IMG/VR virus record: IMGVR_UViG_3300048131_000244 | Coordinates: 1 to 53,734 of that record | DNA from: a virus | Strand: one strand, 5' to 3' | DNA: 53,734 nucleotides | In this document: positions 1 through 53,734 of the stretch, piece by piece | How positions within the stretch are numbered: the first letter of the stretch is position 1 | How the letters are laid out: every line of letters begins with the position of its first letter | Notes under the pieces: model-generated | What the model was told of the DNA's origin: nothing | Databases searched by the model: none | Seen by the model: the letters and a program-made list of their open reading frames with translations, nothing else | Position numbers and translations under genes: made by a program

Positions 1-414
1 ATGAAAAAGTTTTTGTTTATAATTTTAGTGCTACTTGTAGCTTCTTGTGGTTCATACACAATTACCTCTTATCATGATCCTATTAAAAATGTTTTAGCTG
101 TTACCAAAAGTGGGGATACTGTTCAAGTTTCACTTAGAGAATTAGAATCTCAAAAATATAATAATTACACTAGGTATTATCTATACAATGATTGGAGATT
201 AAATAATTGGGATTATCCTTATAGATACTATAACTTTTCTTATGGTATTCCTTATAGATACAAAACTTACATCCCACCTAAAAAATATACCCCCAAACCT
301 AAAACTAAAGTTTATTCATCTACTCCAAGAGGTAGAACAAATAATCAAAATCGTAATTACTCTTCAAATAGCACAAATCGCAGATCTAGTGAAGGGAGAC
401 GCAATAATCAATAG
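1..414 (+). CDS. Small Tyr/Arg-rich lipoprotein
   Basis: The first 16 residues form a lipoprotein signal peptide: MKK, a hydrophobic run, then a lipobox VASC with Cys16 as the likely lipidated residue. The mature part (about 120 residues) is rich in Tyr, Asn and Arg, with a Tyr/Trp-rich middle and a basic low-complexity tail. It is probably exported and anchored in a membrane of the infected cell. I recognise no family. The window opens exactly on this ATG, so its promoter and upstream neighbour cannot be seen. It resembles in style the lipoprotein at 49862 and may belong to the same envelope theme. A late-type promoter separates it from the next gene. Confidence 0.6.
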   Translation: MKKFLFIILVLLVASCGSYTITSYHDPIKNVLAVTKSGDTVQVSLRELESQKYNNYTRYYLYNDWRLNNWDYPYRYYNFSYGIPYRYKTYIPPKKYTPKPKTKVYSSTPRGRTNNQNRNYSSNSTNRRSSEGRRNNQ

Positions 415-421
415 ACTCTTA

Positions 422-431
422 ATATTTATAA
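422..431 (+). promoter_or_regulatory. Late-type promoter motif ATATTTATAA
   Basis: A perfect ATATTTATAA lies 16 bases before the ATG at 448. Here it continues as AATA, so the site also contains a full forward TATAAATA (427-434), the T4 late -10 box. The same element recurs before many virion genes in this window. Confidence 0.65.
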
Positions 432-447
432 ATAAAAATATATTACA

Positions 448-882
448 ATGGCCGAATTTAACTATACTGAGTATTTAAAAAATAATCCTTTACTACAAGA
501 GGAAATAAAAGAAAAACTACTCACTGAATCTTTAGAAACAACTGAAGAAGTAACTGAAGAAGCTCCTTCATCTAAAACCACTGTATCTGCATTAAAGGCA
601 CAAATCAAAGAATTTATCCTTGATTCTTTATCAGAAGAACCAGTAACTGAAGAAGAAGAAGATGATATTGAAGCTGATATCGAAGATGAAGTAGATATTG
701 ATGTTGAAGAACCTGCTGTAGATGCTGCACCTGAAGCTGGTCTTTCTAAAGACGAACAAGAAATTCAAGATAGCCTAAAATTAGCTTATGACAATGCTGT
801 AGCTATCGGTGATGATAAATTAGCTGATCAGATTGGTAATTCAATTACCTTCTTTACTAGAACTCACGTTGTAGAAAGATAA
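448..882 (+). CDS. Acidic putative internal head protein
   Basis: This 144-residue protein is very acidic, with a Glu/Asp-rich middle (about residues 30-95). Its N-terminus ([18 protein letters not shown]) loosely resembles the capsid-targeting tags seen at 6707 and 7031. The C-terminal 45 residues look like a folded helical segment. It has no signal peptide or membrane segment. It is the first gene of a block of likely virion proteins (448-7306) behind a late-type promoter, and ends one base before the next gene. Function is inferred from context only; it could be a prohead core or packaged internal protein. Confidence 0.55.
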
Positions 883-883
883 T

Positions 884-3481
884 ATGATCAATGAGCGTAA
901 ATTATCAGAAAACGAACTAGATGCACGTGTTGGATCAGTTAAAGGGCTATTGAAAAATAAGCGTGCTCTAGTTAAAAAGTATGGTAAAGACGCAGAAAAA
1001 GTTATGTACGGTATTGCTACTAAACAAGCTAAGAAAAAAGTAGAAAATATGAACTTAGACAAAGTAAGGGAATTAGTAAAAGATGCTCTCACAGTTAAAG
1101 AGGCATCTCCATTTGTATTAGCAGCAGACGCAGCTAGAGACGCAGGTAAAAAAGAATTTGAATTCCCTAAAGGAAGTGGTAAAATGCACCCTGTTACAAT
1201 CAAACAAGATATTGATGAAATAGATAATAGTGAATTTGCTATGAAGCTTAGAGCACCTAAATCTAAACCATCAAAACCTGAACCATCTAGAGGTGGAATC
1301 GATTACGATGAAGCTTTAACATTAAGAGGAATGTTAGCTGATTTAGAAAATGAAAGAGATCAATTATTTAGAGATATGGAGCAAGAAGCTGAACCAGAAG
1401 GTGGGCCAATTGCAGATAGATATGGTGATGAATTAAATAAAATTGAAGACCGTATAGATAAAATTCGTAGACAACTTCGTGATTATGATATGAATGAAGC
1501 ATCATATGGTAGCAAATATGGTTATACAGATGATGAACTTAGGGGTGATGAATTTTCAGGTTCAGACCCTAAAGCAGGTTCAACTATTAAAGGTACTGGT
1601 TTTATGGCTCCTAGACAAAAACCTAAAGATAAAAAAGAAAAACTTAAAGAAGATAGTAGAGAAGAAGCTATTGCTTATTTTCAACAAGCAATAAAGTTAA
1701 GTCATACTAATAAAGTAAGAAACCTTATATTAAAAGCTGCTAAAGAATTAGGGTTAGAAATCCCTAAAGTATGGACAGAAAATGTAAATGAAAAGAAATT
1801 AAACGAAGATAGTAGAGAAGAAGCTATTGAAGATCTAAAATTTTTCCTTCAAGATCTAGAAGCTAAAAGTGAGGAAGCTCGTGGTATTGTACAAGATATT
1901 AATCCTAATGAAGTTGATATTTTAGATAGATATGGAGCATTCGACTTTGGATTTAGTCAAAACCCCAATGATACTACATTACAATCTTTCTATCAAGAAC
2001 TAACTGGTGAAGATGGTGAGATTTATGAAGGAGATGTAGATGAAAGTGCAAAAGAAGAAGAAAATATTACTATTATTCCTTTAGCTAAATGGAAAGCCCA
2101 TCAATTTTGGTACGATAAAATGATCAAATCAGGAGCATTAGATCCTTCTAAAATTAGAATCGATAGAGGAGAGGATCTAGATGAAGATCTAGACGTAGGT
2201 CATCAAGACAACGAACCCCACATGCTTAAAAAAGATTTATATAGAATAGCTAAATATGCAGCTGAACTATATAAAATGATGGACAAATACGATCAAGGTG
2301 GAGAAGTAGATTTTCCACATTGGTGGCAAGGTAAAGTAATCAAAGCTAGAGATTACATGGTATCTGCTAAACATTATTTAGATGGTGAGGAAAAAGTAGA
2401 CCAAATTGATGCTATGTTAAATGAAGTAAATTATAAAACCCATACTGAACCTAAACATTTTGATATCTGCCCAGGTGCAGAAGCTTTAAGAGATGAACTT
2501 TTAGCTAGTGGAAAAACAGCTGAAGAATTAGGTGAATGGACTTACAGACATGATCAATTATTTAAATTAGAAAAAGATGTTCTTGATTCTAAAAAAGCAG
2601 ATGATAGACATGTTAAAGCAGCAGAAAAATTAAAATCTATACTTATTAATTTATCTAGAGATTTAGGTATTGATGCTGATAAAGTTGGATACTTAAAAGG
2701 TCATGTTGACAAAATAAAAGATGTTGCAAGCGGAGTTAAAGAAATGAAACTCAAAAAAGACCCACCAGAAGATGGAATAAAACCTGGTACTTATGCTGGT
2801 AAAGCAGTAGTGGTCCATATGGAGGGTCCTGAAACTGAATGGAAAGTAGAATTTATTGATAGTGGTAAAATAGTAGATTATGCTGATGTTATAGCTAATC
2901 TTAAGTTTGACGATGATACTAGACCAACAGATTACATGCAACGTAGAATGTATGATAAAGACTACTTAAACGAAGAAATGGATGGTGGTCAATTATTTGA
3001 TTATTTTAACACTAAATATGTAGTAGATGATCATTTTCATAGTGATGATAGTTACATTGTTAAAAGAGAACCATCTGGAAAAGATCAATATGTAATATTT
3101 GATTACGATAAAGATAAAGATCAGTTCCAAATTAGACAAATGGGTGGTTATCGAATTGATCAAAAAGAAGCTGAAAAAGCTGGAATGAGAGAAACAAGCA
3201 GATTAGCTAGAGCAGGAATGGATGCTTATATGGTAGATGGTAATTATTCACCAACTCCTATTTCAGTTAAAGGATTAAAAGATATAGTTGATCATGTAAT
3301 GGGTGGTTTAAGTAGAGAAGCAGATGCACAACAATCTTTTTATGCTAGAAGAGGCCCAACATCAGGTACTGTAGATGAAGAAAAAATCGAAGTAGATGCT
3401 GATACTAAATTTGAATTACCCCTAAAACACCTTATCCAAAAACATGTTAAAGAAGTATTAGGTAAAAAATCTACAAAATAA
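884..3481 (+). CDS. Large helical putative virion protein
   Basis: This 865-residue protein is hydrophilic and largely helical. The N-terminal 70 residues are Lys-rich ([19 protein letters not shown]). Residues around 255-330 hold an imperfect internal repeat beginning DSREEAI, each copy preceded by a Lys-Leu-(Lys/Asn)-Glu stretch. Several LxE tripeptides fit prohead-protease sites, so the protein may be processed. No enzyme motif is evident. It overlaps the next gene at a TAATG junction. The position in the 448-7306 block suggests a structural or internal-head role; no named family is recognised. Confidence 0.55.
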
Positions 3482-3924
3482 TGACAGCTTCAGAACTAAA
3501 AGACAAACTCAAACCTCTAATTCAGCAGGTATATAAATCTAAAGCAAAAGCAGAAGATGCTGTCTTACCTTATGATGAATTAACTAAGTTCCCAGAACTT
3601 AAATTAATTATAATTGATTTACTTACTTCAGACTTTGATAAATTTTTAGAATCAATTGACTGGGTTTCACCACGACCAACTATATTTAGAATTAATCTAC
3701 TAAATGGTGAAAACTTTATGTTAGAATATAATAATAGAAGTTGGGTAGCTAAAGTTGAAGGTAAAAAATACTATTTGTTAAACTTAGACGAAGAAGAGCG
3801 TGCTGCTCAATCTATAGGTCGTATATTACAATATGGAGCTAAAGCTTCAGGTGTTGCTGGAGGCGCAGATGTTGAAGATGCAGAAGATATAGATACTGAA
3901 ACAGAAGAAACAGATGAAGCATAA
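3481..3924 (+). CDS. Conserved-looking hypothetical protein (virion block)
   Basis: This 147-residue protein has a helical N-terminus, then a beta-rich stretch (PTIFRINLLNGENFMLEY), then an acidic Glu/Asp-rich tail. It starts inside the stop codon of the previous gene and ends inside the start of the next one (both TAATG), which implies translational coupling. I do not recognise the family. The coupling to both neighbours suggests that the three products act together, probably in the virion. Confidence 0.5.
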   Translation: MTASELKDKLKPLIQQVYKSKAKAEDAVLPYDELTKFPELKLIIIDLLTSDFDKFLESIDWVSPRPTIFRINLLNGENFMLEYNNRSWVAKVEGKKYYLLNLDEEERAAQSIGRILQYGAKASGVAGGADVEDAEDIDTETEETDEA

Positions 3925-5435
3925 TGAACGTATTCGATAAGTTTTTTAAGAAATTTTCCTATAAATTTGATAAAGGATATCCTGACATGAATAATACTCA
4001 GGATGTTTTGTTGTTAGAGTCGCTTATTAGTGAAGTAGTTACTAAAGACATTATCTTAGAAAACCAGGATTTAATTTCACTTATCAAATCAAATATTAAG
4101 GATTATGGGGATTTAGAAGCATCCGGTAGGGATACCATTAAATTAATATTTTCAGATATTCCTAATAGGGGTGGTAAATCCGATTCAATGCGTAAAGATG
4201 TTTACGATGAATTAAAATCTTTAGCCGATAAAGAAGAATCTCTAAGTGATTTTAAATTTGATGTTGGGGGTGGTTCTTCCTTAGGAAGCGTTATTGTTAA
4301 CTTCAATGATAAAAAATACAGATTAATAGTTAAAGGAGCTTCTAGTGATACAGCTAGTGATACAGATGTTAAAGAGGCATTAGTATCTTTATTTTATATT
4401 ACTAATATAGATAGCCCCTTTAATAAAGAAAATTACAAAAGTAGAGTTAATAGTTTAATTGAAATAGCTGAAAAAGGCATTCCTGGTGAAACTAGTAATG
4501 CTTCACAAAAAGTAGTAGCCTACTTATCGGCAACGGCAGATGATAATAAAGCAAGTAATGTTACATTTATCAACCAACCCTTATCATCAGCACTAGCTAT
4601 TAAAGAAGTTTACCCAGGTCAAAAATTAATTCGTACTGGTTTATTTGATACTATTAGAAGTAAAGCACAATCTTTAACAGGATTACCTGCAGATAAATGG
4701 TGCCCCGGAGATTTATATGTTCAATTAGGCCCCGTTAATTTAACTGAAGACGATAATATTGAACTAATTAACGATTTATTTAATGATGAGTGGGGTGCAG
4801 ATGATAAACCCCTTACAGCTGTATCATTAAAACAAGCAGATGCCCAGGGTGGTAAAGCTAAAGCTTTATTAAACAAATATGCTTCTGCCAAATCTGATTA
4901 CAATTTAACTAAAGATGAAATTGCTTTCAATAATCAAGGATATATTAATGGTATCAAACGATTAAGAGATAGTATTTCTAAATTAGTAGGGGGTAACTCA
5001 AACATTGAATATAATATTGAAGATAGTGATTTAAAAGATGAAACTCGTTTTTTAAGAGGTAAATACGCTGCCCTAAAATCAATTGAATTTTTATTTAAAC
5101 AATTTAATGCTGATGAAGTTGATGAAGCCATAGTAGCTTTAGTAGGTTTTGCCCTTTCATTAACTGGAGTTAATCCAACATTCTTTAAAATAACGGGACA
5201 AAAATCCGGTGCACCCGGAAAAGTAGATAAATTTTCAAGAGGTCAAAATGTTATTTTATTTAATGTAGATGGGGATTATGAACCTATACAAATTGATGAT
5301 ACTTCATCCTTTGGTGGTTTAAAAATCAATTTTAAAATTGAAAAAGGTGGTCAACCATATGCCGTGGCAATTAATGCCCGAAATAACGGTAATACTCAAG
5401 GTACTTTAGAAGTGCAAAAAATTAAAAAAATATAA
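3924..5435 (+). CDS. Putative virion protein with possible nuclease-like fold
   Basis: This 503-residue protein has no signal peptide. An acidic helical N-terminus contains LxE-type sites (VLLLESLISE). Around residues 255-320, KWCPGDLYV is followed by AVSLKQADAQGG. That spacing (P-x-D, a strand, then S-x-K) recalls the core of PD-(D/E)XK nuclease folds, but the usual second acid is replaced by Ser, so catalysis is doubtful. The C-terminus is beta-rich. It is coupled to the gene before (TAATG) and lies two bases before the next. A structural or DNA-end-binding role is possible; the nuclease likeness is my inference. Confidence 0.5.
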   Translation: MNVFDKFFKKFSYKFDKGYPDMNNTQDVLLLESLISEVVTKDIILENQDLISLIKSNIKDYGDLEASGRDTIKLIFSDIPNRGGKSDSMRKDVYDELKSLADKEESLSDFKFDVGGGSSLGSVIVNFNDKKYRLIVKGASSDTASDTDVKEALVSLFYITNIDSPFNKENYKSRVNSLIEIAEKGIPGETSNASQKVVAYLSATADDNKASNVTFINQPLSSALAIKEVYPGQKLIRTGLFDTIRSKAQSLTGLPADKWCPGDLYVQLGPVNLTEDDNIELINDLFNDEWGADDKPLTAVSLKQADAQGGKAKALLNKYASAKSDYNLTKDEIAFNNQGYINGIKRLRDSISKLVGGNSNIEYNIEDSDLKDETRFLRGKYAALKSIEFLFKQFNADEVDEAIVALVGFALSLTGVNPTFFKITGQKSGAPGKVDKFSRGQNVILFNVDGDYEPIQIDDTSSFGGLKINFKIEKGGQPYAVAINARNNGNTQGTLEVQKIKKI

Positions 5436-5437
5436 TT

Positions 5438-6361
5438 ATGTGTAAGTGCGGCTGCGGAACATGCGAAACAAAAATAACAGGACCTTTACTAACTGAAAGT
5501 AAAGTTAAGTCTTTATTATCTGAAGGTCTAAACCACCATATCAGCAATGCAATTCCATTGCATGAAACTGTTTATAGATATGGTTCAGTCAAACACTTAT
5601 CTTTAATTAAAGAAGCACGTAAATTATATTCACGTAATGTAATTGACCTAAACGAATTTGATACTGAATTAGTTAAAACACATTTAGGAGAGTGGGGTAT
5701 ATTTGAAGGTGAAAGTGTACCATTAGATTTACCTATGTTATCAGAACAAATGGATATCTACGATGACATTGCAAATTCAGAATTTGGAATGGATTATGAC
5801 CAATTAGGTTCAAATGAAAAAGAATGGGTTCGTGATGAAATAGATAATATGTCTATGAGTGAAGCTTATAGTGGTTTTCTAAGAAACCCAGAAGATCCAG
5901 ATTCCGAAAAATTTGAACCTACAGGACCAGTAGCTCAATTTAAAGAAGATTTAAGAGCATTATTTGGTAAATTTAAGGGTGATTTGAAAAATCCTGAATT
6001 TATAAAAGGAGTAGCTCAAATAATGGCTAATTGGAAATCACTTTTAAGAAGCCAATTAGACGAAAAGAAAAAAGCTAAGAAAAAGAAAAAAGACCCACCA
6101 ATTGGAAAACCAAAACGTGGTGGTTCTAAAGCATATTATGTTTATGTGAGAGACCCTAAAACCAAAAAAATTAAAAAGGTATCATTTGGGTCAGGTGGTT
6201 TAAGAGCTAAAATTAACAATCCTAAAGCACGTAATGCATTTGCTAAACGACACAGATGTAGTACCAAAAACGATAGAACAAAACCAGGATATTGGTCTTG
6301 TAGATTACCTCGATATGCTAAAGCATTAGGTTTAGGTAATAATAAGAATACATTCTGGTAA
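5438..6361 (+). CDS. Virion-associated protein with basic C-terminal domain
   Basis: This 307-residue protein starts with a Cys cluster (MCKCGCGTC) that could bind metal, followed by LxE sites (GPLLTES, KSLLSEG, LPMLSEQ). The C-terminal 100 residues are strongly basic: a Lys-rich linker, then a domain with KKVSFGSGGL, NPKARNAFAKRHRC and PGYWSCRL. I know this C-terminal pattern from proteins of other marine T4-like phages, where the function is unsettled. The basic, Cys-containing domain could bind DNA inside the head. It ends one base before the zinc-ribbon ORF. Confidence 0.55.
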   Translation: MCKCGCGTCETKITGPLLTESKVKSLLSEGLNHHISNAIPLHETVYRYGSVKHLSLIKEARKLYSRNVIDLNEFDTELVKTHLGEWGIFEGESVPLDLPMLSEQMDIYDDIANSEFGMDYDQLGSNEKEWVRDEIDNMSMSEAYSGFLRNPEDPDSEKFEPTGPVAQFKEDLRALFGKFKGDLKNPEFIKGVAQIMANWKSLLRSQLDEKKKAKKKKKDPPIGKPKRGGSKAYYVYVRDPKTKKIKKVSFGSGGLRAKINNPKARNAFAKRHRCSTKNDRTKPGYWSCRLPRYAKALGLGNNKNTFW

Positions 6362-6362
6362 A

Positions 6363-6485
6363 ATGTATTGTAAGAAGTGTAAAGTAGAAATGAGATATAT
6401 TTCTTCTAAACAAAATGGCTCATACCATATATGCTCTAAATGTAATAAAGTTATAATTGAAATAAATGAATCCTTATCAAAATAA
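6363..6485 (+). CDS. 40-residue zinc-ribbon protein
   Basis: This small frame encodes 40 residues with two CxxC knuckles: MYCKKC near the start and HICSKC at residues 23-28, separated by a short hairpin-like linker. That is a minimal zinc ribbon. It starts one base after the stop of the previous gene, and its last 20 bases overlap the cupin gene. The paired CxxC motifs and the tight spacing argue that it is real. Role unknown; it may be a regulator or a zinc-binding accessory. Confidence 0.6.
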   Translation: MYCKKCKVEMRYISSKQNGSYHICSKCNKVIIEINESLSK

Positions 6486-6714
6486 AGGTAACGTAAGAAC
6501 ATTCTCTAAGGATGTAGATCCAATGGATCTTATATGGCATACTGATCTAGAAGATAGAACAATTGAGATACTAGAAGGTAAAGGTTGGCAATTTCAACGA
6601 GACAACGAATTACCTTTGGTACTTAAAGAAGGAGATCGTATATTTATACCACGACACCAAGTTCATAGAGTAATAAAAGGTACAACTGATTTAAAAATAA
6701 AAATAAATGGGTAA
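6466..6714 (+). CDS. Small cupin-fold protein
   Basis: This 82-residue protein has the single-domain cupin pattern: a first strand with an acidic turn (HTDLEDRTIEILEG), a KGWQF strand, then LKEGDRIFIPRHQVHRVIKG. The last piece matches the second cupin motif (G-D-x-x-x-I-P-x-x-x-x-H). The metal-binding set looks reduced to one or two His, so a binding role is as likely as an enzymatic one. Similar tiny cupins occur among structural-region genes of marine T4-like phages. It overlaps both the zinc ribbon and the next gene (8 bases). Confidence 0.65.
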   Translation: MNPYQNKGNVRTFSKDVDPMDLIWHTDLEDRTIEILEGKGWQFQRDNELPLVLKEGDRIFIPRHQVHRVIKGTTDLKIKING

Positions 6715-6754
6715 TTTTGATTTAAAAAAATATTTAGCTGAAGGTAGGCTATTT
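6707..6754 (+). repeat. Direct repeat, copy 1 (tag-coding sequence)
   Basis: These 48 bases match 7031-7078 at 43 positions and encode the FDLKKYL tag. The identity stops abruptly after the tag, so the tag moved or was copied as a unit. Confidence 0.8.
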
Positions 6755-7027
6755 GAAGATAGTAAGTCCAATCAACTTCTTATGGTATTACAACGTAACC
6801 AAGCTGAAGTAGAACAACAACTAGGTACTCAATTAGCAAATTGGGACATTGACAACAATGATGATGCTTCAGCTACTGATGTAGACGAATTTGCTGGATT
6901 TTCATTTAAACTAGCTGATGAAGTACCTATGGATTTTAAAGGTGGTGGTTTTGGTGATGATGACACAGACCCAGAAATAATTAATATCGCTGGAAATAAA
7001 ATCGCAGTAATAAAATATAATTTATAA
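6707..7027 (+). CDS. Small protein with capsid-targeting-like N-terminal tag
   Basis: This 106-residue acidic protein begins MGNFDLKKYLAEGRL. The stretch up to Ala-Glu resembles the T4 capsid-targeting sequence (a short amphipathic helix cut after a hydrophobic-x-Glu by the gp21 protease). Removing it would leave about 94 residues. The first 48 bases are nearly identical to the start of the next gene (43 of 48), so the tag was duplicated or exchanged. No catalytic motif is visible. I infer a packaged internal head protein. Confidence 0.6.
   Translation: MGNFDLKKYLAEGRLFEDSKSNQLLMVLQRNQAEVEQQLGTQLANWDIDNNDDASATDVDEFAGFSFKLADEVPMDFKGGGFGDDDTDPEIINIAGNKIAVIKYNL
6998..7015 (+). repeat. AAATCGCAGTAAT motif, copy inside CDS
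   Basis: The 17 bases AAATCGCAGTAATAAAA occur here inside the end of the 6707 gene and again at 50508. A shorter form (AAATCGCAGTAAT) is at 47724. The function is unknown; see the copies flanking the envelope cassette. Confidence 0.4.
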
Positions 7028-7030
7028 AAA

Positions 7031-7078
7031 ATGGATAACTTTGATTTAAAAAAATATTTAGTTGAAGGTAAGCTATTA
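7031..7078 (+). repeat. Direct repeat, copy 2 (tag-coding sequence)
   Basis: This is the second copy of the tag-coding sequence at 6707-6754 (43 of 48 bases identical). Confidence 0.8.
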
Positions 7079-7306
7079 AAAGAAGCAGTGATGTGGAATT
7101 GGGATGGAGATAGAAACTCTTTAGAAGAAGTTCCTCCTAAATTTAAAGCCGCTGTAAAAGCAGTAATAGGTGATGAGTTAGATGATGATACATTTGAGGA
7201 GGCATTTGATGGTATAAAAAACTTTCACGCAGATGAAGCGGGAGAAGGAGAACAAACTTTTAATTCTGACCACTGGGCAGAACAAATAGAAATGGATTAC
7301 TTATAA
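7031..7306 (+). CDS. Small protein with capsid-targeting-like tag (paralogous start)
   Basis: This 91-residue acidic protein begins MDNFDLKKYLVEGKL, the same tag as the preceding gene, with a predicted prohead-protease cut after Val-Glu. After the tag the two proteins are unrelated by eye: this one has WNWDGDRNSLEEVP and a very acidic C-terminal half. The pattern (shared leader, different body) fits different cargoes sent to the prohead. It lies three bases after the previous gene and is the last of the block before a terminator. Confidence 0.6.
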   Translation: MDNFDLKKYLVEGKLLKEAVMWNWDGDRNSLEEVPPKFKAAVKAVIGDELDDDTFEEAFDGIKNFHADEAGEGEQTFNSDHWAEQIEMDYL

Positions 7307-7374
7307 TAAAGTTAAAATAAAAAACATATAGGATAGATTCATAGCCTATCCGATTAGAAATAATTAAAGAGATC

Positions 7375-7404
7375 TGTGGCCTCCGTTTGGAGGCCACATT
7401 TAAG
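7375..7404 (+). terminator. Strong hairpin, likely terminator
   Basis: A perfect 10-bp stem, TGTGGCCTCC / GGAGGCCACA, closes on a GTTT loop (7375-7398). It is followed only by TTTAAGTTT, so the U tract is weak. It ends the 448-7306 virion block. Its loop and right arm also contain the TTGG of the next promoter, so terminator and promoter overlap. A weaker hairpin (GGATAG / CTATCC) lies just upstream at about 7331-7351. Confidence 0.75.
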
Positions 7405-7419
7405 TTTCGTATATTAATG
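7387..7419 (+). promoter_or_regulatory. Host-type promoter P1 (TTG-N20-TATATTAATG)
   Basis: TTG at 7387-7389, exactly 20 bases, then TATATTAATG at 7410-7419. This matches the Bacteroidetes housekeeping layout (-33 TTG, -7 TAnnTTTG) and four other sites in this window with identical spacing. It lies 20 bases before the ATG at 7440 and would start the FAD-protein operon. Confidence 0.7.
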
Positions 7420-7439
7420 TGTTAAAAATAGAAGTATAG

Positions 7440-7595
7440 ATGAATATAGATAAAGAATTCTACTTAGTAAGAAAAAAAGAAGGTAATTCATTTCAAAGAT
7501 TAATGATGTTTTTTTTAGAACAAAATAAAAAACATGGTGCTAGTTTTGGAGTAGCAGGAATGTATAATACTTTAAATAGATTTTATGGCGAGTAA
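7440..7595 (+). CDS. Small hypothetical protein (51 residues)
   Basis: This short frame starts MNIDKEFYLVRKKEG and ends inside the next gene, overlapping it by 11 bases. It is the first ATG after host-type promoter P1 and is mixed-charge with a helical middle (QRLMMFFLEQNKKHG). I recognise no family. Position and spacing make it a likely real gene, possibly helping translation of the FAD protein by coupling. Confidence 0.5.
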   Translation: MNIDKEFYLVRKKEGNSFQRLMMFFLEQNKKHGASFGVAGMYNTLNRFYGE

Positions 7596-8895
7596 AAACG
7601 TAGTAATGATTGGAGCAGGTGTAGCAAATGTAAATGCTGCTACCAAGCTAATTGACAACGGATTTAAAGGTAAAATTACTATTATTGATATGGGTAAAGA
7701 CCCATATAGAAGACCATACGAAGAGGTAATGACAGGTTTCCTAGGAGCAGGTGGTTGGAGTGATGGTAAACTAACTTATCACACAGCTATTGGTGGTCAT
7801 CTTTCTAAATATACTGGTGATGAAAAAGCAATGGAGTTGATGGATCAAGTGATTGAAAACTTTAAACGTTTCCACCCTAAACCAGAAGAAGTACAATGTT
7901 CAAACCCAATTGCAGAACCAGATTTTATTAAACCATACTTTGGATTAAGACTATTTCCAGTATGGCACGTTGGTACTGATTATTTACATGAAATAGGTAA
8001 AAATTGGTATGACTTTTTAGTTGATAATGGTGTTGAATTTCATTGGGAAACTAAAGTAACTGATATTGATTTTGAAAATAACAAAGCCATTCTTTGGGAG
8101 AATGAACGAAAGCAAGCTTATCTAAGATACGATGAACTTATCTTTGGAGTAGGTAAATCAGGTATTGATTTTGGTAAACAATTAGCCGAAAAATATGATT
8201 TACCAACTGAACCTAAACCAGTTCAAATAGGTGTTAGATTTGAAGCACCACAAAAACACTTTCAAAAATTAATTGATGTTTCTTACGATTTCAAATTATA
8301 TAGAAAATATGAAGATAAAGGAGTATCACTAAGATCATTTTGTACAAATAATAATGCTGCTTATGTTGCTGTAGAAGAAACATATGGTGATCACAGTTAC
8401 AATGGCCACGCTAAAAAAGATGAATCATTTAGAAATGATATGACTAACTTTGGTATTCTAATGGAAGTTAGAGGTATAGATAAACCATTTGATTGGTCTA
8501 GAGAAGTAGTAAATAAACTACAGAAAAATGGTACTGGTTTATATTACAGCCCAACTAGAGAACCATCTACAACATCTGAAGGTGTAGATGTATCAGCAGT
8601 TAAAGTAGATACACTGCATGAAATATCTAAAGCAATGCAACCCTATTTTGGTTATGTTTATGATTTTATTGAGGATATGAAAAAGGTATTCCCAACACTT
8701 AAGGATGATTGGGGTATTTATGTTCCTGAAGTAAAATACCTTTCACCTGAACCCTTAGTTAATTACGATGATTTGTCTTTAACTAAATTTCCAAATGTTC
8801 ACTTTGTAGGTGATGCTTTAAGTGCTAGAGGTATTACAGTATCAGGTTCTCAAGGTACACTTGTTGCCGAGAAAATTTTGGAAAAACTAAAATAA
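7585..8895 (+). CDS. FAD-dependent oxidoreductase-like protein
   Basis: This 436-residue protein has a Rossmann dinucleotide fold at the N-terminus (VVMIGAGVANVNAA, residues 6-19, ending in the acid of IIDMG), which binds FAD. A C-terminal segment, VHFVGDALSARGITVSGSQG, matches the second FAD-contacting motif (G-D-A). The middle is a substrate domain with aromatic and basic patches. This resembles the family of uncharacterised FAD-dependent dehydrogenases. No substrate can be named. It is driven by host-type promoter P1, apart from the virion genes, so it is a candidate metabolic helper gene. Confidence 0.75.
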   Translation: MASKNVVMIGAGVANVNAATKLIDNGFKGKITIIDMGKDPYRRPYEEVMTGFLGAGGWSDGKLTYHTAIGGHLSKYTGDEKAMELMDQVIENFKRFHPKPEEVQCSNPIAEPDFIKPYFGLRLFPVWHVGTDYLHEIGKNWYDFLVDNGVEFHWETKVTDIDFENNKAILWENERKQAYLRYDELIFGVGKSGIDFGKQLAEKYDLPTEPKPVQIGVRFEAPQKHFQKLIDVSYDFKLYRKYEDKGVSLRSFCTNNNAAYVAVEETYGDHSYNGHAKKDESFRNDMTNFGILMEVRGIDKPFDWSREVVNKLQKNGTGLYYSPTREPSTTSEGVDVSAVKVDTLHEISKAMQPYFGYVYDFIEDMKKVFPTLKDDWGIYVPEVKYLSPEPLVNYDDLSLTKFPNVHFVGDALSARGITVSGSQGTLVAEKILEKLK

Positions 8896-8910
8896 TTTCG
8901 TATATTTACG
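8878..8910 (+). promoter_or_regulatory. Host-type promoter P2 (TTG-N20-TATATTTACG)
   Basis: TTG at 8878-8880, 20 bases, then TATATTTACG at 8901-8910, which is 17 bases before the ATG at 8928. The -7 region differs from TAnnTTTG only at the last base, and the same 10-mer occurs in promoter P4. The TTG lies within the end of the FAD gene. Confidence 0.75.
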
Positions 8911-8927
8911 TAAATAAAATTAAAAAC

Positions 8928-9194
8928 ATGGCAGAAAAAAAACCAAACCCGTTTCCTAAATCAAGAAAATTATCAAAAGCAGATGGTACAATAGCATATA
9001 CCTGGGATGGTAAATTGCATAATTGGGATGGACCTGCATTAATACCTGAAGGAAACAAACGTCAAGCTGAATATTATCTATATGGTATTTTACAAAGCAA
9101 AGAGGAATGGAGTGAAGCTAGGAGACAAAGAGAAGGTGTCCCATTTTATAAAAACCAATCCATGAAATCTAAACTATCAGATTATAGAAACTAA
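8928..9194 (+). CDS. Small hypothetical protein, WDGKLHNWDGPA type
   Basis: This 88-residue protein has the pattern WDGKLHNWDGPALIPEGN followed by AEYYLYGI. That is a short repeat motif (tryptophan, Gly-Lys-Leu-His, then Asp-Gly-Pro-Ala, then a Tyr/Trp-Gly turn) seen in many small phage and bacterial proteins of unknown role. The rest is basic and hydrophilic. It starts an operon behind promoter P2 and abuts the nucleotidyltransferase gene with no gap. The function is not known. Confidence 0.6.
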   Translation: MAEKKPNPFPKSRKLSKADGTIAYTWDGKLHNWDGPALIPEGNKRQAEYYLYGILQSKEEWSEARRQREGVPFYKNQSMKSKLSDYRN

Positions 9195-9617
9195 ATGAAA
9201 AGAAAAGCAGTTATAGTAAGCGGTTATTTCAATCCTGTACATAAGGGACATTTGGAATTGTTTAAAAAGGCAAATGAAATAGGAGATTTTCTTATTGTAT
9301 TAGTTAATTCTGACCATCAAAGAAAATTAAAAGGTTCTAAAGAATTTCAAGATGAAAGTGAACGTTTACAAATAATTCAATCTCTTAAATCTGTAGGGTA
9401 TGCTTGTATTTCAGTTGATAAAGATAAAACCCAAGTTGAATCATTAAAAATGATTCACCATAAATTTGGGGATGTGTTTGATTTAATATTTGCAAATGGT
9501 GGGGATCAAACAAACAAGACCATACCAGAAAGCTTGGTTTGTAATGAATTAGGTATTACATTGGTAGATGGATTAGGAGACAAAATACAAAGTAGTAGTT
9601 GGTTATTAAAAAAATAA
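9195..9617 (+). CDS. Cytidylyltransferase-like nucleotidyltransferase
   Basis: This 140-residue protein is a single HxGH nucleotidyltransferase domain: VSGYFNPVHKGHLELF, with His16 and His19 as the nucleotide-binding pair, then LIVLVNSD, the usual second strand. It lacks an obvious ISSS-T-R motif, but SSSWLLKK at the end may fill that place. Relatives join CTP or ATP to a phosphorylated substrate (glycerol-3-phosphate, sugar phosphate, NMN). The adjacent kinase suggests a two-step pathway, as in NadR-type proteins, but the substrate cannot be read. It is read as one operon with its neighbours. Confidence 0.75.
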   Translation: MKRKAVIVSGYFNPVHKGHLELFKKANEIGDFLIVLVNSDHQRKLKGSKEFQDESERLQIIQSLKSVGYACISVDKDKTQVESLKMIHHKFGDVFDLIFANGGDQTNKTIPESLVCNELGITLVDGLGDKIQSSSWLLKK

Positions 9618-9618
9618 T

Positions 9619-10149
9619 ATGAAAATAGGTTTATGTGGTACAATGAGTGTAGGTAAAACTACATTAGTTAATGCTTTAAAAGAATTAGATCAATTTAAAA
9701 ATTATAATTTTGCTACTGAACGTAGTAAATATTTAAATGATCTGGGTATTCCATTAAATACAGACTCAACATTAAAGGGTCAAACTGTATTTTTAGCTGA
9801 ACGTTGTGCTGAACTAATGCATAAAGACATCATTACAGATAGAACTATTATTGATGTTATGGCATTTACTATGAATGCTAAATCTATTGATTATAAAGAT
9901 AAAGAAGCATTTGAACAATATGCTATTGAGTTTTTGAGAGAGTATGATTACATATTTTATATTTCTCCTGAAGGTATTCCTATTGAAGATAATGGAGTTC
10001 GTGAAACAGATGAATATTATAGAGATATAATTGATTTTAGTATTACCACACTTATTAAAAGGTATAGCCATAGAATGGATAATATTGAAGTAATTAAGGG
10101 TACTACAGAAGAACGTATAGAACAAATATTAAAGTTTGTAGGTCTTTAA
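9619..10149 (+). CDS. P-loop kinase, AAA/NadR-like
   Basis: This 176-residue ATP-binding protein has a P-loop at residues 7-14 (GTMSVGKT) and a DRTIIDVMAF segment that fits a small-molecule kinase lid and base-binding strand. Its size and motifs match the AAA-type ATPase family that contains the ribosylnicotinamide kinase half of NadR and several phage kinases. It starts one base after the nucleotidyltransferase gene, so the two probably act on successive steps. NAD salvage or deoxynucleoside phosphorylation are the two readings; neither is proven. Confidence 0.65.
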   Translation: MKIGLCGTMSVGKTTLVNALKELDQFKNYNFATERSKYLNDLGIPLNTDSTLKGQTVFLAERCAELMHKDIITDRTIIDVMAFTMNAKSIDYKDKEAFEQYAIEFLREYDYIFYISPEGIPIEDNGVRETDEYYRDIIDFSITTLIKRYSHRMDNIEVIKGTTEERIEQILKFVGL

Positions 10150-10150
10150 C

Positions 10151-10160
10151 ATATTTATAA
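10151..10160 (+). promoter_or_regulatory. Late-type promoter motif ATATTTATAA
   Basis: A perfect ATATTTATAA followed by TAAAAC lies 16 bases before the ATG at 10177. It begins the transcript that should carry the spanin-like pair and the terminase. Confidence 0.7.
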
Positions 10161-10176
10161 TAAAACCTATAATAAA

Positions 10177-10689
10177 ATGAAAAAATCTGCCTTAACCGCA
10201 TTTATTAAAGAAGAAATCTTAGGTACTCTAAATGAAAGTCCCTCAACTGAAGAAATAAGAATGGCTAAACAAGCCGTAGCCAGATTTATGAAATACAGAA
10301 ATGTAGGACAAGATGAAGCTATCCGTGATTTAGAAAATGCTCTAGATACTTTAAAACAACTAGAAGAATCTACAGAAGAAGAAATTGAAAAAACTAAAGA
10401 ACTTAAGGCAGCTATAGATGATTTAGCTAAAGCTAAAAAAGAAGCTGGGTTAAGTGAAGAAGAAGATGCACCCGCGGGTGATACTGAAGTAGAAAAAAAG
10501 GCTTCTAAACAAGATAAAATTATTAAGGATTTTCAACGTATTGAAAAACAGATGAAAACACATCTTGAACTTTTTAAAACATCTGAATCTCCTGAAAATA
10601 AGGAAACAGCTAAAAACATGCTTAAAAAATTAACTCCTGAATATCAAGCTGCTAAAGAAAAATACGAAAAGTTAAAAAAAATTAAATAA
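10177..10689 (+). CDS. Coiled-coil putative virion or core protein
   Basis: This 170-residue protein is nearly all charged helix (Glu/Lys heptads from about residue 45 onward). Its start, MKKSALTAFIKEEILGTLNE, has the hydrophobic-x-x-Glu features of a prohead-protease site around residues 9-20. It has no membrane segment. It stands first behind a late-type promoter, just before the spanin-like genes and the terminase. By position it might be a small terminase (gp16-like) or a core protein; nothing in the sequence decides this. Confidence 0.5.
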   Translation: MKKSALTAFIKEEILGTLNESPSTEEIRMAKQAVARFMKYRNVGQDEAIRDLENALDTLKQLEESTEEEIEKTKELKAAIDDLAKAKKEAGLSEEEDAPAGDTEVEKKASKQDKIIKDFQRIEKQMKTHLELFKTSESPENKETAKNMLKKLTPEYQAAKEKYEKLKKIK

Positions 10690-10694
10690 TAAGA

Positions 10695-11045
10695 ATGTGG
10701 TTAAAACGTAATTTACCAACATTAGTTATAATAGGTGCTTGCATAATAGTTTATACATTTTTTGATAAAAAAGAAAGTTATGTTAAAGAATATGATGCTA
10801 AAATTGAAGCATTAGAAGCAAAAGTAGATTCACTACATGCTGAAAATGATTCTTTAGTAGTTGAGGCAGATCTATTAGGACTAAAATTAATAGAATCAGA
10901 TAAAAAGATAGAACAACTTAATAATAATATATATGTTATCAAAAAAGAAACTAAAAGGCAACTTGATGCTGTTAATAGTTTTAGTGATGATGAGTTGGAG
11001 CAGTTTTTCACAAACAGATACCAACAATCAGATTCAATTAACTAA
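10695..11045 (+). CDS. Putative inner-membrane spanin (Rz-like)
   Basis: This 116-residue protein has one N-terminal membrane segment (residues 7-23, PTLVIIGACIIVYTFF) followed by a long coiled coil (about 30-90). It ends in SFSDDELEQFFTNRYQ, a tail style I know from Rz-like proteins of Bacteroidetes phages. This is the layout of an i-spanin, anchored in the inner membrane with a periplasmic coiled coil that helps fuse the two membranes at lysis. Its last 113 bases also encode the start of the next gene in another frame, as in the lambda Rz/Rz1 pair. Confidence 0.6.
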   Translation: MWLKRNLPTLVIIGACIIVYTFFDKKESYVKEYDAKIEALEAKVDSLHAENDSLVVEADLLGLKLIESDKKIEQLNNNIYVIKKETKRQLDAVNSFSDDELEQFFTNRYQQSDSIN

Positions 11046-11355
11046 ACCTATTGCTAAATTAGTTATAAAAGATTTAATACAATATGATGGATTATCAGAA
11101 GAAATGATAACCCTTAAATCCATTATAGAAGAAACAAATATTAAGTTAAATACTCAAACCGAATTAGTTTCTAATTTAAATGTTCAAGTTGCAAACTACC
11201 AAAATATAATTGCTAAAAAAAATGAGCAATTTACAACTCAAAAAGAATTAGCAGATCGATTACAACAAGACCTTAAAAAACAAAGGTTAAAAACAAAATT
11301 AATGGGTGGTGCTGGTTTGCTTTTAGCAGTTGGTGTAGCCGCTATATTAAATTAA
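10933..11355 (+). CDS. Exported coiled-coil protein overlapping the spanin gene
   Basis: This 140-residue protein starts inside the preceding gene in a different frame. Residues 1-26 form a clear signal peptide: MLSKKKLKGN, a hydrophobic core, then SWSSFSQ as the cleavage region. There is no lipobox Cys. The body is a coiled coil and the C-terminus is a glycine-rich membrane segment (LMGGAGLLLAVGVAAIL). It could be the outer partner of a spanin pair or a holin-like helper. The start is chosen because the basic n-region precedes the signal core correctly. It overlaps the terminase by one base. Confidence 0.6.
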   Translation: MLSKKKLKGNLMLLIVLVMMSWSSFSQTDTNNQIQLTKPIAKLVIKDLIQYDGLSEEMITLKSIIEETNIKLNTQTELVSNLNVQVANYQNIIAKKNEQFTTQKELADRLQQDLKKQRLKTKLMGGAGLLLAVGVAAILN

Positions 11356-12923
11356 TGTCTGATTTAAAAAAAGTAATACGGCAAGAATACCTAAGATGTG
11401 CTAAAGATCCTGTACATTTTATGCGTAAATACTGCTATATACAACACCCACAACGTGGTCGCATACAATTTAATTTATACCCATTCCAAGAGAAAGTATT
11501 AACGTTAATGAGAGATAATCCCTATTCGATTATCTTAAAGTCTAGACAGTTAGGTATATCTACTCTATCAGCTGGTTATTCACTATGGTTAATGACTTTC
11601 CATAAAGACAAAAATATACTCTGTATCGCTACAAAGCAGGAAACTGCTAAAAACATGGTTACAAAGGTAAAATTTATGTATGAGAATTTACCTTCATGGT
11701 TAAAAGTAGATGCGGCAGAAAATAACAAACTTAACCTACGACTACAAAATGGATCCCAAATTAAAGCCACTTCAGCAAGTTCGGATGCAGGTAGATCCGA
11801 AGCAGTATCTTTGCTGTTAATTGATGAGGCTGCTTTTATTGATAATATTGGTGAAATATGGGCTTCAGCGCAACAAACATTAGCAACTGGAGGTGGATGT
11901 ATAGCATTAAGTACCCCTTATGGTACTGGTAATTGGTTTCACCAAACATGGGTAAGAGCAGAAAATAATGAAAATGATTTTTTACCTATTAGATTACCTT
12001 GGTCTGTCCATCCAGAACGAGACCAAACATGGAGAGATAAACAAGATGAATTACTAGGTGATCCTAGAATGGCAGCCCAGGAATGTGATTGTGATTTTAG
12101 TACTTCAGGTGATATTGTATTCTATCCCGAATATATAGAATATTATGAAAAAACATTTGCTAAAGATCCATTAGAAAGACGAGGAGCAGATAAAAATTTA
12201 TGGGTATGGGAATCACCTGACTACTCAAGAGATTATATGGTAGTAGCCGATGTTGCTAGAGGGGATGGAAAAGATTATTCTGCACTTCATGTAATTGATA
12301 TTGAAAATAATACCCAAGTAGCTGAATATAAGGGACAAATTGGTACAAAAGAATTTGGACATTTATTAGTAGGTATTGCTACTGAGTATAATGAAGCAAT
12401 GTTAATAATTGAAAATGCTAATATCGGATGGGCAACAATCCAGGTAGCAATAGATAGAGCATACCCTAATTTATACTACTCCCAAAAATCAGAAGCTAAT
12501 GCCGAATCCTATTTTGATAAATACCAGGATCATTCCAAAATGGTAGCTGGTTTTACAATGTCATCTAGAACTAGACCTATGGTAATAGGTAAATTTCAAG
12601 AATATATAGGTGATAAAGGGACCACAATACAATCAAAACGATTAATAGAAGAAATGAAAACTTTTATTTGGCGTAATGGGAGAGCAGAAGCTCAAACAGG
12701 ATATAACGATGACTTGGTAATGTCTTTTGGAATAGCCATGTATATTCGAGATACAGCTTTGAAATACAGACAAAGGGGTATAGATTTAACGAAACAAACA
12801 TTAAGTAATATGACAGTTAATAAAACAGCGTATTCGGGGGCATATTTTTCTCGGGGGGCTGATAATCCTTACCATGTAGACACAACTCACGGTAAAGAAG
12901 ATATTAGCTGGTTAATAAAATAA
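11355..12923 (+). CDS. gp17: Large terminase subunit, gp17-like
   Basis: This 522-residue protein packages DNA into the prohead. The ATPase domain has SRQLGIST at residues 63-70 (a terminase Walker A variant with Ile where T4 has Lys) and LLLIDEAAFI with Asp157-Glu158 as Walker B and catalytic acid. The nuclease domain shows VADVARGDGKDYS (Asp299, Asp304) and a late acidic pair YNDDL (Asp452-Asp453), an RNase H-like metal site. Length is shorter than T4 gp17 (610). Next comes the portal gene, the normal T4-like order. Confidence 0.92.
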   Translation: MSDLKKVIRQEYLRCAKDPVHFMRKYCYIQHPQRGRIQFNLYPFQEKVLTLMRDNPYSIILKSRQLGISTLSAGYSLWLMTFHKDKNILCIATKQETAKNMVTKVKFMYENLPSWLKVDAAENNKLNLRLQNGSQIKATSASSDAGRSEAVSLLLIDEAAFIDNIGEIWASAQQTLATGGGCIALSTPYGTGNWFHQTWVRAENNENDFLPIRLPWSVHPERDQTWRDKQDELLGDPRMAAQECDCDFSTSGDIVFYPEYIEYYEKTFAKDPLERRGADKNLWVWESPDYSRDYMVVADVARGDGKDYSALHVIDIENNTQVAEYKGQIGTKEFGHLLVGIATEYNEAMLIIENANIGWATIQVAIDRAYPNLYYSQKSEANAESYFDKYQDHSKMVAGFTMSSRTRPMVIGKFQEYIGDKGTTIQSKRLIEEMKTFIWRNGRAEAQTGYNDDLVMSFGIAMYIRDTALKYRQRGIDLTKQTLSNMTVNKTAYSGAYFSRGADNPYHVDTTHGKEDISWLIK

Positions 12924-12932
12924 TATTTATAA
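12923..12932 (+). promoter_or_regulatory. Late-type promoter motif ATATTTATAA
   Basis: A perfect motif 15 bases before the portal ATG at 12948. It lies in the 24-base gap after the terminase stop. Confidence 0.7.
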
Positions 12933-12947
12933 TAATAATTATATACA

Positions 12948-14846
12948 ATGGCTGATAAAGGCATATTTTCAAGATTACAAAGACTATTCTCTACTGACGT
13001 AATTGTTCGTAATGTAGGGGGGAATCAATTAAAAGTAACGGATAGTAATAAAATCCAAGCAACAGGTGAATTACAAACCAATTCATTAATAGATAGATAT
13101 AATAGGATTTATTCTACTAATCCATCTTCACTCTATGGTCAGCAGTTCAATATGAACTTCCAATACCTTAGACCACAATTATATTCTGAATACGATACAA
13201 TGGATCAAGATGCTATTATTGCCTCAGCACTTGATATTATAGCAGATGAATCCACCCTAAAAAATGACATGGGTGAAGTATTACAAATTAGATCTGCTGA
13301 TGAAAATATACAAAAGATATTATATAATTTATTTTATGACGTATTAAATATTGAATTTAATTTATGGTCATGGATTCGCCAAATGTGTAAATATGGTGAT
13401 TTCTTCCTAAAATTAGAAATTGCAGAAAAATTTGGTGTTTATAATGTTATCCCTTATACAGCATATCACATTACTAGAGAAGAAGGTTATAACCCAGAAA
13501 ACCCAGCTGATGTTCGTTTCTTATACTCTCCAGATGGTTTAGCTAACCCAAGTTCAGGAATGTATACTATGCCAAACCAAAGAAACCAACAAAATGGTGT
13601 ACATTTTGATAACTATGAAATGGCACACTTTAGATTATTAGCAGATACTAATTATCTTCCTTATGGTAGAGCATATATTGAACCTGCTAGAAAATTATTT
13701 AAACAATATACGTTAATGGAAGATGCGATGTTAATTCATAGAATTGCTCGCGCCCCAGAAAAACGAATTCACTACATTAATGTTGGATCTATTCCACCAA
13801 ATGAGGTAGATGCCTTTATGCAAAAAACTATCTCAAATATGAAACGTACCCCTTATATTGATCAACAAACAGGTGAATATAACATGAAATATAACATGCA
13901 AAACATGTTAGAAGATTTTTACATACCAGTTAGAGGAAATGATACATCAACTCGTATTGATACTACTAAAGGTTTAGATTATGATGGTATTAAAGATGTA
14001 GAATATTTAAGAGAAAAATTATTTGCTGCCCTTAAAGTACCAAAAGCATTTATGGGTTATGAAGCTGACCTTGAAGGTAAAGCAACATTAGCAGCTGAAG
14101 ATATTCGTTTTGCTCGTACTATAGAACGTATTCAAAGAATTATATTATCAGAATTAAATAAAATTGCTTTAGTTCATTTATATACCCAAGGGTATACTGA
14201 TGAAAGTTTAACTAACTTTACATTAGATTTAACCACACCATCAATTATATTTGAACAAGAAAAGGTTGAATTGCTAAAATCTAAAGCAGAGTTAGTAACT
14301 ACTTTACAAGATCAAAAAATTGTTCCTACTGATTGGATTTATGATAATATATTTAACTTTAGTGAAGATCAATATGATGAATATAGAGATCTAATTAGAC
14401 AAGATGCTAAACGTAACTTTAGATTAAATCAAATTGCAGAAGAAGGAAACGATCCAATTGAAACAGGCAAATCATATGGTACACCTCATGATTTAGCTTC
14501 ACTATATGGTAAAGGTAGAATGTATTCTGACCCAGGTAATGTACCTGCGGGGTATGATGAAGAAGGTGATGTAGGTCGTCCTAAAGATTCTACTTCTAAG
14601 ACTGGAAAACAAGATAGTAATTTTGGAAAAGATCGATTAGGTGTTAAGCGTATGAAAGATACAGATAAAAATGATGCTAATACCGGTCGAACTAACTCTA
14701 ATCGTAATGCTCTAACATTAGAAACCGCTCAAAGTGTTTACTTACAAAATAAAGATATGTTTAAAAAAATACCTAAAAAGAGGTTAGTTTTTGAAAGTGA
14801 CAAAGAAGGTGAAACTTTATTAGACGAAAAACAATTAAAGGAGTAA
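12948..14846 (+). CDS. gp20: Portal protein, gp20-like
   Basis: This 632-residue protein forms the dodecameric channel at the head vertex. It shows the T4-type portal core: a YDTMDQDAIIASALDIIADE stretch near residue 85, then WSWIRQMCKYGDFFLKLE, RIARAPEKRIHYINVG and LRAKVPKAF-like text (AALKVPKAFMGYEADL). It is longer than T4 gp20 (524), mainly through a charged C-terminal extension with GKDRLGVKRMK. Its neighbours (gp17 before, core proteins and protease after) confirm the call. Confidence 0.92.
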   Translation: MADKGIFSRLQRLFSTDVIVRNVGGNQLKVTDSNKIQATGELQTNSLIDRYNRIYSTNPSSLYGQQFNMNFQYLRPQLYSEYDTMDQDAIIASALDIIADESTLKNDMGEVLQIRSADENIQKILYNLFYDVLNIEFNLWSWIRQMCKYGDFFLKLEIAEKFGVYNVIPYTAYHITREEGYNPENPADVRFLYSPDGLANPSSGMYTMPNQRNQQNGVHFDNYEMAHFRLLADTNYLPYGRAYIEPARKLFKQYTLMEDAMLIHRIARAPEKRIHYINVGSIPPNEVDAFMQKTISNMKRTPYIDQQTGEYNMKYNMQNMLEDFYIPVRGNDTSTRIDTTKGLDYDGIKDVEYLREKLFAALKVPKAFMGYEADLEGKATLAAEDIRFARTIERIQRIILSELNKIALVHLYTQGYTDESLTNFTLDLTTPSIIFEQEKVELLKSKAELVTTLQDQKIVPTDWIYDNIFNFSEDQYDEYRDLIRQDAKRNFRLNQIAEEGNDPIETGKSYGTPHDLASLYGKGRMYSDPGNVPAGYDEEGDVGRPKDSTSKTGKQDSNFGKDRLGVKRMKDTDKNDANTGRTNSNRNALTLETAQSVYLQNKDMFKKIPKKRLVFESDKEGETLLDEKQLKE

Positions 14847-14856
14847 TATCCTCTAC

Positions 14857-14866
14857 ATATTTATAA
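14857..14866 (+). promoter_or_regulatory. Late-type promoter motif ATATTTATAA
   Basis: The motif lies 16 bases before the ATG at 14883 and extends to ATATTTATAAATA. It therefore contains both TATTTATA and the forward T4 late box TATAAATA. The spacing supports ATG 14883 over the TTG at 14880 as the real start. Confidence 0.7.
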
Positions 14867-14882
14867 ATAAATATATTTTTTG

Positions 14883-15746
14883 ATGAAAATTAAACACTCG
14901 AAGTACAAGAATACGGGTATTTTATTTGAGCTACTGGTACGCCAAGCTACTGCCGATACCCTAAAAGGTACTGATTCCCCCGCTATCGATTTAATTAAAA
15001 AGTATTTCGTTAAAAGCGAATTGGGCCGTGAGTATAAGTTATACGAATCAGTTATTAAATCTAAAATTATAGGTGAATCTAAAGCTAATGCTGTAATTAG
15101 CACTATTTTAGAGTCTTCTAAAAAATTAAATCGTACATCTTTAAGAAAGCAAAAGTATAATTTAATTTCTGAAATTAAAAAAGATTATAATATAGATAGT
15201 TTTTTTGGTACTAAAATTAAAAATTATAAAGAATTTGCTTCTTTATATACATTAATTGAAGGATATAATAATGATGAAATTACTGATACTGATCAATTGG
15301 TAGATAATAAAGTGACATTATTAGAATATTTAACAAAACAAGATGTTACAACTAAAGAAGTTAAAGAAGATGTTCTTAAAGAATTCCAAACTTATGATAA
15401 AGATTTAAGAATTCTTACTTATCAAGTACTATTAGAAAAATTCAATTCTAAGTATAATAATTTATCTGTAGAACAAAAACAAGTACTTAAAGAATTTATT
15501 AATGCAGTAGATTCAACTCCATCTTTAAGAGAATTTTACAATAATAAAATTGTGGAACTTAAAGAAACTCTAAATGTAGAGTCTATAAACATTACAGATA
15601 AAGCTACCCAAGTAAAAGTACAAGAAATCTCAAAACTTCTAACTGAATTATCTAAAAATGATAAAGTATCAAATGACAACCTAGTTGATTTGTTACAATA
15701 TTACGAACTAGTTAAAGAGATTAAGGTAGCAAATGGCAAAGTATAA
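14883..15746 (+). CDS. Conserved head-module protein of unknown function
   Basis: This 287-residue protein begins MKIKHSKYKNTGILFELLVR, a start I associate with head-cluster genes of marine T4-like phages, though no function is established. It is basic and helical throughout, with no signal or membrane segment. It lies between portal and protease, where T4 has the prohead core genes 67 and 68, and overlaps the next gene by 14 bases. A TTG three bases upstream would add one residue; the ATG fits the promoter spacing better. A role in prohead assembly is likely. Confidence 0.6.
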   Translation: MKIKHSKYKNTGILFELLVRQATADTLKGTDSPAIDLIKKYFVKSELGREYKLYESVIKSKIIGESKANAVISTILESSKKLNRTSLRKQKYNLISEIKKDYNIDSFFGTKIKNYKEFASLYTLIEGYNNDEITDTDQLVDNKVTLLEYLTKQDVTTKEVKEDVLKEFQTYDKDLRILTYQVLLEKFNSKYNNLSVEQKQVLKEFINAVDSTPSLREFYNNKIVELKETLNVESINITDKATQVKVQEISKLLTELSKNDKVSNDNLVDLLQYYELVKEIKVANGKV

Positions 15747-16302
15747 ATACAAAATACCAGAACAAACCAGTAAAGGTGGTAGATTTAAAGTTGGTGATGT
15801 CACTACTAGAAAAGGTGTCAAATCAACTGTAAGAGATATCGATCCTCGAACTGGTGCTGTTTCTTGGAAAATTGAGTATGTACCTGCCTTTGATTCTGTA
15901 TTCAAAGAATTTGATGAATTAAAACAAGCAATGAATACTTTAGATCAGAAAACTGATGATGAAGTAGTAGATAAAATTGCATCCGAAATTAAATCATTAT
16001 TTAACAAATACAGAACACATATTAGAAAAAATTATCCTGAAGCATACAAAAAATTTCAGACAAATGAAGCATCAACTACAAGTAGTGGTGGTGCATCATT
16101 TACCCCTGGAACTGGAGCACAATATGCTACTCCATATGCTTTTAGTAAATCCAAAAAAAAACCTAATAAAGCAACAAAATTTATGTATAAATTAGGTTAC
16201 AAACCTGCACCTTCTATACCAAATAGAAAATCAAAAGTTATAGACTATAAGCAGGTTATGGAAAAGCGCAATATGTATAAATATACACTAGGAAAAAAAT
16301 GA
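15733..16302 (+). CDS. Head-module protein of unknown function
   Basis: This 189-residue basic protein has a beta-rich N-terminal third (KGGRFKVGDVTTRKGVKSTV, then GAVSWKIEYVP), a helical middle, and a glycine/serine linker before a basic C-terminus (KPNKATKFMYKLGYKPAPS). It overlaps both neighbours, by 14 and 4 bases. It sits in the core-protein slot before the protease. I do not recognise a family; the two-part build suggests an assembly factor or minor structural protein. Confidence 0.5.
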   Translation: MAKYKYKIPEQTSKGGRFKVGDVTTRKGVKSTVRDIDPRTGAVSWKIEYVPAFDSVFKEFDELKQAMNTLDQKTDDEVVDKIASEIKSLFNKYRTHIRKNYPEAYKKFQTNEASTTSSGGASFTPGTGAQYATPYAFSKSKKKPNKATKFMYKLGYKPAPSIPNRKSKVIDYKQVMEKRNMYKYTLGKK

Positions 16303-16556
16303 AAGAATTAACATCATTTAAAAAATATCTAGTTGAGGCAGAAAACAATGTTGAAGTATTTCAACAAAAACGTATTGCTGATTTTGATGAATTACAAGGT
16401 AGATTAAAAGTACTATCTAAAAAATTACAACAAGCAAAATTAGCCACAGATAAATACTACAGACAAAACCCTAAAAGTTATGCTGTAGTTTTTGGAACAG
16501 ATATGATAAATGATTATTTTAACGATATAGACGAATTACTTACTCAAGACCAATAA
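16299..16556 (+). CDS. Small prohead-core-like protein with targeting tag
   Basis: This 85-residue protein begins MKELTSFKKYLVEAEN, with a predicted gp21 cut after Val-Glu at residues 12-13. This is the same tag type as at 6707 and 7031 (KKYLVE) and close to the T4 capsid-targeting sequence. The remainder is a charged helix pair. It occupies the position of T4 genes 67/68, encoding prohead core proteins cut by the protease, and overlaps the previous gene by four bases. Confidence 0.6.
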   Translation: MKELTSFKKYLVEAENNVEVFQQKRIADFDELQGRLKVLSKKLQQAKLATDKYYRQNPKSYAVVFGTDMINDYFNDIDELLTQDQ

Positions 16557-16557
16557 T

Positions 16558-17637
16558 ATGAAAACATTACAAGAGCAGTATAACTCAATTAAAGAAGGAA
16601 AAGGAAGTAAAGAAATTTTCCTTAAAGAAGCTAAAGCTAAGTTCCCAAATATGATTACAAACGCAGCTACGTTTAGTGAAACTACTAAAATTCTTAAAAA
16701 TAGAAGCGTAATTTCTGAAAACATTGGTGGTGTTGTAAGTCTTGAAGCTGTTACTAAAATGGAAGGACGTAAAAAGGAAAGTTATGAAACTGCTTTTGAA
16801 AATTTCTTAGCTGAAGAAGCAAAAGCTGTAGAGAAAAAAGCTACTAAAGAAGTAGAAGAAGCAGAAACTGCTGCTTATGATTATACTGATGTTAAATCAT
16901 TAGATAACCAAATTGGAAGTGAAGTACAAAATGGTATCTACTTTGAATCAAAACAAAACCCAGATAAATCAATTGAAGAAATTAAAGAAATTGTAGCTAA
17001 AAATTTAGCTAAGGATCAATTGCATTATAAGAAAAACGCTGCATTCGGAGTTGAAGGTCTTGGACTCGAAGAAATGAAAAGCGAAGAAGTATCTGGTAAA
17101 CATAAAGAAAGTGGATATTCTGATAAACTAAAATCATTAGTAAAAGAATCATTAATGGGTGGCGTTGTTACTACGGGTAACCCAAATTCTATATCTGCAA
17201 TCCAAAATGCAGTAGTAATGGATGTGCTTGAAGAAAATGCTGAAGTAGAAGAAGGATATGGTGCTGAAGAATATGAGCAAGGTAAAGAAGCAGGTGAAGA
17301 AATAGAAAAGAAAAAATCTAAGAAAAAAATGAAAAAAGAAACTATTGATTCAAAGTTAGCTGAGATCGAAGCTGCAGGTAAAATTACTACTTTAGAAGCA
17401 CAAATCGCTGCTATTGATGAAGTAATTTCTACTAAAGAATCAAGATTATCTCTAGTAAATGAAGACGCAGATATGGCAGAACTACTTGATAAAGGTAAAG
17501 TAAATGCTATGCGTAAAGAAATTAAATTGCTAGAAAAAAGATGTGGTAAAATGAAAAAAATGTATGAGAAGCTTAATGGCTCTGCATATACCGCTCCTGT
17601 AATTGATGAAGTAGAAGATTCACCAACATTTGAATAA
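16558..17637 (+). CDS. Putative prohead core protein
   Basis: This 359-residue protein is Glu/Lys-rich and helical, starting MKTLQEQYNSIKEGKG, where IKEG may be a protease cut site. Regions around 80-105 and 230-260 are low-complexity charged. The C-terminal part is a coiled coil (LLEKRCGKMKKMYEKLNG). It lies between the small tagged protein and the protease; its stop precedes the protease ATG by one base. By context it is a core or scaffold component that is digested during head maturation. Confidence 0.55.
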   Translation: MKTLQEQYNSIKEGKGSKEIFLKEAKAKFPNMITNAATFSETTKILKNRSVISENIGGVVSLEAVTKMEGRKKESYETAFENFLAEEAKAVEKKATKEVEEAETAAYDYTDVKSLDNQIGSEVQNGIYFESKQNPDKSIEEIKEIVAKNLAKDQLHYKKNAAFGVEGLGLEEMKSEEVSGKHKESGYSDKLKSLVKESLMGGVVTTGNPNSISAIQNAVVMDVLEENAEVEEGYGAEEYEQGKEAGEEIEKKKSKKKMKKETIDSKLAEIEAAGKITTLEAQIAAIDEVISTKESRLSLVNEDADMAELLDKGKVNAMRKEIKLLEKRCGKMKKMYEKLNGSAYTAPVIDEVEDSPTFE

Positions 17638-17638
17638 A

Positions 17639-18238
17639 ATGTCACAATTATTAATAGAAACCAATCTTTGGAATACCACATCCCTGTTAACTGAAAATGT
17701 TAAAAAGGAAAATGGTAATATCATGGTAGAAGGTATTTTAGCAACTGCTGAAGTAAAAAATGGTAATGGTCGCTACTACCCAAGAGAATTATGGGAACGC
17801 GAATTAGAAAAATACCAAGAAGCCATTAGTAATAGAACAGCTACAGGTGAACTAGATCATCCAGAATCTCAAGTGATTAATCTAAAAAATGTATCACATT
17901 TAGTTAGAGAATTTTGGTGGGAAGGAGATAAAGTAATGGGTAAACTAGAAATATTACCCACCCCCTCAGGTCAAATATTAGAAGCATTAATTAAAGCAGG
18001 TGTAACTGTGGGTGTTTCTTCACGTGGTATGGGGTCATTAGAACAAAATGGTAACGTAATGGAAGTACAAGATGACTTTGAATTACTATGTTGGGATTTT
18101 GTTTCAACCCCATCCAATCCAGGATCTTATATGGGTGTTTTACAAGAAGGTAAAGAATATAAAAATACAGATTATAGCTCAGTAAACAATATTATTAGAG
18201 AAATACTTTGTTCTAAAGGCTCTTGCCCAATTCTTTAA
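17639..18238 (+). CDS. gp21: Prohead protease, gp21-like
   Basis: This 199-residue serine protease (T4 gp21 type, herpesvirus-assemblin-like fold) cuts core and capsid proteins after hydrophobic-x-Glu. The catalytic His74 is in GELDHPES and the nucleophile is Ser127 or Ser128 in GVSSRGMG. The early NGNGRYYPRELW is the typical first strand and helix. I start at ATG 17639, one base after the previous stop, in place of a TTG three codons earlier. LxE sites in its own N-terminus (LLIE, LLTE) suggest self-cleavage. It is slightly shorter than T4 gp21 (212). Confidence 0.9.
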   Translation: MSQLLIETNLWNTTSLLTENVKKENGNIMVEGILATAEVKNGNGRYYPRELWERELEKYQEAISNRTATGELDHPESQVINLKNVSHLVREFWWEGDKVMGKLEILPTPSGQILEALIKAGVTVGVSSRGMGSLEQNGNVMEVQDDFELLCWDFVSTPSNPGSYMGVLQEGKEYKNTDYSSVNNIIREILCSKGSCPIL

Positions 18239-18274
18239 TCCTCTATAAATCTACATATACGTATCATCGATAAT

Positions 18275-18338
18275 GTGTTATCTCTTATATAACACTAACT
18301 ATATATTAACTTTCCTATTACGGTTCCTAATAACCGTA
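18275..18338 (+). other. Two hairpins in the gp21-gp22 gap
   Basis: The 123-base gap holds two clean stem-loops: GTGTTAT / ATAACAC (18275-18295) and TACGGTT / AACCGTA (18319-18338). Neither has a U tract, so they look more like mRNA processing or stability elements, or a weak terminator, in front of the highly expressed scaffold gene. A TATAAATC at 18244-18251 resembles the T4 late -10 box. Confidence 0.5.
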
Positions 18339-18361
18339 TTTCACAAAAACAATTTTGCGAT

Positions 18362-19501
18362 ATGTCTAACAACAGAGATTTGCTTAAAGAAGCAATTGCT
18401 GACGCTAAAGCTGTAAAAGAAACAGCCATAGCAAATGCTAAAGCCGCTTTAGAAGAATCATTTACTCCTCATTTGAAGTCTATGTTAGCTGCTAAATTAG
18501 AAGAAATGGATAAAGACGATGATGACGTTAAGGAATCAGAAGAAATCCAAGAAACTGAAGAAGTAGTAAACGAAACTGAAGAACAAGTAGATGAAGCTCA
18601 AGAAGAAGTAGCTGAAGCAACAGAAGAAATCGAAGAAGAACTCGATTTAGACGAAATGCTTGCAGAACTTGATCTATCCGAAAAGAAAGAAGAAGACAAA
18701 GATAAGATGGAAGAATCTGAAGAACTAGATGAAGCTAAAGAAGAAGTTTCTGAGTCTGAAGAAATCGAAGAATCTGAAGAAGTAGAGGAGGCTGAAGAAC
18801 CAGTTGCCGAAGCGGATGAAGATGAAGATAAAGACGAAGAAGATGAAGAAGAAGCTGAAGAAGGTGAAGAAGAAGAAATCGATCTTGAAGATATGTCTGC
18901 TGACGATCTAAAAGGATTTATCGAAGATGTAATCAAAGACATGGTACAATCTGGTGAATTAGAAGCTGGTGAGGAACTTGAAGGCGAAGCCGGAGAGGAA
19001 ATTGAAGTAGAAGATGACCTAGATATGCCCATGATGGAAGAAACTGAAGAAGTAACTGAAACTGAAGAAATCGACGAAGCTAAGGAAGAAATTGACGAAG
19101 CTAAAGATGAAAAAGAAGAAGTTAAAGAATCAGAAGAAGAAGTAAACGAAGAAGTAGAAAAAGCATTAGCTGAAGTTGAAGAACTTAAAAAAGAACTTAA
19201 CGAAGTTAATCTTTTAAATGCTAAACTTCTTTACACTAACAAAATCTTCCGCGATAAGAATCTAACTGAAGATAAAAAAGTTAAAGTGCTTAAAGCATTT
19301 GACAAAGCATCTACAGTTAAAGAAGCCAAAGTTATCTTTGAAACATTAAATGAGGGTCTAGTTAACAAAACTAAATCATCAGTAAATGAAGTAAAAGGTA
19401 GCGCATCTAAAGTAATGGGCACAGCTCCTACTACTAAACAACCAATCGTTGAAAGCGACGCTATGGTTGATAGATTTAAAAAATTAGCTGGAATTATTTA
19501 A
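18362..19501 (+). CDS. gp22: Major prohead scaffold protein, gp22-like
   Basis: This 379-residue protein forms the core around which the capsid is built. Residues about 45-270 are an extreme Glu/Asp tract with EE-x-E repeats. The C-terminal 115 residues are the recognisable gp22 part: a coiled coil, then KNLTEDKKVKVLKAFDKAST, then PIVESDAMVDRFKKLAGI with a likely protease cut after VE. It is longer than T4 gp22 (269) because of the acidic expansion. It lies directly before the capsid gene, as in T4. Confidence 0.85.
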   Translation: MSNNRDLLKEAIADAKAVKETAIANAKAALEESFTPHLKSMLAAKLEEMDKDDDDVKESEEIQETEEVVNETEEQVDEAQEEVAEATEEIEEELDLDEMLAELDLSEKKEEDKDKMEESEELDEAKEEVSESEEIEESEEVEEAEEPVAEADEDEDKDEEDEEEAEEGEEEEIDLEDMSADDLKGFIEDVIKDMVQSGELEAGEELEGEAGEEIEVEDDLDMPMMEETEEVTETEEIDEAKEEIDEAKDEKEEVKESEEEVNEEVEKALAEVEELKKELNEVNLLNAKLLYTNKIFRDKNLTEDKKVKVLKAFDKASTVKEAKVIFETLNEGLVNKTKSSVNEVKGSASKVMGTAPTTKQPIVESDAMVDRFKKLAGII

Positions 19502-19524
19502 TATAACTTTTTAATTTTAAAAAC

Positions 19525-21138
19525 ATGAGTTTACAATCTCTTTTAGAAAGTGCAAATAACTTTAAGTCACAATCTAGTGACGCTGCACGTTTAGCTGAAA
19601 AGTGGGAGAAAACAGGTCTTTTAGAAGGTTTAGATGGAAGTCACAAGTCAAATATGTCTGTGATTCTTGAAAACCAAGCTAAGCAACTTGTTGTTGAAGC
19701 ATCTTCAACATCTGCTGGTGGAGCTGGTACTGGTAATTTTACTGCCGGAACTGGTGATCAGTGGGCTGGAGTAGCTCTTCCATTAGTACGCAAAGTATTT
19801 GGACAAATTGCTGCACAAGAATTTGTATCAGTACAACCAATGAACCTACCTTCTGGGCTAGTATTTTATTTAGATTTCCAATATGGAACTGATAAAGGTG
19901 CTTATGATCAAGGTAAATCACTATATGGTGATGTAGAAGGATTTGCTTCTAACGACACTTCAGGTGGTCTTTATGGCGCTGGTCGTTTCGCTTATTCTAT
20001 TAACACTACTTCATCTGCTGGTGTTTCTCCAACTGGTGTAACTAGCGCTGATTGGGCAGACCTAGGATTTGATTCATCTTATTCAGCTTCTGCTGTTGCT
20101 GGTGATTACTCTAAAGTAGAAATTCCTGATACTGAATTAGTATCTCCTGATAGCGAAGCTGTAAGAGCTTTCCAACTTATCTCAGGAAGTACTGCAGTAC
20201 AAGTATCTGCTTTTACTCGTAGAAATGCTGCTGATAATGGTACTATCTTTATTGTAGAAGACGCTGATGCTGGTGATGCTACTACTGTATCTTACGTACA
20301 AGCAACTGCTGATAACAATCGTGGTGATTTCGAAGATGGAAATACTGGATTAAACGCTGGTAACGATCCTATCTCAATCCCTGAGATTAACGTACAGATG
20401 AAATCATCTGCTATCGTAGCTAAAACACGTAAATTGAAAGCTGTATGGACACCTGAATTCGCTCAGGATCTTAACGCTTACCACAGTATTGATGCTGAAG
20501 CTGAATTAACTGCTATGCTAAGTGAGTACATTTCATTAGAAATCGACCTCGAAATCTTAGATATGTTGATTGAAAACGCTTCTGCTGGTACTGAAGTATG
20601 GTCAGCTGTTAACAACCAAGCTTTCACTTCTACAAGTGGTAATGGTGCTACAACTGATCTTGGATTCTATAACAGCCAAGGACAGTGGTTCCAAACTTTA
20701 GGAACTAAAATTACTAAATTAAGCAACGTAATTCATCAGAAAACTCTACGTGGTGGTGCTAACTTTATGGTTATCGCTCCTGCTGTAGGTACTATCTTAG
20801 AAGCTATCCCAGGATTTGCTGCTGATGCTGATGGTGATGTAACTAAGAAAGATTATGCTTTCGGTGTACAGAAAATCGGTGCTTTAGGTGGTGGTAAGAT
20901 TAAAGTATACAAAAACCCTTATATGACTGAAAACAACATCCTATTAGGATATCGTGGTGGACAGTTCCTAGAAAGTGGTGCTGTATTTAGTCCTTACATT
21001 CCATTAATCATGACTCCTCTAGTATACGATCCAGATACATTTACTCCACGTAAAGGTCTCTTGACTCGCTATGCTAAGAAAATCGTTCGTCCTGAATTCT
21101 ATGGTAAGATCAAAGTATCTGGTCTTAATACTCTATAA
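19525..21138 (+). CDS. gp23: Major capsid protein, gp23-like
   Basis: This 537-residue protein is the HK97-fold capsid subunit of T4-like heads. The N-terminal delta domain ends in QLVVE|ASSTS, so the protease should cut between Glu58 and Ala59, matching the T4 cut after Glu65. Then comes GGAGTGNFTAGTGDQWAGVA and LPLVRKVF, standard for gp23. The C-terminal LTRYAKKIVRPEFYGKIKV is also typical. Length is near T4 (521). A strong terminator follows, as expected for the most abundant product. Confidence 0.95.
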   Translation: MSLQSLLESANNFKSQSSDAARLAEKWEKTGLLEGLDGSHKSNMSVILENQAKQLVVEASSTSAGGAGTGNFTAGTGDQWAGVALPLVRKVFGQIAAQEFVSVQPMNLPSGLVFYLDFQYGTDKGAYDQGKSLYGDVEGFASNDTSGGLYGAGRFAYSINTTSSAGVSPTGVTSADWADLGFDSSYSASAVAGDYSKVEIPDTELVSPDSEAVRAFQLISGSTAVQVSAFTRRNAADNGTIFIVEDADAGDATTVSYVQATADNNRGDFEDGNTGLNAGNDPISIPEINVQMKSSAIVAKTRKLKAVWTPEFAQDLNAYHSIDAEAELTAMLSEYISLEIDLEILDMLIENASAGTEVWSAVNNQAFTSTSGNGATTDLGFYNSQGQWFQTLGTKITKLSNVIHQKTLRGGANFMVIAPAVGTILEAIPGFAADADGDVTKKDYAFGVQKIGALGGGKIKVYKNPYMTENNILLGYRGGQFLESGAVFSPYIPLIMTPLVYDPDTFTPRKGLLTRYAKKIVRPEFYGKIKVSGLNTL

Positions 21139-21165
21139 TCTTAGGATTAGATTTTTAAAAAAATT

Positions 21166-21190
21166 AGCCCGGCTTTGCCGGGCTTTTTTT
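21166..21190 (+). terminator. Intrinsic terminator after the capsid gene
   Basis: The stem AGCCCGGC / GCCGGGCT with a TTT loop (21166-21184) runs straight into seven T residues. It is a textbook intrinsic terminator. Confidence 0.92.
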
Positions 21191-21198
21191 ATCTAAAA

Positions 21199-21208
21199 AT
21201 ATGTATAA
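21199..21208 (+). promoter_or_regulatory. Variant late-type promoter motif ATATGTATAA
   Basis: ATATGTATAA followed by TAAAAC differs by one base from the copy at 21961. It lies just after the capsid terminator. Its ATG (21201) is the upstream candidate start of phoH, but if the motif is a promoter, translation more likely begins at ATG 21219. Confidence 0.45.
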
Positions 21209-21956
21209 TAAAACGTTTATGGCTAGTAAACCTCACACTGACGAAGTGTATCGTCCAAAAAGAGTTCCAAAAAACCCTATTAAATTCAAACTACAACTTA
21301 ATGAAGAGCAAAAACTTGCCAAACAAACCATTTTAGATAACACAATTACTTTGTTAGGTGGTGGGGCAGGAAGTGGTAAAACACTTTTAGCATGTAATGT
21401 TGCTTTAGATGGGTTATTAAGGCGAATGTATGATAAAATTATTATTACAAGACCTACTGTATCTAAAGAAGAAATTGGTTTCCTCCCTGGTGATTTAAGA
21501 GAAAAAATGGACCCATGGGTTCAACCTATTTATCAAAATTTCTTTGCTCTGTATGACAAAGTTAAAATTGAAAAATTAATAACTGATGGTAAAATAGAAA
21601 TTGTACCTGTGTCCTTTATGAGGGGTAGAACATTTATGGATTCAATGATCATTGTGGATGAAGCTCAAAACGTAACCCATGACCAAATGGAAATGATTAC
21701 ATCTCGTATTGGTTTAAGAAGTAAAATGATGATATGTGGAGATGATCATCAAATTGATTTAAGAAAACGTAGCGACTCAGGATTTAGATTTTTATATAAA
21801 GGAGCACGTGGTATTAAGAATCTATCAGCCCTAACATTATCTACTAATCATAGGGACCCAATTGTTGAAGATTTAATTAAGTATTATGAAGATGCAGCTG
21901 ATAAAGGTATTACAATAACTACATCAGGTTCATATAATTATAAGAATAAAAAATAA
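21201..21956 (+). CDS. phoH: PhoH-like ATPase
   Basis: This 251-residue P-loop ATPase has Walker A GGGAGSGKTLLAC (Lys60) and Walker B MIIVDEAQNV. It also has LPGDLREKMDPW and SNHRDPIVEDL-type text near the end, all typical of PhoH. PhoH genes are common in marine phages; the role is unsettled (RNA-linked ATPase or phosphate-stress helper). The start could be ATG 21201 or ATG 21219 (MASKPHTDEVY). I favour the latter because the first ATG overlaps a promoter-like motif. It sits between capsid and neck genes. Confidence 0.9.
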   Translation: MYNKTFMASKPHTDEVYRPKRVPKNPIKFKLQLNEEQKLAKQTILDNTITLLGGGAGSGKTLLACNVALDGLLRRMYDKIIITRPTVSKEEIGFLPGDLREKMDPWVQPIYQNFFALYDKVKIEKLITDGKIEIVPVSFMRGRTFMDSMIIVDEAQNVTHDQMEMITSRIGLRSKMMICGDDHQIDLRKRSDSGFRFLYKGARGIKNLSALTLSTNHRDPIVEDLIKYYEDAADKGITITTSGSYNYKNKK

Positions 21957-21960
21957 ATTC

Positions 21961-21970
21961 ATATTTATAA
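21961..21970 (+). promoter_or_regulatory. Late-type promoter motif ATATTTATAA
   Basis: A perfect motif 15 bases before the ATG at 21986, opening the neck-gene transcript. Confidence 0.7.
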
Positions 21971-21985
21971 TAAAACTATTATATA

Positions 21986-23134
21986 ATGGCAAATCCTGCA
22001 ATCTGGCCTGGATCGAGTTCATTTGCAACTGGTTCAACCCCTTTTGGGTTTTATGACACTGATGCTGAATTTCAAGTTGATGCTGATAAAGTTTCTAACT
22101 TTTGTGCTCGTCGATTAGGTTATCCTTTAGTAGATGTAGAATTACAAGATATTTCATTTTATGCTGCATTTGAGGAAGCAATTACTACCTATGGTAATGA
22201 ATTATATGCTTATAAAATTAGAGATAATCAGTTAACTTTAGAGGGGGCACCTACTAGTAGTAATGTGAATAAAGCCGTAATTACCCCTAATTTTGAGCCC
22301 ATTATTAGACTATCAGAACAATATGGGAGCGAAGCAGGGTCAGGTGGTAATATCGAGTATTATACTGGATCAATTGATGTTGTAAAAAACCAACAAACAT
22401 ATGATCTAAAAGCTTGGGCTTCAGCAAGTGGAGTAGATGGAGATTATGGTATCGAAATAAAAAGGGTATTTTATGAATCTAACCCCGCAATTGTAAGATA
22501 TTATGACCCATATAGTGGTACAGGATTTGGCTATCAAAATTTATTTGATTCTTTTGGGTTTGGTGGAATGTCACCCGCAATTAATTTCTTAATGATGCCA
22601 TTAAATTACGATATGCAAGTATTACAAGCTATCGAGTTAAATGATATGATTAGAAGGTCTAATTTTAGCTTTCAATTAAGAAATAACACATTAAAAATAT
22701 TTCCTATCCCAACACAGTCTGGTAGTATGTATTTTGAATACATTAAAAGAGATGAAAGAATAAATAATTCAATCCAACAAACCCCAGATAAAGTAACTAA
22801 TGTATCTGATAGCCCATATGGTAATCCTACATATACAAATATTAATAGTGTAGGTAGACAATGGATATTTGAATACACTTTAGCATTAGCTAAAGAAATG
22901 CTAGGATATGTAAGAGGTAAATACCAACAAATCCCTATACCCGGGGCCGAAGTACAATTAAATGATGCTGCTTTAATAGCAGCTGCTACAGCAGAAAAAA
23001 CAGCATTATTAGAAAAATTAAGAGGATATTTTGATGAAACCTCTCGTAAAGCATTACTAGAACGAAAAGCACAAGAATCCGAGTTTGTAAACCAGGAACT
23101 GAAAAATGTTCCATACACCATTTATATAGGATAA
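21986..23134 (+). CDS. Probable neck protein, gp13-like
   Basis: This 382-residue protein contains FCARRLGYPLVDVELQDISF near residue 40 followed by AAFEEAITTYGNE, a pattern I know from neck or head-completion proteins of marine T4-like phages. The middle has QTYDLKAWA and a Gly/Ser/Phe-rich loop. The C-terminus is a charged helix. It is longer than T4 gp13 (309). Gene order (capsid, phoH, this, then gp14- and gp15-like genes) supports a connector between portal and tail. Identification rests on order and a remembered pattern. Confidence 0.6.
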   Translation: MANPAIWPGSSSFATGSTPFGFYDTDAEFQVDADKVSNFCARRLGYPLVDVELQDISFYAAFEEAITTYGNELYAYKIRDNQLTLEGAPTSSNVNKAVITPNFEPIIRLSEQYGSEAGSGGNIEYYTGSIDVVKNQQTYDLKAWASASGVDGDYGIEIKRVFYESNPAIVRYYDPYSGTGFGYQNLFDSFGFGGMSPAINFLMMPLNYDMQVLQAIELNDMIRRSNFSFQLRNNTLKIFPIPTQSGSMYFEYIKRDERINNSIQQTPDKVTNVSDSPYGNPTYTNINSVGRQWIFEYTLALAKEMLGYVRGKYQQIPIPGAEVQLNDAALIAAATAEKTALLEKLRGYFDETSRKALLERKAQESEFVNQELKNVPYTIYIG

Positions 23135-23135
23135 T

Positions 23136-23651
23136 ATGGCAATGTTTGGTCGCTCACGTGATGTGAGTTTAATTAGAGGATTAAATAGAGAATTGATGGG
23201 GGATATAATCACCCAACAAGCAGCTTTTTATAAGTATAAATTAGAAGAAACTAAAGTTAATTTATATGGTGAAGCAGCAGGAGCTAAATTTTATGATGGT
23301 CCTTTCTTATTTAATTGTTTAATTAATAGAGAAGATCAAGCATATCCTGAAGGAGATGAAGGGGTTGGGTTTGGCCAAGGTATTGAATTTAGATTTTTAA
23401 GAGCTGATTTAGTAGATGCTAATGTTGTTCCTGAAGTAGGAGACATTATATTATATCAAGAAAAATATTACGGAGTAGATTCAGTAGTAGCTAACCAATA
23501 TTTTGTAGGTAAAAACCCAAGCTACCCGAATGATGAAAACCCATTAAATCCAGGATTAGAAGATTTTGGAGCTAACCATTCTGTAATTTGTAATACATTC
23601 TATGTACCCGCAGATAAAGTAAATATATCACCTTATAAAGAACGCTTTTAA
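23136..23651 (+). CDS. Probable neck protein, gp14-like
   Basis: This 171-residue protein begins MAMFGRSRDVSLIRGLNREL and contains FYKYKLEETKVNLYGEA, NCLINREDQ and VGDIILYQEKYYGVDSV. This set recurs in neck proteins next to gp13-like genes in marine T4-like phages. It should join the portal-side connector to the tail. It is shorter than T4 gp14 (256). It starts one base after the previous stop and overlaps the next gene by one base. Confidence 0.6.
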   Translation: MAMFGRSRDVSLIRGLNRELMGDIITQQAAFYKYKLEETKVNLYGEAAGAKFYDGPFLFNCLINREDQAYPEGDEGVGFGQGIEFRFLRADLVDANVVPEVGDIILYQEKYYGVDSVVANQYFVGKNPSYPNDENPLNPGLEDFGANHSVICNTFYVPADKVNISPYKERF

Positions 23652-24532
23652 TGGCACAATATAGAAAACCTATACCGAAAAAGCAAAAACGAATTAGCCA
23701 AGGCTTGCAAGATGCATTTGATACTACTAGAGGTAACCCAAACCAAGTAGTTAACCCAAATGAATCTCAAACTGGTATCGATTTTAATAGAGGATATGAA
23801 TTAAGTAAAAAAGGTGATACTTCAAAATCTTTAACTATTGGTATTCAAGATTTAGATGAATCTATATTTTATTACTTTAATAACGTAATTAAACCATTTG
23901 TATATCAAAATGGTCAAAGACGAACTGTTCCATTTATATATGCTGCCCCTGAAAGATGGAAATCATTTCAACGTGATGGGTATTATAGAGATAAAGGTGG
24001 AGCTGTAATGTTACCTATTATTATTATTAAACGTGATTCATTAGAAAAAGATAGAAGCGTTTATAATAAATTAGATGCTAATCAACCTAACATGTATGGT
24101 AGTTTTGGTATTACTTACAATTCCAAAAATGCATATGGTAATTTTGCAGCATTAAATAACCGCATCCCAGTTAAATCTTATAATTTAACAGTTGTTCCTG
24201 ATTTTGTAACATTAAATTATAGCTGTGCTATTCAAACTTACTATATGGAACAATTAAATAAAATAATTGAATCCATTGAATATGCTTCTGATGCATATTG
24301 GGGTAATCCTGAAAGATTTAAATTCAGAGCATTTGTAGATTCATTCCAAACCTCTACTGAATTAACAGCAGGTAGAGATCGTTTGGTAAAAGGTACTTTT
24401 AATATTAGATTACGGGGATATATTATACCTGAAGTAATGCAAAAAGAAGTTACTGCTCTTAAAAAAGTAAATTCTAAATCTAAAATAACAGTTACAGCAG
24501 AAACAGTAACTAATATTAATGATGTCCCTTGA
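23651..24532 (+). CDS. gp15: Tail sheath stabiliser/completion protein, gp15-like
   Basis: This 293-residue protein fits T4 gp15 (272), which caps the tail and binds the head. VPFIYAAPERWKSFQRDGY corresponds to the conserved interface of gp15, followed by LPIIIIKRDSLEKDRS and, late, VKGTFNIRLRGYIIPE. The first 60 residues are a basic, flexible extension. It is coupled to the gp14-like gene (TAATG). The structural transcript pauses here, as the next two genes have their own host-type promoter. Confidence 0.7.
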   Translation: MAQYRKPIPKKQKRISQGLQDAFDTTRGNPNQVVNPNESQTGIDFNRGYELSKKGDTSKSLTIGIQDLDESIFYYFNNVIKPFVYQNGQRRTVPFIYAAPERWKSFQRDGYYRDKGGAVMLPIIIIKRDSLEKDRSVYNKLDANQPNMYGSFGITYNSKNAYGNFAALNNRIPVKSYNLTVVPDFVTLNYSCAIQTYYMEQLNKIIESIEYASDAYWGNPERFKFRAFVDSFQTSTELTAGRDRLVKGTFNIRLRGYIIPEVMQKEVTALKKVNSKSKITVTAETVTNINDVP

Positions 24533-24560
24533 TTAAGTAAATAAAGGTTATTACATTACG
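24529..24560 (+). promoter_or_regulatory. Host-type promoter P3 (TTG-N20-TACATTACG)
   Basis: TTG at 24529-24531, 20 bases, then TACATTACG at 24552-24560, only 5 bases before the ATG at 24566. The transcript would have a very short leader or none. The promoter serves the glycosyltransferase pair inside the structural block. Confidence 0.65.
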
Positions 24561-24565
24561 ATACA

Positions 24566-25642
24566 ATGAAAGTTCTATTTTTAGCACCACATTTAAGCAC
24601 AGGAGGTATGCCCGCGTTTTTACTAAAACGTATTGAGGCATTACTTGGCTATACTGACATAGAAGTATTTGTTGCTGAATGGAGATGTTATAGTATGAGT
24701 TATGTTGTACAACGACAACAAATCGAAAACTTAGTAGGAAATAATTTTATTAGTTTTGATGGTAAATCTGAATTGCAAAAAGATATTATTGGCTATTGTT
24801 ACAAAAATAAAATTGATTTAATTCATATAGAAGAAATACCTGAAGGGTTTGATACATTTAACCCATTTCCAAAAGAAATTCAACAAGAATTATACGATAA
24901 AAAACACCCCTGGAAAATAGTTGAAACATGTCATAATATTTATTTTAATCCAGAAGAAAAGAAAATATATAACCCAGATGGATATGCATTTGTTACCCCT
25001 CATCATTTAAATAGTACCTTTAAAAACCAACCTGGTAAAAAATCATTAATTCCATTTCCTATTGATCCTACTATACAACATTCATCTACCCAAAAAGAAA
25101 TATTAAAAGAAGGAGGTTGGTTAACTAAAGGTGAGTTTCATATAATTAATATAGGATTATGGACACCAGGTAAAAACCAAAAATATGCCATTGATATAGC
25201 TAAGGGGTTATGGGAAAAATACAGATGGACTTACATATTCCATTTTTTAGGAAATCAGGCTCCTAATTTTAAAGATTATTGGGAACCCCTAATGAAAGAC
25301 TTACCCCCAAATGTTTTTATTTTGGGAGAAAGAAATGATGTAGCTAAATACTTTAAAATGGCGGATGCTATGTTATTTACTTCTAACTTTGAATGTAATC
25401 CTATAGTACTAAAAGAAGCCATTTCACATAATACTAGAATAATGGCTTATAATTTACCCCATTATGGAGATGAATATACACCATTTATAGAACCCTTAAC
25501 AGGTAACGTTGAGGATGATAAATTTGCTTTAACTCATTTAATTCATTCCCCAATTAAATATAAAATAGGAGATTATAACAACAGTGTTAAGGAATTTGCT
25601 AATAAACATGTTCAATTTTATAAATCTATAATTAATGAGTAA
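24566..25642 (+). CDS. GT-B glycosyltransferase (GT4-like)
   Basis: This 358-residue protein has the two Rossmann halves of a GT-B enzyme. The N-terminal half opens MKVLFLAPHLSTGGMPAFL, with the Gly-Gly loop that meets the acceptor. The C-terminal half has NIGLWTPGKNQKYAIDIAKG and ADAMLFTSNFECNPIVLKEA, the family-4 donor-sugar motif with the E-x7-E style pair. It should move a sugar from a nucleotide-sugar donor. It is the first gene behind promoter P3 and overlaps the next glycosyltransferase by eight bases. The target may be a virion or host envelope protein. Confidence 0.8.
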   Translation: MKVLFLAPHLSTGGMPAFLLKRIEALLGYTDIEVFVAEWRCYSMSYVVQRQQIENLVGNNFISFDGKSELQKDIIGYCYKNKIDLIHIEEIPEGFDTFNPFPKEIQQELYDKKHPWKIVETCHNIYFNPEEKKIYNPDGYAFVTPHHLNSTFKNQPGKKSLIPFPIDPTIQHSSTQKEILKEGGWLTKGEFHIINIGLWTPGKNQKYAIDIAKGLWEKYRWTYIFHFLGNQAPNFKDYWEPLMKDLPPNVFILGERNDVAKYFKMADAMLFTSNFECNPIVLKEAISHNTRIMAYNLPHYGDEYTPFIEPLTGNVEDDKFALTHLIHSPIKYKIGDYNNSVKEFANKHVQFYKSIINE

Positions 25643-26723
25643 TAAATTATTGATAAGTTTTGATATTTTTCCTAAAGTAGAAGTTAAAGGAACTATTGAT
25701 GCCGAATATTTAGTTGAATTTATAGATGGGGATACAAATAAAGTTATTCATAAATCTACTATTAGAAATAATATGTGGACTCAAGCAAATAAAAAATGGC
25801 ATATAAACTGGATTATTAAAGTAAATGGCAAAGTAGAGCATATTTTTAATTTAAAAGATAAAGAAGTTAAAATCACTATAGATTCTAAATCGGTAGGAGA
25901 TACATTAGCATGGGCACCACAAATAATAGAATTTGCTAAAAAGTATAAATGTAAAATAACAGCATCTACATTTCATAATGAATGGTTTAAAAACAACCCC
26001 AAGTACAAAAATATTAAATTTATAGAACCAGGTAAACCAGGAGATTTTTATGCTCATTATATGTTAGGGTGGTATAAAACAAAAGATAAATGGGATGAAG
26101 GAATGCATCATCGTAATATGCCTAATACAATCCCACTTATTCAAACTGCTACTGATATGTTAGGTTTACCTTATAAAGAAATAAACCATGGAATCGATTT
26201 CACCCCAGATAAACGACCTATAAAAGAAAAATATATTTGCATTGGCCCCCGTTCAACTGCTGGCTTAAAAGAATGGCCACACCATTATTGGGGGATTTTA
26301 GCTAAAAATCTAACTGAATCAGGATATAAAGTAGTTAACGTGTCATATGAAGGTTTTAGTCAACCTAATATAATAAATAAAGAAAAATTAAACTGGAAAG
26401 ATACCTATAATTATCTTTATCATGCAGATTTATTTATAGGTTTAGGTTCTGGTTTATCTTGGTTTAATTGGGCGATGGATAAACACACTTTAATGATAAA
26501 TAATTTTATCCCCTATGGTTATGAAATGACTCATAACTTAACCAAAATAGAAGATTATTCAGTATGTAATAATTGTTGGGTGGATAAAAGGTTTGTATTT
26601 GATAAAGGAAATTGGGATTGGTGTCCTAAACACCAAAATACAATGTCTCAACACATTTGCCATAAAGCAATAAAACCTGAAACTGTTTTAAAGAAAATTC
26701 AATATCTATTAAAATACAAATAA
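25635..26723 (+). CDS. TibC-like protein O-heptosyltransferase
   Basis: This 362-residue protein matches the autotransporter O-heptosyltransferase family (TibC/Aah type). A beta-rich N-terminal 90 residues precede SVGDTLAWAPQIIEFAKKYK, the family hallmark. The second half opens with CIGPRSTAGLKEWPHHYW, followed by DLFIGLGSGLSWFNWAMDKH. Near the end, CNNCW, WCPKH and HICHK form the cysteine set that binds iron in TibC. Such enzymes glycosylate Ser residues on bacterial surface proteins. A phage copy inside the tail cluster suggests modification of a virion or host surface protein. Confidence 0.75.
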   Translation: MSNKLLISFDIFPKVEVKGTIDAEYLVEFIDGDTNKVIHKSTIRNNMWTQANKKWHINWIIKVNGKVEHIFNLKDKEVKITIDSKSVGDTLAWAPQIIEFAKKYKCKITASTFHNEWFKNNPKYKNIKFIEPGKPGDFYAHYMLGWYKTKDKWDEGMHHRNMPNTIPLIQTATDMLGLPYKEINHGIDFTPDKRPIKEKYICIGPRSTAGLKEWPHHYWGILAKNLTESGYKVVNVSYEGFSQPNIINKEKLNWKDTYNYLYHADLFIGLGSGLSWFNWAMDKHTLMINNFIPYGYEMTHNLTKIEDYSVCNNCWVDKRFVFDKGNWDWCPKHQNTMSQHICHKAIKPETVLKKIQYLLKYK

Positions 26724-26730
26724 TTAATAT

Positions 26731-26740
26731 ATATTTATCA
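26731..26740 (+). promoter_or_regulatory. Late-type promoter motif, variant ATATTTATCA
   Basis: One mismatch from the consensus, 16 bases before the ATG at 26757, the usual spacing. Confidence 0.55.
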
Positions 26741-26756
26741 CCAAAATACAATTGTT

Positions 26757-26999
26757 ATGAGTCAAGTAATAAAGTTGCAAGAAAATGAATTAGAAAGAAT
26801 TAAATCTACTCAAGGAGACATTACTAATTTAACATATAGTTTAGGTCAACTTGAAGTCCAGAAAGCATCAATTCTAATAGAAATAGATAAAGTTCAAGCT
26901 AGACAAAATGAACTAGGAAAGGAATTAAATGACAAGTATGGAGAAGGGAATATTAATTTGGAAACAGGCGAACTTACTTTAACAGAACCATCTAAATAG
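26757..26999 (+). CDS. Small coiled-coil protein
   Basis: This 80-residue protein is one long charged helix (residues 5-58, with LGQLEVQKASILIEIDKVQA) plus a short beta-like tail ending TGELTLTEPS. It is the first gene after the late-type promoter that restarts the tail module and lies just before the sheath gene, which has its own promoter. I recognise no family. It may be a small chaperone or a minor tail component. Confidence 0.5.
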   Translation: MSQVIKLQENELERIKSTQGDITNLTYSLGQLEVQKASILIEIDKVQARQNELGKELNDKYGEGNINLETGELTLTEPSK

Positions 27000-27022
27000 T
27001 TGTTTTTTTGAGGAAGTAGTTC

Positions 27023-27032
27023 ATATTTATAA
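27023..27032 (+). promoter_or_regulatory. Late-type promoter motif ATATTTATAA
   Basis: A perfect motif 28 bases before the sheath ATG, in the longer of the two spacing classes. Confidence 0.65.
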
Positions 27033-27060
27033 GAAAATAATACTTAAATAAAGATATAAA

Positions 27061-28761
27061 ATGGCAGAAACTCTATTATCTCCTGGTGTATTAGCCCGAG
27101 AAACTGACCAATCATTTATCCAAGGACAACCTATTCAAGCAGGTGCCGCTATTCTCGGTCCTGCAGTTAAAGGACCAGTAGGTATACCAACCTTAGTTAG
27201 CTCCTTCAGTGAATATCAAGCTGTTTTTGGAGATACAGTTACTAGTGGTTCACAACAATATGAATATTTAACTGCAACTTCTGCTAGAAATTACTTTTCT
27301 CAAGGTGGGACTTCATTACTAGTTACTCGAGTACAAAGTGGTAGCTGGTCAGGAGCTGAAGCTGAAGTAGCAGGCACAAACAACTCAGCTTCTTTTACAT
27401 TAAGTACCTTATCTGAAGGTACAATAATGAATAGTTCAGGATCAACTGGTACTAATAATACTTTAGATAACGGTACTAAAGATAATATTCGTTATGAAAT
27501 TCAAGGCTCAAATACCTCCACAGGGACTTTTAGCGTCCTAATTCGTAGAGGAGATGATAGTTCAAAACAAAAGAACGTATTAGAAACATTCCAAAATGTA
27601 TCTTTAGATCCTAAAGCCAATAATTATATTGCTAGAGTAATTGGAGATACTTACCATAGCGTAGATAGTGATGGTAGTGATTATTATGTAAAATCTCACG
27701 GTAATTACGTAAATAAAAGCAGATATGTGTATGTTAGTAACGTAGCACAAGCAACCCCTGATTATTTTGATAATAATGGTGATGCAAAAGCAGCATATAC
27801 CGGATCTATTCCTGCTACCGGAAACGGAGCATTTGGAGATGGTTCAGGATCTTTATTTAGTGGATCAGCTTTATTCAATGAAAATATAGATGCTGATAAC
27901 ATTCAAGGAATTGGAGCCGCGGATTATGCTGAATCGATTTCTTTATTAACAAATAAAGACGATTACCGATTTAATTTAATTACTGCTCCTGGTTTAAATG
28001 CCACAGACCATGGACCACAAATAAGCTCACTAGTATCATTAGCAGATACGCGTCAAGATTGCATTGCTGTTATTGATTTAGATGGGTACAATAAAACAGT
28101 AAGTACAATTACTACTAAAGCTACTTCATTTGATTCAAGCTATGGAGCTACATATTGGCCATGGCTACAAATTCTAAATGGTGCTGGTCAAACAGTTTGG
28201 GTACCTGCTTCAACTATGATTCCTGGAGTATATGCCTTTACAGATGCTTCAAGTGATGCATGGTTTGCTCCTGCTGGTTTAACTAGAGGTGCTTTAGGAA
28301 ATGTAATTAAAGCTGAAAGAAAACTTACCTCTGGAAACAGAGATAGCTTGTACACTGCAAATGTTAACCCAATTGCAACATTCCCAGGAAGTGGAGTTGT
28401 AGTATTTGGTCAGAAAACATTACAGAAACGTTCAAGTGCACTAGATCGTGTGAATGTAAGAAGATTGTTAATTGAACTTAAGAGCTATATTTCTCAAGTT
28501 TCAGATAACTTAGTATTTGAACAAAATTCAATTGCTACAAGAAATAGCTTCTTAACTCAAGTTAACCCATACTTAGAAAGTATCCAACAAAGACAAGGAT
28601 TATACGCTTTTAAAGTAGTAATGGATGAAACTAATAATACCGCTGATGTAGTAGATAGAAATGAGCTAGTTGGTCAGATTTATTTACAACCAACCAAAAC
28701 AGCTGAATTTATTCTATTAGATTTCAATGTATTACCAACTGGAGCTACATTCCCGTCATAA
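27061..28761 (+). CDS. gp18: Tail sheath protein, gp18-like
   Basis: This 566-residue protein makes the contractile sheath. It opens LLSPGVLARETDQSFI with a VGIPTLVSSFSEYQAVFGD stretch, the classic start of T4-type sheath proteins. It ends with KRSSALDRVNVRRLLIELKS and LYAFKVVMDETNNTADVVDR, the conserved core. The middle (about 110-260) is a variable outer domain. Length is below T4 gp18 (659). It is followed by the tube gene with its own late-type motif. Confidence 0.93.
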   Translation: MAETLLSPGVLARETDQSFIQGQPIQAGAAILGPAVKGPVGIPTLVSSFSEYQAVFGDTVTSGSQQYEYLTATSARNYFSQGGTSLLVTRVQSGSWSGAEAEVAGTNNSASFTLSTLSEGTIMNSSGSTGTNNTLDNGTKDNIRYEIQGSNTSTGTFSVLIRRGDDSSKQKNVLETFQNVSLDPKANNYIARVIGDTYHSVDSDGSDYYVKSHGNYVNKSRYVYVSNVAQATPDYFDNNGDAKAAYTGSIPATGNGAFGDGSGSLFSGSALFNENIDADNIQGIGAADYAESISLLTNKDDYRFNLITAPGLNATDHGPQISSLVSLADTRQDCIAVIDLDGYNKTVSTITTKATSFDSSYGATYWPWLQILNGAGQTVWVPASTMIPGVYAFTDASSDAWFAPAGLTRGALGNVIKAERKLTSGNRDSLYTANVNPIATFPGSGVVVFGQKTLQKRSSALDRVNVRRLLIELKSYISQVSDNLVFEQNSIATRNSFLTQVNPYLESIQQRQGLYAFKVVMDETNNTADVVDRNELVGQIYLQPTKTAEFILLDFNVLPTGATFPS

Positions 28762-28776
28762 AGAATTAAAAATAGA

Positions 28777-28786
28777 ATATTTATAA
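28777..28786 (+). promoter_or_regulatory. Late-type promoter motif ATATTTATAA
   Basis: A perfect motif 17 bases before the tail-tube ATG at 28804. Confidence 0.7.
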
Positions 28787-28803
28787 TAAAATAATTACGC
28801 AAG

Positions 28804-29292
28804 ATGGCAGTATTAAATAGCAACGAGATTTTTTACACAGCTTTTGAACCTAAGCAACAGAATAGGTTTGTAATGTATATAGATGGATTTCCTTCTTACA
28901 TTGTAAAAGGAATGGGAGCTGTTTCACTTAGTCAAGGTACAGTAGCTTTAAACCATATTAATGTACAACGCTTTGTAAAAGGAAAAACTACTTGGAACAC
29001 AATCCAGTTTACATTGTTTGATCCTGTTACTCCAAGTGGTGCTCAAGCTGTAATGGAATGGGTTCGTTTACATCACGAATCAGTAACTGGTAGAGATGGT
29101 TATTCTGATTTCTATAAAAAGGATTTAACTTTCAACGTACTAGGACCTGTTGGTGATATCGTATCTGAATGGATCGTTAAAGGTGCTTTAATCACAGAAG
29201 CTAGCTTTGGTGATTATAGCTGGGATACTGAAAACGCTGCTCAAGAACTTACAATGACAGTACAACCAGATTATTGCGTACTAAATTTCTAA
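28804..29292 (+). CDS. gp19: Tail tube protein, gp19-like
   Basis: This 162-residue protein matches T4 gp19 (163) in length and layout. An N-terminal EPKQQNRFVMYIDGFPSYIV strand pair precedes FVKGKTTWNTIQFTLFDPV and the later ITEASFGDYSWDTENAAQEL, the usual phage tube hairpin and C-terminal strand. It polymerises into the inner tail tube. A terminator follows, as for the other abundant structural products. Confidence 0.93.
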   Translation: MAVLNSNEIFYTAFEPKQQNRFVMYIDGFPSYIVKGMGAVSLSQGTVALNHINVQRFVKGKTTWNTIQFTLFDPVTPSGAQAVMEWVRLHHESVTGRDGYSDFYKKDLTFNVLGPVGDIVSEWIVKGALITEASFGDYSWDTENAAQELTMTVQPDYCVLNF

Positions 29293-29319
29293 AATACTTT
29301 CCCTCCATATATTCCTCAG

Positions 29320-29352
29320 AAAATGGCTTGGCTTTTGTCAAGCCTTTTCTTA
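29320..29352 (+). terminator. Intrinsic terminator after the tail-tube gene
   Basis: The stem AAAA(T)GGCTTG / CAAGCC(T)TTTT has a GCTTTTGT loop (about 29320-29349), with an internal T-T mismatch. The right arm supplies the T-rich tail. It closes the sheath-tube transcript. Confidence 0.7.
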
Positions 29353-29357
29353 TCTTA

Positions 29358-29367
29358 ATATTTATTA
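29358..29367 (+). promoter_or_regulatory. Late-type promoter motif, variant ATATTTATTA
   Basis: One mismatch from consensus, 29 bases before the ATG at 29397. A separate forward TATAAATA (29383-29390) lies 6 bases before that ATG, too close for a normal leader. Confidence 0.5.
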
Positions 29368-29396
29368 ACGAACAAAAGTTATTATAAATAAAGATT

Positions 29397-30125
29397 ATGG
29401 CGGAATTTAACCTCCCAACTGAAATAGTAGAATTACCTTCTCAAGGAAAACTTTATGCCCCTGATAGTCCTTTATCTAAAGGTACTATTGAAATGAAGTA
29501 TATGACTGCTAAGGAAGAAGATATTCTTACTAATCAATCTTATATTAGAGATGGTGTTGTTTTAGATAAACTATTACAATCACTAATTGTTACCAAATTT
29601 AATTACAGTGATTTATTAATTGGTGACAAAAATGCAATTATGGTTGCTGCTCGTATTTTAGGATATGGTAAAGATTATAAATTTACATATGCTGGAGAAG
29701 AACAAGTAGTTGATTTATCTCAAATTGATAATTTACCTTTAAATGAGGAAGTAGAAAATTCAACATCTAATAATTTTTCATTTACTTTACCTCAATCAAA
29801 AAATACAGTTACCTTTAAGTTATTAACTCATGGTGATGAGAAAAAAATAGAACAAGAATTAAAGGGATTAGAAAAATTAAATAAAACAAATTCCCCAATA
29901 GTAACTACTAGATTAAAATATCAAATAACTTCGGTTAATGGAGAGGAGGAAAAACCTAAAATTCGTGAATTTGTAGATAACTACCTTCTAGCTCAAGATT
30001 CCAGAGCATTAAGAGAAAGAATTAAGCAAATAGGCCCCGATGTAGACCTAACTTTTTTTCCCGAAGGGAGCAATAGAAAAGTCGATATCCCAATTGGGCT
30101 TAGCTTTTTTTGGCCTGACATCTAA
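29397..30125 (+). CDS. gp26-like baseplate/tail-assembly protein (upstream part of probable frameshift pair)
   Basis: This 242-residue protein contains VELPSQGKLYAPDSPLSKG and IEMKYMTAKEEDILTNQSYI, then VVLDKLLQSLIV. I know this set from T4-like marine phages, where it is annotated as gp26 baseplate hub. Its place between tail tube and tape-measure-like gene is also that of a tail assembly chaperone. The last 70 bases overlap an ATG-less second frame, with two seven-T runs (30053-30059 and 30105-30111). A +1 (or -2) slip at the second run would extend the protein by about 98 residues. Confidence 0.75.
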   Translation: MAEFNLPTEIVELPSQGKLYAPDSPLSKGTIEMKYMTAKEEDILTNQSYIRDGVVLDKLLQSLIVTKFNYSDLLIGDKNAIMVAARILGYGKDYKFTYAGEEQVVDLSQIDNLPLNEEVENSTSNNFSFTLPQSKNTVTFKLLTHGDEKKIEQELKGLEKLNKTNSPIVTTRLKYQITSVNGEEEKPKIREFVDNYLLAQDSRALRERIKQIGPDVDLTFFPEGSNRKVDIPIGLSFFWPDI

Positions 30126-30408
30126 AATAGCACCACAATTTAGAGCAAATGTATTCAAAGAAATACATGAAATAGTATTCCACGGGCAAGGTGGATATGA
30201 TTGGAGTACTGTTTATAATATGCCTTTATGGTTAAGGAAATTTACTTTCAATGAGATCAAAAATTACCATATAGATCAAAACGAAAAAATAAAAAACCAA
30301 ACTAAAGACCCCAATCAAAAATCCCTTATCAACCCAGATGGTACTGTAAATACCCCTGAATTTGTAAAAGCATCAGAACCATATAAGGGCAAAACAAGCT
30401 ATAAATAA
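30094..30408 (+). CDS. Downstream part of probable frameshift product (gp26-adjacent)
   Basis: This frame encodes FGLTSKIAPQFRANVFKEI, then VFHGQGGYDWSTVYNMPLWL and RKFTFNEIKNYH. That block is conserved in small proteins encoded next to gp26 in related phages. The frame is open from 30052, yet has no ATG before codon 43 (30220), inside the conserved block; only a TTG at 30094 could start it. The seven-T run 30105-30111 aligns codons TTT-TTT in both frames, so ribosome slippage from the gp26-like gene is the simplest reading. A TTG start or a base error are the alternatives. Confidence 0.6.
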   Translation: MGLAFFGLTSKIAPQFRANVFKEIHEIVFHGQGGYDWSTVYNMPLWLRKFTFNEIKNYHIDQNEKIKNQTKDPNQKSLINPDGTVNTPEFVKASEPYKGKTSYK

Positions 30409-30410
30409 TC

Positions 30411-30420
30411 ATATTTATAA
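30411..30420 (+). promoter_or_regulatory. Late-type promoter motif ATATTTATAA
   Basis: A perfect motif 14 bases before the ATG at 30435. This spacing favours that ATG over the TTG at 30429. Confidence 0.7.
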
Positions 30421-30434
30421 CATATACTTTGATT

Positions 30435-32459
30435 ATGGCCGATCTAGATGATGAATTAAACAATGCTAGAAATTTACGTGAAGAATTAGATGAAATTCTA
30501 TTTTTACAACGTAGCTTTACTGATGAAGCCTTAAAAGCTGCCAAAGCAGTAGGTGTAGGTAATGAAAATGCCAGAAATATATCTAAGGCATTTAGGGGGG
30601 TATCTAATGCAACTGCAGATCTTAATACTTCTTTAAGACAAGCTTTAAAAGGAGAAGTATCTTTATCAGAATTAGGTAAAAAAATAGAATCTTCTAGGAA
30701 AAGAGCTACAGCAATAGAAACTAATCTTGCACTACTAAAAAAAGATGGGATTGATTTTTCAGAAAAAGAAATGAGCCTTTTAGAAAGAAAAAAGGAGATT
30801 GATGAAATTATCAATAATTCAAAAGGTCAATTAACTGAAGAAGAAGAATATTTACTTGGTTTATATTCTGATCAGCTTGAAACTCTAGCAGCCCAAGAAA
30901 GTGCTTATCAAAAAATTGAAAAGCTAGATAAAGGAATGGGCATATTTAAAGACCTTGGGGATGGGGCTAAAAATTTATTAGACCAATTTGGAGGTAGGGG
31001 CTTATCAAATGCCTTAGGATTTAGTGAGGCACAAAAGGAAGTAGAAAAATATGTTCTTAGCCTTGATGAGGGTGCAGATCCTAATAAATTTAAAATAGCA
31101 GGAAAATATGTAACTACACTAGGTAAAAATTTATTAAAATCTCTAGGTCCTTTAGCTTTAATAACTTCATTTGTAAAAGGATTATTAGATGCAAATAAGC
31201 AAACTGTTGGTTTACAAAAATCAATGTTGCTTACTTCTAAAGGAGCTGTAGACTTTAGACAAAACCTAGCCACAGCTGCAAATCTATCAGCAAATATTAA
31301 TGTTACTAGTACTAAATTATTAGAAACATTTAATAGTATAAATGATCAATTTGGTTTTATAGCTCGTTTTTCAGAAGAAACTTTAGTAAATACTACTAGA
31401 TTAACGGAGCAAGTAGGATTAAGTGCAGAAGCAGCTAATGCATTAGCAGGATTAACTGAAATACAAGGAGTTAATGCTGAAAATTTATATGAGTCAGTAG
31501 TAGGAACCACTTTAGAACTCCAAAAACAATCAGGTGTTCAAATAGACCAAAGAAAAATACTTGAAGAAATAGGTAAAGTAACTGGTTCTGTAAGAGCAAA
31601 TTTAGGTTCTAATCCAATTGAAATTGCTAAAGCAATTCAAAAAGCAAGAGAATTTGGTACTACATTAGAACAAGTAGCCGCTACAACAGAAAGCTTACTT
31701 AATTTTGAATCATCTATTGAAGCCGAATTACAAGCTGAATTACTATTAGGTAAAAATATAAATCTTGAAAGAGCAAGAGCAGCGGCATTAGCAGGTGATC
31801 AAGTTACTTTAGCTGAGGAATTAAGAAAAGAAGCAGGTAGTTTTGCTGAGTTTTCTGCTATGAATGTTATTCAACAAAACGCTTTAGCCGAAGCATTAGG
31901 TATGAACAAAGATCAGCTAGCTGATACTTTATACCAACAAGAATTACAATTAAAAGGTGCTGAAAGAGTTAGAGCAGAATTAGCAGCTACAGGACAAGAT
32001 GAAGCAGTTAGAGCTTTAGATGCCCAAACAGCACAAGATAAATTTGCTAAAACAATGGAAAAATTACAATCTATTGTAGTTGATGTAGCAACTGCTTTTA
32101 TGCCTATACTAGAAGTAGTAGGTAGTATTGCTTCTGCTATAGGACATGTAATTAAAGTATTATCACCTATGATAGGAACAATATCTGGGGCACTTACAGG
32201 TTTAATAGTAAGTGGAGGAAATCCAATTGGAGCTCTTATAGGTGGGGCTGTAGGAGCAATAGGTGATATAGGTAGAAGTGATTCAATATCTGAAGGACGA
32301 AGAACCCAATCTCGAGCCACCAGACAAACCACTGAAGAAACTACTACTGTTAATAATACAACAGATATGAGTGAAACTAACCAATTACTTAAAACATTAG
32401 TCTCACAAAACGATAAAAAACCTGAAATCTCACCAGTTGGCTTATATCAGGTTCAATAA
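30435..32459 (+). CDS. Tape-measure-like tail protein
   Basis: This 674-residue protein starts MADLDDELNNARNLREEL. It has long helical coiled-coil stretches (1-170 and 270-560), Ala-rich segments, and a hydrophobic glycine-rich region near 555-610 (MIGTISGALTGLIVSGGNPI). This is the build of tail-length-determining proteins, which fill the tube and may form a channel on ejection. It is a little longer than T4 gp29 (590). Position after the tube and the frameshift pair is the canonical place. It ends in a short charged tail. Confidence 0.7.
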   Translation: MADLDDELNNARNLREELDEILFLQRSFTDEALKAAKAVGVGNENARNISKAFRGVSNATADLNTSLRQALKGEVSLSELGKKIESSRKRATAIETNLALLKKDGIDFSEKEMSLLERKKEIDEIINNSKGQLTEEEEYLLGLYSDQLETLAAQESAYQKIEKLDKGMGIFKDLGDGAKNLLDQFGGRGLSNALGFSEAQKEVEKYVLSLDEGADPNKFKIAGKYVTTLGKNLLKSLGPLALITSFVKGLLDANKQTVGLQKSMLLTSKGAVDFRQNLATAANLSANINVTSTKLLETFNSINDQFGFIARFSEETLVNTTRLTEQVGLSAEAANALAGLTEIQGVNAENLYESVVGTTLELQKQSGVQIDQRKILEEIGKVTGSVRANLGSNPIEIAKAIQKAREFGTTLEQVAATTESLLNFESSIEAELQAELLLGKNINLERARAAALAGDQVTLAEELRKEAGSFAEFSAMNVIQQNALAEALGMNKDQLADTLYQQELQLKGAERVRAELAATGQDEAVRALDAQTAQDKFAKTMEKLQSIVVDVATAFMPILEVVGSIASAIGHVIKVLSPMIGTISGALTGLIVSGGNPIGALIGGAVGAIGDIGRSDSISEGRRTQSRATRQTTEETTTVNNTTDMSETNQLLKTLVSQNDKKPEISPVGLYQVQ

Positions 32460-32463
32460 CGCA

Positions 32464-32473
32464 ATATTTATAA
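32464..32473 (+). promoter_or_regulatory. Late-type promoter motif ATATTTATAA
   Basis: A perfect motif 27 bases before the ATG at 32501, in the long-spacing class. Confidence 0.65.
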
Positions 32474-32500
32474 TAAATTAATCGATTAAATTTTTATATT

Positions 32501-32701
32501 ATGACTTTAAAAGAAAGATATAACGAAAGTACTTCTAAACTCCACCAAGGAATTGGTAAAGAAGAAGGAAAAAGAGTAACTGGCCCTTTAAGTGATCCTA
32601 CAACTCTTAAAATTAACAATACTTTTGACCAAGGACAATATAGTGCTGTTATAGACCAAGAGCTTTTAAGACGCGCTTCGGATAATACACAAGGATCCTA
32701 A
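32501..32701 (+). CDS. Small hypothetical tail-module protein
   Basis: This 66-residue hydrophilic protein starts MTLKERYNESTSKLHQGIGK, with no membrane segment or known motif. It is first behind a late-type promoter and 11 bases before the tube-cap gene, so it is part of the baseplate transcript. Function unknown. Confidence 0.5.
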   Translation: MTLKERYNESTSKLHQGIGKEEGKRVTGPLSDPTTLKINNTFDQGQYSAVIDQELLRRASDNTQGS

Positions 32702-32712
32702 AAACCTAACAT

Positions 32713-34473
32713 ATGGGGATTATTAAAAATCTAGAGAATACTAGATATAAAAGTCTCCACTTTAGGGGTGATCGTTTTAATCAAGGTAGTTCAAATCAAC
32801 CCTATGTGGTTGAGGACATAAATGATCCTAGCCGTGAAGTAGGGAGAACAGGTGGACCTGATTTTATAGTTCGGGGTGGTACCTTAGTGCCAAAACGAGT
32901 TGCAAATGATGTGTCTCGCTTGACTAAAATGTTTTTTGACTTAAAATCTCCAAACGGTCCCTTATTTACTGCTAAACAACAACTTTTATCTTTATCTGGT
33001 ACTAATTTTAAAGGTGGATTTGAAAAATCAGATCTTAGTACTATAAACCTATCAGGATTTTTAAAGGGAGGTGTTTATAACCCCCTTAGTACAGTTGCTC
33101 AATCTATTATTAATCCACTTGGGATACATATTCCTAAACAAGGATTACTCCCTCCTATAATAGGCCCAGACAAATACGAAGATTATATTGGTAAAGGTGA
33201 TGATCAAAAATCCCGTCTATTAGATTTAAAAGATGGCAAATTATCTAGTAATGATCAATTTTTATATGAATATTTAGGTGGTCCTAAATCAATAGCAGGT
33301 GTAGGTAAAACTCGTATAAAAAGATTTGAGAATACTAACGAAGAGAGTAAAGAAAAAGGATTTTTAAGTTATGAAACTTTAAAAAATGTTGGGGATCGTT
33401 TAGAATCAAACCCTAATGCTATAATTGATTTTAGACAAGAACCTAATGGTATACCTGTAAAAGATAAAGTTAAAACTTTAAACTATAATAGACCCGAAAA
33501 TAGATTTGAACAAAGGGTTAGATTAGGAAACCCTGGAGAAAGAGGAATAAAAAGAACAAATTACCAAATAGGACTAGGCGTAGCTCTAGATCAATTAAAT
33601 GCTAGGGCACTTTATAAAGGTGAATCCCAAAATGGTTTAGGAAATGATTTTGTAAAGTTTAGAATTGGAGTTATTGATAATGCCAACCCCTCCAAAAAAA
33701 CATTCATGCATTTTAGAGCAATCTTAGATGATTTAAGCGACAATTATACAGCCGAATGGAATTCAGAAAAATTAATGGGTAGGGGAGAACAATTTTATAG
33801 ATATAATGGTTTTACCCGAACTGTAAATTTGGCTTGGACAGTAGCAGCTCAATCAAAACAAGAATTAATTCCTATGTATCAAAAGCTAAACTACTTAGCT
33901 TCATCCCTAACCCCTTATTATTCAGATACTGGTTATATGGGTGGTAACTTAATTAGTTTGACACTAGGTGGGTGGTTTTATGAGCAACCTGGTATACTAA
34001 CGGGAATGACATTATCTGTCCCACAAGAATCACCATGGGAAATAGCGATACCAGCTCAAGAAAATACATTTGGTGCCAACCAAGAATCATCTGATAAAGA
34101 TGTAAAAGAATTACCTCATATTATTAAAGTAACTGGAGTACAGTTTATACCAATCCATGAATTTGTACCTAGATTACAGAAAAATGATTATAAAGGTGCT
34201 AATGCGGGGAATGGATCCCAATATATTAGTGCTTATGGCCCAGAAAGGTATATAGCACTAAGTACTGGAAAATTTGATCCTAAAACAGGTAAAGGAGGAA
34301 GCAACAATTATGGGGATTCAAGTGGTAATCCTGTAAATGATGCCAATAATTATATCCCAATTAACGATACTGACTCCCGACCTGTAAGTAAACTTAAAAC
34401 CCAAGATCCAATTCAATTCGAAACCAAAATTGAAACATCTGGGAATATAAATGATTTACTAAAAAATGAATAG
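32713..34473 (+). CDS. Baseplate tail-tube cap protein, gp48-like
   Basis: This 586-residue protein contains FMHFRAILDDLSDNYTAEWN, then GRGEQFYRYNGFTRTVNLAW and MYQKLNYLASSLTPYYSDTG. I recognise this block from gp48-type baseplate tube-cap or initiator proteins of marine T4-like phages. It shows the beta pattern of tube-like folds. The N-terminal 260 residues are a variable extension. T4 gp48 is 364 residues, so this is enlarged. The last eight bases overlap the gp53-like gene. It probably starts tube assembly on the baseplate. Confidence 0.65.
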   Translation: MGIIKNLENTRYKSLHFRGDRFNQGSSNQPYVVEDINDPSREVGRTGGPDFIVRGGTLVPKRVANDVSRLTKMFFDLKSPNGPLFTAKQQLLSLSGTNFKGGFEKSDLSTINLSGFLKGGVYNPLSTVAQSIINPLGIHIPKQGLLPPIIGPDKYEDYIGKGDDQKSRLLDLKDGKLSSNDQFLYEYLGGPKSIAGVGKTRIKRFENTNEESKEKGFLSYETLKNVGDRLESNPNAIIDFRQEPNGIPVKDKVKTLNYNRPENRFEQRVRLGNPGERGIKRTNYQIGLGVALDQLNARALYKGESQNGLGNDFVKFRIGVIDNANPSKKTFMHFRAILDDLSDNYTAEWNSEKLMGRGEQFYRYNGFTRTVNLAWTVAAQSKQELIPMYQKLNYLASSLTPYYSDTGYMGGNLISLTLGGWFYEQPGILTGMTLSVPQESPWEIAIPAQENTFGANQESSDKDVKELPHIIKVTGVQFIPIHEFVPRLQKNDYKGANAGNGSQYISAYGPERYIALSTGKFDPKTGKGGSNNYGDSSGNPVNDANNYIPINDTDSRPVSKLKTQDPIQFETKIETSGNINDLLKNE

Positions 34474-34768
34474 ATATAATCAAACACAAACTTATACAAC
34501 AAGTAAAGGTAAACCTTACTATGGTACTACTAAATACCCTAGTATCCCTTTATCTTTTGATGATATCTATGTTTATGCTACTCAAGGTGATAGGTTTGAT
34601 ATTTTAGCCCAACAATATTATCAGGATTCTTCCCTTTGGTGGGTAATTTCTTCAGCTAATAGTGATTTACCTCAAAATTCTTATTATATTCCAGAAGGCC
34701 ACCAAATTAGAATCCCTCAAAACATAGCTGCTGTAATAGCAGAGTTTGAGACTCTAAATAGGTATTAA
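34466..34768 (+). CDS. gp53: Baseplate wedge protein, gp53-like, with LysM
   Basis: This 100-residue protein has a short N-terminal arm (GKPYYGTTKYPSIPLSFDDI) followed by a LysM-like domain: YATQGDRFDILAQQYYQDSS, LWWVISSANSD and IPEGHQIRIP. LysM folds bind glycan chains, but in gp53-type proteins they serve as baseplate wedge joints. T4 gp53 is longer (196). It overlaps the preceding gene and lies two bases before the hub gene. Confidence 0.75.
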   Translation: MNRYNQTQTYTTSKGKPYYGTTKYPSIPLSFDDIYVYATQGDRFDILAQQYYQDSSLWWVISSANSDLPQNSYYIPEGHQIRIPQNIAAVIAEFETLNRY

Positions 34769-34770
34769 TT

Positions 34771-37700
34771 ATGAATGGAAACATAGTAGGAGAAGAATTT
34801 GAACCATATGTGTTTGGTGAAATTGCCTTTAGACAATCTATACAAGGTAAACAATCACGGAGCAATACGGATTTAAACTATCTAAGCAATCAAAGTTCTT
34901 GGATTAAGTTAGCGTCTCCTGTTTTTATTGAAGAAGGGGGTAAAGCCCGACTTAATAGTATTTTAGCAAATCCAACGGATGTAGACAAATATCAAGGAAT
35001 GGAACTAGCAAAAAATGCAGTTTTATTTAACGGGTTATCTTCTTTACAAGGAAAAACATACACCCAAAGAGCGGGAATTGTAAAAAATAACAGCAGACTT
35101 TGGGATGCAAAAGCAGCTTATGGTTTAGGGGGAAGTGATTTTGGTCTTCAACCTATGCCCGGGATTATAGATGCTGAGGTAAGATGCTTAAATAGGGGAT
35201 CTATTAAAAAAGCTTCTATTAATATAAGAGCATATAATAAATTTCAATTTGAAATTATTGAATTATTATATCTTAGATTAGGGTATACCATGATGTTAGA
35301 ATTTGGGAACCAAAAATACCCTGATAAAGATGGAAACATCTCAGAAGTAGGAAATACTCTTATAGAAGAATTATATTTTAATAAAGGCAGTAATGGTTTA
35401 ACTCAATTAGAGGTTTTAGATGAAATCGCTGGATTAAGAGATAAATATAATGGTAATTATGATGGTTTTTTTGGTAAGGTAGTAAATTTTGATTGGACTT
35501 TTAATGAAGATGGTAGTTATAGTATTAGGATAGATTTAATTACATTAGGAGATGTAATAGAATCTCTTCAAGCAAACCCTCCTATTGAATCCTACTTTCC
35601 TGAAAATCTAGATTCAAAATCATCATTAAAAACAAAACTAATTGAAAAAAATGAATCATTAAAAGATTCTCCAATTATAAATAATGCTTCAAATGATGTT
35701 CTTAGTGCTTTTATGTATACTAGTTTATTTGATGAAGATTTATGGAAAAAATCAAGAGGAGGAGAAAATGATAGATATGCTAATTATTTTAATTTATCTA
35801 AAGAATCAGACCAAGTAGCTAAAGATAAAAGAAAAAACTACCCCACAAAAATTCTAGCTAAGTATAGCTATTACATTACATTTGAAGAGTTATTAATACA
35901 AGTAAAAAAGTATTTAATCCCTAATGTAATAGCAAAAAATAAAAAAATAGAGGAACAATTATCTATCGATAACTCTCCTAGTACTTATGTAAATTATTTC
36001 CCAAACCAAATTTCATTTGATCCTAGAGTTTGTTTAATAAAACCTAGTCTTGGGGGGGCCAATATAGGGAAAATAAAAGTACCCGATATTTTTGAAGATC
36101 TTAAAAATTATGTTGGAATTGTAGAGGAAAATGTAGTAGTTGGACAACTAATGCATGTATATCTTAATTATGATTTTATTTCCCAATGCCTTTCAACTTC
36201 AAAAAATGATGAAAAAATCTCAATTTACACTTTCTTAAAAAAGATATGTGATGGGATTAATACAGCATTAGGTGGAGTAAATCAAATTGAAGTTATAATA
36301 GATGAATCCAATAATATAATTAAATTTATTGATCAAACCCCTATCCCAGGATTAGCAGAAACCAAAAAAAGAACAGATATTGTAGATTTAGAAGTATTTG
36401 GCTATAATAATGTTAATCAAACTTCAAATTTTGTTAAAGGTATAAATTTTAATACTAATATTACCCCTGAACTAGCTTCTATGATTACCATAGGGGCAAC
36501 AGCAAAGGGATCAAATGTTAAAAATGAAGACGCTACAGCATTTTCTAAATGGAATGCAGGGTTAACAGATAGATTTAATGAAGAAATTATTGATCCTAAA
36601 ATTAAAATAGACCCATTCAACCCTGAAGATGACCCTAAAAGATGGGAAGAAGAAGCTACAAATATTTGGGAAAACAAAGCAAAACCCGTTATGCTAAAAA
36701 CTACCTATAGAAGGAATAAGGCATTTAAAGAGGTAGAAACTACTGCAACAGTCAACAATTTTTCAATAGGTAACAATTATCAAGTAGACCCTACAGATAA
36801 AAAAGAAATTAACGAGGGAGAAATAGGTGAGGGTAAAAGGATTACTAAAGAAAATTATATTATCTATTATAAAACATATGTAGAAAAAACACTAAAAGAA
36901 AAAAATGCTATTGAAGAATTTAAATTTCAAAATGAATTAACTAAAAATTATGTTTTCTATTTATCCGATTGTTTTGGTGGGGATATAAAATATAATGTTT
37001 TTACAGGTAAAAAAGAATTTCAATTAAAAGAAAATAATGAAATTACTGCACTTGATATAGTCCTCCTCAGGATTTTCAACCAACCCGCTTTTAAAGAAAC
37101 AGATGTAAAAACTGTAGGAGGGAGTGGAAAAGTAAAATATTTAACATTTGATCCCTCTTTTATCAGTAGATCTAATGGAATTTACAAACATTATTTAAAT
37201 GTTTTTTTCCATTCTAAATTTAACACAGTTGCAGAAAATCAACTACCCTCTCAACCCTCCCCACAAATTGGATTTATACCAATTAGTTTTGATATTAATT
37301 TACAAGGAATTTCTGGTATAAAAATTTATAATAAATTAAACATTAACCAAAAGTTTTTACCACCCAATTATCCTCAAGCATTAAAATTTTTAATAACTAA
37401 AGTAGACCATACAATTAGTGATAATAATTGGAGTACAAATTTAGGTACACTTTCTATCCCCAATATAGACCCTGATGATTATAAACAAATTTGGAAAGAT
37501 ATTGGGGTGGATATTAAGGATTTAGGTAGTGTATTACTTCCTGAAGACCAACGAGGTCCAAAAGCTAAAGGAAATAAATTCACAATAGAAGACCATAGAG
37601 CTCCAAAATATAGAGGTAATCCTACTTTAGGTGAAGAGAAAACTCGAATAGCTCAAACCGGTAAAGTCTTTTCTGAGATGTCTTTAGAAAAATTAATCTC

Positions 37701-38121
37701 ACAATTTCACCCTCAATTTAGAAATAGATTTGCATCTTTCTTTACTGAAATGGATGAAAAATATAAAGGATATACTATAAAAATAAATTCAATACAAAGA
37801 GACCTTGAAACATCTCAAGACCTTAAAAAAGAAAACCCCAACAATGCTGACCCAGGTTATTCAAGACATAATTATAATACAGCTGTAGATTTTAATGTAA
37901 TAACCTCTGATGGAAAAGAATTAAAAAAATCAGTAAATCGAAATGATTGGATAAACCATGGTTTTAATAAATTAGCAGCTAAGCATAATCTAGACTGGGG
38001 TGGTAATTTTGATACCTATAATGATTATGTCCATTTTGCAGCAACAGATTATGATGTTTCAAAATCAATAACAGAATTTAATTCAGGAAAAGATGTAAAT
38101 TCAATAACATTAAAAACATAA
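34771..38121 (+). CDS. Baseplate hub protein with C-terminal M15 peptidase
   Basis: This 1116-residue protein joins hub-like domains to a lytic tip. The N-terminal 270 residues include GNYDGFFGKVVNFDWTFNED and IDLITLGDVIESLQ, seen in hub proteins of related phages. Long beta-rich and linker regions follow. The last 150 residues are an M15 (D-Ala-D-Ala carboxypeptidase/VanY-like) zinc peptidase: SRHNYNTAVDF gives His1033 and Asp1040, and DWGGNF followed by YVHFAA gives His1088. This should cut peptide bridges of peptidoglycan during entry, the job done by the gp5 lysozyme in T4. Confidence 0.78.
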   Translation: MNGNIVGEEFEPYVFGEIAFRQSIQGKQSRSNTDLNYLSNQSSWIKLASPVFIEEGGKARLNSILANPTDVDKYQGMELAKNAVLFNGLSSLQGKTYTQRAGIVKNNSRLWDAKAAYGLGGSDFGLQPMPGIIDAEVRCLNRGSIKKASINIRAYNKFQFEIIELLYLRLGYTMMLEFGNQKYPDKDGNISEVGNTLIEELYFNKGSNGLTQLEVLDEIAGLRDKYNGNYDGFFGKVVNFDWTFNEDGSYSIRIDLITLGDVIESLQANPPIESYFPENLDSKSSLKTKLIEKNESLKDSPIINNASNDVLSAFMYTSLFDEDLWKKSRGGENDRYANYFNLSKESDQVAKDKRKNYPTKILAKYSYYITFEELLIQVKKYLIPNVIAKNKKIEEQLSIDNSPSTYVNYFPNQISFDPRVCLIKPSLGGANIGKIKVPDIFEDLKNYVGIVEENVVVGQLMHVYLNYDFISQCLSTSKNDEKISIYTFLKKICDGINTALGGVNQIEVIIDESNNIIKFIDQTPIPGLAETKKRTDIVDLEVFGYNNVNQTSNFVKGINFNTNITPELASMITIGATAKGSNVKNEDATAFSKWNAGLTDRFNEEIIDPKIKIDPFNPEDDPKRWEEEATNIWENKAKPVMLKTTYRRNKAFKEVETTATVNNFSIGNNYQVDPTDKKEINEGEIGEGKRITKENYIIYYKTYVEKTLKEKNAIEEFKFQNELTKNYVFYLSDCFGGDIKYNVFTGKKEFQLKENNEITALDIVLLRIFNQPAFKETDVKTVGGSGKVKYLTFDPSFISRSNGIYKHYLNVFFHSKFNTVAENQLPSQPSPQIGFIPISFDINLQGISGIKIYNKLNINQKFLPPNYPQALKFLITKVDHTISDNNWSTNLGTLSIPNIDPDDYKQIWKDIGVDIKDLGSVLLPEDQRGPKAKGNKFTIEDHRAPKYRGNPTLGEEKTRIAQTGKVFSEMSLEKLISQFHPQFRNRFASFFTEMDEKYKGYTIKINSIQRDLETSQDLKKENPNNADPGYSRHNYNTAVDFNVITSDGKELKKSVNRNDWINHGFNKLAAKHNLDWGGNFDTYNDYVHFAATDYDVSKSITEFNSGKDVNSITLKT

Positions 38122-38732
38122 TGTATATACCTAAATCCCAAATAAAAGAAAACTTATACACCAATGGTGGGGAATATGTTATTGACTCAACCAAAGAGAA
38201 CTACATAGGGTCTTATTTTATTACCTCTAAAGGATTAGCTTATACAGGTAAAAACCTAACAGACCAACCTAATAATCTTCTATCACAACAGACCTCAACA
38301 ACCAGTTATACAGAACCAAAATCCTCAGAACCTATACCCTCTAATTATTATATTAAAAATGATTTATATTATTCTGCAAAAAATATAGACTCCAGAGGTA
38401 GTGCCCCTTCACCCCCAAAACAAACTTTATCTGTACCTACAGAAAAAAATATTAAGGATGGATTCTTATATAGATACTTTGTAAAAAAAGGTAATGAGGG
38501 TAAATTTATAGAAATATCCAAATTAGAATATAATAAATTCAAAAACCAAGACAATACAGTTCAATGGCAACTATATACCCCAATAAAAATACAATGGGAT
38601 ATACAAGGCGATAGAGAACAAGTATATAATGGCAATAAAACAGTTGTATCCTTAGCTGAACAAAGACAATCTGTTCCTGGGTTTACACTATTTTTTAGAG
38701 GAAAGTTTGATAAATTTTGGATAGGTAAATAA
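38121..38732 (+). CDS. Hypothetical baseplate-associated protein
   Basis: This 203-residue protein opens MYIPKSQIKENLYTNGGEYV and contains YIGSYFITSKGLAYTGKNL, a Pro/Ser-rich linker (about 50-110) and a C-terminal half with LYTPIKIQWDIQGDREQVYN. I have seen similar starts in tail regions of marine Bacteroidetes phage sequences, always unassigned. It is coupled to the hub gene (TAATG) and is last in the tail transcript before promoter P4, so a baseplate or fibre-attachment role is likely. Confidence 0.5.
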   Translation: MYIPKSQIKENLYTNGGEYVIDSTKENYIGSYFITSKGLAYTGKNLTDQPNNLLSQQTSTTSYTEPKSSEPIPSNYYIKNDLYYSAKNIDSRGSAPSPPKQTLSVPTEKNIKDGFLYRYFVKKGNEGKFIEISKLEYNKFKNQDNTVQWQLYTPIKIQWDIQGDREQVYNGNKTVVSLAEQRQSVPGFTLFFRGKFDKFWIGK

Positions 38733-38749
38733 CCTATCGTATATTTACG
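38717..38749 (+). promoter_or_regulatory. Host-type promoter P4 (TTG-N20-TATATTTACG)
   Basis: TTG at 38717-38719, 20 bases, then TATATTTACG at 38740-38749, 12 bases before the ATG at 38762. The 10-mer and spacing are identical to P2. It marks the switch from tail genes to replication genes. Confidence 0.78.
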
Positions 38750-38761
38750 GAAAAGGTTTCA

Positions 38762-40027
38762 ATGTACTGGCTAATAGAAGATTTAGAGCAGTTAAAGGTT
38801 TTTTACAATAGTGGTTTTAAAGAGGCATTTGTAGAAGTAATCCCATTTAACAATTTTGAGCACCCAACACAAAACAATGTGTCGGCTGTTTATGTTCGTC
38901 CTATAGAAGCAAGTAAAGGTTTTATGTTATGTTCAAATCATAGCGAAACATTAGGAATAGAACTAAGGCATATAGAAGAGATACTAAAAAAATTCAATAA
39001 ATTATATTGTAGAGATAAAAAAGAATTACTACATTACTTTCCATTAAAAAGCCTTTGGGACATTTCACTCCCCCCTAATACGTATATACGACCAACAACA
39101 CAAACACACGATATATTCTATAATAAACATAAGGATAACCGTGAAATTAACGTAATAATCCCCATAGTAAAGCATTATGAGATATGCGAGCGCACATATG
39201 ATGACTTGCAAGTAAATATTGGTAAAAACACAAATTATGACACATTCTTTAACAGTAAAACCTCATTGGTATTCAACGCAATCGAGAGAAATGGAATACG
39301 AGTACACAAACCCACCTTCGAAGAATACTTCCACACCATTGAAAGTGAATTTGCTTACAGTCAGTACAACTTAAAAACACTAACCACAAGACCATCAAAT
39401 AGATTTAATGGTGTAAACTATGCGGCATTAAATAAGGAAAATGGATCAAGAAAATCATTCATACCTCGAAATGAAAAATTTATTGAAATCGATATCACAG
39501 CGTATCACCCTACTATTAGTTCACACTTGGTTGATTTTGAGTTTCCCGATAGTGATATTCATAGCAGCTTTGCTAAGATGTATGGAGTGGATAGAGAAAA
39601 AGCTAAAGAGCTTACGTTCAAACAGTTATACGGAGGAGTCTTCAAAGAATATAGAGAACTACCCTTCTTTAGAAGGATACAATCTTATATTAACAACACG
39701 TGGCAGACATTCCAAAAGACGGGAGAGATTGAAACGGAAATAAGCGGATACAAATACTATAGGGATTCATTGGAGAATATGAATCCACAAAAACTATTTA
39801 ATTACATTCTCCAAAACTACGAGACTTCTCAAAACATCTTGATTCTCTGGGATATACTTAGTATATTGAGGGGGAAAAAGAGTAAGCTTGTATTATATAC
39901 ATATGATTCGTTTTTGATCGATTTAAGTGATGAGGAAAAGGATTTAGTAAAAGATGTACAAAAAATATTCGAAAATTATAAATTAAATACAAAAATTAAG
40001 TATGGAAGCAGTTATGACTTTAGATAG
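38762..40027 (+). CDS. Compact, divergent family-A-like DNA polymerase
   Basis: This 421-residue protein has the palm and fingers order of family A polymerases. Motif A is EIDITAYHPTI (Asp244), followed by DIH at 265-267. Motif B is REKAKELTFKQLYGG (Arg278, Lys282, Tyr290), which aligns with R-x3-K-x7-YG. Motif C is YTYDSFLID (Asp382). Motif A lacks the usual Glu and Arg, and motif C has YDS in place of HDE. The N-terminal 200 residues look like a reduced exonuclease-like domain without clear active acids. It is less than half the length of most Pol I proteins. A TV-Pol-like enzyme is an alternative. Confidence 0.65.
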   Translation: MYWLIEDLEQLKVFYNSGFKEAFVEVIPFNNFEHPTQNNVSAVYVRPIEASKGFMLCSNHSETLGIELRHIEEILKKFNKLYCRDKKELLHYFPLKSLWDISLPPNTYIRPTTQTHDIFYNKHKDNREINVIIPIVKHYEICERTYDDLQVNIGKNTNYDTFFNSKTSLVFNAIERNGIRVHKPTFEEYFHTIESEFAYSQYNLKTLTTRPSNRFNGVNYAALNKENGSRKSFIPRNEKFIEIDITAYHPTISSHLVDFEFPDSDIHSSFAKMYGVDREKAKELTFKQLYGGVFKEYRELPFFRRIQSYINNTWQTFQKTGEIETEISGYKYYRDSLENMNPQKLFNYILQNYETSQNILILWDILSILRGKKSKLVLYTYDSFLIDLSDEEKDLVKDVQKIFENYKLNTKIKYGSSYDFR

Positions 40028-40475
40028 AGAAATCGATACGTATGATATGAAATATGATGTTATAGTCGATTTAGAAAATTTAAAAGATTTGAATAATAAA
40101 CTTTTTTGCACTTTCACTAACTTAGAAAGCTTAGATACTTTGGTTGGTGAACTTTCTTCTAAATACAGTATTATATATAATAAAATGTTTGTTCTTGAAA
40201 TAGTTGGTAAGAATGAATATGTTGTTACGTATAATGTTGAGCAGGGGAATGTCAACGAGATCCCGGAAAACACAATCCTAGTACATAGGAAAAAGGATTC
40301 TAATACCCTTTATACTATTAATGCTTTAAATGAGTTGATCAAAAAGCTTAATGGAGGTGTAGTAGATACTAAATTCCCTATTGATTGGAATCACTATAGA
40401 AATTGTATTTTGCTAACGCAACATAATGAGCTAAATCAGCTCAATACTAAAATTCACAAGATTATTGAACTATAG
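40002..40475 (+). CDS. Conserved hypothetical protein of replication block
   Basis: This 157-residue protein starts inside the end of the polymerase gene (26-base overlap). A helical N-terminal half with EIDTYDMKYDVIVDLENL is followed by NTILVHRKKDSNTLYTINAL, LIKKLNGG and DWNHYRNCILLTQ. I recall this C-terminal pattern from small proteins encoded near replication genes of marine T4-like phages, with no known function. The shared operon suggests a polymerase accessory role, but nothing in it looks catalytic. Confidence 0.5.
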   Translation: MEAVMTLDREIDTYDMKYDVIVDLENLKDLNNKLFCTFTNLESLDTLVGELSSKYSIIYNKMFVLEIVGKNEYVVTYNVEQGNVNEIPENTILVHRKKDSNTLYTINALNELIKKLNGGVVDTKFPIDWNHYRNCILLTQHNELNQLNTKIHKIIEL

Positions 40476-40476
40476 C

Positions 40477-40509
40477 TTGGAGTTTTAAAATTAGGTTATT
40501 ATATTATCG
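40477..40509 (+). promoter_or_regulatory. Host-type promoter P5 (TTG-N20-TATATTATCG)
   Basis: TTG at 40477-40479, 20 bases, then TATATTATCG at 40500-40509, 23 bases before the ATG at 40533. It would start the long gp32-uvsX-nuclease-helicase-nrdB-nrdA transcript, which has no other promoter I can see. Confidence 0.7.
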
Positions 40510-40532
40510 TTACATAAAAATAAGTTATAAAC

Positions 40533-41366
40533 ATGGATTTAAATGCTATTAAACAGAGGCTGGATAATCTACAGTCCAAAGCTGCCCCGCAGCAAAAAAC
40601 AGATTACACAACAATTTTTTGGCGACCTACAGTAGGTAAGCAACAAGTTAGAATCGTGCCATCGGCATTTGATTCTTCATCACCATTTACAGAGTTGAAA
40701 TTTTATTATGGTATTACAAATAAAGTAATGATTTCTCCTTTAAACTTTGGTGAAAAAGATCCTATTGCAGAATTTTCCCAAAAATTGAGACAAGGAGAAT
40801 ATGATAAAGAAAATTATGTTCTTGCTAAGAAACTAGATGCCAAAAACCGAATCTTTGTTCCTGTAGTAGTACGTGGAGAAGAAGATAAAGGTGTTAGATT
40901 ATGGCAATTTGGTAAGTTGATTTATGAAGATTTACTATCAATGGCTATGGATGATGAAATCGGTGATTACACTGACATAGTTAATGGTCGTGATTTTACT
41001 TTAGAAACAGTAGGTCCAGAATCTACAGGTACTAACTACAACAAAACGTCAGTACGTCCTAGAATGAAAACTTCACCATTATCTGAAGATTCATCTCAAG
41101 TTGAAACTTGGTTAGAAACCCAACCCAACCCAAAAGAAGTATTTAAGCGTTTTACATTTGATGAAATGAAAGATGCTTTAGTTAAGTGGTTATCTCCTGA
41201 GGATAATAATGATGGAGATGCTTTCCCAACTACTACAGCAACTGATACTACTGATCGTAAAGATCTTCCATGGGAAGAAAATGGAAGTGGTAAAGGTAAC
41301 TTTTCATTAGATACTTCTAAAGTAAAAGAAAACAAGAAAGACCAATTTGATAGTATTTTTGATTAA
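40533..41366 (+). CDS. gp32: Single-stranded DNA-binding protein, gp32-like
   Basis: This 277-residue protein coats single-stranded DNA in replication and recombination. The N-terminal 20 residues form the basic cooperativity arm; the OB-fold core includes IFWRPTVGKQQVRIVPSA and FYYGITNKVMISPLNFG, then IFVPVVVRGEEDKGVRLWQF. The C-terminal tail is acidic and ends QFDSIFD, the partner-binding tip. Unlike T4 gp32, the protein has no Cys, so the zinc site of T4 is absent. It is a little shorter than T4 (301). It is the first gene behind promoter P5, and its stop overlaps the uvsX start. Confidence 0.88.
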   Translation: MDLNAIKQRLDNLQSKAAPQQKTDYTTIFWRPTVGKQQVRIVPSAFDSSSPFTELKFYYGITNKVMISPLNFGEKDPIAEFSQKLRQGEYDKENYVLAKKLDAKNRIFVPVVVRGEEDKGVRLWQFGKLIYEDLLSMAMDDEIGDYTDIVNGRDFTLETVGPESTGTNYNKTSVRPRMKTSPLSEDSSQVETWLETQPNPKEVFKRFTFDEMKDALVKWLSPEDNNDGDAFPTTTATDTTDRKDLPWEENGSGKGNFSLDTSKVKENKKDQFDSIFD

Positions 41367-42442
41367 TGGCTAGAAAAAAGAATGCTTCACTCTCGGCAGC
41401 GGTGTCTGCCGAGATCAAAAGCAAATTTGATCTTAATAAATTTAAATCATCTAAAGGTTTAGATAAAAATGTCAAATTTAAGGAACAAGAATGGATCCCA
41501 TTATCTCCAGCATTCCAAGAGGTAACAGGTGTACCCGGAATACCCATGGGGCATATTACTCTACTAAGAGGACACTCCGATACAGGTAAAACAACTGCAT
41601 TATTAGAAGGTGCTGTATCAGCACAACAAAATGGAATTTTACCTATTTTCATTATCACTGAGATGAAATGGAATTGGGAACATGCAGCACAGATGGGATT
41701 AGAGGTAAAACTAATTAAAGACCCAGATACTGGAGAAATATTAGACTATGAAGGTAATTTTATCTATGTAGATAGAGAAACACTTCATACAATTGAAGAT
41801 GTAGCTGCATTTATTATGGATCTACAGAATGAACAGAAAAAAGGTAATCTACCTTATGATTTAGCATTTTTCTGGGATTCAATTGGGTCTATTCCTTGTG
41901 CAATGTCAGTTGAAAAACTAAAGAATAATAACGAATGGAATGCTGGTGCGATGTCAACACAGTTTGGTAACACAGTAAACCAAAGTATTGTAATGTCTCG
42001 TAAAGAATCATCACCTTATACTAATACTTTAATTTGTATTAATAAAGTTTGGACTGCTAAAGCAGAATCACCTATGGGTCAACCCAAGATGATGAATAAA
42101 GGTGGTATGGCTATGTGGTATGATGCAACCTTTGTAGCAACATTCGGAAATGTATCAAATGCTGGTACATCTAAAATCAAAGCGATTAAAGGTGGTAAGC
42201 AAGTTGAATGGGGTAAAAGAACAAATTTACAAATTGATAAAAACCACGTTAATGGTATTCAATCAAGAGGTAAAATTGTAATGACATCTCATGGATTTAT
42301 CCAAGATACAGACAAGGATAAGAATGCTTATAAAACATCACATTCAGATGAATGGTCTAAGATATTAGGTGGTGGTACATTTACAATAGTAGAAGACCAA
42401 GAAGACGTAACACCAATTCAGTACGACGAGTCATCTAATTAA
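41366..42442 (+). CDS. uvsX: RecA-like recombinase, UvsX
   Basis: This 358-residue ATPase forms filaments on single-stranded DNA and drives strand exchange. Walker A is GHSDTGKTT (from residue 69) and the second strand is LAFFWDSIGSIPC. The MNKGGMAMWYDA segment is the usual UvsX region after the DNA-binding loop. The C-terminus is acidic. Length is near T4 UvsX (391). It is coupled to gp32, its functional partner. Confidence 0.92.
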   Translation: MARKKNASLSAAVSAEIKSKFDLNKFKSSKGLDKNVKFKEQEWIPLSPAFQEVTGVPGIPMGHITLLRGHSDTGKTTALLEGAVSAQQNGILPIFIITEMKWNWEHAAQMGLEVKLIKDPDTGEILDYEGNFIYVDRETLHTIEDVAAFIMDLQNEQKKGNLPYDLAFFWDSIGSIPCAMSVEKLKNNNEWNAGAMSTQFGNTVNQSIVMSRKESSPYTNTLICINKVWTAKAESPMGQPKMMNKGGMAMWYDATFVATFGNVSNAGTSKIKAIKGGKQVEWGKRTNLQIDKNHVNGIQSRGKIVMTSHGFIQDTDKDKNAYKTSHSDEWSKILGGGTFTIVEDQEDVTPIQYDESSN

Positions 42443-42451
42443 AATAAAATC

Positions 42452-43492
42452 ATGAAACATAAAGAATTATTTAACCTATTGGATTCTGTCCAAGAAGGTG
42501 AAGAATTACCTACCGCTAAAATCCATGATAAAGTACTAATATTAGATGGTTTAAATCTATTCTTTAGAAACTTTGCTATGATGAATATGGTTAATCCTGA
42601 TGGAGTCCATATTGGTGGTTTGGGTGGGTTTTTCCGTTCTTTAGGTGCTATGATTAGACAAACAAACCCTACCTCTGTTTATGTTGTATTCGATGGGGCA
42701 GGTTCTACTTCCAACCGGAAAAACCTGCTCTCCGAATATAAGGGGACAAGAAATTTACAACGTATTACCAATTGGGATGCATTTGATAATATTGAAGAAG
42801 AACATGATTCTAAAATTGATCAAATCGTTCGTATTATACAATACCTTAAATTATTACCTGTAAAAACTACTATATTAGACAAGGTTGAAGCAGATGACAT
42901 TATTGCGGTGCTAGCTGAAAAGCTAGTTGAAAAACACAACTCTACGTGTTTTATTGTATCAAGTGATAAAGATTTTCTTCAATTAGTAACCGATAAAATT
43001 ATTGTTTATAGACCAATGGAGAAAGAATATTATACTCCAAAGGCAGTAGAAGAAAAATTCGGTTTATTACCACATAATTTTATCCTACATAAAACTCTAC
43101 TAGGTGATAATTCAGATAATATTAAAGGAGTTAAAGGTTTAGGTGCAAAGGGTATATTTAAAAAATTCCCTGAATTAAAAACTCAAGAATTAACCCTTCA
43201 AGATATTTTTGATATATCTGCTAGGAAATTTAAAGACCACATTGTATATTCCCGCATAATTCAGGAACAATCCCGTATTGAAACTAATTATAAAGTAATG
43301 GACCTAAGTACTCCATTAATTGATGAAAGAGGTAAAGAACATATCAATAGATTAATTGATGAAGATTTTCCTGATTTAAATTCTGAAATGTTTATTTCAT
43401 TATACAATGAAGATAAATTAGGAGGAATGATTCGAAATTTAGAGTACTGGTTAAGAGACATTTTTGAACCATTAAAGTTATATAGTGAATGA
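42452..43492 (+). CDS. rnh: 5'-3' exonuclease/RNase H, FEN-like
   Basis: This 346-residue metal-dependent nuclease removes RNA primers and flaps. Acid clusters of the FEN/T4 RNase H active site are visible: ILDGLNLFFR (Asp32), VEADDIIA (Glu146, Asp148, Asp149) and SSDKDFLQL (Asp172, Asp174). A helix-hairpin-helix segment follows, LGDNSDNIKGVKGLGAKG, which grips the duplex. T4 RNase H is 305 residues. Its stop overlaps the helicase start by four bases. Confidence 0.85.
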   Translation: MKHKELFNLLDSVQEGEELPTAKIHDKVLILDGLNLFFRNFAMMNMVNPDGVHIGGLGGFFRSLGAMIRQTNPTSVYVVFDGAGSTSNRKNLLSEYKGTRNLQRITNWDAFDNIEEEHDSKIDQIVRIIQYLKLLPVKTTILDKVEADDIIAVLAEKLVEKHNSTCFIVSSDKDFLQLVTDKIIVYRPMEKEYYTPKAVEEKFGLLPHNFILHKTLLGDNSDNIKGVKGLGAKGIFKKFPELKTQELTLQDIFDISARKFKDHIVYSRIIQEQSRIETNYKVMDLSTPLIDERGKEHINRLIDEDFPDLNSEMFISLYNEDKLGGMIRNLEYWLRDIFEPLKLYSE

Positions 43493-44865
43493 CATTAACA
43501 TCGTTAAATCAATATGGTCACGATTTTCAAATAAAGGTTATATCTTCGTTGTTAACCCATAAAGGGTTTTTAACTAACATTCATGATATAATTTCTGAGG
43601 AATATTTTGAAAATCAAGCACATAGGTGGACTATAAAAGAGATACTTTCTTATTATGATAAGTATCATTCAACTCCAACCCTTGAGGTATTAAAAGTTGA
43701 ATTGCAAAAAGTAGAAAATGAGGTATTACAAATTGCAATTAAAGAACAACTTAAAGATGCTTATGTAGCTTCTGATGATGATTTAAAATACATTCAAGAA
43801 GAATTTACTAACTTTTGCAAAAACCAGCAATTAAAAAAGGCACTAATGACCTCTGTAGATTTACTTAAAGGGGGTGATTTTGATGGGATCCGATTTTTAA
43901 TTGATAATGCTATTAAAGCAGGTAACGATAAAAATGTAGGACATGAATATCATAAAGATATTGAAGGGCGTTATACAGTGGATAGACGTAAAACAATCCC
44001 AACCCCTTGGGATGATTTTAATGGTTTACTTCAAGGAGGATTAGGTAATGGTGATTTTGGGTTAATATTTGGAAATCCAGGTGGTGGTAAATCATGGTCA
44101 CTAGTAGCATTAGGTGGATTTGCTGTAAAGTTAGGTTATAACGTATTACACTACACACTTGAATTAGGTGAAGATTATGTAGCAAGACGATATGACGCTT
44201 TCTTTACTAAAATAGATGTAAGTAAAATACTTAATCATAAAGATGCAGTAGAAAAAGTAGTTCCAGAATTAGCAGGAAAGCTAATCGTTAAAGAATTTCC
44301 AACAGGTAAGGCAACAATCTCAACAGTTGAATCTCATATTGCAAAATGTACAGACCTAGGTACAAAACCTGATTTAGTTATCATTGATTATGTTGACCTT
44401 CTTTCATCAAGAAGAAAAAATAGGGAGCGTAAGGATGAAATTGATGATATTTATCAAAGCACCAAAGGCTTGGCTCGAGAATTAGACATCCCTATATGGT
44501 CAGTTTCTCAAGTTAATCGAGCGGGGGCACGCGATGAAATTATAGAAGGAGATAAAGCAGCAGGTTCTTATGATAAGATGATGATTGCTGACTTTGCCGC
44601 TTCTCTTTCTCGTAAAAAAGAAGATAAAGAACGAAACACTGGTAGATTTCATATTATGAAAAACCGTTATGGTAGAGATGGCCACACTTATTCAGTTTTA
44701 GCTGATACTTCAACTGGTCATTTTTCTGTTAAACCCTACCAGTCTGAAGAAAACTCTTTAGAAGCAACTATGGTATCAAATAATCGCTCAAATGAATTTG
44801 ATATTGATACCGATAAGCAAGCTAAAGGTAAGTTGTTAGAAAAGTTCCAATCACTCGATATTTAA
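43489..44865 (+). CDS. gp41: Replicative DNA helicase, gp41-like (DnaB type)
   Basis: This 458-residue hexameric helicase unwinds the fork 5'-3'. Walker A is GNPGGGKS (residues 195-202), Walker B is LVIIDYVDLLSS (Asp300), and the late NRYGRDG is the arginine-finger-region motif of DnaB proteins. The N-terminal 150 residues are the helical collar that contacts primase. T4 gp41 is 475. It stands between the 5' nuclease and ribonucleotide reductase genes. Confidence 0.92.
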   Translation: MTLTSLNQYGHDFQIKVISSLLTHKGFLTNIHDIISEEYFENQAHRWTIKEILSYYDKYHSTPTLEVLKVELQKVENEVLQIAIKEQLKDAYVASDDDLKYIQEEFTNFCKNQQLKKALMTSVDLLKGGDFDGIRFLIDNAIKAGNDKNVGHEYHKDIEGRYTVDRRKTIPTPWDDFNGLLQGGLGNGDFGLIFGNPGGGKSWSLVALGGFAVKLGYNVLHYTLELGEDYVARRYDAFFTKIDVSKILNHKDAVEKVVPELAGKLIVKEFPTGKATISTVESHIAKCTDLGTKPDLVIIDYVDLLSSRRKNRERKDEIDDIYQSTKGLARELDIPIWSVSQVNRAGARDEIIEGDKAAGSYDKMMIADFAASLSRKKEDKERNTGRFHIMKNRYGRDGHTYSVLADTSTGHFSVKPYQSEENSLEATMVSNNRSNEFDIDTDKQAKGKLLEKFQSLDI

Positions 44866-44883
44866 TAAAACAAATTTTAAAAA

Positions 44884-45870
44884 ATGGCTAAAAAATCTTT
44901 ATTACAAGAGCGTATTGTTTATAAACCATTCGAATATCAACAAGCATCTGATTATTGGTTAAAACAACAACAAGCACATTGGCTTCATACTGAAGTACCT
45001 ATGATGTCTGATGTTAACGATTGGAAACAAAATTTATCTGAATCCGAAAAAAATATTATTGGGTCTATTCTTAAAGGGTTTGCTCAAACAGAAACAGTAG
45101 TAAATGATTATTGGTCAACATTAGTAACTTCTTGGTTTAGGAAGCCTGAAGTAATTAAAATGGCTGTAACCTTTGGGGCATTTGAAACTATCCATGCTGA
45201 AGCCTATTCTTTATTAAATGAAGAATTAGGTTTAGATAACTTTAGTGAATTTTTAGAGGATGAAGCAACAATGGCAAAAATTGAAGCTTTAACCTCTGTA
45301 AGAGATTCCCACGATGGTACCCCTAACTGGCATGAGAGAGCTAAATCATTAGCTATTTTTTCAGCATTTACAGAAGGTGTAAACTTATTTAGTTCATTTG
45401 CTGTTTTACTATCATTTAAGTTAGATAACAAATTAAAAGGAGTAGGTCAGATTGTAGAATGGAGCATCAGAGATGAATCATTACATTCAGAAGCAGGTTG
45501 TTGGTTATTTAGGACATTAATGCAAGAACACCCTGAATTTAATACACCTGAATTAAAATCAGATATTGAAGAAGCAGCAAAATTATCTTTAAAATTAGAA
45601 TTAGATTTTATTGATAAGGTATATGAAATGGGGGATTTAAAAGGTTGCCCAAAATATGATTTAGTATCTTTTATTAAACATAGAGTAAATACTAAAATGG
45701 GTGATTTAGGATATGGTGCTATAGTAAATGGTATTGATCAAGAAGCAGTTAAAAGAATGAAATGGTTTGACAGCTTATCAGCTGGGAAACAACACACAGA
45801 TTTCTTTGCTAATAGAGTAACAAATTATAGTAAAGGTGTTCAAAATTGGGACGCAAACGATTTATTTTAA
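44884..45870 (+). CDS. nrdB: Ribonucleotide reductase small subunit, class Ia, NrdB
   Basis: This 328-residue subunit generates the tyrosyl radical. The di-iron ligands can be seen: Glu70 (QTETVV), Glu101 and His104 (FETIHAEAY), Glu164 (FTEGVN), Glu198 and His201 (RDESLHSE). The radical Tyr108 is in place, so it is class I with a normal cofactor. The C-terminus ends NWDANDLF, the peptide that docks on NrdA. It is shorter than T4 NrdB (388). Order is nrdB then nrdA, four bases apart. Confidence 0.93.
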   Translation: MAKKSLLQERIVYKPFEYQQASDYWLKQQQAHWLHTEVPMMSDVNDWKQNLSESEKNIIGSILKGFAQTETVVNDYWSTLVTSWFRKPEVIKMAVTFGAFETIHAEAYSLLNEELGLDNFSEFLEDEATMAKIEALTSVRDSHDGTPNWHERAKSLAIFSAFTEGVNLFSSFAVLLSFKLDNKLKGVGQIVEWSIRDESLHSEAGCWLFRTLMQEHPEFNTPELKSDIEEAAKLSLKLELDFIDKVYEMGDLKGCPKYDLVSFIKHRVNTKMGDLGYGAIVNGIDQEAVKRMKWFDSLSAGKQHTDFFANRVTNYSKGVQNWDANDLF

Positions 45871-45873
45871 AAT

Positions 45874-47589
45874 ATGGAAAATAACGCATTACAAGTAGAT
45901 TATAGTGAATGGGAAGCTGGAAAACAATTCCCGGCTTGGATGGATGAAATTTCTCTTGCTACTATTAGCAAGGGGTATCTTCTTCCTGGAGAAACTGTAA
46001 GAACAGCATATAAAAGAGTAGCAAATGCTTCAGCAACCCGACTTAAAAAACCAGAACTAGCTAGTAAATTCTTTAAAATCATGTGGAATGGGTGGTTAGG
46101 GTTAGCTTCTCCTGTTTTATCAAATATGGGTACTGATCGTGGTTTACCTATTTCATGTTTTGGTATAGATACACCTGATTCAATACGTGGGATCGGTTTA
46201 ACTAACGCAGAACTAATGAAACTCACCGCCTCCGGTGGTGGTGTAGGTATCTCGTTATCCCGCATTAGAGAACGTGGTACAGGTATTACAGGCAATGGTA
46301 AAAGTGAAGGTGTAGTACCATGGGCTAAGATATTTGATTCATCTATCATAGCAACAAACCAGGGTAATGTACGACGAGGTGCTGCATCTGTAAATCTAGA
46401 TATTGAACATGGTGATATAGAAGAATTTTTACAAATCCGCAGACCTAAAGGTGACCCTAACAGACAATGCCTTAATTTACACCAATGTGTAGTAGTAGGG
46501 GATAGCTTTATGCGTAAGCTAGAAAACCGTGACTCAGAAGCTATGGGTAAGTGGGCTACTGTACTAAAATCTAGAATGGAAACTGGAGAACCCTACATTA
46601 TGTACAAGGATAATGTAAATAAAGATAATCCTATTGCTTATAGATTAAATAATCTAGAGGTAAGTATGACTAACATATGTTCTGAAATTACATTATTTAC
46701 AGATGAAGAACATAGCTTTATATGTTGTTTATCATCTATGAATTTAGCAAAATATGATGAATGGAAAGACACAGATTCTGTTGAATTAGCTACTTGGTTC
46801 TTAGATGGTGTAATGCAAGAATTTATTGATAAATCTAATGGTAAGGAAAGTTTAAAAAGAACACATTCACATGCTAGAAAAGGTAGAGCTTTAGGTTTAG
46901 GAGTAATGGGTTGGCATTCATTTTTACAACAAAAACAATTACCATTTAATTCAGTAGCATCTACAGCTCATACCCATAACATATTTTCAGATATTAGATC
47001 AAAAGCTGAAAAAGCATCTATGGAATTAGCTCAAGAATATGGTGAACCATTATGGTGTAAAGGAACAGGTATGAGAAATACCCATTTACTTGCAGTTGCA
47101 CCAACAGTATCTAATTCTGTTATTTGTGGAGGTATTAGTGCTGGAATTGAACCATTACCCGCTAACATTTATACATTTAATGGTGCTAAAGGGACATTTA
47201 TTCGTAAAAATAAAGTACTCCAAGAAATTTTAGCTTCTAAAGGAGAAGATAAAGATAAATGGTGGGATCAGATGCTTCAAGAAGATGGTTCAGTCCAAGG
47301 TTTACCTGATAATATCCTAACCCCAGAAGAAAAAGAATTATTTTTGACTTTCCCAGAAATAAATCAATTAGAATTAGTAAGACAAGCTGCTATTAGACAG
47401 CGATATATTGACCAAACACAGTCGTTAAATTTAAGTTTTGACCCTAATGATTCACCTAAATGGATTAATCAAGTTCATTTAGAAAGTTGGAAATTAGGTA
47501 TTAAAACACTTTATTATTTGCGTACTGATTCCGTAATTAAAGGTGATCTAGGATCTAGAATGGCTGACTGCATCAGTTGTGATGGATAA
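45874..47589 (+). CDS. nrdA: Ribonucleotide reductase large subunit, NrdA (short form)
   Basis: This 571-residue subunit reduces ribonucleotides. Active-site Cys95 is in LPISCFG, the radical site is TNICSEI (Asn267, Cys269, Glu271), and CCLSSMNL gives the second redox Cys (284/285). Tyr547-Tyr548 carry the radical pathway. The C-terminus ends with CISC (566-569), the shuttle pair. There is no N-terminal ATP cone, and it is far shorter than T4 NrdA (754), so overall activity control by dATP is likely lost. A terminator follows. Confidence 0.93.
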   Translation: MENNALQVDYSEWEAGKQFPAWMDEISLATISKGYLLPGETVRTAYKRVANASATRLKKPELASKFFKIMWNGWLGLASPVLSNMGTDRGLPISCFGIDTPDSIRGIGLTNAELMKLTASGGGVGISLSRIRERGTGITGNGKSEGVVPWAKIFDSSIIATNQGNVRRGAASVNLDIEHGDIEEFLQIRRPKGDPNRQCLNLHQCVVVGDSFMRKLENRDSEAMGKWATVLKSRMETGEPYIMYKDNVNKDNPIAYRLNNLEVSMTNICSEITLFTDEEHSFICCLSSMNLAKYDEWKDTDSVELATWFLDGVMQEFIDKSNGKESLKRTHSHARKGRALGLGVMGWHSFLQQKQLPFNSVASTAHTHNIFSDIRSKAEKASMELAQEYGEPLWCKGTGMRNTHLLAVAPTVSNSVICGGISAGIEPLPANIYTFNGAKGTFIRKNKVLQEILASKGEDKDKWWDQMLQEDGSVQGLPDNILTPEEKELFLTFPEINQLELVRQAAIRQRYIDQTQSLNLSFDPNDSPKWINQVHLESWKLGIKTLYYLRTDSVIKGDLGSRMADCISCDG

Positions 47590-47612
47590 TAGATATTTTT
47601 GATTTTCTTTTT

Positions 47613-47638
47613 AAAGGGTGCGAAAGCACCCTTTTTTT
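47613..47638 (+). terminator. Intrinsic terminator after nrdA
   Basis: The stem AAAGGGTGC / GCACCCTTT with a GAAA tetraloop (47613-47634) runs into a T tract. It ends the replication and nucleotide operon. Confidence 0.93.
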
Positions 47639-47653
47639 ATTATATGTATTACC

Positions 47654-47667
47654 AACAACAACAAACA
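47654..47667 (+). repeat. AACAACAACAAACA shared leader element, copy 1
   Basis: The same 14 bases occur at 50583-50596, just before the second half of the envelope cassette. Both copies are in untranslated leaders. Confidence 0.45.
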
Positions 47668-47718
47668 GTTCTTCACAAATCGTTTTCCAAACGTTATTTA
47701 TTTAATGGTTTCTAATTG

Positions 47719-47736
47719 TTGCTAAATCGCAGTAAT
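47719..47736 (+). repeat. TTGNTAAATCGCAGTAAT element, copy 1
   Basis: TTGCTAAATCGCAGTAAT lies one base before the ATG at 47738. A near-identical copy (one difference in 18) is at 50502-50519. The two flank the first four genes of the envelope cassette. Regulatory or recombination roles are possible. Confidence 0.5.
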
Positions 47737-47737
47737 T

Positions 47738-48208
47738 ATGAAATGGATAGTAATAGTCCTAAGTTGCCTAATAGGGTTTCTTGCTATAGGTCAAGAAATT
47801 AATATAGGCAAGGTAGACAATAAAATAGTATTAGGTGATCTCGCAGGTAATCGAGATCTAGCATTCGGTGTAAAGAATGTACTAGAAGAAGTAGTTCAAG
47901 ACTATGGCTACTATCTTAATCCTAACTCTCCATTAGAACTTACTGTAGACATATTATACTTTGATGTAAAGAAAAGTAATATGCAATTAGCTGTATATAG
48001 TAAAAATATAGATGTTTACCAAATAGCAGCACAAGCAACATTATATAAGGATGGAAAAAAGAAAAAGCGTGTATCTGCTAGAGGTACTGCTAAATCTATA
48101 TCAACCTCTACCTTAGTAATAGACAAAGGTGGAAAGTTTTCACAAGCAAATGTTTCAACAGCTATAAAAAAATTATGTGAACAATTGATTGATAAATTAA
48201 AATTATGA
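47738..48208 (+). CDS. Exported protein of envelope cassette
   Basis: This 156-residue protein has a signal peptide (MKWIVIVLSCLIGFLAIGQ) with the cut before Gln19-Glu20. A lipoprotein reading at Cys10 is unlikely because the Cys is mid-core. The mature part alternates strands and helices (LELTVDILYFDVKKSNMQ, then AQATLYKDGKKKKRVSARG) and ends in a helix. The build recalls small periplasmic or outer-membrane assembly proteins such as YajG or CsgG accessory proteins. Its stop overlaps the next gene by four bases. It is the first gene after the nrdA terminator. Confidence 0.5.
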   Translation: MKWIVIVLSCLIGFLAIGQEINIGKVDNKIVLGDLAGNRDLAFGVKNVLEEVVQDYGYYLNPNSPLELTVDILYFDVKKSNMQLAVYSKNIDVYQIAAQATLYKDGKKKKRVSARGTAKSISTSTLVIDKGGKFSQANVSTAIKKLCEQLIDKLKL

Positions 48209-49860
48209 AAAAATTACTTTATATATTAACTTTATTACCTTTAATAGCATTAGGGCAATCCTCATCTAATGGAATTGATGTTAGTTTGGAATTTAGAGGT
48301 ACTACAGAGGGTGAAAATGACTTAGCTAAGGTACAAGTTAATGACACTATTATTTTAGGAGTAAACTTGAATGATTTATCTGCTTACGATATTACTTTTA
48401 TCCATGCTGATATAGAATATAATAAAAATGCTTATACCCTATTAGACCCCGTATGGAAGATTAATGGAGCTAATAATAACCACTTCTTTTTTACTGATAC
48501 TAAATGGTCTCCTAACCCAAACTATGATGAAAATGATTTATGGGGCCAATGGAGTGGAGGAGGAGGTTCCTATAATGCAGTTAATGGTTGGGATGTAGGT
48601 CATTTTACTACTCAAGATTTAAGCTCATTTAGTGGCGATTATATTGAATTACATTTTATTGTTAAAAATACAGATGTATCTAATTATACTAAAGCTATTA
48701 ATATTACAATGGCTAAAATAGATGACAATAATCAAAATTATACCCATCCTGTTGGTTCAGTTAGAGCCCACCCAACTCAACAAATTTCAAATGTACCATT
48801 AGAAGACTTTGATAACAACGTTTATATTAAAGCAGAATTTAATAGTAATATAGATGCTACTAAAGTAAAAGTAGATATTAGTAAAGGAGAAGAATTAGAA
48901 TATGTTGGGAGTATTACTTTAGATTCTAATGGGGAAGCTAATGTAACTAATTACTTAAATAGTTCAACAGAAGATTATTATTTAAATTTCGTTTGGGATG
49001 GAACAGAAGAAGAATGGCAACAACTCAAAGATGAAGCCTTAACTATTTCAGATGCTGTATTAATCTTAAAAGAAACTGGTGGGTTTGACCATGGTAATAT
49101 GGGTAATGCTTACGAACATGGTATCCAATACCTAGCCACAGATTTTGATGCAAATGGATCAATCAATAGTCAAGATTCATTTGATTTATTAGCTCATGTT
49201 TTAGATGTAGCAGATGTATTTGTAAAATATATTGAAGATAAATTCAACTCAGGTGTTGCAGTTGTTCCATCTGCAGACTATGACGCAATAACTCCTAATA
49301 GTTGGGCAGAAAATGGTTTACCTGATGTAGGAGATGGAATTATAACAGTAGATTTATCTAATGGTGATATAATTTTACCATATAAATCAGCAATGTGGGG
49401 AGATGCTAACTTATCCCATGGAATTATCCCTTCTTCAGGTACAACCTCTCAATCTATGGCAATGATGAGAGTAAGATCTTATGGTCAATCAATGTTAGTA
49501 GAATCCAAAATTGATGCTGCTTATATTACTGAAATAAAAGGTGATGAAGTACATGTTACATTAGAACTTTTATCAAATGACACCTCAGCTTTACAAATTA
49601 AATTAGATTATGATGATACTAGATTAACATTTGAAGAAGCTAAATTTGATACAGGTAACACAACTACTAATTTTGGCAAATCAGATAATGGAAGAGTAAA
49701 TATGGGTAGTATAAATAGAAATGGTGAAACTATTCCTATCAACTCAACCATAAAAGCAATCTTTAAAGGAAATGTTAGCTCAGCTGCGGGGTTAATTTCT
49801 ATAGTAAGTACAGATGCTGCAAGTATAGCAGGAACAAGACAAACTTTAAACCTACAATAA
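48205..49860 (+). CDS. Large exported protein with cohesin-like and dockerin-like domains
   Basis: This 551-residue protein has a signal peptide (MKKLLYILTLLPLIALGQ). Residues 22-170 form a beta-rich domain with cohesin-like character (DTIILGVNLNDLSAYDITF, then HADIEYN). At 313-324, DFDANGSINSQD is a calcium-binding loop of the dockerin/EF-hand type, followed by the matching helix; a half-repeat (LTISDAVLILKET) precedes it. The last 100 residues form a second cohesin-like domain (VHVTLELLSNDTSALQIKLD). Such domain pairs bind each other on bacterial surfaces. A phage copy suggests a displayed or self-assembling envelope protein. Confidence 0.6.
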   Translation: MKKLLYILTLLPLIALGQSSSNGIDVSLEFRGTTEGENDLAKVQVNDTIILGVNLNDLSAYDITFIHADIEYNKNAYTLLDPVWKINGANNNHFFFTDTKWSPNPNYDENDLWGQWSGGGGSYNAVNGWDVGHFTTQDLSSFSGDYIELHFIVKNTDVSNYTKAINITMAKIDDNNQNYTHPVGSVRAHPTQQISNVPLEDFDNNVYIKAEFNSNIDATKVKVDISKGEELEYVGSITLDSNGEANVTNYLNSSTEDYYLNFVWDGTEEEWQQLKDEALTISDAVLILKETGGFDHGNMGNAYEHGIQYLATDFDANGSINSQDSFDLLAHVLDVADVFVKYIEDKFNSGVAVVPSADYDAITPNSWAENGLPDVGDGIITVDLSNGDIILPYKSAMWGDANLSHGIIPSSGTTSQSMAMMRVRSYGQSMLVESKIDAAYITEIKGDEVHVTLELLSNDTSALQIKLDYDDTRLTFEEAKFDTGNTTTNFGKSDNGRVNMGSINRNGETIPINSTIKAIFKGNVSSAAGLISIVSTDAASIAGTRQTLNLQ

Positions 49861-49861
49861 A

Positions 49862-50224
49862 ATGAAAAAATTATTATATTCTTTATTAGTATTACTTTTA
49901 ATGGCTTGTGCTCAAGATGATCAATTTATAGAAACACTTCCTATTGAAAATAAATTAGAGATAGCAGGATTAGAAGGATTAAAGTTCCAAAATAGCCAAA
50001 TCACAGATGGTTCATTATTTAACCTTAAAACTGAAACCTCAGGAAGATATATTTTAGAGATTAGAAACCATTTTAATGAATTAACCTCTAAATCTGTATT
50101 GAATATTCAAGCGGGTGATAATATAAAAGAATTTTATACTAAATCACTCAAAGATGGAGATTATACCCTTATCATTAGTAAAGATGGAAAAGAATTGTAT
50201 AACGTAAAGCAAATCATACAATAA
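49862..50224 (+). CDS. Small lipoprotein of envelope cassette
   Basis: This 120-residue protein has a lipoprotein signal ending LLMAC (Cys16). The mature part is a single beta-rich domain (ILEIRNHFNELTSKSVLNIQ, then GDYTLIISKDGKELYNV), of the type seen in C-terminal sorting or Ig-like domains. It should sit on the outer membrane or the periplasmic face. It starts one base after the previous gene and is coupled to the next (TAATG). No family is recognised. Confidence 0.6.
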   Translation: MKKLLYSLLVLLLMACAQDDQFIETLPIENKLEIAGLEGLKFQNSQITDGSLFNLKTETSGRYILEIRNHFNELTSKSVLNIQAGDNIKEFYTKSLKDGDYTLIISKDGKELYNVKQIIQ

Positions 50225-50508
50225 TGGCAGATAAGAAAGGATTTTTTAGTGAGATCAAAAACCAAATCATAACTACTATAGGTGTAATTATTACAGCTGC
50301 TGGTGGATTAGTAGTAACTAATATGGAAGCATTATTTGGAATAGATGAAGAACCCCAACAAATAGAAACTGCTGCTGTAACAGCAGAATCTAAAATAGAT
50401 ACTTTAGTAATTGTTCAAAAAGAACAACCTAAAGTTATAGTGAAAAAAGTCGAAGTTAAACCTAAAAAAACAAAAACAGAAGAAAGAAAGGATAACTTTG
50501 ATTGGTAA
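50224..50508 (+). CDS. Membrane protein with charged tail
   Basis: This 94-residue protein has an amphipathic start (MADKKGFFSEIKNQI) and one membrane segment at about 13-33 (TIGVIITAAGGLVVTNM). A Lys-rich tail follows (VIVKKVEVKPKKTKTEERK). It may anchor the cassette to the inner membrane or act as a small holin-like protein. It is the last gene before a hairpin terminator. Family not recognised. Confidence 0.5.
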   Translation: MADKKGFFSEIKNQIITTIGVIITAAGGLVVTNMEALFGIDEEPQQIETAAVTAESKIDTLVIVQKEQPKVIVKKVEVKPKKTKTEERKDNFDW

Positions 50509-50519
50509 ATCGCAGTAAT
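50502..50519 (+). repeat. TTGNTAAATCGCAGTAAT element, copy 2
   Basis: TTGGTAAATCGCAGTAAT overlaps the stop codon of the preceding gene. With the copy at 47719 it brackets the four-gene block 47738-50508. AAATCGCAGTAATAAAA also matches 17 bases at 6999-7015. Confidence 0.5.
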
Positions 50520-50523
50520 AAAA

Positions 50524-50557
50524 AAGACTCCTTTGCTGTAACAAAGAAGTCTTAGTT
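50524..50557 (+). terminator. Hairpin terminator in the envelope cassette
   Basis: The stem AAGACT(C)CTTTG / CAAAG(A)AGTCTT with a CTGTAA loop (50524-50553) is followed by AGTTTT. One C-A mismatch interrupts it. It separates the two halves of the cassette. Confidence 0.7.
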
Positions 50558-50582
50558 TTAAAAGAATTCAACCGTAACTTTA

Positions 50583-50596
50583 AACAACAACAAACA
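50583..50596 (+). repeat. AACAACAACAAACA shared leader element, copy 2
   Basis: This ends two bases before the ATG at 50599. The same 14 bases are at 47654-47667. It may be a translation enhancer in an AT-rich leader that lacks a Shine-Dalgarno sequence. Confidence 0.45.
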
Positions 50597-50598
50597 TT

Positions 50599-50811
50599 AT
50601 GAAACTTATGAACCCTTTTATATTAATATATAACCAATGGATGGCTAAACCAAGCCACCTTGACAAAGCAGTTTCCCTTCTTTTTGGACTTTGGGCTGCT
50701 ACATTAATTACTTTAGCTGTTAGTGGAATTGCATTTCTCATTACCGATATGATAATGAATCCTTCTACAATAGACAACATATCTTGGGGCCTTATCGATA
50801 ACCTTGGTTAA
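50599..50811 (+). CDS. Small single-pass membrane protein
   Basis: This 70-residue protein has an N-terminal cytoplasmic or amphipathic part (MKLMNPFILIYNQWMAKPS) and one strong membrane segment (about 25-50, VSLLFGLWAATLITLAVSGI), ending outside the membrane with NPSTIDNISWGLI. It overlaps the CsgG-like gene by eight bases, so the two are coupled. It may be a holin-like or membrane-adaptor protein; nothing decides this. Confidence 0.55.
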   Translation: MKLMNPFILIYNQWMAKPSHLDKAVSLLFGLWAATLITLAVSGIAFLITDMIMNPSTIDNISWGLIDNLG

Positions 50812-51517
50812 AAAGCTAATAATTGCTTTATTAATTTGCAATTATACTTTTGCTCAAGTCATAGGTAAAACTAAAACTGAGGATTATCAAGCGGATTTTG
50901 AAAAAAGAGCCTCATTATATTCAATTCCAGAGTACTTTGGTGACCCAGTCCCTGTAGCTTTACTTAATGTCGGTATTACAGATGATATACTAACACAATA
51001 TCCTGAATTAGGAGATTATCGTGTTGGCTTAGGTTTAACAAACATAACTGTAGCGTTTCTAGACGAAACGTTTAGGTTTGAATTTGTTGAAACTAAAGAC
51101 GAGATCAAAGATAGAATGATCTTACAATTTAAAGCATCCCAAAAAGGATTTACAGCTAATCAAATAGAAGTTAGAGGAAAAATTACTCTAGCTAAGTATT
51201 TTTCTTATGTGGAAATTTATGATTTTTCTATATCAGAAGATGAAACTATAAATCTTAAAGATGGTGTTAAAAACACACTTGTAACCAGATTAGGATTACA
51301 AGTTAAAATGGTAGACGCAGAAACTGGACTTTATATGACAGGTTCAGGACTAGGTCAAGCAATAACCATTAGAGAAGTAACCTTACTTAACGATGAAAAC
51401 TTAACTGAAGTAGCATTTAATCAATCAAGTATTGGTATTGCAACTCGTAAAGCATTAGAGACTGCAGTCGCAAAAATCGTTAAAAGAATGATTAGAAAAC
51501 AAATTTTTGATCACTAA
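50804..51517 (+). CDS. CsgG-like outer-membrane secretion channel protein
   Basis: This 237-residue protein fits the CsgG family, whose members form the outer-membrane pore for curli export. A signal peptide (VKKLIIALLICNYTFAQ) is followed by strands and helices; the C-terminus has NQSSIGIATRKALETAVAKI, the CsgG-type terminal helix. A lipobox is not clear (Cys12 in LLIC lacks the small residue before it), so it may not be acylated like E. coli CsgG. The start appears to be TTG at 50804, overlapping the previous gene; no ATG fits the signal peptide. It is followed by the barrel gene six bases on. Confidence 0.6.
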   Translation: MVKKLIIALLICNYTFAQVIGKTKTEDYQADFEKRASLYSIPEYFGDPVPVALLNVGITDDILTQYPELGDYRVGLGLTNITVAFLDETFRFEFVETKDEIKDRMILQFKASQKGFTANQIEVRGKITLAKYFSYVEIYDFSISEDETINLKDGVKNTLVTRLGLQVKMVDAETGLYMTGSGLGQAITIREVTLLNDENLTEVAFNQSSIGIATRKALETAVAKIVKRMIRKQIFDH

Positions 51518-51522
51518 GGGTT

Positions 51523-53208
51523 ATGATACGGTTACTATTTTTCATAGTGATTATTGCGATGGGGATGGCAAGGGGCTACTCACAGTCCCTTGTCCAAACC
51601 TATACCGATAGATGTACAGGACAAACTTATGTTTTTTCTGTACCTATGAATGGTACTGCCGTAGTAGCTTTTTATAATAAATCTAGAACATTTACTGCCC
51701 AACAATTTACAAATGGTGAATTAGAAACATGGCTAGAAGAAACTTATACTTGGTGGCAAACACTCTCACCTTGTTCTACTAATACAGCTACATCTCAAAC
51801 AACTCAACAAACAACTAATAACGCAACATCTAGTGCCGCTAATGCCGCAGCTAATGCTACTAGTGGGGCAACTCAAACCACAGGTACTACTGGAACGACT
51901 GGTACTACCGGTACTACAAATACTAGTAGTACAAATACAAGTTCAACTAATACAAATACAAATGGTACATCTAGCGGAAATTCTACATCGTCAAACTCAT
52001 CCTCTACTCCAGATAATTCCTCTTCGAATACATCTAATGATTCATCGTCTTCATCTCCTGATAATACATCTTCAGATAGCACATCAGGGAGTGGAGATGA
52101 CCAATCTAGTAATTCGTCAAATGAGTCATCAAGTAACACAGATGGAGAAACTCAAACTGAGGGAGAAAATGGAAACAACGAGAGCAATGAAGGAAACGAT
52201 ACTTCATCGGATCAAGAGGAAAATAGTACAGATTCGGAAAATCAAGAATCAGAATCTGATGAGGTAGAAGAAACTACTGAAGAAGAAACTACTGAAGAAA
52301 GTAGTGAAGAAGAATCATCTGAAGAGGAATCTACCGAAGAAGAATCTACTGAGGAAGAAAAAGAAGAGGAGCAAGAGGAAGAAAGCGAAGAAGAATCCAA
52401 AGAAGAAGAGGAGGAAGAAAGTGATGAAGAACAAGATAAAAAAGAAGAAAAAAGAAAAAGACGAAACCCTATAAACATTTCAGCAAACTTACTTACTCAG
52501 TCTTCTTTAGATAGTAGCATATCTAATGCTGTAAGTTTTGGTTTATCCCAATCTTCACTTACAGGAACAACAACATATTCTGCTAATGCTATGGTATGGG
52601 ATAATCTTAATCAATTCAGCCTAAGTGTATCTCAATCTGACGTTTATTTTAATTACGATAGAGAAGAAAAACTTTATTTAAGAAACCCTGAAACAGGTAA
52701 TAGAGATTTATATTTTGGATCTTATTATACTAAAGGAAGTATAATGATGGTACAATCTATATCAGCTTCATTTATGTACATTTATGGGACTAAAGTAGCT
52801 TCATTTGGGTTAAGTAATGTGTATATGGGTCAAAAAGATAATGCTTGGAAAGGATTTGTAGGTGGTTATGCTTTATCTGGTACTATAATTAATATAAAAG
52901 ATGATATAATGATAATGCCATCAGGTGTTTTATTCGGTACTAAACCATTCCCTACTAAACGAGTAACCATATCCCCTATGGTAGCTCTAGCATTTAATCC
53001 AGTATCCTATACCTTTAGTACTAAAAAAGCTATGTTTAAAGGAGATGTTGAACTTAATAAAGATATAACATATATTTTAGGATCTAACTTTGATTTAAAT
53101 ATATCACAAAGGTTTAAATTTAACATAGGAGGAAACATAATAGGCACAACAACTCCAGGAATCCCACTAACTTGGTCTGCTACTATTGGATCTAAATTCC
53201 AGTTTTAA
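51523..53208 (+). CDS. Outer-membrane beta-barrel protein with Thr/Ser and Glu-rich stalk
   Basis: This 561-residue protein has four parts: a signal peptide (MIRLLFFIVIIAMGMARGYSQ); a small domain with Cys31 and Cys80; a low-complexity stalk, first Thr/Ser/Asn-rich (about 85-230) and then Glu-rich (230-305); and a C-terminal barrel (about 315-561) of alternating strands ending in Phe (SKFQF), the outer-membrane insertion signature. The stalk could reach through the periplasm or out of the cell, and the barrel should insert in the outer membrane of the infected cell. Such a gene is unusual in a phage. It is coupled in position to the CsgG-like gene. Confidence 0.65.
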   Translation: MIRLLFFIVIIAMGMARGYSQSLVQTYTDRCTGQTYVFSVPMNGTAVVAFYNKSRTFTAQQFTNGELETWLEETYTWWQTLSPCSTNTATSQTTQQTTNNATSSAANAAANATSGATQTTGTTGTTGTTGTTNTSSTNTSSTNTNTNGTSSGNSTSSNSSSTPDNSSSNTSNDSSSSSPDNTSSDSTSGSGDDQSSNSSNESSSNTDGETQTEGENGNNESNEGNDTSSDQEENSTDSENQESESDEVEETTEEETTEESSEEESSEEESTEEESTEEEKEEEQEEESEEESKEEEEEESDEEQDKKEEKRKRRNPINISANLLTQSSLDSSISNAVSFGLSQSSLTGTTTYSANAMVWDNLNQFSLSVSQSDVYFNYDREEKLYLRNPETGNRDLYFGSYYTKGSIMMVQSISASFMYIYGTKVASFGLSNVYMGQKDNAWKGFVGGYALSGTIINIKDDIMIMPSGVLFGTKPFPTKRVTISPMVALAFNPVSYTFSTKKAMFKGDVELNKDITYILGSNFDLNISQRFKFNIGGNIIGTTTPGIPLTWSATIGSKFQF

Positions 53209-53217
53209 TATTTATAA
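53208..53217 (+). promoter_or_regulatory. Late-type promoter motif ATATTTATAA
   Basis: A perfect motif with TAAAA following, 30 bases before the ATG at 53248. It puts the lysis genes in the late class. Confidence 0.65.
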
Positions 53218-53247
53218 TAAAATATGTTTCACTTAAATTAGTTATTT

Positions 53248-53505
53248 ATGTTTAAATACTTAAATAGAAAATGGATGGCTTTTAGAGATATTTTTAAAGA
53301 TGAAAATGACATCAACGAAAAATCAGTAGTTGGGTTTATCGCTTTTGCAGTAATGGTATTATTTGCATTAGCTGATTTATTCTTAGGATTTTTTGGTGGA
53401 AAAGACTTAATAATTAATGAACATATATATGATTCCTTTGTAATAGTTACTTTAGGAGCATTTGGTATTGCCGAAGCTGGTAATATATTTGGAAAGAAAA
53501 AATAA
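53248..53505 (+). CDS. Probable holin (two membrane segments)
   Basis: This 85-residue protein has two membrane segments (about 28-50, GFIAFAVMVLFALADLFLGF, and 61-79, YDSFVIVTLGAFGIAEAGNI) joined by a short loop, with a basic C-terminus (FGKKK). Size and layout fit a holin, and the next gene is an endolysin-type amidase overlapping it by one base (TAATG). A late-type promoter precedes it. The name rests on layout and neighbour. Confidence 0.65.
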   Translation: MFKYLNRKWMAFRDIFKDENDINEKSVVGFIAFAVMVLFALADLFLGFFGGKDLIINEHIYDSFVIVTLGAFGIAEAGNIFGKKK

Positions 53506-53734
53506 TGGCAGTAATAGAACCAAAAGGCATAGTAATTCATTCTATGGGAGAATACCTCCAATGGGAGGGAGAATGGCTAACAGCTCATGATTTTTTAAAA
53601 GAATTAAGACTTTCAGTTCATGGGTTTATCCATCCTGATGGTACTTATGAAAAAATGGTATCCTCTCCAGGAAAAGCAGCTCATGCAGGTAAATCCGAAT
53701 GGGATGGTTTACAACACCTTAATTCTCATTATTT
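53505..53734 (+). CDS. N-acetylmuramoyl-L-alanine amidase (endolysin), partial
   Basis: The first 76 residues are visible, and the gene runs off the window. VIHSMGEYL carries the first zinc-site His, and HGFIHPDGTYEKMVSSPGKA followed by AHAGKSEW is the amidase-2/PGRP fold with the expected loop. Late residues (LNSHY) match the N-x-x-S position. It should cut the bond between muramic acid and the peptide at lysis. It starts inside the stop of the holin-like gene, forming a lysis cassette. Confidence 0.8.
   Translation, partial: MAVIEPKGIVIHSMGEYLQWEGEWLTAHDFLKELRLSVHGFIHPDGTYEKMVSSPGKAAHAGKSEWDGLQHLNSHY

Follow-up and report, generated by a model that had tools for sequence, protein, structure and literature searches.

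Organization of the locus

The window analyzed here is the whole of a virus contig record of 53,734 bases, to which all coordinates refer. On its plus strand, two overlapping reading frames lie between a tail tube gene and a probable tape measure gene (Table 1), which is where a preliminary description of this DNA had placed them. The second frame, ORF2, is in the +1 frame relative to ORF1 and is read as open from 30052 to a TAA at 30406-30408, with a preceding TAA at 30049-30051. Its first ATG in the window is at 30220, within the block that is conserved among relatives, and a TTG at 30094 is its sole other start-like codon. Just nine T runs on the plus strand of the window are seven bases or longer, and two of them, at 30053-30059 and 30105-30111, fall in the overlap between ORF1 and ORF2, the second in the context AGC-TTT-TTT-TGG-CCT; TTTTTTTGGC is present once in the window.

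Table 1. Features of the putative tail assembly chaperone locus and its neighbours
Feature	Start	End	Strand	Description
Tail tube protein gene	28804	29292	+	Upstream neighbour; PHROG_4542 tail tube, E=4.7e-22
ORF1	29397	30125	+	242 aa, C-terminus IGLSFFWPDI followed by the stop; short product (TAC-N / gpG-like), putative gp26-like tail assembly chaperone
Upstream run ACT-TTT-TTT-CCC	30053	30062	+	Probable auxiliary +1 slip site; subclade only
Main slip site TTT-TTT-TGG	30105	30113	+	Predicted slip from TTT 30108-30110; next codon GGC 30112-30114
ORF2 after main slip	30112	30408	+	Predicted C-terminal extension (TAC-C / T-like), 98 aa, begins GLTSKIAPQFRANVFKEIHEIVFHGQGGYDWSTVYNMPLWLRKFTF
Predicted frameshift product	29397	30408	+	TAC-NC / gpGT-like, 336 aa
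Probable tape measure gene	30435	32459	+	Downstream neighbour; position as annotated tape measure gene in immuto and SP-15

The order of tail tube gene, chaperone gene and tape measure position is common to the window, Flavobacterium phage immuto and Bacillus phage SP-15. The tabulated start of the probable tape measure gene is its first ATG (the ORF as listed begins with a TTG at 30429), and no family match to its product was found in PHROG and Pfam profile searches. A sheath-like gene lies farther upstream of the tail tube gene, and two adjoining ORFs immediately upstream of it, at 24566-26723, look glycosyltransferase-like by eye.

Family identity and structure of the products

The gp26-like identity proposed earlier for ORF1 is upheld by a match to PHROG_150 'baseplate hub' (E=4.6e-8). 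The match to PF12322 (E=3.5e-4, 20.8 bits) falls under the 24.5 cut-off, which is passed by LIS04 (85.6) and GXN1 (89.1). The ORF1 and ORF2 parts were folded separately. An AlphaFold2 model of ORF1 (pLDDT 91) matches the SP-15 baseplate hub subunit in the Foldseek viral library (TM 0.83) along with T4-like baseplate hub proteins, while its top match in the PDB, the HK97 tail assembly chaperone 2ob9, is not significant (E=1.1, probability 0.51). ORF2 is predicted, with moderate confidence, to be helical.

A chain of profile alignments leads from the predicted fusion of ORF1 and ORF2 to phage T4. The window-type +1 fusions align over their full length with their Firmicute-phage counterparts (hhalign E=5e-26), which in turn align with the cyanophage-type -1 fusions (E=4e-12), and the latter with T4 gp51 (E=2e-16), each E-value being pairwise; compared directly, the profiles of window-type fusions and T4 gp51 match weakly (E=0.09). 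By way of these intermediates, ORF1 being gp26-like and gp51 amounting to a gp26-like protein plus a C-terminal extension, the fused product would carry an extension of the gp51 type. The coverage of PHROG_150, which has 282 positions, leads to the same assignment of ORF1 as the counterpart of gp26 and the fusion as that of gp51, since T4 gp26 ends at position 235 and gp51 reaches 280, and the +1-fused products of Mel-JY01 and LR756508 reach positions 274 and 273, respectively.

Several other arrangements were seen at this junction. A -1 poly-T site occupies the same place in Melnitz, XacN1, LR756511, Syn1, S-H9-1, phiN3, Yut2 and Aeh1 (L102, L103, L105-L109, L112), with an additional ATG overlapping the gp26 stop in phiN3 and Yut2. 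At L111/L110, ORF2 of Vibrio phage D531 has an ATG that overlaps the ORF1 stop (TAATG), and ORF2 of Salmonella phage S115 is in the -1 frame with no obvious slippery heptamer. The cyanophage 'gp51' looks like a -1 extension of gp26. Sullivan et al. 2010 described cyanophage gp51 as lacking ~200 N-terminal residues (PMC3037559), a short form that would follow from its being fused to gp26 by a -1 shift.

Conservation of the proposed slip site among relatives

The core set for comparison consists of 89 non-redundant relatives found by homology to ORF1 or ORF2, with ORF1 search patterns that exclude the slip site. The nearest records are Flavobacterium phage immuto, Microcystis phage Mel-JY01 and uncultivated contigs. 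Relatives also occur on genome contigs from, among others, Winogradskyella, Flavobacteriales and Sphingobacteriales bins, so some members of the group, at least, probably infect Bacteroidota; the host of record of Mel-JY01 is a cyanobacterium.

The preliminary description had proposed that ribosomes slip at the second T run, and the comparison identifies this run as the essential site and confirms its conservation. Its codons read TTT-TTT-TGG in 83 of the 89 relatives, TTT-CTT-TGG in five (the isolated phage immuto among them) and TTT-TTT-TAC in one, and the Pro codon that follows is CCT in all 89. Elsewhere TTT accounts for 84% of Phe codons, so that TTT-TTT is kept far above codon usage, and a naive joint log10 P for the site comes to about -17, a value that is too extreme because the relatives are not independent of one another. 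The constancy of CCT and of the GAC codon is accounted for by double coding, as the same bases specify a conserved Leu-Thr in the +1 frame. Double coding does not account for that of TTT-TTT, which is therefore taken as a signature of slippage. In the +1 frame the protein becomes conserved at FFGLT, the residues before it being variable, and stays so through a block of the form FFGLT...QIHEIVFHGxGGYDWxTVYNMPIWLR; between ORF2 and its close relatives, dN is far under dS. A CTT-AGC just upstream, which had been pointed out earlier as resembling a +1-prone sequence, is not kept as such (GTT, ATT, CTC, GTA, TTA and others are found there), and was rejected as a Ty1-like site. Its apparent conservation, or third-base bias, results from avoidance of +1-frame stops.

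More distant queries added ~82 non-redundant loci, of which 75 have their longer open extension in the +1 frame by an automatic rule, with L152 and L181 joining them upon inspection. Variants among the more distant loci include CTT-TTT-TGG (L164, L172, L176), TTT-TTT-TAC (L183, L185) and TTT-TTT-TTC (L215). A search by motif only, independent of homology, with the pattern TTTTTTTGGCCTGACNYC gave at least 120 matches; among the matches listed, all 79 new loci map to where an ORF1 relative ends, and 76 of these 79 have ORF2 in the +1 frame (E<1e-3), the other three comprising two with a diverged ORF2 and one that leaves the contig end. The slip motif is intact in L237 and L278, though their ORF2 has diverged past profile detection; ORF2 of L278 reads GYQDILTMPTAERRF, close to its T4 gp51 counterpart YSLNSISKMIPAERGF. 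In the distant relatives LIS04, SP-15, GXN1 and LR756508, ORF2 is likewise in the +1 frame, joined across a UUU codon whose neighboring bases differ, and the sites of the Firmicute phages, UUU-UUU-AGU (LIS04), UUU-UUU-CAC (SP-15), UUU-UUU-CGU (L214) and UUC-UUU-CGU (GXN1), all have ORF2 in +1. Taken together, these sequence comparisons are strong support for programmed +1 frameshifting at the second T run, and hundreds of relatives appear to make short and long versions of the chaperone by the same one-base skip.

Homopolymer runs are prone to errors, and a single gene could in principle have been split by a mistake in sequencing or assembly at a sequence of this type. This almost certainly did not happen here: the same junction recurs in isolated phages as well as in hundreds of independent contigs obtained from various samples, which excludes such an error, and ORF1 retains a short conserved WPD tail with its stop.

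The beginning of the second frame

In many relatives a +1-frame stop lies 3-9 codons upstream of the site, leaving no start codon for ORF2. The interval is shortest in L063, L068, L073 and L079, where the stop is three codons ahead of the shifted GGC; it is equally close in 19 of 164 further loci that do not have the first T run, and 67 of these 164 have no ATG, GTG or TTG between the +1 stop and the site. The next ATG of ORF2 in relatives is usually at +96 or +108, inside the conserved block. The earlier remark that ORF2 is without a start of its own thus extends to many relatives, in which the whole stretch from the +1 stop to the conserved block is free of start codons.

An ATG-started ORF2 in relatives, which the preliminary description had named as evidence against a frameshift, was found in L202 and L208 only, and these are two relatives that have lost the T run (TTC-TTG-TAT and TTC-CTT-TGG, respectively). 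In both, ORF2 is in the -1 frame, has acquired a new stretch at its N-terminus and starts at an ATG directly past the ORF1 stop. A start has appeared in the very relatives in which the site has disappeared, and for this reason the two exceptions strengthen the case for frameshifting; as their ORF2 seems to be made separately, they also indicate that the fusion is not required in every lineage.

These two relatives give some substance to the view that ORF2 is a separate gene everywhere, translated from the TTG at 30094 or from another internal start. A TTG is found 18 nt ahead of the shifted codon in most close relatives, and the Mel-JY01 record has ORF2 annotated from such a TTG. This TTG is nevertheless a by-product of ATT-GG, which encodes Ile-Gly, and it is absent from many relatives, including the many loci that have no start codon at all up to the conserved block; moreover, a start at TTG would need neither TTT-TTT nor a +1 frame held open back to the first run. 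We consider internal initiation very unlikely as the general explanation.

Direction and kind of the proposed slip

Because ORF2 is in the +1 frame of ORF1, the shift must be either +1 or -2, as had been noted from the window, and of these two the comparison strongly favors the former. A -2 slip at the same run, giving a product with ...SFFFGLT... and in the window the junction peptide VDIPIGLSFFFGLTSK, has in its favor that within a T7 run UUU is able to re-pair two bases back. In the five loci with TTT-CTT-TGG, including immuto, a -2 slip would set tRNA-Leu on UUC and re-pairing fails, whereas after +1 the tRNAs can re-pair from UUU to UUC, or from CUU to UUU. The sites TTC-TTT-CGT and TTT-TTT-CGT of Firmicute phages also fit +1 better, and a -2 slip is accordingly regarded as highly improbable. 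Slippage of the RNA polymerase in the T run, yielding mRNAs of mixed length, might be suspected from the homopolymer itself (T7, or T8 in L014 and L215), but the same arrangement is kept with TTTCTTT, with T6 runs, and at a Firmicute-phage site that has only TTCTTT, and we give this possibility hardly any credence.

The preferred +1 slip by ribosomes does not conform to the better known classes of site. The canonical -1 pattern X_XXY_YYZ does not apply because the second frame is +1, and in most relatives the -1 frame meets a stop after a few codons. The site also departs from the prfB type, which has a stop codon in the A site and a Shine-Dalgarno-like sequence 3 nt upstream, in that the A site holds UGG and the bases immediately upstream vary. 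A hungry codon in the A site is not supported as the driving force, for in the window the 0-frame UGG (11.8 per 1000) is not rarer than the shifted GGC (3.0 per 1000). No downstream stimulatory RNA structure is conserved among the relatives, and no phage-encoded tRNAs were found in the window.

A second T run upstream

An in-frame TTT-TTT-C occurs ~50 nt upstream of the main site in 60 of the 89 relatives, which form 21 clusters at 75% identity. From this first run to the main site the +1 frame is open in all 60, as compared to 13.5 expected under synonymous-codon shuffling, and the -1 frame over the same interval is open in two, against 4.5 expected. Five further loci with the first run gave the same result (+1 open in 5/5, 1.5 expected), while in 164 loci without it the excess of open frames in +1 is not above that in -1. 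The Pro codon that follows the first run is CCC in 56 of 73 cases, CCC being ~13% of Pro codons. These statistics on related sequences are most simply read to mean that, in this subclade, the upstream run is probably a second, auxiliary +1 slip site.

Relatives without the first run (L034, L041, L042, L046, L057, L058, L094 and others) have a stretch rich in GAG-GAG or GGG-GAG, Shine-Dalgarno-like in composition and with GAG favored over GAA, ~26 nt upstream of the slip site, too distant for known Shine-Dalgarno effects.

Comparison with known systems

The arrangement resembles that of lambda gpG/gpGT, in which a single gene between tail tube and tape measure gives a short and an extended product through a late slip (PMC5009743). 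The shifts in lambda and its relatives are -1 (PMC5009743, PMC6316719), whereas the shift here would be +1, in a protein of the gp26/gp51 family. In T4 itself gp26 and gp51 are two separate genes, in contrast to the one gene with a +1 site proposed here. The chaperone genes of T4-like phages were identified by Vladimirov, Gautam and Davidson 2022, Virology 566:9 (as cited in PMC10885494 and PMC12846349); the title of that paper proposes a mechanism other than frameshifting, and it is the source given in PMC12846349 for poly-T -1 sites in these genes. Cyanophages, Vandenendeviridae and SPP1 share with the window a poly-T slip site late in the frame of the short chaperone (PMC12846349, PMC6316719), but have ORF2 in the -1 frame. 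In the gp26-type phages among them, the -1 poly-T site falls on the same Phe-Phe codons as the site here.

Among +1 sites, the closest likenesses are in the behavior of the P-site tRNA. At the bacterial prfB site, CUU_UGA, it slips from CUU to the overlapping codon. In influenza A PA-X, at UCC_UUU_CGU (PMC3498833), it likewise slips +1 to an overlapping codon, and the sites of GXN1 and L214 are exactly UUU-CGU. The site here differs from both in having UGG in the A site, and it lacks a stop codon and, at the spacing seen in prfB, a Shine-Dalgarno signal. The archaeal myovirus HSTV-2 is described as very likely having a +1 shift at the tail chaperone position (PMC5009743), though its host is from an unrelated domain.

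The chaperone pair is in itself not new, since the gp26/gp51 chaperones and -1 poly-T sites in relatives have already been published. No report of a +1 direction in the gp26/gp51 family, of a UUU-UUU-UGG site or of the tandem arrangement was found in the literature searched, some of it represented by titles and by citing papers; within that scope, these three features are new.

Proposed mechanism and significance

It is very likely, from the comparisons above, that ORF1 and ORF2 constitute one gene for a tail assembly chaperone pair made by a +1 slip. The signature of frameshifting chaperones, a common N-terminus and a conserved slip late in the first frame, is present at the level of sequence. 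Most ribosomes would stop at 30123 and release the short product. Some would reach UUU-UUU-UGG with Phe-tRNA in the P site, and during decoding of UGG this tRNA, the presumed slipping species, would move one base forward onto the overlapping UUU, at a rate that presumably leaves the short form in excess; reading would resume at GGC-CUG to give ...IGLSFF-GLTSK... and the 336-aa product. The junction peptide predicted for the window is VDIPIGLSFFGLTSK for a +1 slip at the main site and QIGPDVDLTFFPK for one at the first run, the second UUU-UUU-C 52 nt upstream, which probably adds to the shift in the window's subclade. For immuto, which has Flavobacterium sp. LMO8 as its host of record, the predicted junction peptide ends in VSFFGLTPEYR with a slip at UUU or in VSFLGLTPEYR with one at CUU. 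By analogy with lambda gpG/gpGT, these proteins would act as tail assembly chaperones and be missing from virions; the short form would coat the tape measure protein, and the extension at the C-terminus would recruit the tail tube protein.

On balance, we favor a broader reading, in which a large and mostly uncultivated group of gp26-type myophages, the few assignable hosts of which are mainly Bacteroidota, uses an undescribed +1 site, UUU-UUU-UGG, and a subclade has a tandem pair of +1 sites, selection preserving an open frame from one to the other. One family would then express its chaperones in four ways (a +1 shift, a -1 shift, a separate ATG-started second gene, or two full genes as in T4), with +1 and -1 shifts at the same Phe-Phe codons.

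An immediate consequence concerns annotation, as isolated phages, immuto and SP-15 among them, have the second half of the gene listed as a small hypothetical gene of its own; immuto gp233 (L002:7318-7428), annotated as a separate hypothetical protein, corresponds to the last part of the frameshift extension. Compared with -1 shifts, programmed +1 shifts are much less common and not as well understood, and a near-invariant site across hundreds of phages, together with its natural variants and losses, offers a ready series for dissecting bacterial +1 sites, perhaps in hosts where Shine-Dalgarno pairing has only a minor role. For the phages themselves, it would appear that within one chaperone family the direction of the shift can vary by lineage, while its place in the protein stays constant.

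Follow-up and report, generated by a model that had tools for sequence, protein, structure and literature searches.

Multi-gene envelope operons that include a CsgG-fold protein are carried by pelagiphages and methylophages, and the accessible text of the reports on these curli (type VIII) operons treats their role as a matter of debate, with surface aggregation and lysis timing as the alternatives (PMC7029224, PMC9004378, PMC9599517). The locus described here is likewise a phage-borne multi-gene envelope operon with a possible CsgG-like fold, but it gave no Csg family matches, whereas the CsgG and CsgF of the curli operons are described in those sources as clustering with alphaproteobacterial ones; unlike them, it encodes a predicted 12-strand barrel, a YajG-like protein, a cohesin-type candidate cargo and a T9SS-type domain. 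In Cryophage, variable genes encoding T9SS type-A sorting domains, PA14 being present in one, have been proposed to alter host secretion or display (PMC7468147). As far as that report's accessible text goes these are single cargo genes, whereas the present locus is a module conserved across phages, where the sorting-type domain is usually encoded by a lipoprotein gene of its own, next to genes for a barrel and periplasmic proteins.

Among single components, FapF and the type Va autotransporters share with the predicted barrel protein a 12-strand barrel, an N-terminal domain and a disordered linker, and may share a helix in or at the lumen, but the helix here precedes a long acidic linker whereas FapF is described, in the text available, with a coiled coil, a linker and then a plug (PMC5557850), and the structurally aligned residues are only about 10% identical. 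The Llp protein of T5 is also a phage lipoprotein at the outer membrane, where it blocks receptor use, but it is described in the accessible source as a single small lipoprotein and not a display module (PMC9586334). No literature counterpart to the whole gene set was found. We favour, at roughly even confidence, the reading that it is a surface-display module of Bacteroidota phages which coats or masks the infected cell.

Organization and conservation of the cassette

Within the window, meaning the whole 53,734-nucleotide stretch of viral DNA analysed, seven consecutive genes (g1 to g7) occupy positions 47738-53208 of the plus strand and encode exported or membrane proteins, as the earlier note had read them, with each ORF found in place and gaps from head to tail of -4, 1, -1, 90, -8 and 5 bases. 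Among 57 distinct related loci with full context, the order g1-g2-g6-g7 was kept in 53 under strict labels, and in 26 of 30 clusters made at 90% g6 identity; g7 starts at most 150 bases from g6 in 53 of 58 loci. Scattering of these genes in related phages, against which the earlier note had set its claim, was not seen. The shared order is more than chance and the cassette is a real module. Relatives of g6 are encoded at 554 places in IMG/VR as against one of 296 sampled bacterial genomes of the phylum taken to be Bacteroidota, and the module is thus widespread and phage-owned. The cultured Flavobacterium phage immuto encodes kin of g1, g4, g6 and g7 in a single block that also includes cohesin/CTD and lectin proteins, which makes the module directly testable.

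Export-type N-termini, called by a simple hydropathy rule wherever a hydrophobic stretch falls within residues 1-35, were present in relatives of g1 (68/70), g2 (79/83), g3 (72/72), g4 (60/64), g6 (79/81) and g7 (80/81) and in only 13 of 30 relatives of g5; for comparison, they were called in 197 of 835 other ORFs of at least 100 residues and in none of 34 nrdA proteins. Divergence among the cassette families measured was greatest for g2 and g3 and least for g6, with a median pairwise identity of 24% for g2 against 69% for g6. The first gene, g1 (156 aa; 47738..48208, +), encodes an exported protein resembling YajG/Lipoprotein_16, with window matches to PF03923 (E 7e-4) and NF008637 (4.1e-6) that both lie below the respective cut-offs; with E allowed up to 1, 17 of the 19 family members match PF03923, the best of them at 4.3e-6, and no lipobox was seen by eye. 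The product of g4 (94 aa; 50224..50508, +) shows, by eye, one transmembrane-like hydrophobic stretch and a Lys/Pro/Gln/Glu-rich tail ending in Trp, the C-terminal residue of all 64 unique relatives. The ORF-list product g5 (70 aa; 50599..50811, +) is a small membrane-like protein present in 23 of the 57 full-context loci.

Neighbourhood of lysis genes

The cassette sits between the nrdA terminator and lysis genes, a placement that was confirmed on both sides: a terminator-like hairpin and T run, read by eye, lies 3' of nrdA (47613..47639, +), and g7 is followed by g8 and an Amidase_2 endolysin gene, g9 (53505..53734, +, cut by the window end; PF01510, E 8.1e-6; phrog_1794 amidase). The ORF-list gene g8 (85 aa; 53248..53505, +) has two hydrophobic stretches by eye and no convincing family match in Pfam and PHROGs searches, and is holin-like by size and place only. 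An endolysin-type gene was found within 7 kb of g6 in 46 of 55 loci and any lysis-type gene in 48; 34 of the 46 come from families represented by a seed with an Amidase_2, M15_3 or GH19 match, and for the other 12 (10 of an unclassified family, two DUF5675) 'endolysin' is our own label. This neighbourhood also fits a role in lysis and counts against the display reading.

The cassette might accordingly act in lysis, and the earlier note had offered preparation of the outer membrane for lysis as one of its readings. In this rival view it would be an extra lysis component with a spanin-like or pore role, making a breach in the outer membrane of Bacteroidota or weakening it, and g4 in the inner membrane would form a trans-envelope complex with g3, g6 and g7 at the outer membrane. 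Besides the nearby endolysin-type genes, this is favoured by the persistence of the cassette through at least nine switches of endolysin type on the g6 tree, by holin-like or amidase genes inside the cassette in four loci (L007, L046, L050, L064), and by the annotated endolysin of immuto about 7.7 kb after g6. The adjacent genes for lipoprotein g3 and inner-membrane-type g4 recall a spanin pair, but the g4 tail is Lys/Pro/Gln-rich. However, 12 of 55 loci hold a separate overlapping pair of Rz/Rz1-like geometry (our own label) after the endolysin, seven have no lysis-type gene within 7 kb (one of them, L047, with less than 7 kb on a side), and lysis would have no obvious use for cohesin, lectin and PA14 domains or for fused T9SS CTDs. 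We consider a lysis role possible but doubtful.

The predicted barrel g7 and its putative partner g6

From its predicted structure, g7 (561 aa; 51523..53208, +) is an outer-membrane barrel protein. Model and alignment give an N-terminal domain (residues 22-82; 51586..51768, +), and at least two Cys occur within residues 19-105 in all 76 relatives. A polar Ala/Thr/Asn helix follows (residues 86-118; 51778..51876, +), positioned from one model whose pLDDT drops to 54 in the last block of the helix; it falls inside the stretch that structural alignment matches to the helix in the lumen of autotransporters and FapF, the alignments to NalP, EspP and FapF beginning at model residues 66-105. The Ser/Thr plus Glu-rich stalk proposed earlier was recovered by model and alignment as a disordered linker, first Ser/Thr-rich and then Glu-rich (51877..52452, +). 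The C-terminal barrel ending in Phe is likewise supported by the model (52474..53202, +; blocks of pLDDT 72-92), its 12 strands being our own grouping of DSSP elements; the terminal residue is F in the window and F, L, I or Y in 76 of 76 relatives. The barrel superposes on NalP with Z 23.8 and rmsd 2.9 over 230 residues. A Foldseek search of the PDB placed FapF first (E 1.6e-6), whereas in VIA-align autotransporters and a COG4313 channel score at or above FapF. The modelled barrel is thus supported as nearest to 12-strand autotransporter barrels and also to FapF.

The protein encoded by g6 (237 aa; 50804..51517, +, TTG start) is exported and the most conserved cassette protein measured. The proposal that it is a CsgG-like channel was not supported, as neither the window nor any of 22 g6 members (E up to 1) matched PF03783, comparison with Bacteroidota CsgG by HMM-HMM reached only 1.7% (P 0.028), and no CsgE, CsgF, CsgG or CsgA/B family was found among the ten region proteins with Pfam, PHROGs and NCBIfam, which divergent versions could escape. 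CsgG has two transmembrane beta-hairpins per subunit, whereas the low-confidence g6 model (pLDDT 49) has long strands only at 132-150, 154-171 and 177-192, forming one long hairpin. Although Foldseek against the PDB ranked CsgG first for this model (E 6.8e-7), VIA-align gave CsgG Z 9.0 (rmsd 6.3, 173 aligned), Cj1090c Z 11.7 (rmsd 3.2, 130 aligned) and LptE Z 9.4, and the poor model fits a broad CsgG/LptE/PelC superfamily-like fold. No convincing match of g6 or g7 to a curated family was found in Pfam, PHROGs and NCBIfam. In LptDE and PelBC, a barrel is paired with a dedicated small periplasmic lipoprotein partner. The g6 model matches the CsgG/LptE-like fold of such partners, but unlike them g6 showed neither a lipobox nor a conserved Cys, by eye, in the 22-member alignment, and it would be paired with g7 only putatively.

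The Foldseek ranking of CsgG for g6 and FapF for g7, together with the presence of CsgG/CsgF operons in pelagiphages according to the accessible text (PMC7029224, PMC9599517), could suggest curli- or Fap-like secretion, in which a CsgG-type g6 pore or a FapF-type g7 gate exports an amyloid or fibre subunit that aggregates cells. This is quite unlikely given that CsgG profiles do not match, the CsgE/F/A families were not found among the ten proteins scanned, the VIA-align rankings place other structures level with or above both CsgG and FapF, and tandem DNA repeats within the cassette lie in the g7 linker, the exception being a weak array of two copies where g1 meets g2.

The T9SS-type domain of g3 and the cargo-like g2

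The lipoprotein call for g3 (120 aa; 49862..50224, +) was upheld, with the Cys invariant in 38 of 38 members and a lipobox pattern in 64 of 72. Profiles add a feature new relative to the earlier note, a T9SS type-A CTD-like domain. With E allowed up to 1, 26 of the 38 members matched Por_Secre_tail, the strongest at 1.3e-7, and the other 12 did not; the window protein alone reached E 0.043 with Por_Secre_tail and 0.095 with TIGR04183, both below cut-offs. Judged by profiles, the similarity holds at the family level, and HMM-HMM comparison of g3 with the fused CTDs gave 94% (P 8.4e-8). In the window g3 the Cys is followed by acidic residues (CAQDDQ), and at least two acidic residues at +3 to +6 occur in 46 of 72 g3 proteins against one of 42 other lipoprotein-like ORFs, the strict adjacent pair being found in only 38 of 72. 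They resemble the signals of surface lipoproteins given in the accessible part of the source, K-(D/E)2 or Q-A-(D/E)2, and SDDFE (PMC5080379).

The 57 full-context loci divide completely between g3 only (51) and a CTD fused to a cohesin/g2-type protein only (six), with none having both or neither; over 30 clusters the split is 25/5/0/0, and the state changed at least twice on the g6 tree. The fused CTDs of L044, L073, L078 and immuto gp015 are above the Pfam cut-off, whereas Pfam scans found no Por_Secre_tail in the window g2 or in six g2-labelled proteins of g3-bearing loci (L004, L005, L009, L027, L039, L085). SprA, the T9SS translocon, was present in both assemblies holding a g6 contig. The usual T9SS cargo has a plain signal peptide. 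As g3 is instead a lipoprotein, it may use the Ig-like CTD fold for another purpose.

The variable, exported and cargo-like g2 (551 aa; 48205..49860, +) carries, according to profiles, cohesin-like domain(s) and a weakly dockerin-like middle. Its Pfam cohesin match at 446-504 is weak (E 0.013), and the cohesin part of the cohesin/dockerin label is supported through relatives, L044 (5.3e-9) and immuto gp015 (5.9e-9) exceeding the PF00963 cut-off, though the strict g2 profile reaches neither. Against solved structures the g2 profile found a cellulosomal scaffoldin cohesin at E 6.1e-4 and a dockerin at 0.022; the dockerin part stays weak, with that value and one EF-hand/dockerin-like loop found by pattern search, DFDANGSINSQD (residues 313-324; 49141..49176, +), a pattern present in 13 of 83 g2-labelled proteins where shuffling predicts 0.9. 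Adhesin-type domains in cassette proteins of relatives include cohesin, C-type lectin and PA14. That these decorate the virion as adsorption proteins, the rest aiding export and capture at lysis, is very improbable: adhesin-type domains are known on phage particles generally and g2 is highly variable, but most members have export-type hydrophobic N-termini, some have fused T9SS CTDs, and the cassette lies outside the 11-29 kb stretch of the window that gave the terminase, portal, head protein and sheath matches.

Proposed role in surface display

The resemblance to a surface-display system suggested by the earlier note is borne out by the shared order, the predicted barrel, the cohesin, lectin and PA14 domains, the T9SS-type domain and the surface-lipoprotein-like signal of most g3 proteins. 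Gene order, export-type N-termini, the barrel, the kinship and complementarity of g3 and the fused CTDs, and the lysis-gene neighbourhood were computed; binding partners, timing, the route of g2 and the purpose we infer. In the proposed mechanism the variable cohesin-type g2 would be the displayed cargo, with lectin or PA14 companions in other phages, and the T9SS-type CTD, fused to the cohesin/g2-type protein in some phages but encoded apart from it, as the surface lipoprotein g3, in most, the window included, would bring g2 to the cell surface or hold it there. The gate would be g7, with its Cys-pair N-terminal domain, polar helix in the barrel lumen, acidic linker and autotransporter/FapF-like barrel of 12 strands; g6, with its CsgG/LptE-superfamily fold, may bind it as periplasmic partner, g1 may be a second periplasmic protein of the YajG-like family, and g4 may be an inner-membrane tether with its tail ending in Trp. 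The cassette would probably serve to mask the dying cell or alter its surface, sparing it re-infection by sibling virions and keeping them off its debris. Blocking of adsorption to lysed cell fragments is likewise ascribed to superinfection-exclusion proteins, T5 Llp among them; according to the accessible text, many phages make such proteins early (PMC9586334), a timing that agrees less well with a late cassette beside the lysis genes.

If the cassette does display proteins on infected cells, it would show that the host surface is rebuilt by large phages of Bacteroidota, which use type IX parts to equip it with adhesin-type proteins, and this would offer a testable angle on the purpose of the puzzling phage-borne curli-like operons. 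A more specific form of the display reading, which we think unlikely as a whole, is that a gate of the phage's own (g7 with g6, g1 and g4) builds a surface coat in which the T9SS-type tail of g3 holds g2 in trans and the cohesin/dockerin-type g2 links its copies into a layer that excludes rivals and keeps progeny off debris. If true, it would be a split, virus-owned type IX display, a kind of secretion or display module not described before.

The cassette, lying near the lysis genes, is probably expressed late and from a single transcript. A motif search found a promoter-like TTATATGTAT 5' of g1 (47640..47649, +). The corresponding pattern, TATAT[TG]TAT, was chosen from the same sequences as were counted, and the window by itself contains it no less rarely than chance would predict. 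Of 71 relatives, 27 have it at most 250 nt 5' of g1, compared with 31 of the 1098 other ORFs.

Conservation of the cassette

The seven genes g1-g7 are tightly packed on the + strand at 47738-53208, downstream of the nrdA terminator and ahead of the lysis genes, on a contig matched to the terminase, portal, major head protein and tail sheath of a contractile-tailed phage. Downstream of g7, genes for a small hydrophobic protein and then an Amidase_2 endolysin follow. The earlier note had described a block of exported and membrane proteins, and this was borne out among relatives collected under loose labels: an N-terminal hydrophobic export or anchor stretch was present in most relatives of g1, g2, g3, g4, g6 and g7, the exception being g5 (13/30), and most surrounding ORFs were without one.

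Relatives of g6 were found in 554 of the 583 candidate IMG/VR stretches returned by the g6 search and, at 48% identity, in four records of a single cultured phage, Flavobacterium phage immuto. Among 296 sampled genomes of one phylum, taken to be Bacteroidota from the Flavobacterium title of locus L043, a single g6 match was obtained, on a short contig which is most likely phage, since relatives of g1-g4 and, at the contig edge, g7 were also labelled on it (loose labels). The related loci were drawn from scans, one contributing the best 80 of the 554 g6 relatives, with near-duplicates included and with profiles seeded with the first 40 loci. After leaving out identical g6 proteins, short-flank loci including the window, a fragment of the window (L042) and a locus with a broken g6 (L080), strict labelling at profile coverage of at least 60% gave 57 distinct full-context loci. 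In this set, which is conditioned on g6 presence, g6 and g7 occurred in all 57 loci, g2 in 55, g1 in 54, g3 in 51, g4 in 49 and g5 in 23. Co-occurrence in related phages, which had been proposed as a check, was confirmed by the shared order g1-g2-g6-g7 in 53/57 of these loci and in 26/30 clusters at 90% g6 identity; g7 starts no more than 150 bases from g6 in 53/58 loci. The cassette stays together whether nrdAB lies upstream or downstream of it, with at least two changes of position on the g6 tree. The g1-g7 block is a real module.

A T9SS-type domain joined to or split from the cargo candidate

The g2 product had been read as a cohesin/dockerin-like protein. The cohesin part stood through its relatives, as the immuto protein gp015 carries both a cohesin and a type IX secretion (T9SS) C-terminal sorting domain above cut-off, and the protein in the g2 place of locus L044 also has a cohesin (5.3e-9). 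The dockerin part is weak, with an EF-hand loop pattern in only 13 of 83 g2-labelled proteins under a loose label that also catches other exported proteins such as immuto's nuclease. In L044, L073 and L078 the g2-place protein ends in a T9SS sorting domain (1.9e-11, 3.4e-11 and 1.1e-7, respectively), and these loci and immuto are without g3. The strict labels did not call the proteins bearing this domain in immuto and L044 g2, despite a Pfam cohesin in both. Across the full-context loci, 51 had g3 only, six the fused domain only, and none had both or neither, the fused state being called with a profile that had been built on those same fused proteins. No Pfam sorting domain was found on g2 of the window or on six g2-labelled proteins from g3-bearing loci.

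The g3 lipoprotein itself resembles this domain. Matches to Por_Secre_tail, the Pfam family of the T9SS C-terminal domain, were obtained for 26 of 38 g3 members with E no higher than 1 (1.3e-7 at best; 0.043 for g3 of the window), and HMM-HMM comparison of g3 with the fused domains gave 94% (P 8.4e-8). Of nine control families, seven did not exceed 4.5%, and the other two, at 40% and 53%, aligned through the N-terminal signal region. A profile of the fused domain placed the seven fused proteins first, and the next matches listed were g3-type proteins in 13 of 13 cases. By these profile comparisons g3 is assigned to the T9SS C-terminal domain type, and the link to T9SS is a new finding of this analysis. 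At least two acidic residues at +3 to +6 after the cysteine were present in 46 of 72 unique g3 proteins compared with 1 of 42 other lipoprotein-like ORFs, and a strict adjacent acidic pair at +2 to +7 in 38/72. This acidic stretch resembles the surface-targeting signal of Capnocytophaga and Flavobacterium lipoproteins (passages of PMC5080379). As would be expected of displayed cargo, g2 and g3 are the most divergent families measured (loose labels; median identity 24% and 28%), and companion proteins carry C-type lectin and PA14 domains.

The g7 barrel, g6 and g1

An AlphaFold model of g7 (24 sequences) comprises an N-terminal domain at residues 22-82, its region having two or more cysteines in 76/76 relatives, a polar helix at 86-118, a disordered linker that is first Ser/Thr-rich and next Glu-rich, and a barrel at 318-560 (ten-residue blocks with pLDDT 72-92). 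The top structural matches were 12-strand autotransporter translocators (NalP, Z 23.8, rmsd 2.9 over 230 residues; EspP about 20), followed by the COG4313 channel (19.6) and FapF (19.0), and Foldseek ranked FapF top. The C-terminal barrel anticipated in the earlier note was thereby recovered, and g7 is modelled as an outer-membrane barrel. Since the alignments with autotransporters and FapF begin at residues 66-105, this one model suggests that the polar helix sits in the barrel lumen as in those proteins. The immuto protein gp018 matches the g7 profile, although a tblastn search of the phage collection with g7 gave no match. In Foldseek against viral models all matches were at E 2e-5 or weaker, with other phage outer-membrane barrels among the best.

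The proposal that g6 is a CsgG channel was not supported. Of the cassette proteins measured, g6 is the best conserved (69% median pairwise identity under loose labels; nrdA 62%), so its alignment is starved, and its model is poor (pLDDT 49). Fold comparison of this poor model was the one line that pointed to CsgG: Foldseek ranked CsgG top, then PelC, FlgT, HpaA and LptE, and VIA-align ranked Cj1090c top (Z 11.7), which we take to be LptE-type, with LptE and CsgG near 9. Pfam CsgG had no match in the window or in any of 22 g6 members, and HMM-HMM comparison with Bacteroidota CsgG (13 CsgG-type sequences) was collinear but weak (1.7%, P 0.028). Neither a search within the record itself nor profile comparison with solved structures (no match at E 10) established a CsgG identity. 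From the fold comparison g6 is filed as CsgG/LptE-superfamily-like, and not as a pore.

The g1 product is YajG-like, with matches at E no higher than 1 for 17 of 19 members (4.3e-6 at best); its profile retrieved only unrelated proteins among solved structures, all at E 0.11 or more. The single match of g1 in tblastn against phage records was an Escherichia record of 3.7 kb that carries no annotation (35.6%, E 2e-3); we suspect that this is chromosomal yajG.

Proposed surface display and the lysis neighbourhood

The earlier note had proposed a display or secretion system that remodels the infected cell or prepares its outer membrane for lysis. Surface display is the best reading of the cassette, and we give it an even chance. 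The g2 protein would be the displayed cargo, g3 or the fused domain in its stead would be the T9SS-type surface element, g7 with g6 could form an outer-membrane gate, and g4, which ends in Trp in 64/64 relatives, may be an inner-membrane tether.

A role in lysis was weighed against this. The lysis neighbourhood is real: in a survey under loose labels of 55 loci for which more flank was demanded (9/55 still fall short of 7 kb on at least one side), an endolysin-type gene lay within 7 kb of g6 in 46 and any lysis-type gene in 48, and holin-like or amidase genes lie inside the cassette in several phages. The endolysins belong to Amidase_2, M15_3 and GH19 in 34 loci, to an unclassified 200-aa family in ten and to DUF5675 in two, "endolysin" being our label for the last two. 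As the families differ and the type switches at least nine times on the g6 tree, the cassette is constant while the endolysin changes. However, a separate overlapping Rz/Rz1-like pair follows the endolysin in 12/55 loci, and 7/55 have no lysis-type gene near the cassette, including immuto, whose annotated endolysin lies about 7.7 kb after g6. The idea that g3/g4 form a spanin, raised by their pairing, is weakened by the T9SS-type domain of g3 and by this separate pair.

For surface display, the purpose would be to mask the infected cell and its debris, as suggested by the lysis neighbourhood together with the literature on superinfection exclusion by proteins such as T5 Llp; in the sections concerned of PMC9586334 these also stop adsorption to lysed fragments. 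The same sections describe many such proteins as made early, which is unhelpful for a cassette that is probably expressed late.

Several other genes were observed in this neighbourhood. The genes of the pair that is Rz/Rz1-like in geometry overlap (L006:11197-11881, L034:10716-11370, L060:10631-11330), the first protein having an N-terminal hydrophobic stretch and a coiled-coil look and the second being exported. The 200-aa family in the endolysin place (L006:10550-11155; 10/55 loci) had no Pfam match at E 0.01, and by eye it may contain a His...SxGC motif of the kind found in L,D-transpeptidases. An exported DNA/RNA non-specific endonuclease (PF01223) lies in or near the cassette in 13/55 loci, 14 with immuto (L023:7189-7797, E 1.1e-19; immuto gp012, L001:8205-8783), and might act in superinfection exclusion or clear DNA when the cell lyses. 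A class 3 lipase gene (PF01764) follows g7 near endolysin genes at L075:6170-6949 (E 6.1e-25), and also in L079, L085 and L086.

Promoter-like motif and repeats

The motif TATAT[TG]TAT, which presumably resembles T4 late promoters, was found upstream of g1 in 27/71 relatives against 31/1098 other ORFs, having been picked from the same sequences used to count this enrichment. It was rejected as a late promoter on account of that derivation and of its frequency in the window alone, where it is no rarer than expected by chance. The motif precedes g1 and not g2-g5 (1/84 before g6, 1/88 before g7), so the arrangement fits a single predicted transcription unit.

The exact 13-base repeat AAATCGCAGTAAT occurs just before g1 (47724-47736), at the g4 end (50507-50519) and inside an ORF end (6999-7011), three exact copies in the window against 0.06 expected with one mismatch allowed. 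As a regulatory element it was rejected, one copy being inside an ORF and the 12-base core being present in only 4/121 loci, among which is a fragment of the window itself. Exact copies of AACAACAACAAAC lie before g1 (47654-47666) and just before g5 (50583-50595); with one mismatch three were found against 0.15 expected. A stem-loop-like inverted repeat was seen by eye between g4 and g5 (50524-50553).

Comparison with known phage systems

In concept, the nearest known systems are the curli operons carried by pelagiphages and by one methylophage, in which, according to portions of PMC7029224, PMC9599517 and PMC9004378, CsgG/CsgF are present and the function is still argued. Genes with T9SS tails are described in Cryophage (in part of PMC7468147) and, near BACON-repeat genes, in crAss-like phages (in part of PMC6949934). 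In the open PMC papers searched, no description was found of the cassette, of a T9SS domain split in this way, or of such a domain occurring together with a barrel. The cassette adds to the phage envelope-remodelling modules, with a chance that it is a new kind.

Elsewhere in the window, a 1116-aa protein (34771-38121) carries, close to the C-terminus, a domain of endolysin type (E 2.6e-8 to phrog_2649) and is perhaps a baseplate-associated lysozyme, and a dehydrogenase-like phage protein is encoded at 7585-8895 (phrog_12409, E 1.5e-22).
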